Part shown: piece by piece, positions 1 through 41,616 of the stretch
Position numbering within the stretch: the stretch's first letter is position 1
How the letters are laid out: the number at the start of each line of letters is the position of its first letter
Assembly: GCA_001302985.1 (NCBI GenBank)
Contig: LJNG01000003.1
Coordinates: forward strand, 1 to 41,616
DNA length: 41,616 bases
Reading direction: 5' to 3'
Origin: Parcubacteria bacterium DG_74_3
GTDB lineage: Bacteria; Patescibacteriota; Minisyncoccia; Minisyncoccales; DG-74-3
Position numbers and translations under genes: made by a program
The notes under the pieces: generated by a model
What the model saw: the letters and a program-made list of their open reading frames with translations, nothing else
Databases searched by the model: none
Told to the model about the DNA's origin: nothing

Positions 1-137
1 GGCTCGTCGGTTTGGAGCTCAATGGGAATAGTTTTTTCTTTCTGGGGTAAAATTTTAATCTCTATTTGAAAAGTAGTTTTTTCAAAAAATTCTTTAGTGG
101 CTTTTTTTATTTTTTCGAAATCTTGTTGGGAAATCAT
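1..137 (-). CDS. jag: Jag/KhpB-like (SpoIIIJ-associated) protein, N-terminal part, truncated by window edge
   Basis: Minus-strand ATG at 137 (ATGA overlap with yidC stop) gives MISQQDFEKIKKATKEFFEKTTFQIEIK...; position directly after yidC is canonical for jag. Confidence 0.65.
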   Translation of the reverse strand, partial: MISQQDFEKIKKATKEFFEKTTFQIEIKILPQKEKTIPIELQTDE

Positions 138-856
138 GTTTTACTATAAGAAGGATATATAAAATACTGCTGAATCATTGTGAAAAGAATTGTCACCAAC
201 CAATAGAGTCCGACCGCAGCTGGTAACTTTAAGAGAATAAAAAAGGTAAAGGCAGGGAAAAAATAAAGCGTTTGTTGAGTAAGTTGTTTTGAAAATTGAT
301 CAAGCGGTTCTTTACTTTTACTTTTCTCTTTTTTTGGTACCATCATTTTTGCCTGGAAATACTGGCTAATCCCGGCCAAGACAGCTAAAACCAGATTGGG
401 CTGGGAAAGATCCAAAACTCCTAAAAAATAAGGGTTTATTGCTTCTGGTCTGAGAACGAAATTATAAAGAAGATTAAGTGCCTCGGGCTGTAATCCTTTC
501 CAAAATACCCGATATAGAGCAATTAAAACCGGGAGTTGAATCAAAACTGGGAGACAGCCGCCCAGGGGATTGATTTTCTCTCGTTGATAAAGCTCCATGA
601 GTTCTTGGGCTTGTTTTTCTTTGTTATTCTTGTGTTTAAGTTGAATTTCTTGGCTTTTTGTCTGAATATTAGATAGATTCTTTTGGGATTTAATAGACTG
701 CACCATAAGGGGAGAAAGGGCTATTCTGATTAAGATTGTTAAAACTATTATTGCAATGCCAAAATCATGCCCCGGTAAAAAACCATATAATAAAACCAGG
801 GCATTTAATAGAGGTTGATATAAAATCTCATTAAAAATTTGTTCTAAAAAATTCAT
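134..856 (-). CDS. yidC: Membrane protein insertase YidC/Oxa1 family
   Basis: Hydrophobic ORF with GGCLPVLIQLPVLIALYRVF and AVGLYWLVTILFTMIQQYF; position after yidD. Confidence 0.93.
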   Translation of the reverse strand: MNFLEQIFNEILYQPLLNALVLLYGFLPGHDFGIAIIVLTILIRIALSPLMVQSIKSQKNLSNIQTKSQEIQLKHKNNKEKQAQELMELYQREKINPLGGCLPVLIQLPVLIALYRVFWKGLQPEALNLLYNFVLRPEAINPYFLGVLDLSQPNLVLAVLAGISQYFQAKMMVPKKEKSKSKEPLDQFSKQLTQQTLYFFPAFTFFILLKLPAAVGLYWLVTILFTMIQQYFIYPSYSKT

Positions 857-857
857 T

Positions 858-1067
858 TTAAGGTAGGTCTATTCCCTCGGTTCCCCAGGGATGACATCTT
901 AAAATTCTTTTTCCTCCTCGCCAAAAACCTTTAGCCAAACCATATTTTTCAATTGCTCTATATAAATATTCAGAACAGGTGGGTGTAAATCTACAATTCT
1001 GACCAAGAAGTAAAGAGATGTTTTCCTGGTAAAAATGTATTGTTTTTAAGATAAGTTTTTTTATCAT
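858..1067 (-). CDS. yidD: Membrane protein insertion efficiency factor YidD
   Basis: NCRFTPTCSEYLYRAIEKYG and GGKRILRCHPWG motifs. Confidence 0.95.
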   Translation of the reverse strand: MIKKLILKTIHFYQENISLLLGQNCRFTPTCSEYLYRAIEKYGLAKGFWRGGKRILRCHPWGTEGIDLP

Positions 1068-1433
1068 CTAATTTCGTTTACTGTTTGTTTGATTATTTAT
1101 TATCCCGGCTTTTTGAAACAACTTATTTATAGTTTCCTCGACTCCCCAGAAATCTTTATTTTCTAACCCCGGAACAGCTATTAAGGCGATATCTATTCCC
1201 TTTTTGATTTTTTTCAGTCTTAATCCAACCAACTCTCTTAACCTTCTTTTTATTTTATTTCTTAAAGTCGCGTTTTTGGAAAACTTCTGAGAAACTATAA
1301 AAACGAATCGTACTTGTTCTAATTGATTAGGAATTTTTTTTAATATTAAAAAGCCCTCTTTAAGTCTTTTGCCTTTCTTAAGAACATGATTTATATCTTT
1401 ATTTTTTTTCAATCGGTTAAGTTGGGGCAACAC
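1068..1433 (-). CDS. rnpA: Ribonuclease P protein component; probable GTG start at 1433 rather than the ORF-track start at 1511
   Basis: VLPQLNRLKKNKDINHVLKKGKR...RFVFIVSQKFSKNATLRNKIKRRLREL is RnpA-like; residues before VLPQLNRL overlap rpmH out of frame. Confidence 0.88.
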   Translation of the reverse strand: MLPQLNRLKKNKDINHVLKKGKRLKEGFLILKKIPNQLEQVRFVFIVSQKFSKNATLRNKIKRRLRELVGLRLKKIKKGIDIALIAVPGLENKDFWGVEETINKLFQKAGIINNQTNSKRN

Positions 1434-1449
1434 GCTTTTGTTTAATATT

Positions 1450-1584
1450 TTAAACTGTAAGCTTTTTTCTTTTTTTCTGCCTTCTTTTTTGCAAAACCTT
1501 TCTCCCTCCACTTTTCTTTCTTCTTTTTCTAAAGCCGTGGGTCCGTTTTCTTTTTTTTCTTTTTGGTTTGTATATAATACTCAT
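1450..1584 (-). CDS. rpmH: 50S ribosomal protein L34, 44 aa, missed by the ORF track
   Basis: Minus strand: MSIIYKPKRKKRKRTHGFRKRRKKSGGRKVLQKRRQKKRKKLTV*, the L34 pattern, directly upstream of rnpA. Confidence 0.95.
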   Translation of the reverse strand: MSIIYKPKRKKRKRTHGFRKRRKKSGGRKVLQKRRQKKRKKLTV

Positions 1585-1765
1585 GTTAAAGTTGATTTTG
1601 GGTACAGTAAAATTTGATTGATTAGTTATTTTAGCAAAACTATTTCTAAAAACAAATAGGTAACTAGTTTCACACCTTATCCCCAGATTAATAACAACCT
1701 CCCTACTTTTAATCGTGTTTCCTTTTAAAATTGACAGGTGTTATAATTATTTTAGTTAAAAGCTT
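1585..1765. promoter_or_regulatory. Candidate oriC / divergent rpmH-dnaA promoter region
   Basis: Intergenic between divergent rpmH and dnaA; DnaA-box-like TTATCCCCA at 1677-1685; TATAAT upstream of dnaA. Confidence 0.55.
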
Positions 1766-3115
1766 ATGAACAACGAAGAGCTCTGGCAGGCAACTTTAGC
1801 CCAAATTCAACTATCGATTTCTCCTGCAAATTTTGCCACCTGGTTCAGGCAAACCAGGGTTCTTTCTCTAGAAGGTGGAAGGGTTGTAGTTTCAGTGTCT
1901 AACTCTTTTGCAAAAGAATGGCTTGAAAACAAATATGGTAAAACTATTTTAAAAATCTTGCGAAGCCTAGATGAAAAAATTAAAGAGGTGAATTATGAAA
2001 TTGGGCAATCAGAACTAAGAACAACAAAAGAGGGTACCCTATCTCTTCCGGAAATTAGCCAACTCGATTTACAAGATTTTAAGATTCAAAAGGAGACAAA
2101 CCTAAACCATAAATATACTTTTGAAAATTTTGTAGTTGGTCCTTTTAATGAGTTAGCTCAAGCTGCAGCCTGGGCCGTTTCTGAAAACCCAGGTTCGGTT
2201 TATAATCCACTCTTTATTTATGGAGGGGTGGGACTGGGTAAAACCCACCTTTTACAAGCGATTGGAAACGAAGTAATTAAAAACTCCTCGAGAAAAAAGG
2301 TTAAGTATACCCCCTCGGAAAAATTCACCGCCGGTGTGGTCTCTTCTATTAGAAATCATAGTATTGAAAACTTTAAATTGAAATATCGGGCAATAGATGT
2401 TCTAATTCTAGATGATGTTCAATTTTTGGCTGGTAAAGAAAAAACTCAGGAGGAATTTTTCCATCTTTTCAATAATCTATACGAAAAGAATAAACAGATA
2501 GTCCTCTCTTCGGATCGTCCTCCAAAAGCAATTCCTGCTCTTACTGAAAGATTAAGATCGCGGTTTGAGGGAGGTATGATAGCAGACATAGGCTTTCCCG
2601 ACTATGAAACCCGGATGGCTATTTTAAAAACAAAATGTCAAGAAAGAAAAATTATTTTCCCCAATGAGGTTCTTGATTATGTTGCTGCTAATATTCAAAA
2701 AAATATCAGAGAACTAGAGGGAGCTCTTACTAGATTAACCGCCTTTCGGAAACTTAACAACCAAGAACCCAATCTGGAGGTTACAAAATCCCTACTTAAA
2801 AACCTGATTTTCTCGCCAAAGAAAATAGTCACACCTAAAAGAGTAATTAAGATGGTTGCTGAGTTTTATGACTTAAAACCAAAAGAGCTTCTATCTTCTT
2901 CGCGGAAAAGAGAAATAGTTGGCCCGCGACAGGTAGCTATGTACCTTTTAAGAGAGGAACTAAAAAGCTCTTTCCCCTTTATAGGTAGACAATTTGGTAA
3001 TAGAGACCATACCACCGCTATCCATGCCTGTGAAAAAATTTCTAAAAACAAGGAGAAAGATAATAAATTGGATGAGGAAATCAACTTAATAAAACAACGC
3101 ATTTTTAGTCAATAA
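1766..3115 (+). CDS. dnaA: Chromosomal replication initiator protein DnaA
   Basis: GGVGLGKTHLLQAIGNE Walker A, LILDDVQFLAGKEKTQEEFFHLFN, C-terminal RDHTTAIHACEKI. Confidence 0.98.
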   Translation: MNNEELWQATLAQIQLSISPANFATWFRQTRVLSLEGGRVVVSVSNSFAKEWLENKYGKTILKILRSLDEKIKEVNYEIGQSELRTTKEGTLSLPEISQLDLQDFKIQKETNLNHKYTFENFVVGPFNELAQAAAWAVSENPGSVYNPLFIYGGVGLGKTHLLQAIGNEVIKNSSRKKVKYTPSEKFTAGVVSSIRNHSIENFKLKYRAIDVLILDDVQFLAGKEKTQEEFFHLFNNLYEKNKQIVLSSDRPPKAIPALTERLRSRFEGGMIADIGFPDYETRMAILKTKCQERKIIFPNEVLDYVAANIQKNIRELEGALTRLTAFRKLNNQEPNLEVTKSLLKNLIFSPKKIVTPKRVIKMVAEFYDLKPKELLSSSRKREIVGPRQVAMYLLREELKSSFPFIGRQFGNRDHTTAIHACEKISKNKEKDNKLDEEINLIKQRIFSQ

Positions 3116-3264
3116 AAAGAGGAAAACCCTCGAAAAAAAACAAACAACCCCTTTTTTCCCAAACACGCCCCTTTTAATAAACAACCTTTCCTTCTATTTA
3201 TCCCCAATTCTTATTAATTAAAAACGTTTTTATTCTTTCTTTTTAATAACAATAAAATAAAAAT
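3116..3264. promoter_or_regulatory. dnaA-dnaN intergenic with second DnaA-box-like motif, G-poor tract and AT-rich stretch
   Basis: TTATCCCCA at 3198-3206; about 3130-3206 almost G-free on + strand, then AT-rich run into dnaN. Confidence 0.4.
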
Positions 3265-4395
3265 ATGAAATTAATAGTATTACAAGAATTATTAAAAGAG
3301 GGTTTAAAAATAACAAGTCGAATTTCTATAAAGTCGCTTTCTTTTCCAATTTTAAACAATCTTTTTTTATGCGCAGAAAAAAATTTTATTAGTTTAAAAG
3401 GTACTGATTTAGAAACAGGAATAACCTGGTGGTCTTTAGCAAAGGTAGAAAGAGGGGGAAAAATAGTGATTCCCGCTCAACTTTTTTCTAACTTGGTTAG
3501 TTTTCTTCCAAATAAAAAAGTTACCCTAGAAACAAAAGATTTCCTTTTAGATATTTCCTGTGAAAACTACAAAACCCAAGTTAAGGGTTTTAACCCCGAC
3601 GACTTTCCAATTATTCCTCAGGTTCCCAGAGAAGAAAAAATCTTAGTGGGAAGTCAGGATTTTTGCCAAAGCTTATCCCAGGTTGTTGGGGTTGCTAGTC
3701 CCTCAACTACTCGACCTGAAATTTCCGGAGTTTATTTTTCTTTTGGAAAAAACTCTATTAAAATGGTCGCTACCGATAGTTTTAGACTGGGAGAAAAAAC
3801 CCTTTCTTTGAAAAAACCCAGTGAGCTTCGCCAAGAATACTCACTTATTTTACCTCAAAAAGCAGCCAGAGAGGTTATTAATATCTTTGAAGAAGATAGG
3901 GGAGAGCTTCAGGTTTTTTTAGCTCCAAACCAAATTTTATTTGAAAGTATTATGTCCGAGACCCAACACCCTAAAATCCAGTTAGTCTCTCGATTAATTG
4001 AAGGTGAATATCCTAATTATCAGGAGATTATTCCTAAAAAACACGAAACCAAAATAATTTTCCAAAGAAATGAGTTTCTTAACCAGATTAAAACAGCCAG
4101 TCTTTTTAGCGGGAAAATTAACGAAATTAAATTAAAGGTTAATCCAAAAACAGGAAAGGTGGAAATATTAAGCCAAAGTCCTGATTTGGGAGAATACCAA
4201 AGCTTTTTTACCGCCCAAATTAAAGGCCAGCCAGTTGAAATCTCTTTTAACCACCGCTTTTTAGCCGATGGTCTTTCAAATATAAAAAGCTCAGAGGTAA
4301 TCTTTGAGCTTAATGGCGAAGGAGGCCCAGGGGTTTTAAAGCCCTCTGAAGACCCAACTTACCTTTATATTGTTATGCCTATTAAAGCGAGTTAG
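3265..4395 (+). CDS. dnaN: DNA polymerase III beta subunit (sliding clamp)
   Basis: Clamp-like sequence (SGVYFSFGKNSIKMVATDSFRLGEK; C-terminal YLYIVMPIKAS); follows dnaA. Confidence 0.96.
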   Translation: MKLIVLQELLKEGLKITSRISIKSLSFPILNNLFLCAEKNFISLKGTDLETGITWWSLAKVERGGKIVIPAQLFSNLVSFLPNKKVTLETKDFLLDISCENYKTQVKGFNPDDFPIIPQVPREEKILVGSQDFCQSLSQVVGVASPSTTRPEISGVYFSFGKNSIKMVATDSFRLGEKTLSLKKPSELRQEYSLILPQKAAREVINIFEEDRGELQVFLAPNQILFESIMSETQHPKIQLVSRLIEGEYPNYQEIIPKKHETKIIFQRNEFLNQIKTASLFSGKINEIKLKVNPKTGKVEILSQSPDLGEYQSFFTAQIKGQPVEISFNHRFLADGLSNIKSSEVIFELNGEGGPGVLKPSEDPTYLYIVMPIKAS

Positions 4396-6346
4396 TTCCG
4401 GGCCCTTCGGTAGAATAGGGGGTAAAAATTTCTTTTGGGTATTTTTCTAAAACCTTATCCATAAAAGCGTGAAAAATTGGACCAGCGAGAACAACTCCTG
4501 GTTTTTTAAATGACGGGCTGTTGTCGTTATTGCCAGCCCAGACCCCAACTACCAACGAAGGAGTATAACCTATTGTCCAGGCATCTTGGTAGTTCTGGGT
4601 GGTTCCGGTTTTAGCAGCAACCTGAAACCCTGGAAAATACAAGGAAGAACCAAGTCCAAACATAGGAGCTCTTGCCTCGTTATCTGATAAAATATCATTG
4701 ATCATTCTGGTTACCTGTACGGGCAAAACTCTTTTTTGGGTTTTTTTATTTTCTTCAATAATATTTCCGTTCATGTCCTCAATTTTTAAAATAGCAACCG
4801 GTGGCACCTTTAAGCCTTCGGTGGCAAATGTACCATAAGCCGAAACCATGTCCAATAGTTTAACTTCCCAACCTCCAAGCACAATTGAAGGTCCAAAGGG
4901 TGTTTTCAGGGTTGTAATACCAAGATCGCGGGCAGTGGTAACCGAGTTTTCAATTTCTGGCCCTGCAAAATCTAAAAGGACTTTTACCGAAGCAACGTTT
5001 ATTGACTGGGCTAGTGCTTCTTTTAGAGTAATTTCTCCTCGAAATTTTCCATCGTAATTTTTAGGAATATACTCTTCGTCTCCCCAAATTCCAAAATTAG
5101 TCTCCTCATCAATAACCCGGGTTTCGGGAGTAAACCCCCTTTTAAACGCAGTGGCATAAACAAAAGGTTTAAAAGCTGAACCTGGCTGTCTTAGTCCTAA
5201 GGTTGCTACGTTAAATTGAGGGTCAAATTTACAATTTACTCCTGGGGTACATCCTTCAGGATAAGGGTCCTCAAAATAATCTGTCCCACCCACCATAGCT
5301 AATATTTCTCCTGTTTTCGGGTCAAGGGCTACCAAGGCAGCGTTATAGGCATTATAATTTTTATTTACTTGAACCCGATCTTTTACCACTGTTTCGGCTA
5401 ATTGTTGAATCTCCCAATCTAAAGAAGTAAATACCCTTAACCCCTTTTCTCTTAAAAACTCTTGGCTATATTTACTATCCAGATATCCTTTCACGTATTG
5501 GAGAGTAAAGTAAGGAGCCCTGATCGTTGTTGGTTTGGCAAAATTTAACTCTTCTATTCCGGCTTCCTCGGCTTCAGCTTGAGTTATATATCCCAACTTC
5601 ACCATTCTCTCTAAGACATAATCTTTTCGAGACATAAGCTCTTTTTGATTTTGATAGGGAGAGAGATAGCTTGGTGCCCGAATTAAAGCTACCAGGGTAG
5701 CAGCCTGAGCTAAAGAGATTTCAGAAACTGACTTTTGAAAATAGGTTTGGCTAGCTGCCTCTACCCCATAAGCGTTTGAACCAAAAGGAACCTGGTTTAA
5801 ATACCATTCTAATATCTGGTCTTTGGAATAACGTCTATCTAACTCTAAAGCCAAAATGATTTCTCTAATTTTTCTTTCAGCTGTTTTTTCGGTAGATAAA
5901 AAGGTTGACCTGATTAATTGCTGAGGAATGGTTGAGCCCCCATAAACAGGTTTCATTATTTTAAAGTCTGCCAAAATTGCTCTCACAATTCCTTTAAAAT
6001 CAATCCCAAAATGATAATAAAAATTAGCATCCTCGGTAACAATAACAGCCTGTTTTAAATATTCTGGGATTTGTTCCAAAGGAATAACCGTCCTTTTCTC
6101 TTCACCATGAATATCATATAAAAGAACCTGACCCGTTCTATCATAAATCTTGGTTGATTGGATGAATTGACGTTCGGTAAACTTTTCGGGTCGAGGAAGA
6201 TCTTTACCGTAATAAATAAACAAAAGCAAACCCAGGACAATTACCAACAAAAGGCTGGAGAGAAAAAACTTTAAGAAAGAACCAAACACACTCTTGGTTT
6301 TCTTCTTTTCTCGATAGACTTTTCGATAATATCTTCTTTTAGCCAT
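4382..6346 (-). CDS. Penicillin-binding protein 1A (transglycosylase/transpeptidase)
   Basis: EDANFYYHFGIDFKGIVRA, GGSTIPQQLIRS, RQPGSAFKPFVYATAF, SINVASVKV, AAKTGTTQNYQDAW. Confidence 0.95.
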   Translation of the reverse strand: MAKRRYYRKVYREKKKTKSVFGSFLKFFLSSLLLVIVLGLLLFIYYGKDLPRPEKFTERQFIQSTKIYDRTGQVLLYDIHGEEKRTVIPLEQIPEYLKQAVIVTEDANFYYHFGIDFKGIVRAILADFKIMKPVYGGSTIPQQLIRSTFLSTEKTAERKIREIILALELDRRYSKDQILEWYLNQVPFGSNAYGVEAASQTYFQKSVSEISLAQAATLVALIRAPSYLSPYQNQKELMSRKDYVLERMVKLGYITQAEAEEAGIEELNFAKPTTIRAPYFTLQYVKGYLDSKYSQEFLREKGLRVFTSLDWEIQQLAETVVKDRVQVNKNYNAYNAALVALDPKTGEILAMVGGTDYFEDPYPEGCTPGVNCKFDPQFNVATLGLRQPGSAFKPFVYATAFKRGFTPETRVIDEETNFGIWGDEEYIPKNYDGKFRGEITLKEALAQSINVASVKVLLDFAGPEIENSVTTARDLGITTLKTPFGPSIVLGGWEVKLLDMVSAYGTFATEGLKVPPVAILKIEDMNGNIIEENKKTQKRVLPVQVTRMINDILSDNEARAPMFGLGSSLYFPGFQVAAKTGTTQNYQDAWTIGYTPSLVVGVWAGNNDNSPSFKKPGVVLAGPIFHAFMDKVLEKYPKEIFTPYSTEGPGTNSL

Positions 6347-6439
6347 AACTCTATTTATTTTTACTAAATTTTATGTGCATTAGCAAAGAGCTTATTGGCA
6401 AATAGAGGAAATTATTATAAAGTTAACGAATAGAAAGAC

Positions 6440-7636
6440 ATGAAAAGAAAAACCGATTCCCAAAAAATTAAAGAAGCATTGACAAGAAGAGTAGAAAAGA
6501 TTTTGCCAGACAGGGAAGGTTTAAAAAAATTAATCCAGAAAACAAGAATCAGGCTTTACTTAGGTATTGATCCAACCGGAAGCAAGCTTCACCTTGGTCA
6601 TACTATAGCCCTTCGAAAACTTCAAGAATTTAGTGATTTAGGACACGAAGCTATTCTTGTGGTTGGCACTGGAACCGTTCTGGCCGGCGATCCTTCAGCC
6701 CGAAATGAAACTAGACCCCGAATTACCGAGAAAGAAATCAGAGAAAATATGGCTACTTGGAAAAAGCAAGCTAAAAAGATTTTAGATTTCTCAAAAGTGA
6801 AAATTCAATACAATGGAGACTGGCTTCTCAAATTGAGCTTAAAAGAGGTTATCGAGATTGCCTCTCATATAAGTGCCATTAAGCTTTTCAAAAGAGACAT
6901 GTTTCAAAGACGCCTTAAAAGAGGAGATACGGTCTGGACCCATGAAACCCTATATCCCTTACTTCAAGGATATGATTCAGTAGTCTTGGATGTTGATTTA
7001 GAAATTGGTGGTACCGACCAAACCTTTAATATGCTGATTGGACGAGAACTGCAACAAAAAATGCGAGGACGAGAAAAATTTATTTTAACCGTTCCGATGG
7101 TTTTGGGAATTGATGGAAAACAAATGAGCAAAACCTCGGGTAATTGTATCTGGTTAACAGACAATCCCAACCAGATGTTTGGTAAAATTATGTCTCTTCC
7201 AGACAATTTAATTATTACTTATTTTGACCTTCTTACAAGAGTGCCCATGGATTTATTGTCTCAATATAGAAAGGAGCTGGGAACGAAAAAAGTTAACCCA
7301 ATGGAATTAAAAGAAAAGTTAGCACTTGAAATAGTGAAAATGTATCATTCAGAGAAAGCAGCCCAAGGGGCAGTCAGAGAATTCATTCGCATTTTTAAAG
7401 AGAAAAAATTACCAGCCAAGATACCGATTATTAAAGTAAAAGACAGAAAGCTGAACATTCTTGATCTTTTAATAAAAACAAAGGTAGCCGCTTCTAGGTC
7501 AGAAGCTAAAAGATTAATTTTGCAAAAAGGAGTGAAAATTAACGGAATTATACAAAAAGACTGGAAAAAAGATGTTGAAACCCAGAAAGGACAAATCATT
7601 CAAGTAGGGAAAAGAAAATTCGTGAGACTGGGATAG
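6440..7636 (+). CDS. tyrS: Tyrosyl-tRNA synthetase
   Basis: HLGHT, GGTDQTFNMLIGRELQQ, KQMSKTSGN, C-terminal S4 domain (AASRSEAKRLILQKGVKING). Confidence 0.93.
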   Translation: MKRKTDSQKIKEALTRRVEKILPDREGLKKLIQKTRIRLYLGIDPTGSKLHLGHTIALRKLQEFSDLGHEAILVVGTGTVLAGDPSARNETRPRITEKEIRENMATWKKQAKKILDFSKVKIQYNGDWLLKLSLKEVIEIASHISAIKLFKRDMFQRRLKRGDTVWTHETLYPLLQGYDSVVLDVDLEIGGTDQTFNMLIGRELQQKMRGREKFILTVPMVLGIDGKQMSKTSGNCIWLTDNPNQMFGKIMSLPDNLIITYFDLLTRVPMDLLSQYRKELGTKKVNPMELKEKLALEIVKMYHSEKAAQGAVREFIRIFKEKKLPAKIPIIKVKDRKLNILDLLIKTKVAASRSEAKRLILQKGVKINGIIQKDWKKDVETQKGQIIQVGKRKFVRLG

Positions 7637-7639
7637 TAA

Positions 7640-7663
7640 AACCCCCGCCTTAGGCGGGGGTTT
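7640..7663. terminator. Bidirectional intrinsic terminator between tyrS and the acidic small ORF
   Basis: ACCCCCGCCTTAGGCGGGGGTTT: 8-bp GC stem, A-run upstream, T-run downstream. Confidence 0.85.
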
Positions 7664-7669
7664 CGATAA

Positions 7670-7783
7670 TTACCACTCTTCTTTTTCACCCTCTTCTTCT
7701 TCACCCTCTTCTTCGGTTTCCTCTTCTTCTTCACCCTCTTCTTCTTGATTTAAGAGATTGGTTAAAATTTCCTCTTTAATCAT
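7670..7783 (-). CDS. 37-aa acidic-repeat small protein
   Basis: MIKEEILTNLLNQEEEGEEEEETEEEGEEEEGEKEEW*; imperfect 15-bp GAAGAAGAAGAGGGT repeats; own promoter and terminator. Confidence 0.6.
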   Translation of the reverse strand: MIKEEILTNLLNQEEEGEEEEETEEEGEEEEGEKEEW

Positions 7784-7905
7784 GGTTTTAAAATGGGCTT
7801 AAAACACAAAATTGTTACCCAGTTAAAATTTTTTCGAGAAAGATTTTTAATTTTCTCCGACCTTTTATTTTTTCCTGAGAATAGAATTTCAGGATTCTAA
7901 AAGGT

Positions 7906-7933
7906 ATTATAGTTTTCCAAAAGTACTTGTCAA
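7906..7933 (-). promoter_or_regulatory. Sigma70-type promoter for the acidic small ORF
   Basis: Minus strand TTGACA (7933-7928), 16-nt spacer, TATAAT (7911-7906). Confidence 0.75.
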
Positions 7934-7953
7934 GACCCGATAAACGTTTAGTA

Positions 7954-8424
7954 TTAGATTTTGTGCTTGATGAGATAAGTTAGGGCAGCAGCTAAAGCAT
8001 CAATTGCATCATCGGATTTAGAAATTTCTTCAAGATTTAGCAACTTCTCGATCTTTTTTTTAACCCTTTCCTTTTTTGCCCAGCCATAACCAGTTATTGT
8101 CATTTTTATCTCCATGGGCGTAAATTGATAAACCGGAATCTTCTTTTTAGCTGCAGTTAAAAGAATAACACCCTCTGCCTGACTGACCAGTAGAGCCGTT
8201 TTTAGGTTTTTCGCAAAAAAGACTTTTTCCATCGCCAGAATTTCAGGTTGCTGAAATTTAATTATTTTTGACAATGTATTATTAATAATTTTCAAACGCT
8301 CAGCCGCTGTTTGAGAAGGGCTGGTTCGAATGACGCCGCAATCCAGGCACTTCAAAGCCCTTGCTTTTTTTATTACACCATAGCCGGTTGCGGCTGTACC
8401 TGGGTCGATACCTAAAATGATCAT
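7954..8424 (-). CDS. ruvC: Crossover junction endodeoxyribonuclease RuvC
   Basis: MIILGIDPGTAATGYGVI; LAMEKVFFAKN; KSDDAIDALAAALTY. Confidence 0.97.
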   Translation of the reverse strand: MIILGIDPGTAATGYGVIKKARALKCLDCGVIRTSPSQTAAERLKIINNTLSKIIKFQQPEILAMEKVFFAKNLKTALLVSQAEGVILLTAAKKKIPVYQFTPMEIKMTITGYGWAKKERVKKKIEKLLNLEEISKSDDAIDALAAALTYLIKHKI

Positions 8425-8428
8425 AAGA

Positions 8429-9163
8429 CTAGTCTTTTAAGTTAGAATAAATTTCTTGGACCGCTTCGTTTTCATCTAAGGCTTCAAATAATTCTTCGGC
8501 AGCCTCCCTTTCTTTTTCACTCACTAAAACCTGTTCTTTAGCTACCCAATCCAGAGAGACCGATTCAATTTGGATTCCCTGCCGTTCAAGGTTTTCCCTT
8601 ACTCGTTCTAAACCCTGAATCTTAGTATAGACATCTAATAGGTCTTCATGCCAATAAAGATCTTCGGCCCCAGCTTCAATTACTTTTAAAGCTAACTCCT
8701 CCCTATTTTTCAGATTTGGGGGTTGAGCTTCGGGAATAATGCTTATTACTCCCTTTCTTTCAAAAAGCCATCTCACAGAACCTTCTCTAACTAATTTTCC
8801 ATTGTGTTCGCTTAAGGTTTTCTTTATTTCTCCTAAGGTTCGATTCTTATTATCAGTTAACCCTTCGATAATAATGGCTATTTTACCTGGGCCGTAAGCT
8901 TCGAATAGAAATCCCTGGAACTGGCCAGCCTCTAATTCTCCGATACCCCGCTTAATAGCTCTCTCGATATTTTCCCTTGGTAAATTTACTATTTTAGCTT
9001 TCTCAATTGCTAATTTAAGTTCTGGGTTGGCATCTGGATCTTCTCCTCCTTCTCGAACAGCAACCGAAATTAACTGAGCCATTTTCGAAAAGACCTTGCT
9101 TTTTTTAGCATCGGCTAGACCTTTTTTATGTTTTATTCTGTGCCAATGAGAGTGTCCTGACAT
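8429..9163 (-). CDS. YebC/PmpR family protein
   Basis: MSGHSHWHRIKHKKGLADAKKSKVFSKMAQLI; YGPGKIAIIIEGLTDNKNRT. Confidence 0.97.
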   Translation of the reverse strand: MSGHSHWHRIKHKKGLADAKKSKVFSKMAQLISVAVREGGEDPDANPELKLAIEKAKIVNLPRENIERAIKRGIGELEAGQFQGFLFEAYGPGKIAIIIEGLTDNKNRTLGEIKKTLSEHNGKLVREGSVRWLFERKGVISIIPEAQPPNLKNREELALKVIEAGAEDLYWHEDLLDVYTKIQGLERVRENLERQGIQIESVSLDWVAKEQVLVSEKEREAAEELFEALDENEAVQEIYSNLKD

Positions 9164-9175
9164 ATCATCTTAATT

Positions 9176-10438
9176 TTATTCTATATTCTTTTTGATATCA
9201 ATTTTTTCCACTTTCTTTTTTAAAATAACGATACCGACAGAAGAAAGAATAGCTAGAGAAAAAGCAATAAGAAAAATAGAAAAGAAATTTTTAGGTTTGG
9301 GCACCTGCTCACTAATTGTTGCTAAGTTTTTTTGAACACCTGTTTCATGGCTGCCATTGTCCGGAAAAAACTCTCTTTCCTCAAGTTCTATTTCAGCTCC
9401 CGAAGCCGGTAAATCAGTAGTGTTGGCTGAGCCCGGGGTAAGGACAGAGCTCCAAATCCATTCAGCGTCTATTAAATTATAAGATTGCTCCGGGAAAGCC
9501 CTTTCATAATTAACCTCATCTAAAAGCTCTTTATTTGGGTTAAAAAGTCTTAAGCCGTCGCCACTATTATTTAAAGTAATTTTAGTGGTGGGTCGAGAGA
9601 GGACCAAAAAACTTTGGGGCGCGATTAAAGTTTCTTCAGAAAAAATATAGGTGTTAGTTCTTCCAACCACATCAACAATTTGCCAAGAATAGAGATTAAC
9701 CTCAAAATTATTTTGATTAAAAATTTCAATCCATTCTTCCTCTGCATCAGAACCAAGGGGAGAGGGTAAAAGCTCGTTGAACAGGACGCCTTCTGGATAG
9801 GTTTTGAGTTTTGTTGTCTGTTCAGGTTTCTGAGTTGGTTTTGATTCCGGGCTTTTTTCAACCAAGATTTCGTTTTGGAACCCAGGGGTTCCACCAATAT
9901 TTTTACTAGTTTGCCAATTTAAAGAAGAAGCTGTCAAGAAAGAGTTTTTTCTTTCCATTGTTCTCTTGTCAATATTGTCGCCAGCGAACCAGCCCTCGCT
10001 GCAGTCTATCCGGTCAACCAGATTATTCGTATCATCAAAAAGCCTTAAGTCTTCTCCATCATTGTTCAAAGAGCCTTTATAAACCTGGTCAGCTACTATG
10101 TTGGGCAAAGTGATATCGTCTGTTCTTTCCAAAAGAAAGAAACCATGAGCATAAATAGTCCCAGAAAAACTGATTTCTGGGGTTCCGTCTTGAGCCATCA
10201 ATCTCCAGCCAGAAAGATTAATGTCTGAAGGAGTGTTATTAAAAATTTCCATCCACTCATCGTTGTAAGAGATTCCCGTTCCCATCCAACTAATTTCATT
10301 AATAACAACATCAAGGAAATTAGCAGCTTGACCCAAAATAGGGAAAAAGAGGCCCAAAATAATTACGACCACTTCACACACCCTTACTTTTCTAATAGAA
10401 AAAGGGATAGAGGTTATGACCCTTGACAAATTTTCCAT
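9176..10438 (-). CDS. Secreted/membrane-anchored protein with two lamin-tail (LTD)-like domains
   Basis: N-terminal hydrophobic segment; VVINEISWMGTG..DEWMEIFNNT and LFNELLPSPLGSDAEEEWIEIFNQN LTD patterns; C-terminal TM plus basic tail. Confidence 0.8.
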   Translation of the reverse strand: MENLSRVITSIPFSIRKVRVCEVVVIILGLFFPILGQAANFLDVVINEISWMGTGISYNDEWMEIFNNTPSDINLSGWRLMAQDGTPEISFSGTIYAHGFFLLERTDDITLPNIVADQVYKGSLNNDGEDLRLFDDTNNLVDRIDCSEGWFAGDNIDKRTMERKNSFLTASSLNWQTSKNIGGTPGFQNEILVEKSPESKPTQKPEQTTKLKTYPEGVLFNELLPSPLGSDAEEEWIEIFNQNNFEVNLYSWQIVDVVGRTNTYIFSEETLIAPQSFLVLSRPTTKITLNNSGDGLRLFNPNKELLDEVNYERAFPEQSYNLIDAEWIWSSVLTPGSANTTDLPASGAEIELEEREFFPDNGSHETGVQKNLATISEQVPKPKNFFSIFLIAFSLAILSSVGIVILKKKVEKIDIKKNIE

Positions 10439-10451
10439 AATATATTACAAT
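10423..10451 (+). promoter_or_regulatory. Sigma70-type promoter driving the 10.46-kb ncRNA
   Basis: TTGACA (10423-10428), 17-nt spacer, TACAAT (10446-10451). Confidence 0.8.
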
Positions 10452-10457
10452 AATAAT

Positions 10458-10588
10458 ACTGCCCCAGGGCTGGGGAAGAGGAATTTCTCTAAGATGGATA
10501 GTTTGGCTTTAGCTAGGCTAATCCTCGGGGAAATTCTGAACTTTGCGTTCCCAATACCTAAGTTAACCCAGCCCTGGGGCTTTTTTTA
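10458..10588 (+). ncRNA. Structured small RNA of about 130 nt, family not assigned
   Basis: Promoter, then closing stem GCCCCAGGGCTGGG/CCCAGCCCTGGGGC plus U7 tract; inner helices GAATTTCTC/GGGGAAATTC and GGATAGTTTGGC/GCTAGGCTAATCC; no ORF. Confidence 0.75.
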
Positions 10589-11932
10589 TTGACCGATTAC
10601 TCTTTCTAATTCTTCAATTGTAGTAATGCCTTCTAAGACCTTAATTAATCCGTCTTGATACATTGGCACCATTTTCTTTTTAATTGCCTTTTCTCTTAAG
10701 GTAGCTATTGAGGGTGAAGTCGATATAAATTTTTCCATTTCATCATCGATTAAAAAAGTTTCAAAAATTCCAGTTCTGCCATTATAACCTGTTAAATTGC
10801 AGCCTCTACAACCCTTGGCCTTGGGAATTTTAAGATCTGGTTCTAACTTGGGAATTTGAATTTCGCTTGGAATATTTTTAAGATTTTCTCTTATCTTTTT
10901 CAGCTCAGTACTGCTTACTTTTTCCAATCTGGAGCACTTTAGGCAAACCTTTCTAACCAATCTTTGGGCGATAACTAAGTTTATGGCCGGAGCAATATTA
11001 ATTGGTTTTTCTCCCAGAGCCTGCAATCTCGCAACAGTGCCCGCAGCATCATTTGTATGCAAAGTGGTAAAGACCAGATGTCCGGTTAAGGATGCCTGGA
11101 GGGCAGTCCGGGCAGTCTCTAAATCTCTGACCTCTCCCACCAAAACCACATCAGGGTCTTGGCGCATAATGGATTTTAAACCATTAGCAAAATCATAACC
11201 CTTTTTGGGATTAACCTGGGTTTGAGAAATCCCTCCCAGATGATATTCAATCGGGTCTTCAATAGTAATAATTTTTATTTCTGGTCTTTGAATTTTCGTT
11301 AAAAAGGCATAAAGGGTAGTGGTTTTACCAGAGCCCGTGGGACCCGTCACAATAATCATGCCGTTGGGTCTTTTTATCTCTTTACTAAAAAGTTGGAGGA
11401 GATCTTGCCTAAGCCCCAAAGCCTCCATGTCAATTAAATTTTTTGGGTCTAAAATTCTGAGCACAATTGACTCTCCAAACTCTGCGGGCAAGGTTGAGAC
11501 CCTAATTTCAATTGGATTTTCTCCAAACAAAAATGAAAAACGGCCATCTTGTGGCCGGTCGGTAATATTCAATTTAATGCCAGAAAGGAGTTTTATTCGA
11601 TTAAGAAATCTCTGGTATGCTTCTAAATTGAAACTTAAAACGTCCTGCAAAAGGCCATCAATTCGTATTCTCAATCTGACCAGATCTTCTTTTGGCTCAA
11701 TGTGGATATCAGAAGCACCAAGGACCACTGCTCCGCCCAGGGCAGTTTCTAGAATTTCAGTAATGCTTTTTACCAAAGAGGCTGTTATTTTGGTTTTGAA
11801 ATCAGAAATATTTTTAACTTCTTTCTTAATAATCTGAAGCTGGGCTGTGGGAAGTTTAATTTCACCGGTAATTCTTTGACCACGCTCAGGATCGTGAGCT
11901 TCCTGAATTATTTTTTTTGAAACTTCTTCCAT
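10586..11932 (-). CDS. GspE/PilB-family type II secretion/type IV pilus ATPase
   Basis: IIVTGPTGSGKTTTLYAFL Walker A, IKIITIEDPIEYHL, LRQDPDVVLVGEVRD, C-terminal CxxC pairs. Confidence 0.93.
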   Translation of the reverse strand: MEEVSKKIIQEAHDPERGQRITGEIKLPTAQLQIIKKEVKNISDFKTKITASLVKSITEILETALGGAVVLGASDIHIEPKEDLVRLRIRIDGLLQDVLSFNLEAYQRFLNRIKLLSGIKLNITDRPQDGRFSFLFGENPIEIRVSTLPAEFGESIVLRILDPKNLIDMEALGLRQDLLQLFSKEIKRPNGMIIVTGPTGSGKTTTLYAFLTKIQRPEIKIITIEDPIEYHLGGISQTQVNPKKGYDFANGLKSIMRQDPDVVLVGEVRDLETARTALQASLTGHLVFTTLHTNDAAGTVARLQALGEKPINIAPAINLVIAQRLVRKVCLKCSRLEKVSSTELKKIRENLKNIPSEIQIPKLEPDLKIPKAKGCRGCNLTGYNGRTGIFETFLIDDEMEKFISTSPSIATLREKAIKKKMVPMYQDGLIKVLEGITTIEELERVIGQ

Positions 11933-12072
11933 TAAGGTTTACAATTTAATAGGGTTCCTCAATTTCTAAAAGCTTAGATGAATTTTTAAAGAAAGTCAAT
12001 TCTTTTGTAAGCCCAGGATTGGGCATTCGACTGAGCCTAGTCGAAGTTTTATTGAGGACGCCAAAACATCAA

Positions 12073-12534
12073 ATGAAGTTAAAATATTTTACCAATACTC
12101 CCGCCCAAACAAAAAAGCTGGGAAGGATTTTAGCCGAAGAAATTTTAAAAACACCCCCCATCAAAAAAGCCTTTGTTCTTGCTCTTGAGGGAGATTTAGG
12201 AGGGGGCAAAACCACCTTTTTACAAGGCTTTGCCAAGGGTCTTAAAATTAAAGAAAAAATCTTGAGCCCCACTTTTGTTTTGATGAAGAAATTCCGAATT
12301 CCGAAATCCAATTTCCAGAATTTTTATCATATTGATTGTTATAGGATAGCAAAAGTAAAGGAAATTTTGAATTTAGGATTTCAAACCATTATTTCCAATC
12401 CAAAAAACATTATTGCAATTGAGTGGGCAGACCGAATTAAAAAACTATTACCTAAAAATATCAGCAATTTAAGATTTATCTTCTTGAATAAAAAAGAAAG
12501 GGAAATTGTGTTACAATTTAAAAATGGAAAGTAA
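12073..12534 (+). CDS. tsaE: tRNA threonylcarbamoyladenosine biosynthesis protein TsaE (start trimmed)
   Basis: LEGDLGGGKTTFLQGFAKGL, SPTFVL, YHIDCYRI. Confidence 0.92.
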   Translation: MKLKYFTNTPAQTKKLGRILAEEILKTPPIKKAFVLALEGDLGGGKTTFLQGFAKGLKIKEKILSPTFVLMKKFRIPKSNFQNFYHIDCYRIAKVKEILNLGFQTIISNPKNIIAIEWADRIKKLLPKNISNLRFIFLNKKEREIVLQFKNGK

Positions 12535-13480
12535 AGAAAAGCGTTTTATTATTATAGACAGCAACTCCATAATTCATCGTGCTTTCCACGCTCTCCCTCC
12601 CCTAACTACTAAAAAAGGAGAATTGGTAAATGCAACATACGGTTTTTTATTGGTTTTTTTTAAAATAATTAGAGAGCTGCAACCCGAATTCGTTGCAGCT
12701 GTTTTTGATTATCCTGGTTCCACCTTCCGTCATAAAAAATTTAAAGAATATAAAGCAACAAGACCTCCCGTTCCCAAAGAATTATATCAACAAATACCCC
12801 AGATAAAAGAGATTTTAAAACTTTTCAGGGTCCCAATTTTTGAAAAAGAGGGGTTTGAAGCCGACGATATTATTGGGACAATTGCCAGTTTAGCACCCAA
12901 AAAACAAATAATACCCAAAATCGAAAACGTGATTTTATCGGGGGACCTCGACACCTTGCAACTAATTAACCCTCAAACCAAAGTTTATGCTTTAAGAAAG
13001 GGGGTAAAAGATACTGTTTTATATGATGAAAAACGAGTTAGTGAAAAATATCAGGGATTAAAACCGGGCCAACTCGATGATTTTAGAGCTCTCCGGGGCG
13101 ACCCTTCTGATAACATTCCAGGGGTTAAAGGTATCGGAGAGAAAACTGCCATTAATTTATTAAAAGAATTTGGCTCACTTGAGCAACTTTTTAAGGAACT
13201 AGAAATAGAAAGCCAAAAAGCAACAAAAATTAAGCTCAAAACAAGAGAATTATTAATTCAACAAAAAGAACAAGCGTTTTTGAGCAAAGCCTTAGCTGAG
13301 ATAGAGAGGAACGTTCCTTTTGATTTTAAGCTAAAAGATTGTCATTGGGGAGAATTTAATAAAGAAAAAATAATAGATATTTTGGAAAAATTTGAATTCC
13401 AAACCCTAATTAAAAGATTGCCGGAAATGAAAAAACCAGAACCAAAGAACCTCATGGGTGAGAATCTAAGATTATGGTAG
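12524..13480 (+). CDS. Stand-alone PolA-type 5'-3' exonuclease
   Basis: IIDSNSIIHRAFHALP, FEADDIIGT, LSGDLDTLQLI, RGDPSDNIPGVKGIGEKTA; no polymerase domain downstream. Confidence 0.9.
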   Translation: MESKEKRFIIIDSNSIIHRAFHALPPLTTKKGELVNATYGFLLVFFKIIRELQPEFVAAVFDYPGSTFRHKKFKEYKATRPPVPKELYQQIPQIKEILKLFRVPIFEKEGFEADDIIGTIASLAPKKQIIPKIENVILSGDLDTLQLINPQTKVYALRKGVKDTVLYDEKRVSEKYQGLKPGQLDDFRALRGDPSDNIPGVKGIGEKTAINLLKEFGSLEQLFKELEIESQKATKIKLKTRELLIQQKEQAFLSKALAEIERNVPFDFKLKDCHWGEFNKEKIIDILEKFEFQTLIKRLPEMKKPEPKNLMGENLRLW

Positions 13481-13520
13481 CAGAAAAAAAATGATAAAAT
13501 TAAATAAAGCTTCAAAAACC

Positions 13521-14366
13521 ATGGAAAAGGAAACAAAAATATCGCTCGAAGAATTCGAGATTTTCAAGAGCGAAAAAGAAAAACCCCTATTGATATGGGC
13601 GTTTATTGGTGATTCTTTTTTTTTGATTGCTACTTTCATAGTTCAATTTGTCTATCAGGAAATTTTCCAAACAGGGATTCTTAGCTGGAAGAACTATTTT
13701 ATTTTAGTCGCTGGCAATCTGCTTTTATTTTTCGGTGTGTTTTTTCTCTGGAGAAAAGGCCACAAGACTTGGCTTTGGAAATATGTATTTGTGATTTTTG
13801 GCATTATTCTTTTGACAACCTGGATTTATCTGACTGACCCTAAATACACCAGAACTATGTTTACCCCCATCTTACTTGTAATAGCTTTATCTGGAGGTCT
13901 TTTTTATGAAATTAACCTAGCTATTCTGGCTACCCTGATTGGGGGAATTGCTTATAGTTTTATACTCTTGCATTATTCTCATCTTGGTTCTCTACCCCCT
14001 CCTTATGAGATTTATTTAACTTTTTTATTCTTTATTTTAACTCTTTTGTTTACCTTTGTGACGGTTAAGCGTACTAAAATATATTTGATTGAACTCCTCG
14101 AAAAACGCCGAGAACTTGAAGAAGCCAAATCAGTCCTCGAAGTCAAGGTTGAAGCCCGAACCAAAGAACTCAGAGAATTAACCCAGGGCTTAGAAGGAAA
14201 GATCAAAGCCAGAACCAAAGAACTTCAAGAAAGAGTCAATCAATTAGAAAGGTTCCAAAAACTCACTATAGGTAGAGAATTAAAGATGGTAGAATTGAAA
14301 AAAGAGATTGAAAAATTAAAGGAAGAACTGGAAAAATACTTGAGAGCCCCGGGTGGCTCTCTCTAA
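13521..14366 (+). CDS. Membrane sensor protein: multi-TM N-terminus plus long coiled coil
   Basis: About six hydrophobic segments, then KVEARTKELRELTQGLEGKIKARTKELQERVNQLERFQKLTIGRELKMVELKKEIEKL, a kinase-linker-like coiled coil without a kinase domain. Confidence 0.7.
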   Translation: MEKETKISLEEFEIFKSEKEKPLLIWAFIGDSFFLIATFIVQFVYQEIFQTGILSWKNYFILVAGNLLLFFGVFFLWRKGHKTWLWKYVFVIFGIILLTTWIYLTDPKYTRTMFTPILLVIALSGGLFYEINLAILATLIGGIAYSFILLHYSHLGSLPPPYEIYLTFLFFILTLLFTFVTVKRTKIYLIELLEKRRELEEAKSVLEVKVEARTKELRELTQGLEGKIKARTKELQERVNQLERFQKLTIGRELKMVELKKEIEKLKEELEKYLRAPGGSL

Positions 14367-14371
14367 AAATA

Positions 14372-15583
14372 ATGAATAAAGAACCAGGAAAAAAAGAAGA
14401 TAGGTTTTTAGAATCTCTTCCACCAAAAACAGGTAGAGAAGAGGAGTTCGGTAAGAGTGCCGAAGCCCTACTTAATATGCTTGAAGATGTCGAGGTATCC
14501 CGAGAAAGAGCTGAAGAAGAAAGAGATAAAACCTTAGCAATTCTTAATAACCTTACCGAAGGCGTCTTGGTTTTTGATGAAGAAAACAAACTGGCAATGA
14601 TTAATCCCCAAGCAAGAGATTTTTTAGAAATAGAAAAAGAAGAACTCTTCGGAAAATCAACCCTAGAACTTTTTCAAATCTCCAGACTAGAGCCCCTAAT
14701 GAAATTTTTAGGAACCGAAATAAGGGGTCTTTTTAGAAAAGAAATAAAACTCAGAGAAAATTTAATCTTAGAAGTGTCCACTATTCCTTTGGTAAAAGAA
14801 GAAAGAACCCTGGGAAAGATAGTTACTTTACATGATATAACTAGGGAAAAAGCAATTGAGAAAATGAAAACAGAATTTGTCTCTATAGCCGCTCATCAAT
14901 TAAGGACTCCTTTGTCAGCAATTAAATGGACCTTGAGAATGATTTTGGATGGAGATTTAGGAAAAATAACCGAATTTCAAAAAGAATTTATTGAAAAGAC
15001 ATATGCCTCAAACGAAAGAATGATTAACCTAATTAATGACCTTTTGAACGTCACCAGAATTGAAGAGGGGAGATATCTTTATAAACCAACCCCAACTGAT
15101 ATTGAACCAATTATAGAATTTGTAGTGGGTTCTTACAGAGAAGAAGCCGAAAGAAAAGAACTTAAGCTTGGAATTAAAAAACCCACTAGAAAAACCCCCA
15201 AAATAATGGCTGACGTTGAAAAAATCAGATTAGCTATTCAAAACATTTTAGACAACGCTATTAGATATACTAAACCCAAGGGTCAGGTAACGCTATCGTT
15301 AGATTACGATAAAAAATCACATCAAATAAAGATTTCAATTAAAGACACGGGTGTGGGTATTCCTAAAGACCAGAAAACAAGGGTCTTTACTAAGTTTTTT
15401 CGGGGTGCCAATGTAATGAGAATGGAAACGGAGGGATCCGGCCTGGGTCTTTTCATTACTAAAAATATTATTGAAGCCCATGGAGGAGAAATCTGGTTTG
15501 AGTCAGAAGAAGGAAAGGGCACAACTTTTTATTTTACCCTCCCCGCCAAAAAAGAATTCGAAAGATTTATTGAGGGCTTCTGA
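14372..15583 (+). CDS. PAS-HisKA-HATPase_c sensor histidine kinase
   Basis: SIAAHQLRTPLSAIKWTLRM (H-box), NILDNAIRYT (N-box), DTGVGIP, GSGLGLFI. Confidence 0.96.
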   Translation: MNKEPGKKEDRFLESLPPKTGREEEFGKSAEALLNMLEDVEVSRERAEEERDKTLAILNNLTEGVLVFDEENKLAMINPQARDFLEIEKEELFGKSTLELFQISRLEPLMKFLGTEIRGLFRKEIKLRENLILEVSTIPLVKEERTLGKIVTLHDITREKAIEKMKTEFVSIAAHQLRTPLSAIKWTLRMILDGDLGKITEFQKEFIEKTYASNERMINLINDLLNVTRIEEGRYLYKPTPTDIEPIIEFVVGSYREEAERKELKLGIKKPTRKTPKIMADVEKIRLAIQNILDNAIRYTKPKGQVTLSLDYDKKSHQIKISIKDTGVGIPKDQKTRVFTKFFRGANVMRMETEGSGLGLFITKNIIEAHGGEIWFESEEGKGTTFYFTLPAKKEFERFIEGF

Positions 15584-15719
15584 ATTCCATTTAAAAATAA
15601 TTTATTTTGTTTTCTATAAATCAAGAATATTACGAAAATTACAGCTTTACCTTTACTTTTTTTATACCGACGGTTACAAAGATAAATCCCGGAACTTCTT
15701 GAGTTATTGAGCAAAAACC

Positions 15720-15962
15720 GTGAAAGACCATTTATTTCTTTTAAGTATCTTTTTTGTTATAATAAATATAATCCAAACTCGACTGATAGCATCGTATAAT
15801 CTTTTGGTTAGAGGAGGAATAATGGTTGCGCTAATGGAAATTATTGAGGCACCCCTGATAATCTATCTGCTTTTAAGGGGAGGGGTTGATATTTTCTTTC
15901 TGGTAGTGGTTACTGAAATAACCCAATGGTTGATTATTGCACACTTGGCAACAAAAAGTTAA
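15720..15962 (+). CDS. Small (80 aa) membrane protein in signalling cassette
   Basis: 2-3 hydrophobic helices; same strand, between kinase and 3-TM proteins. Confidence 0.45.
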   Translation: MKDHLFLLSIFFVIINIIQTRLIASYNLLVRGGIMVALMEIIEAPLIIYLLLRGGVDIFFLVVVTEITQWLIIAHLATKS

Positions 15963-16013
15963 AATTAATTAATCCATCAAAGGTCGAAAATACTTAAAAA
16001 TATTATTTAGAAA

Positions 16014-16400
16014 ATGATTGTACCACTTAGTCCTAAAATCCTATTATTTGGACTTGAATACTTCGACATAAACACCTTAATGGGTCAACCATTGGGGTGG
16101 TTGAAATGGCCAACTCTTTTGGGACTCATTTTTGCGGCTGTCTCCTTCGTAATCGCCGCTTTCTACATTGTCAAATATACCCAGGGATTTTATAGGGGGA
16201 GAAGGATTCCTCGGTCTTGGAAATTTATTTTGCGGGGTGTTTTTATTACTGCTATTGCTGAGATCGGAGAAATGCTGGGTTTTTACGAATGGCCCAACCC
16301 AGGACTTATTGAGATGAATTTACTTTTAATATTTCCTCATGCTATAGGTGGAGTTCTGATTGGTCTGGGAGCTTATTATTTATACAAAGAAGTAACCTAA
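16014..16400 (+). CDS. 3-TM membrane protein A, paralogous to the next ORF
   Basis: FYIVKYTQGFYRGRRIPRSWKFILRGVFITAIAEIGEMLGFYEW aligns with the next ORF. Confidence 0.7.
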   Translation: MIVPLSPKILLFGLEYFDINTLMGQPLGWLKWPTLLGLIFAAVSFVIAAFYIVKYTQGFYRGRRIPRSWKFILRGVFITAIAEIGEMLGFYEWPNPGLIEMNLLLIFPHAIGGVLIGLGAYYLYKEVT

Positions 16401-16407
16401 AGATACT

Positions 16408-16779
16408 ATGCAGATGCCAATTTTAGAATTTAATGCAGTTAACCCTCTAACCTATCCCTTCGGCCCCATACTTCCGATGAATCTTTTTTGTTTGTTGGTT
16501 CACATTCCCATAGTTTTTGGCTTTGGAGCCGCAGCCTATTGGATTATCGGTTATACCAAGAAATTTTATGGAGGAAGACCGATTCCAGAAGAGTGGAGAA
16601 GTTTTTGGATGGCAATGGTCTGGGGAACAGTTCATGAGCTAATAGAAACCATTCTTCTTTATCAGTGGATTGTTGGGCAGGTTTTATTAATTGTTTTCTT
16701 TGTGGTTCAGGTTATAGCCGGAATTTATCTTGTCTGGGGAAGTTATCTGTTGGCTAAAAAATATATCATAAGAGGATAG
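16408..16779 (+). CDS. 3-TM membrane protein B, paralogous to the previous ORF
   Basis: YWIIGYTKKFYGGRPIPEEWRSFWMAMVWGTVHELIETILLYQW; shared YT..FY.GR.IP..W...E..E....YxW. Confidence 0.7.
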   Translation: MQMPILEFNAVNPLTYPFGPILPMNLFCLLVHIPIVFGFGAAAYWIIGYTKKFYGGRPIPEEWRSFWMAMVWGTVHELIETILLYQWIVGQVLLIVFFVVQVIAGIYLVWGSYLLAKKYIIRG

Positions 16780-16786
16780 GTGTGAT

Positions 16787-17329
16787 ATGGAAAAAATAAT
16801 CGAGGGGATTGAAAAAGAGCTCAGGGATGTAGCTGAGGGTAAGCCATTAAAGCCTCTTAAAAAACAATTAGGAGAAGAAATTACTGTCTGCTATTTAAGG
16901 GTCGCGCTTTTTGCCCTCCAATGGACCTCGGTTGGCTATCATTCTGCCTTAAGATTAGCCGGAATGAAACTGGGCAAAAGAGTAGGAACAGGAAGCGAGA
17001 AAACAGAGCTTTCTCTGGTTTTAGAAGAAATTGCCAGAATATTACGAGCTTTAAGAGGGGGAGAGGTTGAGACTGAAATTATGCCAGAGTCAAGAGGAGC
17101 CCAAATTAAAATTTACGATTCCCCCCTTTTGAACGACATTCCCAATATCTTACAAAACATTTGCTTTTTTGAAGAAGGGTTTATTGAGGGTTATCTTGAC
17201 GGGGTTATAGCCAAACAAGGGGCCCTAGCCCTAGCCGAAGCTAAATTTTCAATTAGTGAAGTTTCGGTAGAAGAAAAAAGGTGTGTTGGTTTAGGTGATG
17301 ATCACTGTGGTTTCCTGATTAAATTTTAA
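16787..17329 (+). CDS. V4R-domain protein
   Basis: FFEEGFIEGYLDGVI...EAKFSISEVSVEEKRCVGLGDDHCGFLIKF, V4R-like C-terminal cysteine pair. Confidence 0.7.
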   Translation: MEKIIEGIEKELRDVAEGKPLKPLKKQLGEEITVCYLRVALFALQWTSVGYHSALRLAGMKLGKRVGTGSEKTELSLVLEEIARILRALRGGEVETEIMPESRGAQIKIYDSPLLNDIPNILQNICFFEEGFIEGYLDGVIAKQGALALAEAKFSISEVSVEEKRCVGLGDDHCGFLIKF

Positions 17330-17358
17330 AAACCTTAAAGATAATTAATTAAAAATCA

Positions 17359-17730
17359 ATGGCAAAAAAAATTTTACTACTTGAAGACGAAGAAATAATG
17401 CTTGACCTTCTTCAGAGAAAATTAGCCAAAGAAGGTTACGATGTGTCAGTAGCTAGAGACGGAGAAGAGGGTTTAGAGAAGATGAGAGAAGCAAAACCCG
17501 ACATTGTTTTATTGGATGTCATTATGCCAAAAAAAGGAGGATTTGAGGTAATGGAAGAAATGCTAAAAGATAAAGATTTAATGAATATCCCAGTTATTAT
17601 TATCTCAAATTCCGGGCAACCAGTAGAACTTGATCGAGCTAAAAAATTGGGAGCAAAAGACTGGTTAATTAAAACCGAATTCGATCCTCAGGAAGTAATT
17701 GATAAGGTAATTAAGCAAATCGGAAAATAA
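17359..17730 (+). CDS. Stand-alone CheY-like response regulator
   Basis: ILLLEDEEIMLDLL, PDIVLLDVIMPKKGGFE, GAKDWLIKTEFDPQEV. Confidence 0.94.
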   Translation: MAKKILLLEDEEIMLDLLQRKLAKEGYDVSVARDGEEGLEKMREAKPDIVLLDVIMPKKGGFEVMEEMLKDKDLMNIPVIIISNSGQPVELDRAKKLGAKDWLIKTEFDPQEVIDKVIKQIGK

Positions 17731-17778
17731 TCCACTGAACCGTTTCTCTATTTTACCCTAAAATAATTGCGAGATTTT

Positions 17779-18147
17779 ATGCCTAAGAAAATTTTAATTA
17801 TTGAAGATGATAAATTTCTTAGAGAGCTTATTGCTCAAAAACTCCACAGAGAAGGCTTTGAGGTAGCTGAGGCTATTGATGGTGAAGAGGGAATAAAGAA
17901 AATAGTCGAGGAAAAACCAGATTTGATTTTGTTAGACCTTATTTTGCCTGGAATAGACGGTTTTGAGGTGCTTTTGCGAATGAAAGAAGATGCATCCTTA
18001 ACCCTAATTCCCGTGATTATCCTTTCTAACCTTGGACAAAAAGAAGACGTAGAAAGAGGTTTAAAGTTGGGAGCCGTCGACTACCTCATTAAAGCCCATT
18101 TCACGCCCGGAGAAATTATTGATAAGATTAAGACTAATCTGAAATAA
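17779..18147 (+). CDS. Stand-alone CheY-like response regulator
   Basis: MPKKILIIEDDKFLRELI, PDLILLDLILPGIDGFEVL, GAVDYLIKAHFTPGEIIDKI. Confidence 0.94.
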   Translation: MPKKILIIEDDKFLRELIAQKLHREGFEVAEAIDGEEGIKKIVEEKPDLILLDLILPGIDGFEVLLRMKEDASLTLIPVIILSNLGQKEDVERGLKLGAVDYLIKAHFTPGEIIDKIKTNLK

Positions 18148-18151
18148 CCCT

Positions 18152-18200
18152 AAATCTTAGACCCTAAACTCTAGACCGTTAACTGTTTAGAGTTTAAAGT
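18152..18200. repeat. Intergenic direct and inverted repeats upstream of mutM
   Basis: Near-duplicate CCCTAAAtCTtAGA/CCCTAAACTCTAGA plus TAAACTCTA...TAGAGTTTA inverted repeat. Confidence 0.6.
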
Positions 18201-18214
18201 TTATAGTTATTAAT

Positions 18215-19099
18215 ATGCCAGAACTACCCGAAGTTGAGACAACGGTTCGTTATTTAGCAAAAAATGTCCTAGGAAGGACCTTTTTTGATGTTTGGACAGA
18301 CTGGTCTAAAACGATTAAAATTCCCAAAAACTTCCAGCAGTTTAAAAAAGAAATTAAGGGAAGGAAAATAAAAAAAATTTGGAGACGGGGAAAAAATATC
18401 CTCTTTGAACTTTCAGGTGAAAAGATCTTATTAATTCATCAAAAACTTACAGGTCACCTGCTTTTTGGAAAATGGACAAGAGAAAACAACACTTGGCAAG
18501 CCCCACTGGGCCCTTTATCAGAAAGAATTAATAGTTATCTCCACCTTATTTTTACTTTAGATAATGGCCAAATGTTGGCTCTTTCTGATGTAAGAAAATT
18601 TGCTAAAGTAGAATTATGGGACAGCAAAAAACTGTTTGACTCCCAGGGATTTATAAAACTAGGACCCGAACCCCTGGGAAAAAGTTTTACTTTCGAAAAA
18701 TTTAGAGAAGTTTTGACAGAGAAGAAAGGGAAAATAAAGCAAATCTTAATGAATCAAGAAGTAATTGCAGGTATTGGTAATATTTATTCAGATGAAATAT
18801 TATTTAGGGCTAAGATTCACCCCCTGAAAAACATTTCCGAATTAAGCGAAAAAGAACTAAAAAGAGTTTATCAGGTAATGAGAAAGGTTTTGTCTCTAGC
18901 GGTTCATCTCCAGGGAGAGTCAATTTCTGATTACCGGGTCCCTACCGGAAAAGAAGGGGGTTTTGATAAGGCCAGAAAGGTCTATCGAAGAACAGGAGAA
19001 AGATGTTCTCGTTGCGGAACAATAATTAAAAAGATTAAAGTGGGAGGTAGGGCAGCTCATTTTTGCCCCAGATGTCAAAAATATAAACCAATCAGTTAA
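18215..19099 (+). CDS. mutM: Formamidopyrimidine-DNA glycosylase
   Basis: MPELPEVETTVRYL; NIYSDEILFRAKIHP; zinc finger CSRCGTIIKKIKVGGRAAHFCPRCQ. Confidence 0.97.
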   Translation: MPELPEVETTVRYLAKNVLGRTFFDVWTDWSKTIKIPKNFQQFKKEIKGRKIKKIWRRGKNILFELSGEKILLIHQKLTGHLLFGKWTRENNTWQAPLGPLSERINSYLHLIFTLDNGQMLALSDVRKFAKVELWDSKKLFDSQGFIKLGPEPLGKSFTFEKFREVLTEKKGKIKQILMNQEVIAGIGNIYSDEILFRAKIHPLKNISELSEKELKRVYQVMRKVLSLAVHLQGESISDYRVPTGKEGGFDKARKVYRRTGERCSRCGTIIKKIKVGGRAAHFCPRCQKYKPIS

Positions 19100-19117
19100 A
19101 TTATTGTATTTATATTC

Positions 19118-19146
19118 TTGACAAGCTTTTATATAGATCTTATAAA
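19118..19146 (+). promoter_or_regulatory. Sigma70-type promoter for the 57-aa ORF
   Basis: TTGACA (19118-19123), 17-nt spacer, TATAAA (19141-19146). Confidence 0.8.
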
Positions 19147-19166
19147 AGAGGAGGAGGGGCGAACAA

Positions 19167-19340
19167 TTGGACAAAGTAATTATAGTCGCTGAACTAAGAG
19201 ACCCCATAATCGGCGAAGAAACAAACAAGGTGGAAGCTTACTTACAAAGATATCTAGTTCAAAGAATTATTCCTTGGGCTATTGTCTGCGAGAGAGGAGT
19301 GGAAGTCAGAATAGAGAGAGGCACGAATAAACTATCCTAA
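19167..19340 (+). CDS. 57-aa small protein with TTG start, missed by the ORF track
   Basis: GGAGGAGGGG SD then TTG: MDKVIIVAELRDPIIGEETNKVEAYLQRYLVQRIIPWAIVCERGVEVRIERGTNKLS*. Confidence 0.75.
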   Translation: MDKVIIVAELRDPIIGEETNKVEAYLQRYLVQRIIPWAIVCERGVEVRIERGTNKLS

Positions 19341-19341
19341 A

Positions 19342-19383
19342 AGGCTCTAAATTTTCATGAAAAATTCAGAGCCTATTTTTTTT
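19342..19383 (+). terminator. Intrinsic terminator of the 57-aa ORF
   Basis: AGGCTCTAAATTTT..AAAAATTcAGAGCCT followed by A/T8. Confidence 0.85.
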
Positions 19384-19427
19384 GAGTAATTTATAATAAG
19401 ATGTAGAGTAGTGGTTTAATAAAAAAT

Positions 19428-20375
19428 ATGATTATTTTTCTTTACGGAGAAGACACCTATAGACTCAATCAAAAATTACAAGAAATACTTGAAAAGTACA
19501 AACAAACCCACAAAAGAGGATTAAATATAAAAATATTTGATTTCGGGGCGGCAACTGGTGAATTAAGTTTTCAAGATTTCAAAGAGGAACTTCAACAGAC
19601 CTCCATGTTTAAAGAGAAAAAATTAATAATACTTAAAAAAATTTTTTCAAACCAACACTTTAAAACAAATTTTTTAAAAGACATTAAAGACTTAATTGTC
19701 TTGGAAGACATCATTGTAATTTTTGAAGATGAAAAAGTCTCCTCGAGCGATTCTTTATTTAAGGCTCTCAAAAAGAAAACCCAGTATCAAGAATTCAAAA
19801 AATTAGAGGGAGAACTGGTGAAAAACTGGGCCAGAAAGGAATTTAAAAAATACCAAGCCAAAATTCAACCCCAAGCCCTTTCAAAATTAATTGATTTTGT
19901 GGGTAATGATTTATGGCAACTTTCTAATGAAATAAAAAAGTTGATTAGTTATAAAAAGGGGAAAGAAATTCTAACAAGAGATGTCGAGCTTTTAGTGAGA
20001 CCAAAAATTAATTCTGACATCTTTGAAACCATCGACCACATTGCCTCGAAAAAGAAAAAGAAGGCTCTTGAATTGCTTCATAAGCATTTAGAGAAAGGAG
20101 ACTCCCCCTTATACTTGCTTTCAATGATTAGTTATCAGTTTAGAAATCTTTTGGCAATTAAAGACCTGGTAGAAAGAAATCAATCCCCCTATTTTTTCGG
20201 GAAAAAAGCAGGTCTTCATCCCTATGTAATTAAAAAAAGCTACCCCCTGGCTCAAAAATTCACCTCCGAAGAACTAAAAAAAATCTACCAGAAAATACTT
20301 GAAGTAGATTTTAATATCAAAACCGGCAGAATTACACCGGAAACAGCTCTTGATTTATTAATTGCAGAGATTTGA
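19428..20375 (+). CDS. holA: DNA polymerase III delta subunit
   Basis: IIFLYGEDTYRLNQKLQEIL; DLWQLSNEIKKLISY; YLLSMISYQFRNLLAIKDL. Confidence 0.88.
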   Translation: MIIFLYGEDTYRLNQKLQEILEKYKQTHKRGLNIKIFDFGAATGELSFQDFKEELQQTSMFKEKKLIILKKIFSNQHFKTNFLKDIKDLIVLEDIIVIFEDEKVSSSDSLFKALKKKTQYQEFKKLEGELVKNWARKEFKKYQAKIQPQALSKLIDFVGNDLWQLSNEIKKLISYKKGKEILTRDVELLVRPKINSDIFETIDHIASKKKKKALELLHKHLEKGDSPLYLLSMISYQFRNLLAIKDLVERNQSPYFFGKKAGLHPYVIKKSYPLAQKFTSEELKKIYQKILEVDFNIKTGRITPETALDLLIAEI

Positions 20376-20378
20376 GAT

Positions 20379-20642
20379 CTATTTTGTCCGGTTTATCAAT
20401 TTGGTAATTCTTGATTTTTTTCTGGCAGCGGTATTTGCTTTTATTAGTCTGGACTTCGCTGCCTTATCTAATAACTTATAAGCTCGGGGTAAAAGAGAGC
20501 GAGCTTCTTTGGTCTTTTTTTCGGCTAACGACACCTCGATTTTTTTCAGGATATCCTTAAGCTCTTTCTTTTTTTGGATGTTTTTAATTCTTTTTTTTTT
20601 TCTTTGTCTCAAAGCTTTTTTTGCTGATTTTGTTATTGGCAT
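20379..20642 (-). CDS. rpsT: 30S ribosomal protein S20 (start trimmed from ORF track)
   Basis: MPITKSAKKALRQRKKKRIKN...IKANTAARKKSRITKLI. Confidence 0.93.
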   Translation of the reverse strand: MPITKSAKKALRQRKKKRIKNIQKKKELKDILKKIEVSLAEKKTKEARSLLPRAYKLLDKAAKSRLIKANTAARKKSRITKLINRTK

Positions 20643-20690
20643 GGTGGGGGCTCGGAATGGGCCTGGGTCCCCCCGACCCACCTCCGAATC
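20643..20690 (-). promoter_or_regulatory. GC-rich structured rpsT leader
   Basis: Minus strand CGGAGGTGGGTCGGGGGGACCCAGGCCCATTCCGAGCCCCCACC-ATG; GGTGGG/CCCACC and TCGG/CCGA stems ending at the start codon. Confidence 0.5.
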
Positions 20691-20745
20691 ATTAAAGACA
20701 ATGATGTTATGTGATTATTTAATATAGATTATTTTACCTTTTTTA

Positions 20746-22707
20746 TCAACCACTCGGTCTCCTCATTGTTGATTTTGAATTAAGTTTTAGGATTAAATCT
20801 CGTATTTTGGCTGCCCTCTCAAAGTCTAAGTTTTTTGCGGCTTCTTGCATTTCCCTTTCTAAAAGTTTTTTGTCTTGAATTTTTCCAAATTCGATTGAGA
20901 TTTCTTTTTCTCTAACCATAAAGGGCCACTCTCTTATATCCTTAGTAATTTGTTTTGGGACTATCCCCCTTTTTCGATTATAATCTTCTTGAATTTTTCT
21001 TCTTCTGTCCACCTCTTTAATAGCCTTAGTCATTGATCTGGTAGTTTCATCGGCATATAAAATTACCCGACCCTCGATGTGCCTGGCTGCTCTTCCCATT
21101 GTCTGAATAAGGGTTGTTTCTGATCTTAAAAACCCCTCTTTATCTGCATCAAGAATAGCTACCAAGGCTACCTCTGGTAAATCCAATCCTTCTCTTAAGA
21201 GATTGATTCCGACCAAAACATCGTATTCTCCCAGCCTTAAATCCCTTAAAATTTTTGGTCGCTCCAGAGTTTTTACTTCAGCGTGAAGCCACCTGGCCTT
21301 AATGTCTTCTTCTGATAGAAAGTCAGAAAGAGCCTCGGCCAATCTTTTGGTGAGAGTTAAAACCAAAGTTCTCTGTTTTTGCCTTATTCTTTTTTGTATT
21401 TCTTTTATTAAATCTCCGACCTGATTTTCCGTTGGTTTAATTGTAACTAGGGGTTCTAATAAACCGGTCGGTCTAATGAGTTGCTCAACAATATATTTTT
21501 TCCCAGTTTTTTCTCTCTCAAAAGAGGCGGGGGTAGCTGAAACATAAAGAACTTGATTAATTTTATTTTCAAACTCTTTATAAGTTAAAGGTCTGTTATC
21601 CAGGGCTGAGGGGAGTCGGAAACCATATTCGATCAGGGCTTCTTTTCTGGCCCTATCTTGTTTTGGCATGGCATGAAGTTGAGGAATGGTCATGTGAGAT
21701 TCATCGACAATCACCAGAAAATCATTCGGAAAATAGTTTAAGAGAACAAAAGGGGGTTCTCCTGGTTTTCGGAACTCGAGATGGCGAGAATAGTTTTCAA
21801 TACCATGGCAGTATCCGGTTTCTTTAAGCATCTCCAAATCATAATTTGTTCTTTGTTGCAGCCTTTGAGCCTCAAGTAATTTTTTTTGTTTTTTTAATTC
21901 CCTTACCCCTCTTTCTAGTTCTAGCTTGATATTTTCAATTGCAATGTTTAATTTGTCTTCGGGAGTAACCCAAAAATGAGCAGGATAAATCTTAAATTGC
22001 TGATTGGAAATTTTAAATTGAGGATTAAAGGAGGCTTTAGCTATCGAGATTTTCTCAATCTTGTTTTCAGAAAATTCAATTCTCAAAATTTCCCTACCGG
22101 TAACTAAATAAATATCTATAATATTCCCCCTTACCCGAAAGGTTCCTGGCTTAAAATCGATGTCGTTTCTTTGATACTGAAGAGAGGTTAAGTGAGAAAT
22201 TAGGTCCTGCCTCGTTATTGCTTGGTGCGGTTTAATTTCCAGAGCAACTTGTTGATAAGCAGCGGGAGACCCAATATTGTAAATACAAGAAACAGAAGCC
22301 ACTAAGACCACATCCCTTCTGGTTAAAATATCTTGGGTAGCCGCGTGTCTTAATCTATCAATCTCCTCGTTAATTTTGGCATCTTTTTCAATATAAGTAT
22401 CTGTTTGGGGGATATAGGCTTCTGGTTGATAATAATCGTAATAAGAGACAAAATAATGAATAGCATTGTTAGGAAAAAACTCTTTAAATTCTTGGTATAG
22501 CTGAGCAGCTAGAGTTTTATTGTGAGAAATTATTAAAACAGGCCTCTGGACTCTTTCAATTACCGAAGCCATAGTAAAGGTTTTACCAGAGCCGGTTACC
22601 CCTAAGAGAACTTGATGTCTAACCCCTTTTTTAAGATTTTTAGTTAACCTATCAATGGCTTGGGGCTGATCACCAGTTGGTTTAAAGGGAGACTTTAAGT
22701 TGAACAT
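20746..22707 (-). CDS. uvrB: UvrABC system protein B (probable start MFNLKSPFKPTGDQPQAI)
   Basis: LLGVTGSGKTFTMA; YYDYYQPEAYIP; DEREGLDLPEV-equivalent; C-terminal UVR motif. Confidence 0.97.
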   Translation of the reverse strand: MFNLKSPFKPTGDQPQAIDRLTKNLKKGVRHQVLLGVTGSGKTFTMASVIERVQRPVLIISHNKTLAAQLYQEFKEFFPNNAIHYFVSYYDYYQPEAYIPQTDTYIEKDAKINEEIDRLRHAATQDILTRRDVVLVASVSCIYNIGSPAAYQQVALEIKPHQAITRQDLISHLTSLQYQRNDIDFKPGTFRVRGNIIDIYLVTGREILRIEFSENKIEKISIAKASFNPQFKISNQQFKIYPAHFWVTPEDKLNIAIENIKLELERGVRELKKQKKLLEAQRLQQRTNYDLEMLKETGYCHGIENYSRHLEFRKPGEPPFVLLNYFPNDFLVIVDESHMTIPQLHAMPKQDRARKEALIEYGFRLPSALDNRPLTYKEFENKINQVLYVSATPASFEREKTGKKYIVEQLIRPTGLLEPLVTIKPTENQVGDLIKEIQKRIRQKQRTLVLTLTKRLAEALSDFLSEEDIKARWLHAEVKTLERPKILRDLRLGEYDVLVGINLLREGLDLPEVALVAILDADKEGFLRSETTLIQTMGRAARHIEGRVILYADETTRSMTKAIKEVDRRRKIQEDYNRKRGIVPKQITKDIREWPFMVREKEISIEFGKIQDKKLLEREMQEAAKNLDFERAAKIRDLILKLNSKSTMRRPSG

Positions 22708-22715
22708 ACTTTTCT

Positions 22716-22756
22716 TTTTAGCCCAAACTTCCTCTTTTTTCAAGTTTGGGCTAAAA
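22716..22756. repeat. 15-bp perfect inverted repeat between divergent uvrB and murE-like genes
   Basis: TTTTAGCCCAAACTT (22716-22730), 11 nt, AAGTTTGGGCTAAAA (22742-22756). Confidence 0.95.
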
Positions 22757-22764
22757 TTAAAAAG

Positions 22765-24042
22765 ATGAAGGAGCTCTTCAAAAAAATTACACCTTCTTTC
22801 CTAATTGACAAATATCACTATCTTCCTGCTCTTTTAGGGGCTTTTTTGTATGGATTTCCTTCAAAAAAACTAAAGATAGTTGGGATAACGGGCACCAATG
22901 GTAAGTCCACGGTGGTTAATTTGGTAAGCAAAATTTTAGAAGAAGCTGGTTTCCGGGTAGCTTCTACCTCTTCTATTGAATTTAAAATAGGAGAAAAAAA
23001 ATGGCCCAATACCTTAAGGATGACAATGATGGGAGGGTTTCAATTGCAAAGATTTTTGCGGCAAGCCCTTGGGGCTGGTTGTCAATACGCTGTCTTGGAA
23101 GTAACCTCAGAAGGAATTAAGCAATACCGGCATAAATTTATTGATTTTAGCATCGCTGTTTTGACCAATTTAACACCAGAACACATCGAGGCCCACGGTG
23201 GTTTTGAAAATTATAAAAAGGCAAAAGCAAAACTTTTTCAAATGACCAAAAAAATTCATGTGATAAATTTAGACGATGAGAATGTAGGGTATTTTTTGCA
23301 ATTCCCATCTGAGAAAAAAATTAGTTTCACCACCCTAGGAACAGATAGGGGTTTACCCTCTATCTCTGTAATTGGGGCGGAAAATACTCGAATTTTACCT
23401 TCGGGAGTAAAATTTTTTGTGAATAATGTTGAATTTAACTTAAAACTTCTTGGTAAGTTTAATATCTATAACGCCCTGGCCGCCGTTTGTGTTGGGTTAT
23501 CACAGGGTATTAGTTTAGAAACCTGTAAGTTGGCCCTAGAAAAAACCAGAGGAATACCGGGAAGAATGGAAGAGGTAATTTCTAGACCCTTTAAGGTAAT
23601 TGTAGATTATGCTTTTACACCCAATGCTTTAGAGCAGGTTTATTTAACACTCAAAAATAATTTTAACCCCTTAAAAATAATATGTGTTTTGGGTTCCTGT
23701 GGCGGGGGTCGCGATAAGTGGAAGAGACCGGTTTTAGGGAAATTGGCAGCCAGGTTTTGTGATGAAATCATCGTAACTAACGAAGACCCCTATGACGAAG
23801 ACCCAGGAGAAATAATAGAACAGATTGCAGATGGAACTAAAGGTAAAGCTAAAAAAATCTTAAATAGAAGAGAGGCAATCAGAGGGGCCTTAAAATTAGC
23901 GAATTCAGGCGATTTAATAATCATTACTGGCAAGGGTTGCGAACCCTCTATTTGTTTAGCTAAGGGAAAGAGGATACCCTGGGATGACAGGATGGTGGTT
24001 AGAGAAGAATTAAAGAGATTAAAAATTTCCCTTGTCAGGTAG
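22765..24042 (+). CDS. MurE-like Mur ligase lacking a typical N-terminal domain
   Basis: VGITGTNGKSTVVNLVSKIL; VLTNLTPEHIEAHGGFENYKKAKAKLF; CVLGSCGGGRDKWKRP; VTNEDPYDEDPGEII. Confidence 0.85.
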   Translation: MKELFKKITPSFLIDKYHYLPALLGAFLYGFPSKKLKIVGITGTNGKSTVVNLVSKILEEAGFRVASTSSIEFKIGEKKWPNTLRMTMMGGFQLQRFLRQALGAGCQYAVLEVTSEGIKQYRHKFIDFSIAVLTNLTPEHIEAHGGFENYKKAKAKLFQMTKKIHVINLDDENVGYFLQFPSEKKISFTTLGTDRGLPSISVIGAENTRILPSGVKFFVNNVEFNLKLLGKFNIYNALAAVCVGLSQGISLETCKLALEKTRGIPGRMEEVISRPFKVIVDYAFTPNALEQVYLTLKNNFNPLKIICVLGSCGGGRDKWKRPVLGKLAARFCDEIIVTNEDPYDEDPGEIIEQIADGTKGKAKKILNRREAIRGALKLANSGDLIIITGKGCEPSICLAKGKRIPWDDRMVVREELKRLKISLVR

Positions 24043-24174
24043 GAAACTGAACACTTTCCTTCGGCATCGGAAAACAGAGAAATTAGCAAAAGAGGAATAG
24101 AAAAATTAATAATAATGATAATTTTTCAAAAGATAAATTTTATTTTGTAAATATTAATATTAAGACCTCCTAAC

Positions 24175-24900
24175 ATGAGAATTATTTTTCATTTTTTTTC
24201 TTTTGCTACAGCCATTGTTAATTTAATATTTTCAGTTCGGTTTTATTTTAGATATCAACAATCTAAAATGAAAACAATGCTAAGCTGTTCCCTATCTTCC
24301 ATTTTTGCATTTTTAGCTTTTATTATACTTGCCTTACCCCAATTAGTTTTATTCGATCCCACTTGGATTCAGATAGCTTTTATTTCAGTAGATATTTTAC
24401 TTTTAGGTTTTGTTCTGGGTTGGAGTTTGGTCTTATTAGAGTTGATGGAATGGCCTTCTTATGAAACGATAATTTTTAAGGTTTTTTCTTACTGGGTGCT
24501 GATATATATTTTTCTCAATGTGGTATTTTTTTCTCCATCAATTCAATTGGTATCAGACGGGGAAATCTATTATTGGATAAGTGGAACTCTCTGGTTGCAG
24601 AGTATAAATAGGGCATTACTAATAATTGCGGCTTTAGTAATATCAACTGTGTTTTTTTATTGGTCGAAAACTTTTCAAGAAGAAAAACAAAAAAAACTTT
24701 TTTGGCGAGTTTTCATAATAGGAATAGGACCGATAATAACAGCAACGGCTGGTTTTATATTTTGGGTTTTCCCTCTCTTTTATTTTTCACCCTTTCTATT
24801 GATTTTCTCCAGCCTTCTTGGTTTTTTAGGATTTTTTACGAGTTTTATTGTGAGCGTTGTTGTAATTCGATTTCCACAAGAAAAATCCTTAAAGAAATAA
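24175..24900 (+). CDS. Multi-TM membrane protein of unknown function
   Basis: About seven hydrophobic segments. Confidence 0.55.
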   Translation: MRIIFHFFSFATAIVNLIFSVRFYFRYQQSKMKTMLSCSLSSIFAFLAFIILALPQLVLFDPTWIQIAFISVDILLLGFVLGWSLVLLELMEWPSYETIIFKVFSYWVLIYIFLNVVFFSPSIQLVSDGEIYYWISGTLWLQSINRALLIIAALVISTVFFYWSKTFQEEKQKKLFWRVFIIGIGPIITATAGFIFWVFPLFYFSPFLLIFSSLLGFLGFFTSFIVSVVVIRFPQEKSLKK

Positions 24901-24906
24901 TAGAAA

Positions 24907-25314
24907 ATGAAAAAATACGAAATTTTAGAGCATACAGCAGATTTAAAAATGAGAGCTTTTGGGAGAACCAAAGAAGAACTTTTTTTGAATATGCTTTTGG
25001 GTATGACAAACAGTTTGCGGGCTGAAATAAAAAAACAAAAATCAAAAATCAAAAAGATTAAAATAAAATCCTTAAATTTAAGCAATCTTTTAGTGGATTT
25101 TTTAAGTGAAGCTCTATATCTCACCCAGATAAATCGAGAAATTTACAACAAGATAAAATTTAAAAAATTTACTGATATAAAGCTAGAGGTAGAATTAATT
25201 GGTCAAAAAGTGGAAAGATTTAGTGAAGATATTAAGGCAGTAACTTATCATGATTTAGATGTTCGTCAGAGAAAAGACGGAACCTGGGAGGCAACAGTAT
25301 TATTTGACATCTAA
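24907..25314 (+). CDS. Archease
   Basis: YEILEHTADLKMRAFGRTKEELFLNM; KAVTYHDLDVRQRKDGTWEATVLFDI. Confidence 0.93.
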   Translation: MKKYEILEHTADLKMRAFGRTKEELFLNMLLGMTNSLRAEIKKQKSKIKKIKIKSLNLSNLLVDFLSEALYLTQINREIYNKIKFKKFTDIKLEVELIGQKVERFSEDIKAVTYHDLDVRQRKDGTWEATVLFDI

Positions 25315-25338
25315 ATTTTGTTTAGCAAATTTTAATCC

Positions 25339-25369
25339 AAGGGCGTCCCAGGACACCCTTTATTTTTTC
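25339..25369 (+). terminator. Terminator-like hairpin between archease and rtcB
   Basis: AAGGGcGTCC CA GGACaCCCTT followed by TATTTTTT. Confidence 0.7.
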
Positions 25370-25394
25370 TGGAGTTTAAGATAGGATAATCTAT

Positions 25395-26840
25395 ATGATT
25401 GCAAAAAAAGATTTCAAGAAGCTTTCAGAGTGGCTTTGGGAGATTCCTCAATCTTTTAGGCAAGATATGCGAGTTCCCGCTCGAATTTATGTTTCAGAAA
25501 AAATGCTGGAAGATACCTTTGGAGACAAATCCATTGACCAACTGGTTAATGTAGCCACCCTACCTGGAATAACAAAATATAGTTTAGCCATGCCCGACAT
25601 TCACGAGGGCTATGGTTTTCCTATCGGTGGGGTAGCAGCAATGGATATTTCAACAGGAGTCATTTCACCAGGAGGAGTTGGTTATGATATCAATTGTGGA
25701 GTCAGGGCTTTAAAATCAAATCTAGAACAAAAAGAAGCTCAGCCTTTCTTAGATAAATTAGCAATCAAGATTCAACGAGAAGTACCTTCAGGTTTAGGAC
25801 GAGGACGACAAATAAAATTAGATACTACTTCGGTTAATAAAATTCTTGAAGGCGGAGTAAAAAGATTGGTTGAAAAAGGTTTCGGGGAAAAAGAAGATAT
25901 TGAAAGCTGTGAGTCTGAAGGCCAACTTCCCCAGGCCGATGCTTCTACTGTTTCTGAGAAAGCTAAAAATCGTGGTCGAGATCAGGTGGGCACCTTAGGT
26001 TCCGGCAACCACTTTTTAGAGATTCAAAAGGTAGAAAAAATTTTTGAAGAAGAAGTGGCTAAAATTTTCGGTCTATTTCCAGACCAAATATTGATTATGA
26101 TTCATACCGGTAGCCGAGGACTAGGTCACCAAATAGCTACTGATTATATAAGAGAAATGATGAGAGCTATGCTAAAATATGGTATAATACTGCCCGACCG
26201 AGAATTAGCCGCTTCTCCTATAAATTCTCCAGAAGGAAAAGGCTATTTTTCAGCCATGGCTTGTGGGGCAAATTATGCCTGGGCCAATCGTCAAATGATT
26301 ACCCATTATGTCAGAAAAGCCTGGACAGATGTTCTGGGCAGTCAAGCTTCTTCTTTGGAATTACTTTATGACGTAGCCCATAACATTGCCAAAATAGAAG
26401 AGCACGAAGTAAACGGCAAGCCAAAAAAACTGGTTGTTCACCGAAAAGGAGCTACTCGAGCCTTTCCTCCTCAGCATCCAGAAATACCAAAAAAATACCA
26501 GAAAGTTGGACAGCCAGTTATTATCCCGGGCACCATGGGAACCGCTTCTTATATTCTGGTTGGAACTGAAAAATCTAAGGAGGCCTGGTATACTGTTTGT
26601 CACGGAGCAGGCAGGGTAATGTCTCGACACGCCGCCATTAGAAGTTTTCCCGGCAACCAGGTTGTCCAAAACCTGGAAACAAAAGGTATTATTGTTAAAT
26701 ACTGGGGATTGAGAGGAATTGCCGAAGAAGCCCCGGGGGCTTATAAAGACGTAGATGATGTTGTAGAGGTAATACACAGTTCTGGCTTATCAAAAAAAGT
26801 TGCTAGATTAGTTCCTTTAGCTGTAATTAAAGGAGAATAA
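25395..26840 (+). CDS. rtcB: RNA ligase RtcB
   Basis: PDIHEGYGFPIGGVAAMD, GGVGYDINCGVR, LGSGNHFLEIQ, HTGSRGLGHQ, CHGAGRVMSRHAA. Confidence 0.98.
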   Translation: MIAKKDFKKLSEWLWEIPQSFRQDMRVPARIYVSEKMLEDTFGDKSIDQLVNVATLPGITKYSLAMPDIHEGYGFPIGGVAAMDISTGVISPGGVGYDINCGVRALKSNLEQKEAQPFLDKLAIKIQREVPSGLGRGRQIKLDTTSVNKILEGGVKRLVEKGFGEKEDIESCESEGQLPQADASTVSEKAKNRGRDQVGTLGSGNHFLEIQKVEKIFEEEVAKIFGLFPDQILIMIHTGSRGLGHQIATDYIREMMRAMLKYGIILPDRELAASPINSPEGKGYFSAMACGANYAWANRQMITHYVRKAWTDVLGSQASSLELLYDVAHNIAKIEEHEVNGKPKKLVVHRKGATRAFPPQHPEIPKKYQKVGQPVIIPGTMGTASYILVGTEKSKEAWYTVCHGAGRVMSRHAAIRSFPGNQVVQNLETKGIIVKYWGLRGIAEEAPGAYKDVDDVVEVIHSSGLSKKVARLVPLAVIKGE

Positions 26841-26845
26841 ACCCG

Positions 26846-26914
26846 GTAGTTAAATTTTGAATCGCTTCGCGATATTAGTTTTTCTTAATGAAAAACTAGT
26901 CAAAATTCTACTAC
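26846..26914. other. Three-way-junction inverted-repeat element between rtcB and lemA
   Basis: Outer stem 26846-26860/26900-26914 (13 of 15 pairs), inner hairpins ATCGC-TTC-GCGAT and TAGTTTTTC-TTAAT-GAAAAACTA. Confidence 0.75.
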
Positions 26915-26951
26915 AGGAGAAAGGTCGTAAGATAATTTAAAAGTTTATTTT

Positions 26952-27506
26952 ATGGAAATAATTACCATTATTTTAATTGTTGTTGGTCTTTTGGTTCTCT
27001 GGGTAATCGTTACTTTTAATGGTTTGGTAAGATTGCGCAATAGAGCCAAAGAGGCCTGGGCAGACATAGATGTTCAATTGAAAAGACGCTATGATTTAAT
27101 ACCAAATCTGATTGAAACGGTGAAAGGTTACGCTGCTCATGAAAAAGAGGTTTTTGAGAAAGTAACAGAAGCTCGAAGTCGAGCAATAGGAGCTCAGAGT
27201 CCGAAAGAAAAGGGAGAAGCTGAAAATGCGCTCTCCAACACCCTTAAAACTCTTTTTGCCGTTGCTGAAAACTATCCTGAATTAAAAGCTTCAGAAAATT
27301 TTCTTGAACTACAGAGAGAGCTCCGTGATACCGAAGATAAAGTTCAGGCAGCCCGAAGATTTTATAATGCAAACGTTAGAGACCTGAGTATTAAAATTGA
27401 AATCTTTCCTGCCAATATCGTAGCCACGCTTTTTAAATTCAAAAAGATGGAACTTTTTGAGCTAACAGAAGCCATAGAAAGAGAAGCTCCAAAAGTAAGG
27501 TTCTAA
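26952..27506 (+). CDS. LemA family protein
   Basis: N-terminal TM; FNGLVRLRNRAKEAWADIDVQLKRRYDLIPNLIETVKGYAAHE. Confidence 0.97.
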   Translation: MEIITIILIVVGLLVLWVIVTFNGLVRLRNRAKEAWADIDVQLKRRYDLIPNLIETVKGYAAHEKEVFEKVTEARSRAIGAQSPKEKGEAENALSNTLKTLFAVAENYPELKASENFLELQRELRDTEDKVQAARRFYNANVRDLSIKIEIFPANIVATLFKFKKMELFELTEAIEREAPKVRF

Positions 27507-27525
27507 ATAAAATTGTCTGAAGCGT

Positions 27526-28425
27526 ATGGCCACCCTTTACACCCAAGCAGACTCCAATGTCCGTAAAACCTGGATTTTATTAATTCTTTTTTTGGTTTTT
27601 ATCATTAGCCTGGGATGGTTTTTTAGTTATCTATTAGAAACTCCAGTTATTTTATGGGTATCTGTATTCTTTAGTAGTTTAACCGCCTTTTTAAGTTTCT
27701 GGTATTCAGATAAAATTGTCCTTTTGATTTCTCGGGCTAAATTAATTGAGAAAAGAGAAAACCCAGAACTTTATCGGCTTGTCGAAAACCTTAGTATTAC
27801 TGCTGGTCTATCCCTGCCAAAGATTTATATTATTAATGAACTCCAACCCAATGCTTTTGCCACTGGCCGCGATCCAAAACACGCAGTTATAGCCATTACC
27901 AGAGGTCTTTTGGAAAAATTAGAAAGAGTAGAATTAGAAGGGGTTCTTGCTCACGAGTTAGCTCATATTGGAAACAAGGACATGCTTTTGGGTAGTGTTT
28001 TGGTGGTTTTGGTTGGAATTGTCTCAATGATTTCTGACTACTTTCTCAGACTGAGCCGGTTTGGATCTAGAAAAAGAGATTCCAGAGACTCTGGCAGACC
28101 CCTCCTTTCAATAATCGGAATTATAGCTGCAATTTTAGCTCCCATTGCCGCCACCCTCATTCAGTTGGCTATTTCGAGAAAAAGAGAGTTTTTAGCCGAC
28201 GCTACCGGAGCTCTTTTAACCCGCTATCCCGAAGGATTAGCAAGGGCCCTAGAGAAGATTTCAACTGATCCCAGTCCCCTGGGGGTAGCGAACAATGCCA
28301 CCCATCATTTATATATTGTGAGTCCCCTAAAAGGAATGGAGTCTAAAAATTGGATAGCTAAACTGTTTATGACCCATCCTCCAATTGAAGAGAGAATCAA
28401 AGCTTTGCGGGGGATGGAAGTATAG
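27526..28425 (+). CDS. htpX: HtpX-like M48 zinc metalloprotease
   Basis: GVLAHELAHIGNKDML; REFLADATGALLT; THPPIEERIKALRGM. Confidence 0.96.
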   Translation: MATLYTQADSNVRKTWILLILFLVFIISLGWFFSYLLETPVILWVSVFFSSLTAFLSFWYSDKIVLLISRAKLIEKRENPELYRLVENLSITAGLSLPKIYIINELQPNAFATGRDPKHAVIAITRGLLEKLERVELEGVLAHELAHIGNKDMLLGSVLVVLVGIVSMISDYFLRLSRFGSRKRDSRDSGRPLLSIIGIIAAILAPIAATLIQLAISRKREFLADATGALLTRYPEGLARALEKISTDPSPLGVANNATHHLYIVSPLKGMESKNWIAKLFMTHPPIEERIKALRGMEV

Positions 28426-28430
28426 TTTAA

Positions 28431-28510
28431 ATGCAAAATTCCCCGAAGGAAAGCCTTCGGCTTCTAACGGGGCAAGCAAATTGCAAAATGCAAAATGCAA
28501 AATTAAAAAT
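28431..28510. repeat. Palindrome plus tandem short repeats
   Basis: CCGAAGG-AAAG-CCTTCGG inside CCCCG..CGGGG, then GCAAAAT tandem units. Confidence 0.65.
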
Positions 28511-28521
28511 TTTAGCTTTAA

Positions 28522-28677
28522 ATGAAACGAAAGAAATTGCCAAAAAGTTTGCGCAAATATATTCGTCAAGAAAAAGCCCGAATTCGGCAGGAAGTTTTAG
28601 ATTTAGAAGAACAAAATAAATTAATTGAAGAACTTTATAAAAAAGTTTTTGAAAAAATAAATAAAACAAAAAAATGA
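28522..28677 (+). CDS. 51-aa basic small protein overlapping the NIF3 start (ATGA)
   Basis: MKRKKLPKSLRKYIRQEKARIRQEVLDLEEQNKLIEELYKKVFEKINKTKK*. Confidence 0.65.
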   Translation: MKRKKLPKSLRKYIRQEKARIRQEVLDLEEQNKLIEELYKKVFEKINKTKK

Positions 28678-29627
28678 AGATAAACGAAATTCACAACCTA
28701 GCCATTCAGAAAAGTATTGAAGCTGATTTTCGGGGGAGGCAAGGGATAGAGAGGTTTTTGAAAAGAAAAAAAGAAGAATACGAGAAGCTTCCAGAGGAAA
28801 AGAAAGAAGATTTTGACAAAGAAGCCCTCATCAACCCTTATTTAGACTCCAGGGTTTTAAATGTGGCTGAAGATAAAGAAATTAAAAAGATTTTAATTGG
28901 CATTGATATGGAGCCTGCGGAAATTCTCTTAGCTAAAGAAATCGGCGGAATTGATTTAATAATTTCTCACCATCCCTTAGGTAGGGGTTTAGCTCATCTC
29001 TCAGAGGTAATGGAGCTTCAAGTTGATGTTTTAAATCAATATGGAGTACCTGTTAATATTGCCGAAGGATTAATGACAGAAAGGATTTCCGAAGTTGCTC
29101 GGGGAGTGAATGCTGCCAATCACCAACGGACAGTAGATACGGCAAAGTTACTCGGATTTAATTTAATGTGTTTACATACCGTTTGTGACAATTTAGCTGC
29201 AAAATTTATTAAAGATAGGGTCGAAAAAGAAGATAGTTTAATGCGCCTTGAAGACCTTTTAAGTTTTTTGAAAGAAATCCCGGAATATAAAACAGCCACA
29301 AAAATCGGAGCTGGCCCTAAAATTTTCGTAGGAAAAGAAAAAAACCGTTGCGGCAAAATTGCCATAACCGAACTGACCGGAGGTACCGAAGGCTCACCCA
29401 AACTCTACGAAAAAATGGCGATCGCTGGTATTGGAACTGTAGTTGGAATGCATATTTCCGAGGAGCATAAAAAAGAAGCCGAAGCTTCCCACGTCAATGT
29501 GGTAATTGCAGGTCATATGTCTTCTGATTCTTTGGGTATCAATCTCTTTTTAGATGAATTAGAAAAGAGGGGTATTGAAATTATTCCCTGTTCAGGATTA
29601 ATTAGGGTTTCCAGAGTTAAAAAATAA
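28674..29627 (+). CDS. NIF3-like (NGG1p-interacting factor 3) family protein
   Basis: GIDLIISHHPLGRGL; NIAEGLMTERISEVARGVNAANHQRTVDTAKLLGFNLMCLHTVCDN. Confidence 0.85.
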   Translation: MKINEIHNLAIQKSIEADFRGRQGIERFLKRKKEEYEKLPEEKKEDFDKEALINPYLDSRVLNVAEDKEIKKILIGIDMEPAEILLAKEIGGIDLIISHHPLGRGLAHLSEVMELQVDVLNQYGVPVNIAEGLMTERISEVARGVNAANHQRTVDTAKLLGFNLMCLHTVCDNLAAKFIKDRVEKEDSLMRLEDLLSFLKEIPEYKTATKIGAGPKIFVGKEKNRCGKIAITELTGGTEGSPKLYEKMAIAGIGTVVGMHISEEHKKEAEASHVNVVIAGHMSSDSLGINLFLDELEKRGIEIIPCSGLIRVSRVKK

Positions 29628-29650
29628 TTTAAATCAAAAGAAAATTTAAA

Positions 29651-29676
29651 AACTGGCTGAAAAAGCCAGTTTTTTA
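29651..29676 (+). terminator. Intrinsic terminator after NIF3-like gene
   Basis: AACTGGCT-GAAAA-AGCCAGTTTTTTAT. Confidence 0.9.
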
Positions 29677-29699
29677 TGTTAAAATAAAAATAGAAAACC

Positions 29700-30839
29700 A
29701 TGAGAATAGGAATTGCCACGGTTCCATTAGATTACGGAAAGTGTCCTCCTTGGCTTTTCGATAGAATGAAAAAATTAGCCCGAGGAATTGTCTTAGCAAT
29801 TTGCGAAGAGTTTGGACCAGAAGAGTTTTTAAAAAGATTGTCCAATCCTGTCTGGTTTCAAAGTTTGGGCTGCGTGATGGGTTTTGATTGGAATTCTTCG
29901 GGTTTAACTACAACTACCCTAGGAGCTTTAAAAGAGGGTTTAAGAAGTTTAGAAAATAATTTAGGTATTTTTGTCTGTGGGGGCAAGGGGAAAACCTCAA
30001 AAAAGACCCCAGAGCAGATTAAACAATGGGGACAATTTTTGGGTTGGTCAGAAAAAGAAACCCAACGGTTAGTTTATGCCTCCAAAATTTCAGCCAAGGT
30101 TGATTCGAGCTTAATTCAGGACAATTTTTCAATCTATCACCATAACTTAATTTTCACAAAGTCTGGTAAATGGACAGTGGTGCAGCAAGGTATGAACACT
30201 TTTTTGCAAAAAGCGCGGCGATATCACTGGGCCTCTCAAGGAGTGAAAGATTTCGTTGAAGAGCCCCATTCTGGCATTATTTCTGATGTGCACACCAAAC
30301 CTCTTAATTTAACTGCCAAAGAAAGCAAAACCAATAAAGAGATTTCTACCGAATTAGTAAGGGAAGAACCTCAAACATTTCTGAGAGACATTAAAATCAT
30401 ATCTGAAAAATCTAACAGCTTAATGAAACAGAAAAAACTACCAGGATTTACCGAAATGGAGCTAAGCAACATTGAGTTTTATTGGCATCCGGTTTTAAAT
30501 GAAAAATTTAACCTTAAAAGATTAAAAAAAACAGCAGAGAAACTCCATTTTTTAAAACCCAAAAATTTTGAAGAACTGTTAAGTACAGAAGGAATAGGGC
30601 CTCGCACTATCAGAGCGCTATCTTTAGTGGCTGAAATTATTTATGGAGCTAAACCCTCCTATGAAGATCCGACAAGGTATTCTTTTGCCCACGGAGGGAA
30701 AGACGCCACTCCCTATCCCGTGGACAGAGAGGTATATGACCAAACCTTAAAGATTTTTGAAAGAGGAATTAAAAAAAGCCAAATAACTCTCCGAGAAAAA
30801 AACGAAGCTCAACAAAGATTACATTCTTTTAACAGATGA
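29700..30839 (+). CDS. DUF763 family protein
   Basis: PPWLFDRMKKLARGIVLAICEEFGPEEFLKRLSNPVWFQSLGCVMGFDWNSSGLTTTTLGALKEGL; HhH-like LLSTEGIGPRTIRALSLVAEIIYG. Confidence 0.88.
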   Translation: MRIGIATVPLDYGKCPPWLFDRMKKLARGIVLAICEEFGPEEFLKRLSNPVWFQSLGCVMGFDWNSSGLTTTTLGALKEGLRSLENNLGIFVCGGKGKTSKKTPEQIKQWGQFLGWSEKETQRLVYASKISAKVDSSLIQDNFSIYHHNLIFTKSGKWTVVQQGMNTFLQKARRYHWASQGVKDFVEEPHSGIISDVHTKPLNLTAKESKTNKEISTELVREEPQTFLRDIKIISEKSNSLMKQKKLPGFTEMELSNIEFYWHPVLNEKFNLKRLKKTAEKLHFLKPKNFEELLSTEGIGPRTIRALSLVAEIIYGAKPSYEDPTRYSFAHGGKDATPYPVDREVYDQTLKIFERGIKKSQITLREKNEAQQRLHSFNR

Positions 30840-30840
30840 T

Positions 30841-30948
30841 ATGAAAAAATGTTCCCCAAAAAGAAGGGTTTCCTACCGAACTCCAGACCGCTTTATTAAC
30901 CAAAAATATCAAAACATTACCAGATGCAAAGCGAAGAGAAAAAAATAG
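30841..30948 (+). CDS. Possible 35-aa basic small ORF
   Basis: MKKCSPKRRVSYRTPDRFINQKYQNITRCKAKRKK*; fills DUF763-protease gap. Confidence 0.3.
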   Translation: MKKCSPKRRVSYRTPDRFINQKYQNITRCKAKRKK

Positions 30949-31787
30949 TTACTCCATTTGAACCTTGGAAAATTTTTGCTTTCGAAGCTTTTTTATTTTC
31001 CCTTACTTTAGGGTTAGGTATTGCCACTGCCTCTAAAACAAGTAAATTTTTAGAACAAGAAAAAATTACCCCACCCCAAATTTCTCTTTTTGGGTTTATT
31101 TTTTATTTCCTTTTAGCCACCCTAGTAATCTTTTTTCTCTCTCAGCTCTTTAGGTTTCGAAAAAACAAGGCTTTAGTTTTTAAGACGCTTTTTACTTTAG
31201 CTATTTTTTCAGGAGGAATTACGGTTTTCTCTACTTGGTTGCCAGATACCATTTCCCTAATTTTAATAACCCTTTTGCTTCTCTGGTGGTTTAAAAAACC
31301 CGCCATTTTTATTCAAGACCTTCTCATTATTTTGGGAGTAGCTGGGGCAGGAAGTTTAATTGGGTTGGCTCTTAGTCCCTCAATTGTGGTATTGCTTTTA
31401 ATGCTTTTTTCAATTTACGATTTCATTGCTGTTTATAAAACCAAGCATATGATAAAAATGGTTAAAGAAATGATGGAAAGCCAGGCCATTCTGGCTTTAG
31501 TTGTTCCGCCAAACATTTCGGGTTTTAAAGAGAGTATAAAAGAAGTTAAACCAGGTGGTAAGTTTTTGATTCTGGGAGGAGGGGATATGGTTTTTCCTTT
31601 GCTATTTTCGGTTTCTTTAGTTCCTTTTGGCTTAATAAGAGCTCTGGTGGTTGCCTTCTTTTCTTTAATTGGTCTTTTCTTTGGTTTTTTCTTTTTTATT
31701 TCTCAAAAAAGACGCCAACCAATTCCTGCTCTACCTCCAATTGCCCTCTTTTCCATAATTGGTTATTTAATTACTCTTTTTATCTGA
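30924..31787 (+). CDS. Presenilin/signal-peptide-peptidase-like GxGD intramembrane aspartyl protease
   Basis: SIYDFIAVY (YD), LGGGDMVFPLLF (GxGD), PIPALPPIA (PAL) in polytopic protein. Confidence 0.85.
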   Translation: MQSEEKKIVTPFEPWKIFAFEAFLFSLTLGLGIATASKTSKFLEQEKITPPQISLFGFIFYFLLATLVIFFLSQLFRFRKNKALVFKTLFTLAIFSGGITVFSTWLPDTISLILITLLLLWWFKKPAIFIQDLLIILGVAGAGSLIGLALSPSIVVLLLMLFSIYDFIAVYKTKHMIKMVKEMMESQAILALVVPPNISGFKESIKEVKPGGKFLILGGGDMVFPLLFSVSLVPFGLIRALVVAFFSLIGLFFGFFFFISQKRRQPIPALPPIALFSIIGYLITLFI

Positions 31788-31803
31788 ACATCTAAAAATA
31801 GAT

Positions 31804-31838
31804 AAAAAAACAGGCAGAAAGATTTTTTCTGCCTTTTG
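31804..31838. terminator. Bidirectional terminator
   Basis: AAAAAAACAGGCAGAAAGATTTTTTCTGCCTTTTG. Confidence 0.85.
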
Positions 31839-31839
31839 A

Positions 31840-32151
31840 TTACCCGAGAGTCTCTTTTGGAGACAGGAGTAGTTGGTTTAAGTCAAAGAAGTACTCGACA
31901 ACGCCTCTACCTTTCTTGGTGGTTATGAAGAAGCTCGAGTTATCATACTGTTCAATGAGACCTAGTTCTCCCAATGTTTTTAAGTGTTTCCCTGCTATTT
32001 TAAAGTTCAGGTTTCCCCAGTAGACTATCTTTGTTTTACTAGCGCCCCCTATGGCTATCCTTAGAATATCAACGCAGATAGTTAAAGCAGTTCTTTTCTC
32101 GCCCTCAAGCTTTCGAACACCCCTTAACTCTTTCAGGACACACTGAGACAA
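31840..32151 (-). CDS. Winged-helix regulator, archaeal HTH_45-like, TTG start
   Basis: VDILRIAIGGASKTKIVYWGNLNFKIAGKHLKTLGELGLIEQ; GGAGGG SD 6 nt before TTG; TTGATA-N16-TATAAT upstream. Confidence 0.75.
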   Translation of the reverse strand: MSQCVLKELRGVRKLEGEKRTALTICVDILRIAIGGASKTKIVYWGNLNFKIAGKHLKTLGELGLIEQYDNSSFFITTKKGRGVVEYFFDLNQLLLSPKETLG

Positions 32152-32199
32152 TTTTTACCCTCCTTTCTGAAGTAGATTATACATAGTCTTATTTATTTA

Positions 32200-33786
32200 T
32201 CAAGAAAGACTTTTTATCATGTATTCATCCTTTAGCCTATAACCTAATTTTCGAAAATAATCTCTGGTTCCAACAGCAGCAATAACAGTTATTTTATTTA
32301 ACCCCCATTCTTTTTTAATTATTTTTTCTGCCTCTCGTATTAATTTTTTACCAAGACCCTGATGCTGAGGGGCCAACTTTTTCCTTTCAGCCACCGGTAC
32401 CAGCTGACCATAGGTGTGAACTTCTCTAATTATAGCCGCCCCTTCCAATACCGGAATAATGTAACGAGGTCTTTCCTCGTTACATTGACTGGAGACACGG
32501 AGGCGAAGTAAGCTGTAAAGCTTGCTTCGATTTTTATTTTCAAAGCTCAAAAATATCTCCCTACCCCCAGAGGCCCTATAATCTTGTCTAAAAAGCTTTA
32601 ATTTTTCTTTAGGGTTATAATCTTCTCTAATTTCTCGACACCTAATACAACGACAGCGCCAACCCTCACTTTTTATCTTTCTGGCTATGACCTGTCTTAC
32701 GTTTAAGAGCTTTGATCCTCCAGCTATAATTCTTGGGGAGGGGATATCCCTCGCTATTCTTTGAATCCTGACATAATAAGGAATTTTCTTTTTAACCTCT
32801 TTTATTAGATTTATTAATCGTTTTTTGGTATAAGGTCTGTATTTTCCCCTTTTCCAAAAACGATAAAGAGGAGCTTCTTTCAAAAGAGCACAGGGGTAAA
32901 TTTTTAAAAGGTCTGGTCTAAAGTCAGGTTTTCGAAAAAGCTCTTCAAACATTTTTTTATCTTTTTTAAGATTAGACCCCAACAAATTAAGCATCATTTG
33001 ATAACAAATTTTAAACCCAGTATCTTTTAAAAGTTTGGTTGCCAAAATGGTTTCTTGGACTCCATGTCCCCGGATATTTAACTTTAAAACATCATCGTAA
33101 GTACTTTGAACTCCAAGCTCTACCCGAGTAATACCCAGTTTTCTCATTCTTTTTATTTCGGTCTTGGTAATGAAATCAGGCCTGGTTTCCACCGAGAGAC
33201 CTACAATTTTATGTTTGGCCCTTTCGTTGCGTTTCTGGACTTCTTTAAGAGTTTTACCCTCCTCACGGTTACAAGCATCAAAACATCTTTTGATAAAATA
33301 AGTTTGATAATTTTTTGGATAAAAACTCCAGGTTCCACCAATTATTCTTAATTCAATTTTGTCTGTGGGATGGCCTTGATTATCTAGAGACTCGATCCTT
33401 GTTTTAACTTGAGAAAAAGGGTTATAATTCATTTTTTTTGCTCTTTCAACAGCAGGTTCTCCAGATAGATAGCTTTTGGGAATTCCTGCTTCTAATGGAC
33501 AATAAAGACATCTTCCTGGACAGGGATAGGGTTTAGTTAGTACCGAAACATTAACAATACCCGAAAGAGAACGAACAGGTCTGGTTTTTAGTAAATTTTC
33601 AATTTTTTTAGATTTTTTAACCCTTTTTTCTTTCAATAATTCGTGATAAAGTTTCAATAGTCGGATATTACTCGGCATTGGAATTTTGTATTTTTTTGCC
33701 ACCTTTCGCTTAAGAAAATCTAAATCAGCTCGATTATTCGCTCGGCTTTTAATTAATTCATTAATTATTAATTCATCGATTTTCAT
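32200..33786 (-). CDS. elp3: Elp3-family radical SAM / GNAT tRNA wobble-uridine enzyme
   Basis: KPYPCPGRCLYCPLEAGIPKSYLSGEPAVERAK; RVELGVQSTYDDVLKLNIRGH; CRCIRCREI; GNAT HQGLGKKLIREAEKI. Confidence 0.95.
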   Translation of the reverse strand: MKIDELIINELIKSRANNRADLDFLKRKVAKKYKIPMPSNIRLLKLYHELLKEKRVKKSKKIENLLKTRPVRSLSGIVNVSVLTKPYPCPGRCLYCPLEAGIPKSYLSGEPAVERAKKMNYNPFSQVKTRIESLDNQGHPTDKIELRIIGGTWSFYPKNYQTYFIKRCFDACNREEGKTLKEVQKRNERAKHKIVGLSVETRPDFITKTEIKRMRKLGITRVELGVQSTYDDVLKLNIRGHGVQETILATKLLKDTGFKICYQMMLNLLGSNLKKDKKMFEELFRKPDFRPDLLKIYPCALLKEAPLYRFWKRGKYRPYTKKRLINLIKEVKKKIPYYVRIQRIARDIPSPRIIAGGSKLLNVRQVIARKIKSEGWRCRCIRCREIREDYNPKEKLKLFRQDYRASGGREIFLSFENKNRSKLYSLLRLRVSSQCNEERPRYIIPVLEGAAIIREVHTYGQLVPVAERKKLAPQHQGLGKKLIREAEKIIKKEWGLNKITVIAAVGTRDYFRKLGYRLKDEYMIKSLS

Positions 33787-34485
33787 ATGGAGCCATCTTA
33801 TGCTAAATATTTGCTGGGAAAAATCCGTCAGGATTATAGCTTAATTGCCAAAGACTTTTCAAGAACTAGGAAAGAAGCCTGGAAGGAGTTGGAGTTTTTG
33901 TTTGATAAATATTTAATAACCGGAGAAAAGGTTTTAGATTTGGGCTGTGGTAACGGAAGATGGTTTCTTCTGTTTCAAGAAAGAGGAGTAGATTACGTTG
34001 GTGTTGATAATTCTGAAGAACTGATAGGAATAGCTAATATCAAATATCCTCAGGCGAAATTTCAGATAGCCGAAGCCCTTAATTTACCCTTTCCCAACAA
34101 TTTTTTTGATAAAGTTTATAGTATTGCAGTTTTGCATCAAATTCCCTCAGAAGAATTCAGATTACGGTTTTTAAATGAAGCTAAGAGGGTTTTAAAACCT
34201 GGCGGTTTTTTAATTTTAACGGTTTGGAAAGTCCACCAAAAAAGAGAAATTACCCTTCTCTTTAAATATACTATTTTAAAATTAATAGGAAAATCAAAAC
34301 TTGATTTTAAAGATATTTTCGAGCCCTGGGGCAAAGAAACCAAAAGATACTATCATTGTTTTTCTAAAAAAGAATTAGTACATTTAGTAAAAAAAGTAAA
34401 CCTTGAAATCAAGACAGGGGGTCTGGTCAAAAACCAAAAAGGTAATCGCCAGAATATTTATTTAGTTGCTGAAAAGCCAATGTAG
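33787..34485 (+). CDS. SAM-dependent methyltransferase, Trm9/ALKBH8-like
   Basis: VLDLGCGNGRWFLLFQERGVDYVGVDNSEELI; VYSIAVLHQIPSEEFRLRFLNEAKRVLKPGGFLILTVW. Confidence 0.8.
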   Translation: MEPSYAKYLLGKIRQDYSLIAKDFSRTRKEAWKELEFLFDKYLITGEKVLDLGCGNGRWFLLFQERGVDYVGVDNSEELIGIANIKYPQAKFQIAEALNLPFPNNFFDKVYSIAVLHQIPSEEFRLRFLNEAKRVLKPGGFLILTVWKVHQKREITLLFKYTILKLIGKSKLDFKDIFEPWGKETKRYYHCFSKKELVHLVKKVNLEIKTGGLVKNQKGNRQNIYLVAEKPM

Positions 34486-34565
34486 TTTAATTACTCGTGC
34501 TTAGATATCTTGCCCCCATGGTTCAATGGATAGAACGCGGTCCTCCAGAGACCAAGACGGAATCT

Positions 34566-34672
34566 CGCCCCGCACCTTTCTGTCCCTATAGCTTAATGGA
34601 TAAAGCACAACCCTCCGAAGGTTGACATCTCCGTTCGACTCGGAGTGGGGACACATTAAAAGGTGCGGGGTG
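34566..34672 (+). repeat. 14-bp inverted repeat bracketing tRNA-Arg
   Basis: CGCCCCGCACCTTT (34566-34579) pairs with AAAGGTGCGGGGTG (34659-34672), one G.U. Confidence 0.95.
34582..34653 (+). tRNA. tRNA-Arg (CCG anticodon), CCA not encoded
   Basis: GTCCCTA/TGGGGAC acceptor; GCTT-AATGGATA-AAGC; CAACC-CTCCGAA-GGTTG; CTCCG-TTCGACT-CGGAG; A73. Confidence 0.94.
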
Positions 34673-34714
34673 AAACTCTTCCCGGGGGAACTTACCTTTG
34701 TGGATAAAGAAACC

Positions 34715-34742
34715 TTGACAATAATTTCTGAAAAATTAAGAT
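34715..34742 (+). promoter_or_regulatory. Promoter of 34.75-kb ncRNA
   Basis: TTGACA (34715-34720), 16 nt, TAAGAT (34737-34742). Confidence 0.6.
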
Positions 34743-34748
34743 AAAAAA

Positions 34749-34910
34749 CGAGGGGGACGAGATTTTTGTCTCGTTGGACAGTAGTTCTTAATGAAGGAGG
34801 CTGAAGCAGCTGCCCGGCCATTGTCCAACTGGGTTGAACTTAGGCTAAGTTCATAAAGGGCTATTCCCCCTCACCCAAAAAGAGCCTTGAAAGCTCTTTT
34901 TAGGTTTTAT
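34749..34910 (+). ncRNA. Multibranched structured RNA with intrinsic terminator, family not assigned
   Basis: GAGGGGGA/TCCCCCTC closes ACGAGA/TCTCGT, TTGGACA/TGTCCAA, TGAACTTA/TAAGTTCA; terminator AAAAAGAGC..GCTCTTTTT 34877-34901. Confidence 0.7.
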
Positions 34911-34933
34911 TTAATTTATGCTACAATAAAATT

Positions 34934-35497
34934 ATGAAATACAAAATTGCAGTTTCTGGAGCAGCTAGAGTGAGCCATTGTTGCAAAAATATCAAAGAGA
35001 TATCTAAGGAGGTGGGGCGGGAAATCAGTCGCCAAAAATGTATTTTAATCACCGGAGCTACTACAGGCGTTCCTTATTTTGCCGCCTTGGGTTGCAAAGA
35101 AGCAAATGGATTTTCAATCGGATTTTCTCCTGCCACCTCAGAAGCTGCTCACGTAAAGACATATAAACTTCCGATAGACGCCTTTGATATAATGATTTAT
35201 ACCGGGTCAGATTATACAGGAAGAAATCTTTTAATGACCAAAGCTGCAGATGGAATAGTTATTGTCTGTGGCCGAATGGGTACCTTACATGAATTTGTTA
35301 CAGCTTTTGAGGTTCAGAAACCAATAGGAGTGTTGGTAGGAACTGGAGGAACAGCTGATAAAATAAAGCAAATAGCAACAGGTCCTTATCGAGGAGTAAG
35401 AAGGATTATTTACGAAAAAGACTCCAAAAAACTGGTTAAAAGACTAATAAAAGCTATTAAAAAAGACAAATCAAAGGTCGAAAAAAAATCACCTTAA
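34934..35497 (+). CDS. LOG/SLOG-like Rossmann-fold protein
   Basis: IAVSGAARVSHCCKN; LITGATTGVPYFAALGCKEANG; DGIVIVCGRMGTLHEFVTAFEVQKPIGVL. Confidence 0.75.
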   Translation: MKYKIAVSGAARVSHCCKNIKEISKEVGREISRQKCILITGATTGVPYFAALGCKEANGFSIGFSPATSEAAHVKTYKLPIDAFDIMIYTGSDYTGRNLLMTKAADGIVIVCGRMGTLHEFVTAFEVQKPIGVLVGTGGTADKIKQIATGPYRGVRRIIYEKDSKKLVKRLIKAIKKDKSKVEKKSP

Positions 35498-35508
35498 ATT
35501 TTCAAAAT

Positions 35509-35784
35509 ATGCCACAGGAAGCTCCTCTTCCCGAAGAGGGAAAGTTAATCGGTAGAGTCACCCACTTTTTTGGTAAAATCGGGGTAGCAGTTATTGAGCT
35601 ATCTGATAAATTAAAAGTTGGCGACAGTATCAGAATTGCTGGTGGTGAGGGAACTGATTTTTCTCAGCAGGTTGACTCCATGGAAATTGAACACGAAAAA
35701 GTCCAGCAAGCTAAAGTTGGCGACTCGATTGGTATGAAGGTTAAGGAAAAAGTTAGAGAGGGTTATAAGGTTTATAAACTATAA
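35509..35784 (+). CDS. Translation elongation factor-like (EF-Tu domain-2-like) small protein
   Basis: GRVTHFFGKIGVAVIELSDKLKVGDSIRIAGGEGTDFSQQVDSMEIEHEKVQQAKVGDSIGMKVKEKVREGYKVYKL. Confidence 0.8.
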   Translation: MPQEAPLPEEGKLIGRVTHFFGKIGVAVIELSDKLKVGDSIRIAGGEGTDFSQQVDSMEIEHEKVQQAKVGDSIGMKVKEKVREGYKVYKL

Positions 35785-35795
35785 ATTATTTAAAG

Positions 35796-36233
35796 TTGCT
35801 TTTTATGGAGCCTCAAACTCTTGGCCAGCTTTTTTTAGCTACCTTTTTGGGCGCTTTAATTGGTTTAGAAAGAGAGATAAAAAAAAGAGAAGCTGGACTT
35901 CAAACTTATAGTCTGGTTTCTCTTGGTTCTTGTCTTTTTACCCTTATCTCTCTTCATTTTTTCCACTCTCTGGATACCTCCGAAATGGATGTGGTTAGAA
36001 TTATTCAGGCCATAGCCATCGGAGTGGGTTTTATAGGCGCGGGCACCATTTTTAAAACTCCCAAAGGAGTTGAGGGGTTAACAACAGCTGCTGGTTTGTG
36101 GGGAGTAGCTGCTATCGGGGTAGCTGTTGGGGCCGGACTCTATTTTTTAGCTATTTTCACTACCCTTTTAGCCGTAATTATTTTAGCCGGCTTTGGTAAG
36201 GTAGAAGATAAATTCTTTCGCGAAAGAAAATGA
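35796..36233 (+). CDS. MgtC/SapB family membrane protein
   Basis: FLGALIGLEREIKKREAGLQTYSLVSLGSCLFTLIS; GVGFIGAGTIFKTPKGVEGLTTAAGLW. Confidence 0.94.
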   Translation: MLFMEPQTLGQLFLATFLGALIGLEREIKKREAGLQTYSLVSLGSCLFTLISLHFFHSLDTSEMDVVRIIQAIAIGVGFIGAGTIFKTPKGVEGLTTAAGLWGVAAIGVAVGAGLYFLAIFTTLLAVIILAGFGKVEDKFFRERK

Positions 36234-37369
36234 CGGATAGAAATTTCTTTTTGGCTGTGACCTTGCTTTTAGGAACGGTGATAGGAGCGGGAATATTTGG
36301 TATTCCTTACGTTATTTCGAAAAGCGGGATAGTACCCGGCTTTTTTTATCTCTTAATCTTGGGGGGAGTGGTGCTCTTAATCCATTTACTTTTTGGTGAA
36401 ATAATTTTGCGTACCCGTGAAAGACATCGATTACCAGGTTATGCCAAGATGTATTTAGGAAAATGGGGAGAGAGAGTGGCGGCTTTTTCTACGGTTTTTG
36501 GAATGATAGCCGTTCTTTTAGCTTATATTATTTTAGGAGGAGATTTTTTAGAAATTCTTATTTCTCCATTTACCAGACTATCTTCTTTCTATCTGAGTTT
36601 AATATTTTGGTTAATTCTCTCCCCCTTTGTTTTTAGGGGAATAAAACTTATCGCCGTAGCAGAACTTTTCACCAATTTCGCCTTCATTTTAATTATTATC
36701 TCTATTTTCTATCTTTCTATTCCCAGTATTAATTTTAAAAACTTTAACTTATTGGATTTCCCTAATTTATTTTTGCCTTACGGAGTAGTTTTATTTGCGC
36801 TCACTGGTTGGAGCGCCATTCCGGAAATGGCTGACATTTTTAAAACCTCCCAGGAAAGAAAAAGATTTAAAAAGGCGATTTTCGTTTCAATGACAATTGC
36901 TATTTTATTATATTGTCTTTTCAGCTTGGCAGTGATAGGGGTAAGCGGAAGCTCTACTTCTGTTGACACATTCTCTGGTCTTCTTTCTCTTTTGGATAAA
37001 AAAGTTATTTTCTTGGGAGTGTTAGCGGGAGTAATAACTTTAGCAGACTCATTTTTAATGCTCGGCCTTTATCTTAGAAACACTCTTATCTATGATTATA
37101 AGTTTTCTAAAATTTTCGCCTTTTTGGCTTCTTGTATGTTACCCCTCCTTTTATTTTTATCGGGATTCCGGCAATTTATAGAAGTCATCGGCTGGACAGG
37201 CAGCTTTATTGGGGCGATGGAAGGAATAATCATCATTTTGATTTTTCAAAAAGCCAAATTTTTAGGTAATAGAGAGCCAGAATATAACTTGAAACTTCCC
37301 TCACCCTTACTATATACTTTAATGATAGTGCTCTTATTGGGAGCAATTTCTCACCTTTTCCTTTCATAA
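36230..37369 (+). CDS. Amino acid permease (aromatic AA/AAAP-type)
   Basis: LLLGTVIGAGIFGIPYVISKSG; polytopic. Confidence 0.85.
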   Translation: MTDRNFFLAVTLLLGTVIGAGIFGIPYVISKSGIVPGFFYLLILGGVVLLIHLLFGEIILRTRERHRLPGYAKMYLGKWGERVAAFSTVFGMIAVLLAYIILGGDFLEILISPFTRLSSFYLSLIFWLILSPFVFRGIKLIAVAELFTNFAFILIIISIFYLSIPSINFKNFNLLDFPNLFLPYGVVLFALTGWSAIPEMADIFKTSQERKRFKKAIFVSMTIAILLYCLFSLAVIGVSGSSTSVDTFSGLLSLLDKKVIFLGVLAGVITLADSFLMLGLYLRNTLIYDYKFSKIFAFLASCMLPLLLFLSGFRQFIEVIGWTGSFIGAMEGIIIILIFQKAKFLGNREPEYNLKLPSPLLYTLMIVLLLGAISHLFLS

Positions 37370-37373
37370 ATTT

Positions 37374-38633
37374 ATGAAATTCGTTGCCGATTTTCATTTG
37401 CATTCCAAATATTCAAGAGCCACTTCTCCCAGAATGGTTTTGGGAGAGTTAGATAGTTGGGCCAAAATTAAAGGTATCAAGGTTTTAGGAACCGGAGACA
37501 TAACTCATCCCGAGTGGTTTAAAAGACTAAAAGAAAAACTGGTGAGCACAGAAAATGGTTTATACAAAATGAAAGAAAGTGAATCTGAAACACGTTTTCT
37601 CTTAACCACCGAAGTTAGTTGTATATACTCCAAGGGAAGAAGGGTTCGGAAAATTCACATTATAATTTTCGTTCCCTCTTTTGAGATAGTCGAAAAAATA
37701 AACGCTCATTTGGGATGGATTGGTAACTTAAGAGCCGATGGAAGACCAATGTTGGGTTTAGACGCCAAGGAATTAGTTAAAATTGTTTTGGGAATCTCTC
37801 CAGATTGTTTAATAGTTCCTGCCCATGTTTGGACTCCCTGGTTTTCACTATTTGGTTCAAAGTCAGGCTTTGATTCCATTGAAGAGTGTTTTGAAGAATA
37901 TTCAAAGCATATTTATGCCATCGAAACTGGTTTAAGCTCTGATCCGCCAATGAACTGGAGACTTTCTGCTCTTGATAAAATGGCTCTAATTTCAAACAGC
38001 GATAGCCACTCTCCTCAAAAAATAGGGCGGGAAGCTAATGTTTTTGATTTAGAAAACCTAAGTTATTCAGCAATTTTTGACGCAATTAAATCGAAAGATT
38101 CCCAGAAGTTTCTATATACAATTGAGTTTTTCCCCCAAGAGGGAAAATATCACTACGATGGGCATAGGGCCTGTGAGATAAGCTTATCACCCCAAGAATC
38201 AAGGAAATACAATAATATCTGCCCAAGATGTGGGAGGTCCCTTACTATCGGTGTTTTAAATAGAGTCGAAGAACTTGCCGATAGACCCGAAGGATTTAAA
38301 CCGGAAAACACCATTCCTTTTAAAAGTTTAATTCCTTTAACAGAAATAATTGCTGATGCTATGAACGTTTTAACCAACGCAAAACAGGTTGAAACTGAGT
38401 ATAAAAATCTAATTAAAAAATTTGGTAATGAATTCAAGATTTTACTCGATGTTACTCGCCGAGATTTAGAAGCAGCCACTTTTTCAGAAATCGCTGAGGG
38501 TATAATAAGGGTTAGAGAAGGAAAGGTATTTATTGAGCCGGGTTACGACGGTGTTTATGGTAAAATAAGAATATTTTCAAAGGGAGAACAAAAGACTTTG
38601 TCAAAACAAAAAACGCTTTTTCAAAATGATTGA
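37374..38633 (+). CDS. Endonuclease Q (EndoQ)-like PHP-domain protein
   Basis: FVADFHLHSKYSRATSPRMVLGELDSWAKIKGIKVLGTGDITHPEWFK; LIVPAHVWTPWFSLFGSKSGFDSIEECF; CPRCGRSLTIGVLNRVEELADRPEG. Confidence 0.9.
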   Translation: MKFVADFHLHSKYSRATSPRMVLGELDSWAKIKGIKVLGTGDITHPEWFKRLKEKLVSTENGLYKMKESESETRFLLTTEVSCIYSKGRRVRKIHIIIFVPSFEIVEKINAHLGWIGNLRADGRPMLGLDAKELVKIVLGISPDCLIVPAHVWTPWFSLFGSKSGFDSIEECFEEYSKHIYAIETGLSSDPPMNWRLSALDKMALISNSDSHSPQKIGREANVFDLENLSYSAIFDAIKSKDSQKFLYTIEFFPQEGKYHYDGHRACEISLSPQESRKYNNICPRCGRSLTIGVLNRVEELADRPEGFKPENTIPFKSLIPLTEIIADAMNVLTNAKQVETEYKNLIKKFGNEFKILLDVTRRDLEAATFSEIAEGIIRVREGKVFIEPGYDGVYGKIRIFSKGEQKTLSKQKTLFQND

Positions 38634-38973
38634 GGAATATCGATTCGGTATTATTATTATTAACGGAAAAAGATATAATTATGATGTTGAGGTTTACTGG
38701 ACTGGCGAGGTCTTGAGTTGGTGGAGAAAAGAAAGCCATATTTTCAATGCCGAAGATATTAAAAGAGCACTGGAAAAAAATCCCGATACAATTATTTTGG
38801 GCACAGGTGCTTACGGAGCAGCCAAAGTTACCGAAAAGACCCAAGAAGCTATTCGAGAAAAAGGAGTCGATCTCATAATTGATAAAACAGAAGAGGCAGT
38901 GAAAACTTTTAATATTATTCTGGAAAAGGAAAAAGAAAATAAACTGACAGGTCTTTTCCATCTTACCTGCTAA
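38626..38973 (+). CDS. Mth938-like domain protein
   Basis: YRFGIIIINGKRYNYDVEVYWTGEVLSWWRKESH; TIILGTGAYGAAKVTEKTQEAIREKGVDLII. Confidence 0.8.
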   Translation: MIEEYRFGIIIINGKRYNYDVEVYWTGEVLSWWRKESHIFNAEDIKRALEKNPDTIILGTGAYGAAKVTEKTQEAIREKGVDLIIDKTEEAVKTFNIILEKEKENKLTGLFHLTC

Positions 38974-38993
38974 ATCGATAGAGCAAAACTTTT

Positions 38994-39016
38994 AAAACCG
39001 GTTCCTGCCGGTTTTT
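38994..39016 (+). terminator. Intrinsic terminator
   Basis: AAAACCGG-TTCCTG-CCGGTTTTT. Confidence 0.9.
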
Positions 39017-39060
39017 ACTTCTTTTCTGGTAAAATAAATAAGAAGCAAACATTTTTATTT

Positions 39061-39969
39061 ATGAAAAAATATCCTTCCTATTTAAATCTTTCAAAAAAAG
39101 AGCTTAAATTTAGGGGTCAAAAGCTTTTTAAAATTTTAGAAAATTGTGAGATTTGTCCCAGAAAATGCCATGTTAACCGACTAAAAGACGAAAGGGGAGT
39201 TTGTCAATTAGGGGCTTTACCCGTTGTTTCTTCTTTTCATCCTCATTTTGGAGAAGAAAGTCCTTTGATTGGAAAAGCAGGCTCGGGAACCATTTTTTTC
39301 ACCTCTTGTAATCTCGCCTGTGTTTACTGTCAAAATTACGAAATCTCTCAATTGAGAATAGGGTCCGAAGTTTCTTTTGAAAAGTTAGCTGAAATGATGA
39401 TTACCCTTCAGAACAAAGGTTGTCACAATATCAATTTGGTTACCCCCACTCCTCAAGTGCCTCAAATTATAAAGTCACTTGCATTGGCTGTTGAAAAAGG
39501 TCTTAAAATCCCCCTGGTTTACAATACAAGCTCTTATGATTCACTTAAAGTTTTAAAGCTTTTAGACGGCATCGTTGATATTTACCTACCAGATGCCAGA
39601 TATTCAGACAATAAAACTGCTCAGAAATATTCTAAAGTCCTTAATTATTTCGAGGTTATGAAAGCTACCCTAAAAGAAATGTACCGCCAGGTTGGCGACC
39701 TGGTAGTTAATGAAAATGGAATAGCTATTCAGGGCTTGATAGTCAGACATCTGGTTTTACCTAATGGTTTAGCAAGCTCTGAAAAAACCTTTGAATTTAT
39801 AGCCAAAGAAATTTCGAAAGAGACCCTTTTGAATATTATGGATCAATATTACCCTTCTTATAGGGCATTTCATTACCCTGAACTTTCTCGGAGAATTACA
39901 AACGAAGAATATCGAGAGGCAATCAAGTTCGCTAAAAAAGCAGGTTTAAAAAGACTTTATAGAGAATGA
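39061..39969 (+). CDS. Radical SAM protein, PflA-like family
   Basis: CEICPRKCHVNRLKDERGVCQLG; FTSCNLACVYCQNYEIS (CxxxCxxC). Confidence 0.92.
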   Translation: MKKYPSYLNLSKKELKFRGQKLFKILENCEICPRKCHVNRLKDERGVCQLGALPVVSSFHPHFGEESPLIGKAGSGTIFFTSCNLACVYCQNYEISQLRIGSEVSFEKLAEMMITLQNKGCHNINLVTPTPQVPQIIKSLALAVEKGLKIPLVYNTSSYDSLKVLKLLDGIVDIYLPDARYSDNKTAQKYSKVLNYFEVMKATLKEMYRQVGDLVVNENGIAIQGLIVRHLVLPNGLASSEKTFEFIAKEISKETLLNIMDQYYPSYRAFHYPELSRRITNEEYREAIKFAKKAGLKRLYRE

Positions 39970-40994
39970 TGTTCTCCCTTAAGGAAAATTTTAAATCCCC
40001 TTTCTTTTGGTTAATTTTACTTTTAATTACCACTTTGTTTGGCGGGCTTTTTGTTTTTGAACGTAAAGAAGGAATTTCTCAAATTTTTCTTGCTAAAATT
40101 TTTCCTCTTTTTTCTCAGAAGCAACCCAAGGAAATAACCCTAAATTTTGTCGGTGATATTATGTTAGATAGGGGAGTGAAATATATGGTTAAAAAATATG
40201 GGGAGGGAGACTATAAATTTCTTTTTTCTAAAATCGCTACCAATCTTAATGAAGCCGACATTTCATTTGGAAATATAGAGGGACCAATTTCTGATAAGGG
40301 CCAGAGAGTTGGTAGTATTTATTCTTTTCGAAATGAACCCAGAACAATCGAAAGTTTAATTTTCGCTGGTTTTGATGTTCTTTCGGTAGCCAATAATCAC
40401 ATTTTTGATTATGGGAGAGAGGCAGTGGAAGATACTTTTTTAAGATTAAAAGAGATCGGAATTGATTATGTTGGTGGTGGATTTTCTGAAAAGGAGGCTC
40501 ATTTACCCTTAGTTAAGCAAATAGACGGGACAAAAATTGCCTTTTTAGCTTATAATCATTTAGGCTCGGAATACTGGGTAGCTCACGAGAATAAATCAGG
40601 TATTGCTTGGTTGGATGAGAAAATTGTGAAAGATATTAAAAAAGCGAAGGAAAACGCCAATATCGTAATAATTTCAATGCATTTTGGAGAAGAGTATCAA
40701 CTCAATCCAACCCCCACCCAGAAATATTTTGGCCGTTTAGCTATAGATTCTGGTGCAGATTTAGTTATTGGCCACCACCCCCATGTAATTCAAGAAATTG
40801 AGAAATATAAGGGAGGTTATATTGTTTATTCTCTTGGGAATTTTGTTTTTGACCAAGGATTTTCAGAGGAAACCACACGAGGACTTCTATTAAGGGTTAC
40901 TATCTCTAATAACAAAATCCAAAAACTATTTCCGATTGAAATTAAAATTAATAAATACTTTCAGCCAGAAATTATAGGAGAACAATATCTTTAG
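39966..40994 (+). CDS. CapA-family (poly-gamma-glutamate/capsule-type) metallophosphatase-like protein
   Basis: LNFVGDIMLDRGV; FDVLSVANNHIFDYGREAVEDT; SGADLVIGHHPHVIQEIEKYKGGYIVYSLGNFVFDQ. Confidence 0.95.
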   Translation: MMFSLKENFKSPFFWLILLLITTLFGGLFVFERKEGISQIFLAKIFPLFSQKQPKEITLNFVGDIMLDRGVKYMVKKYGEGDYKFLFSKIATNLNEADISFGNIEGPISDKGQRVGSIYSFRNEPRTIESLIFAGFDVLSVANNHIFDYGREAVEDTFLRLKEIGIDYVGGGFSEKEAHLPLVKQIDGTKIAFLAYNHLGSEYWVAHENKSGIAWLDEKIVKDIKKAKENANIVIISMHFGEEYQLNPTPTQKYFGRLAIDSGADLVIGHHPHVIQEIEKYKGGYIVYSLGNFVFDQGFSEETTRGLLLRVTISNNKIQKLFPIEIKINKYFQPEIIGEQYL

Positions 40995-41004
40995 AGATAA
41001 AAAA

Positions 41005-41127
41005 ATGATTTTTTATCTTGGCAAAATCTTAATTGTTGCTGGCTTTTTACTAATTTTAATTTGGATTATTTTTTTTGTTTGGTCCAAAAATTTTTTATTC
41101 GGCTCGAGAAAATCGAGAAAAAAGTGA
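41005..41127 (+). CDS. 40-aa single-TM protein (DUF2905-like)
   Basis: MIFYLGKILIVAGFLLILIWIIFFVWSKNFLFGSRKSRKK*. Confidence 0.55.
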   Translation: MIFYLGKILIVAGFLLILIWIIFFVWSKNFLFGSRKSRKK

Positions 41128-41139
41128 AAAAAGAAATAA

Positions 41140-41616
41140 TTAAACTTTTGGAGTCCAGGTAATTATATTGTCGTTTATTTCAAATTTTCCTTCTAAAAAT
41201 TTCTCAATTACCCAGATATTGGTCTTGGTATGATTTGTAACTTTTGAAACCCTGACCGAACTTTTTCCTTGACCCAATGCCATATAAGGCAAAAATTTTG
41301 GTCGGCTAAATGTTTATCTAAACAAGTGTCAGATTTTTTGTTCTTCTAAAAGCTCCAAAGCCGCTTCCCTACCAACATCTTCTGCTCTTTTGCCAAGCTT
41401 TCCTAAGTTGTCGGTTCCAATGACCGTATTTTGGAATTCAGCTGTTAAACAGATTTGGCTTCCCGGACACTGAGTTTTGTAATATCCAACTCTTTCTTCA
41501 ATCGACAATTTTAATTGGCTAAAAATCTCTCTTACCCCAGCTAATTGTCTTTCCGCAACTTTTTTATTTTGGAGAACTTCAGCGGCTCCAGAGATAGCTA
41601 AAACTTTTTTTAAGCC
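41140..41616 (-). pseudogene. rtcA: RNA 3'-terminal phosphate cyclase RtcA, C-terminal part, apparent frameshifts, truncated by window edge
   Basis: GLKKVLAISGAAEVLQNKKVAERQ..CPGSQICLTAEFQNTVIGTDNLGKLGKRAEDVGREAALELLEEQ / TCLDKHLADQ / LPYMALGQGKSSVRVSKVTNHTKTNIWVIEKFLEGKFEINDNIITWTPKV* in three successive frames. Confidence 0.8.

Follow-up and report, generated by a model that had tools for sequence, protein, structure and literature searches.

A predicted structured noncoding RNA family kept tail to tail with a short PilB-type ATPase gene across a class of Patescibacteria

Sequence comparison identifies a new family of structured noncoding RNA that is encoded on the plus strand of contig LJNG01000003.1 of Parcubacteria bacterium DG_74_3 and that is kept tail to tail with the gene for a short PilB-type ATPase across the class to which this bacterium belongs. 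The novelty lies in the RNA family, and we do not claim a new mechanism. The locus is part of the window, i.e., the whole stretch of 41,616 nucleotides that was analyzed. A first-pass annotation made from the letters alone had proposed a stand-alone structured RNA gene at this site; the conservation, covariation, strand-specific G-U pairs, promoters, and U tracts of 131 homologues strongly support that proposal and, with it, the view that the predicted RNA is the product of a real, independently promoted gene. The conserved convergent partner, pilB, was missed in that annotation.

The promoter TTGACA-N17-TACAAT (positions 10423 to 10451 of the window, plus strand) is present as had been described, with the -35 box at 10423 to 10428, the -10 box at 10446 to 10451, a 17-nt spacer, and 11 of the 12 consensus bases. 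The RNA is predicted to be about 130 nt long (10458 to 10587, plus strand), its 5' end being placed from the -10 box and its 3' end from the U tract, and a covariance model matches positions 10460 to 10582 with 112.9 bits. The reported 14-bp end stem (10461 to 10474 with 10567 to 10580) was found directly before a U7 terminator tract (10581 to 10587, plus strand), which overlaps the pilB stop codon (10586 to 10588) of the other strand. The absence of a plus-strand gene downstream was likewise correctly noted, the next gene being pilB (10586 to 11932, minus strand) in convergent orientation. An ORF with an LTD domain (9176 to 10438) would contain the RNA promoter within its first codons, and its true start may be further in.

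Folding bore out a strongly stable structure: the energy of region 10440 to 10600 was -65.2 kcal/mol versus -40.2 ± 4.0 kcal/mol for dinucleotide shuffles (z = -6.33), and none of 200 shuffles folded as well. The predicted layout is a three-way junction composed of a closing stem (P1), a long arm (P2 plus P4), and a small arm (P3), all on the plus strand. P1 is the 14-bp end stem, the 3' arm of which doubles as the terminator stem; both the predicted fold and the pair statistics given below define it. P2, resting on the same two kinds of evidence, pairs 10480 to 10490 with 10527 to 10537. The apical hairpin P4 (10496 to 10524, with 10496 to 10507 opposite 10512 to 10524) has a small internal mismatch and a variable tetraloop and is flanked by a conserved AG/UC internal loop. 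P3 (10539 to 10564) is a small 3'-side hairpin with the AACTT/AAGTT stem and often GUUCC in its loop. The inner helix, the capped hairpin, and the 3'-side hairpin of the first-pass annotation thus exist, but the rod with an asymmetric bubble into which they had been assembled does not.

A nucleotide search of 60 relatives yielded seven clear homologues (71% to 75% identity), all with the promoter, the closing stem, and the small 3' hairpin. Within the order, covariance model R1 matched 118 of 147 genomes (E values up to 0.1), including 92 of the 114 good-quality ones, and the RNA was almost always single copy in this search; several complete genomes of the order gave no RNA with R1. A second covariance model, R2, built from 91 sequences, matched 103 of 238 genomes sampled across the class (E values up to 0.01), and in the phylum sample it gave only one match beyond the class, a doubtful one. 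Named genomes searched with a pattern gave 12 records, all confirmed by R2; those named beyond "bacterium" were all Patescibacteria (e.g., Nealsonbacteria, Brennerbacteria, Parcubacteria, and "Paceibacterota"). On this basis, the window is assigned to the Paceibacteria (Parcubacteria) branch. Three weak matches were rejected: one outside the class (G254) had no pilB homologue in the locus examined, and those in G104 and G560 (22 to 31 bits), with neither promoter nor pilB in the loci examined, were attributed to chance. Two variants were observed: (i) two tandem RNA copies lie beside one pilB in genome G053 (L110, positions 2501 to 2785), and (ii) an insertion in the apical loop lengthens the hairpin by tens of bases in genome G023 (L250, positions 2495 to 2687), the remainder being intact.

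Signals for initiation and termination were conserved along with the RNA. Promoters with at least 10 of 12 consensus bases preceded 85 of 91 homologues, compared with 53 of 1,820 shuffled flank controls, and 31 of the 91 had a perfect 12/12 match. At the same threshold, a promoter was found for 33 of 41 class-wide rows, a set that includes the row of the studied locus itself and one opposite-strand row. In part of this set the promoters lie farther upstream, so that other orders may have an RNA with a longer 5' part. Positions +1 to +7 after P1 were T in 59% to 86% of cases across homologues, and bases -2 to -5 before P1 were A in 57% to 71%, so that a pilB-strand transcript would have a U-rich tail there; as a side role, P1 may terminate transcription in both directions.

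Conservation and covariation in relatives, proposed as checks at first pass, were both found, in 91 order-level and 41 class-wide rows. Among the 91 homologues, 95.2% of the paired cells held standard pairs (79.6% when shuffled), and 36 of 39 pairs showed two-sided changes; the cells with such changes numbered 663, compared with 182 ± 20 in shuffled alignments and at most 182 when the partner strand was slid, in an alignment that was fitted to the structure and so favors pair statistics. A MAFFT alignment alone of the first eight sequences already contained 21 pairs with two-sided changes. In the 41 class-wide rows, 92.0% of the cells were paired, with 297 two-sided-change cells against 85. 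Two-sided changes occurred in all 17 model pairs of P1 (97.1% of cells paired), in 10 of 11 pairs of P2 (94.0%), and in 9 of 11 pairs of P4. The P3 alignment was too poor for pair statistics, and P3 is supported by local folds, which gave a hairpin in nearly all 91 homologues, the folded segment being mostly 25 to 30 nt long. GG, CC, and CCUC segments were nearly invariant, and the AG/UC internal loop adjoins the GG/CC segments; the apical loop of P4 varied (UUAG, GAGA, UUCG, UAAU, and others). G-U cells outnumbered A-C cells both in P2 (215 versus 28) and over all pairs (401 versus 70), indicating that the folded product is the plus strand. Selection thus acts on the fold of the RNA's own strand, which makes the element more than an antisense RNA or a terminator. 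The P3 loop (GUUCC) is complementary to GGAA at the start of P2 (-4.35 kcal/mol versus -3.29 ± 0.18 kcal/mol for letter-shuffled loops), but a switch or pseudoknot is not claimed, since the true partners were no better than species-swapped loops.

The partner gene encodes a 448-amino-acid PilB/GspE-type ATPase with a T2SSE domain only (Pfam T2SSE, E = 3.2e-118); the best NCBIfam models for the product were GspE and PilB, both below the cut-off. A homologue of it converges on the RNA in 91 of 91 order-level genes and in 40 of 40 additional loci, which mostly belong to different orders of the class (131 of 131 in total), and also in all 12 named GenBank records, some of which are the same genomes as those surveyed. 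The end of pilB mostly lies within a few tens of bases of the RNA, with gaps of sometimes up to about 1.2 kb. The partner ATPases are mostly about 430 to 450 amino acids long and distinct from paralogues of ~580 amino acids in the same genomes. Other neighbors were retained in 15% to 73% of the same stretches (tsaE, yebC, LTD, ruvC, and polA): tsaE in 32/60 and 6/20, yebC in 44/60 and 5/20, and the LTD gene in 28/60 and 6/20.

The association is not strictly reciprocal. Twenty genomes of the order had no model match; 15 of them contain a gene closely matching the short pilB, and 5 have only weaker, long-type matches. Scoring every position of those 15 genomes detected the RNA in two (46.7 and 36.7 bits) and a possible one in a third (26 bits), and no convincing RNA lay beside pilB in the remainder. 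At least 10 genomes thus carry the short pilB with no RNA beside it, so that PilB as such does not require the RNA. Conversely, the RNA was not found in genomes lacking a close short-pilB match. Two arrangements depart from the simple tail-to-tail pair. In genome G002, a second RNA copy with its own TTGACA/TATTAT promoter lies 2.6 kb from the first; the AG of its conserved loop has been lost, and the copy may be in decay. In genome G127, two genes separate the RNA from pilB and the RNA is still kept; judged by eye, the intervening ORFs (L251, positions 2662 to 4723) may encode a DNA adenine methylase and a restriction enzyme.

Rfam 15 covariance scans, at the gathering level and relaxed, assigned the RNA to no family, the best matches being chance ones with E values of 1.4 or worse, in line with its presentation as unassigned at first pass. 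Within the literature searched, no relevant account appeared of any structured RNA from Parcubacteria or next to pilB. A 5' leader or riboswitch was rejected because no same-strand gene lies downstream and pilB is convergent in all 131 surveyed loci. The raiA-motif and OLE RNAs are widespread structured RNAs with their own transcripts that are kept beside genes of one cellular system; the present RNA likewise adjoins genes of one system, whereas those RNAs are larger, belong to other phyla, and gave no match in the Rfam scans.

We favor the reading that the RNA serves the type IV pilus system by binding a protein or acting in trans, at a probability of about 0.48. The RNA would be abundant and constitutively made, its fold would be recognized by a protein (PilB or a different factor, either of the pilus or RNA binding), and it would work in the type IV pilus pathway, e.g., by tuning PilB activity or placement; alternatively, it could carry a regulator to pilus mRNAs. 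The strength of the promoter, the conservation of the internal loop, and the selection for a fold on one strand argue for an RNA that works in folded form, for which protein binding is the simplest route. From the linkage to pilB we infer that its work would concern the pilus, a step from linkage to function. The second copy in G002, with its own promoter, and the separated RNA in G127 hint at action in trans. RNA biology at a PilB ATPase has a precedent in Synechocystis, where Hfq is located at the pilus base through PilB1 and an antisense RNA, PilR, is present, but that work describes no dedicated gene for a structured RNA next to pilB (PMC7076178). A stronger proposal, which is rather unlikely, would make the RNA a component devoted to the type IV pilus machinery of Paceibacteria, or to the control of that machinery, and bound by the pilus ATPase or a partner.

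The main rival is an effect in cis on pilB, which we consider possible, though clearly less probable than the favored reading: P1 would be a two-way terminator, and the convergent RNA would limit pilB by antisense pairing or polymerase collision. The invariant convergence, the tight linkage without spread to other sites, the overlap of the U tract with the pilB stop codon, and the A-rich bases before P1 are all consistent with such an element. However, termination and antisense pairing need neither P2 nor P4, both of which covary and prefer G-U on the plus strand, and the second (G002) and separated (G127) copies speak against it as well. The overlap of RNA and pilB predicted from the sequence covers the pilB stop codon only. 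In Neisseria meningitidis, an antisense RNA promoter similarly lies 3' of a type IV pilus gene, pilE, on the opposite strand; that RNA spans the whole of pilE, whereas the present one reaches only the stop codon of pilB and carries a selected fold of its own (PMC4402397).

It is rather improbable that the RNA is a housekeeping molecule with no tie to the pilus, having inherited its pilB neighborhood by chance. Strong consensus promoters, a single copy, and wide distribution would suit such a role, but the other neighbors were lost much more often than pilB in the same genomes, and the RNA was not found in some complete genomes or where a close short-pilB match was missing.

6S RNA binds the sigma-70 RNA polymerase and templates pRNA, and the first-pass annotation had seen a vague 6S-like shape here. 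The outlines do agree, since both RNAs are free-standing, with a strong promoter, a closing stem, a small 3'-side hairpin, and a long arm. Moreover, RF00013 gave nothing above the cut-off in the order, and every 6S match in the phylum sample comes from other classes, which would leave room for a shrunken 6S RNA regulating RNA polymerase. Nevertheless, the resemblance did not hold, and this identity is very unlikely. RF00013 did not match the genome of DG_74_3, the studied locus, or 20 homologues even at E values up to 10, and R1 did not match 6S loci of Patescibacteria, which have no pilB nearby. The present RNA is also shorter and pilB linked, and where 6S RNA has a central bubble whose 5' strand is open over some 10 nt or more, the 5' strand of the P1-P2 junction measures 2 to 4 nt in 76 of 91 homologues and is followed by the covarying helix P2. 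In addition, genome G027 has both the pilB-linked RNA and a separate 6S-like sequence on contig 17 (L021/L256; 28.2 bits), possibly from contig contamination; R1 did not match L021, and it was rejected as a homologue. Separately, divergent 6S RNAs were observed in other classes of Patescibacteria (L133 to L152; 3 above and 19 below the Rfam cut-off), many of them with a GGGA...CCCACCT core, and these are candidates to widen RF00013.

In SRP RNA, the domain IV tetraloop and its flanking loops bind Ffh. SRP RNA was not detected in the order (RF00169, 0/60 genomes; RF01854, 0/40; E values up to 1), and most control genomes were positive, so that the SRP RNA of the order is either very divergent or absent. 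A diverged SRP (4.5S) RNA, for which that absence speaks and which the single copy and a size in the range of the small form (RF00169 and RF01854 being the small and large bacterial forms) might recall, is nonetheless hardly credible here, given that no GGAA-type tetraloop with conserved Ffh-binding loops was seen by eye in 91 sequences, the apical loop of G023 tolerates an insertion of tens of nucleotides, and several complete genomes gave no match.

The Patescibacteria that carry the RNA are ultra-small, mostly uncultured bacteria. In the Patescibacteria, type IV pili are believed to power attachment to a host as well as the uptake of DNA. Type IV pili support host binding in cultured Saccharibacteria (PMC12206443). 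As judged from its genomic company, the RNA probably does something for the pili of these bacteria, and an RNA so firmly tied to a single pilus ATPase gene throughout the class would represent a layer of control or a component that nobody had looked for. With the covariance model, the partner gene, and the conserved loop in hand, its function is directly testable, and if the RNA is bound by the pilus ATPase or a partner, it would be the first such RNA-protein pairing for the pilus motor.
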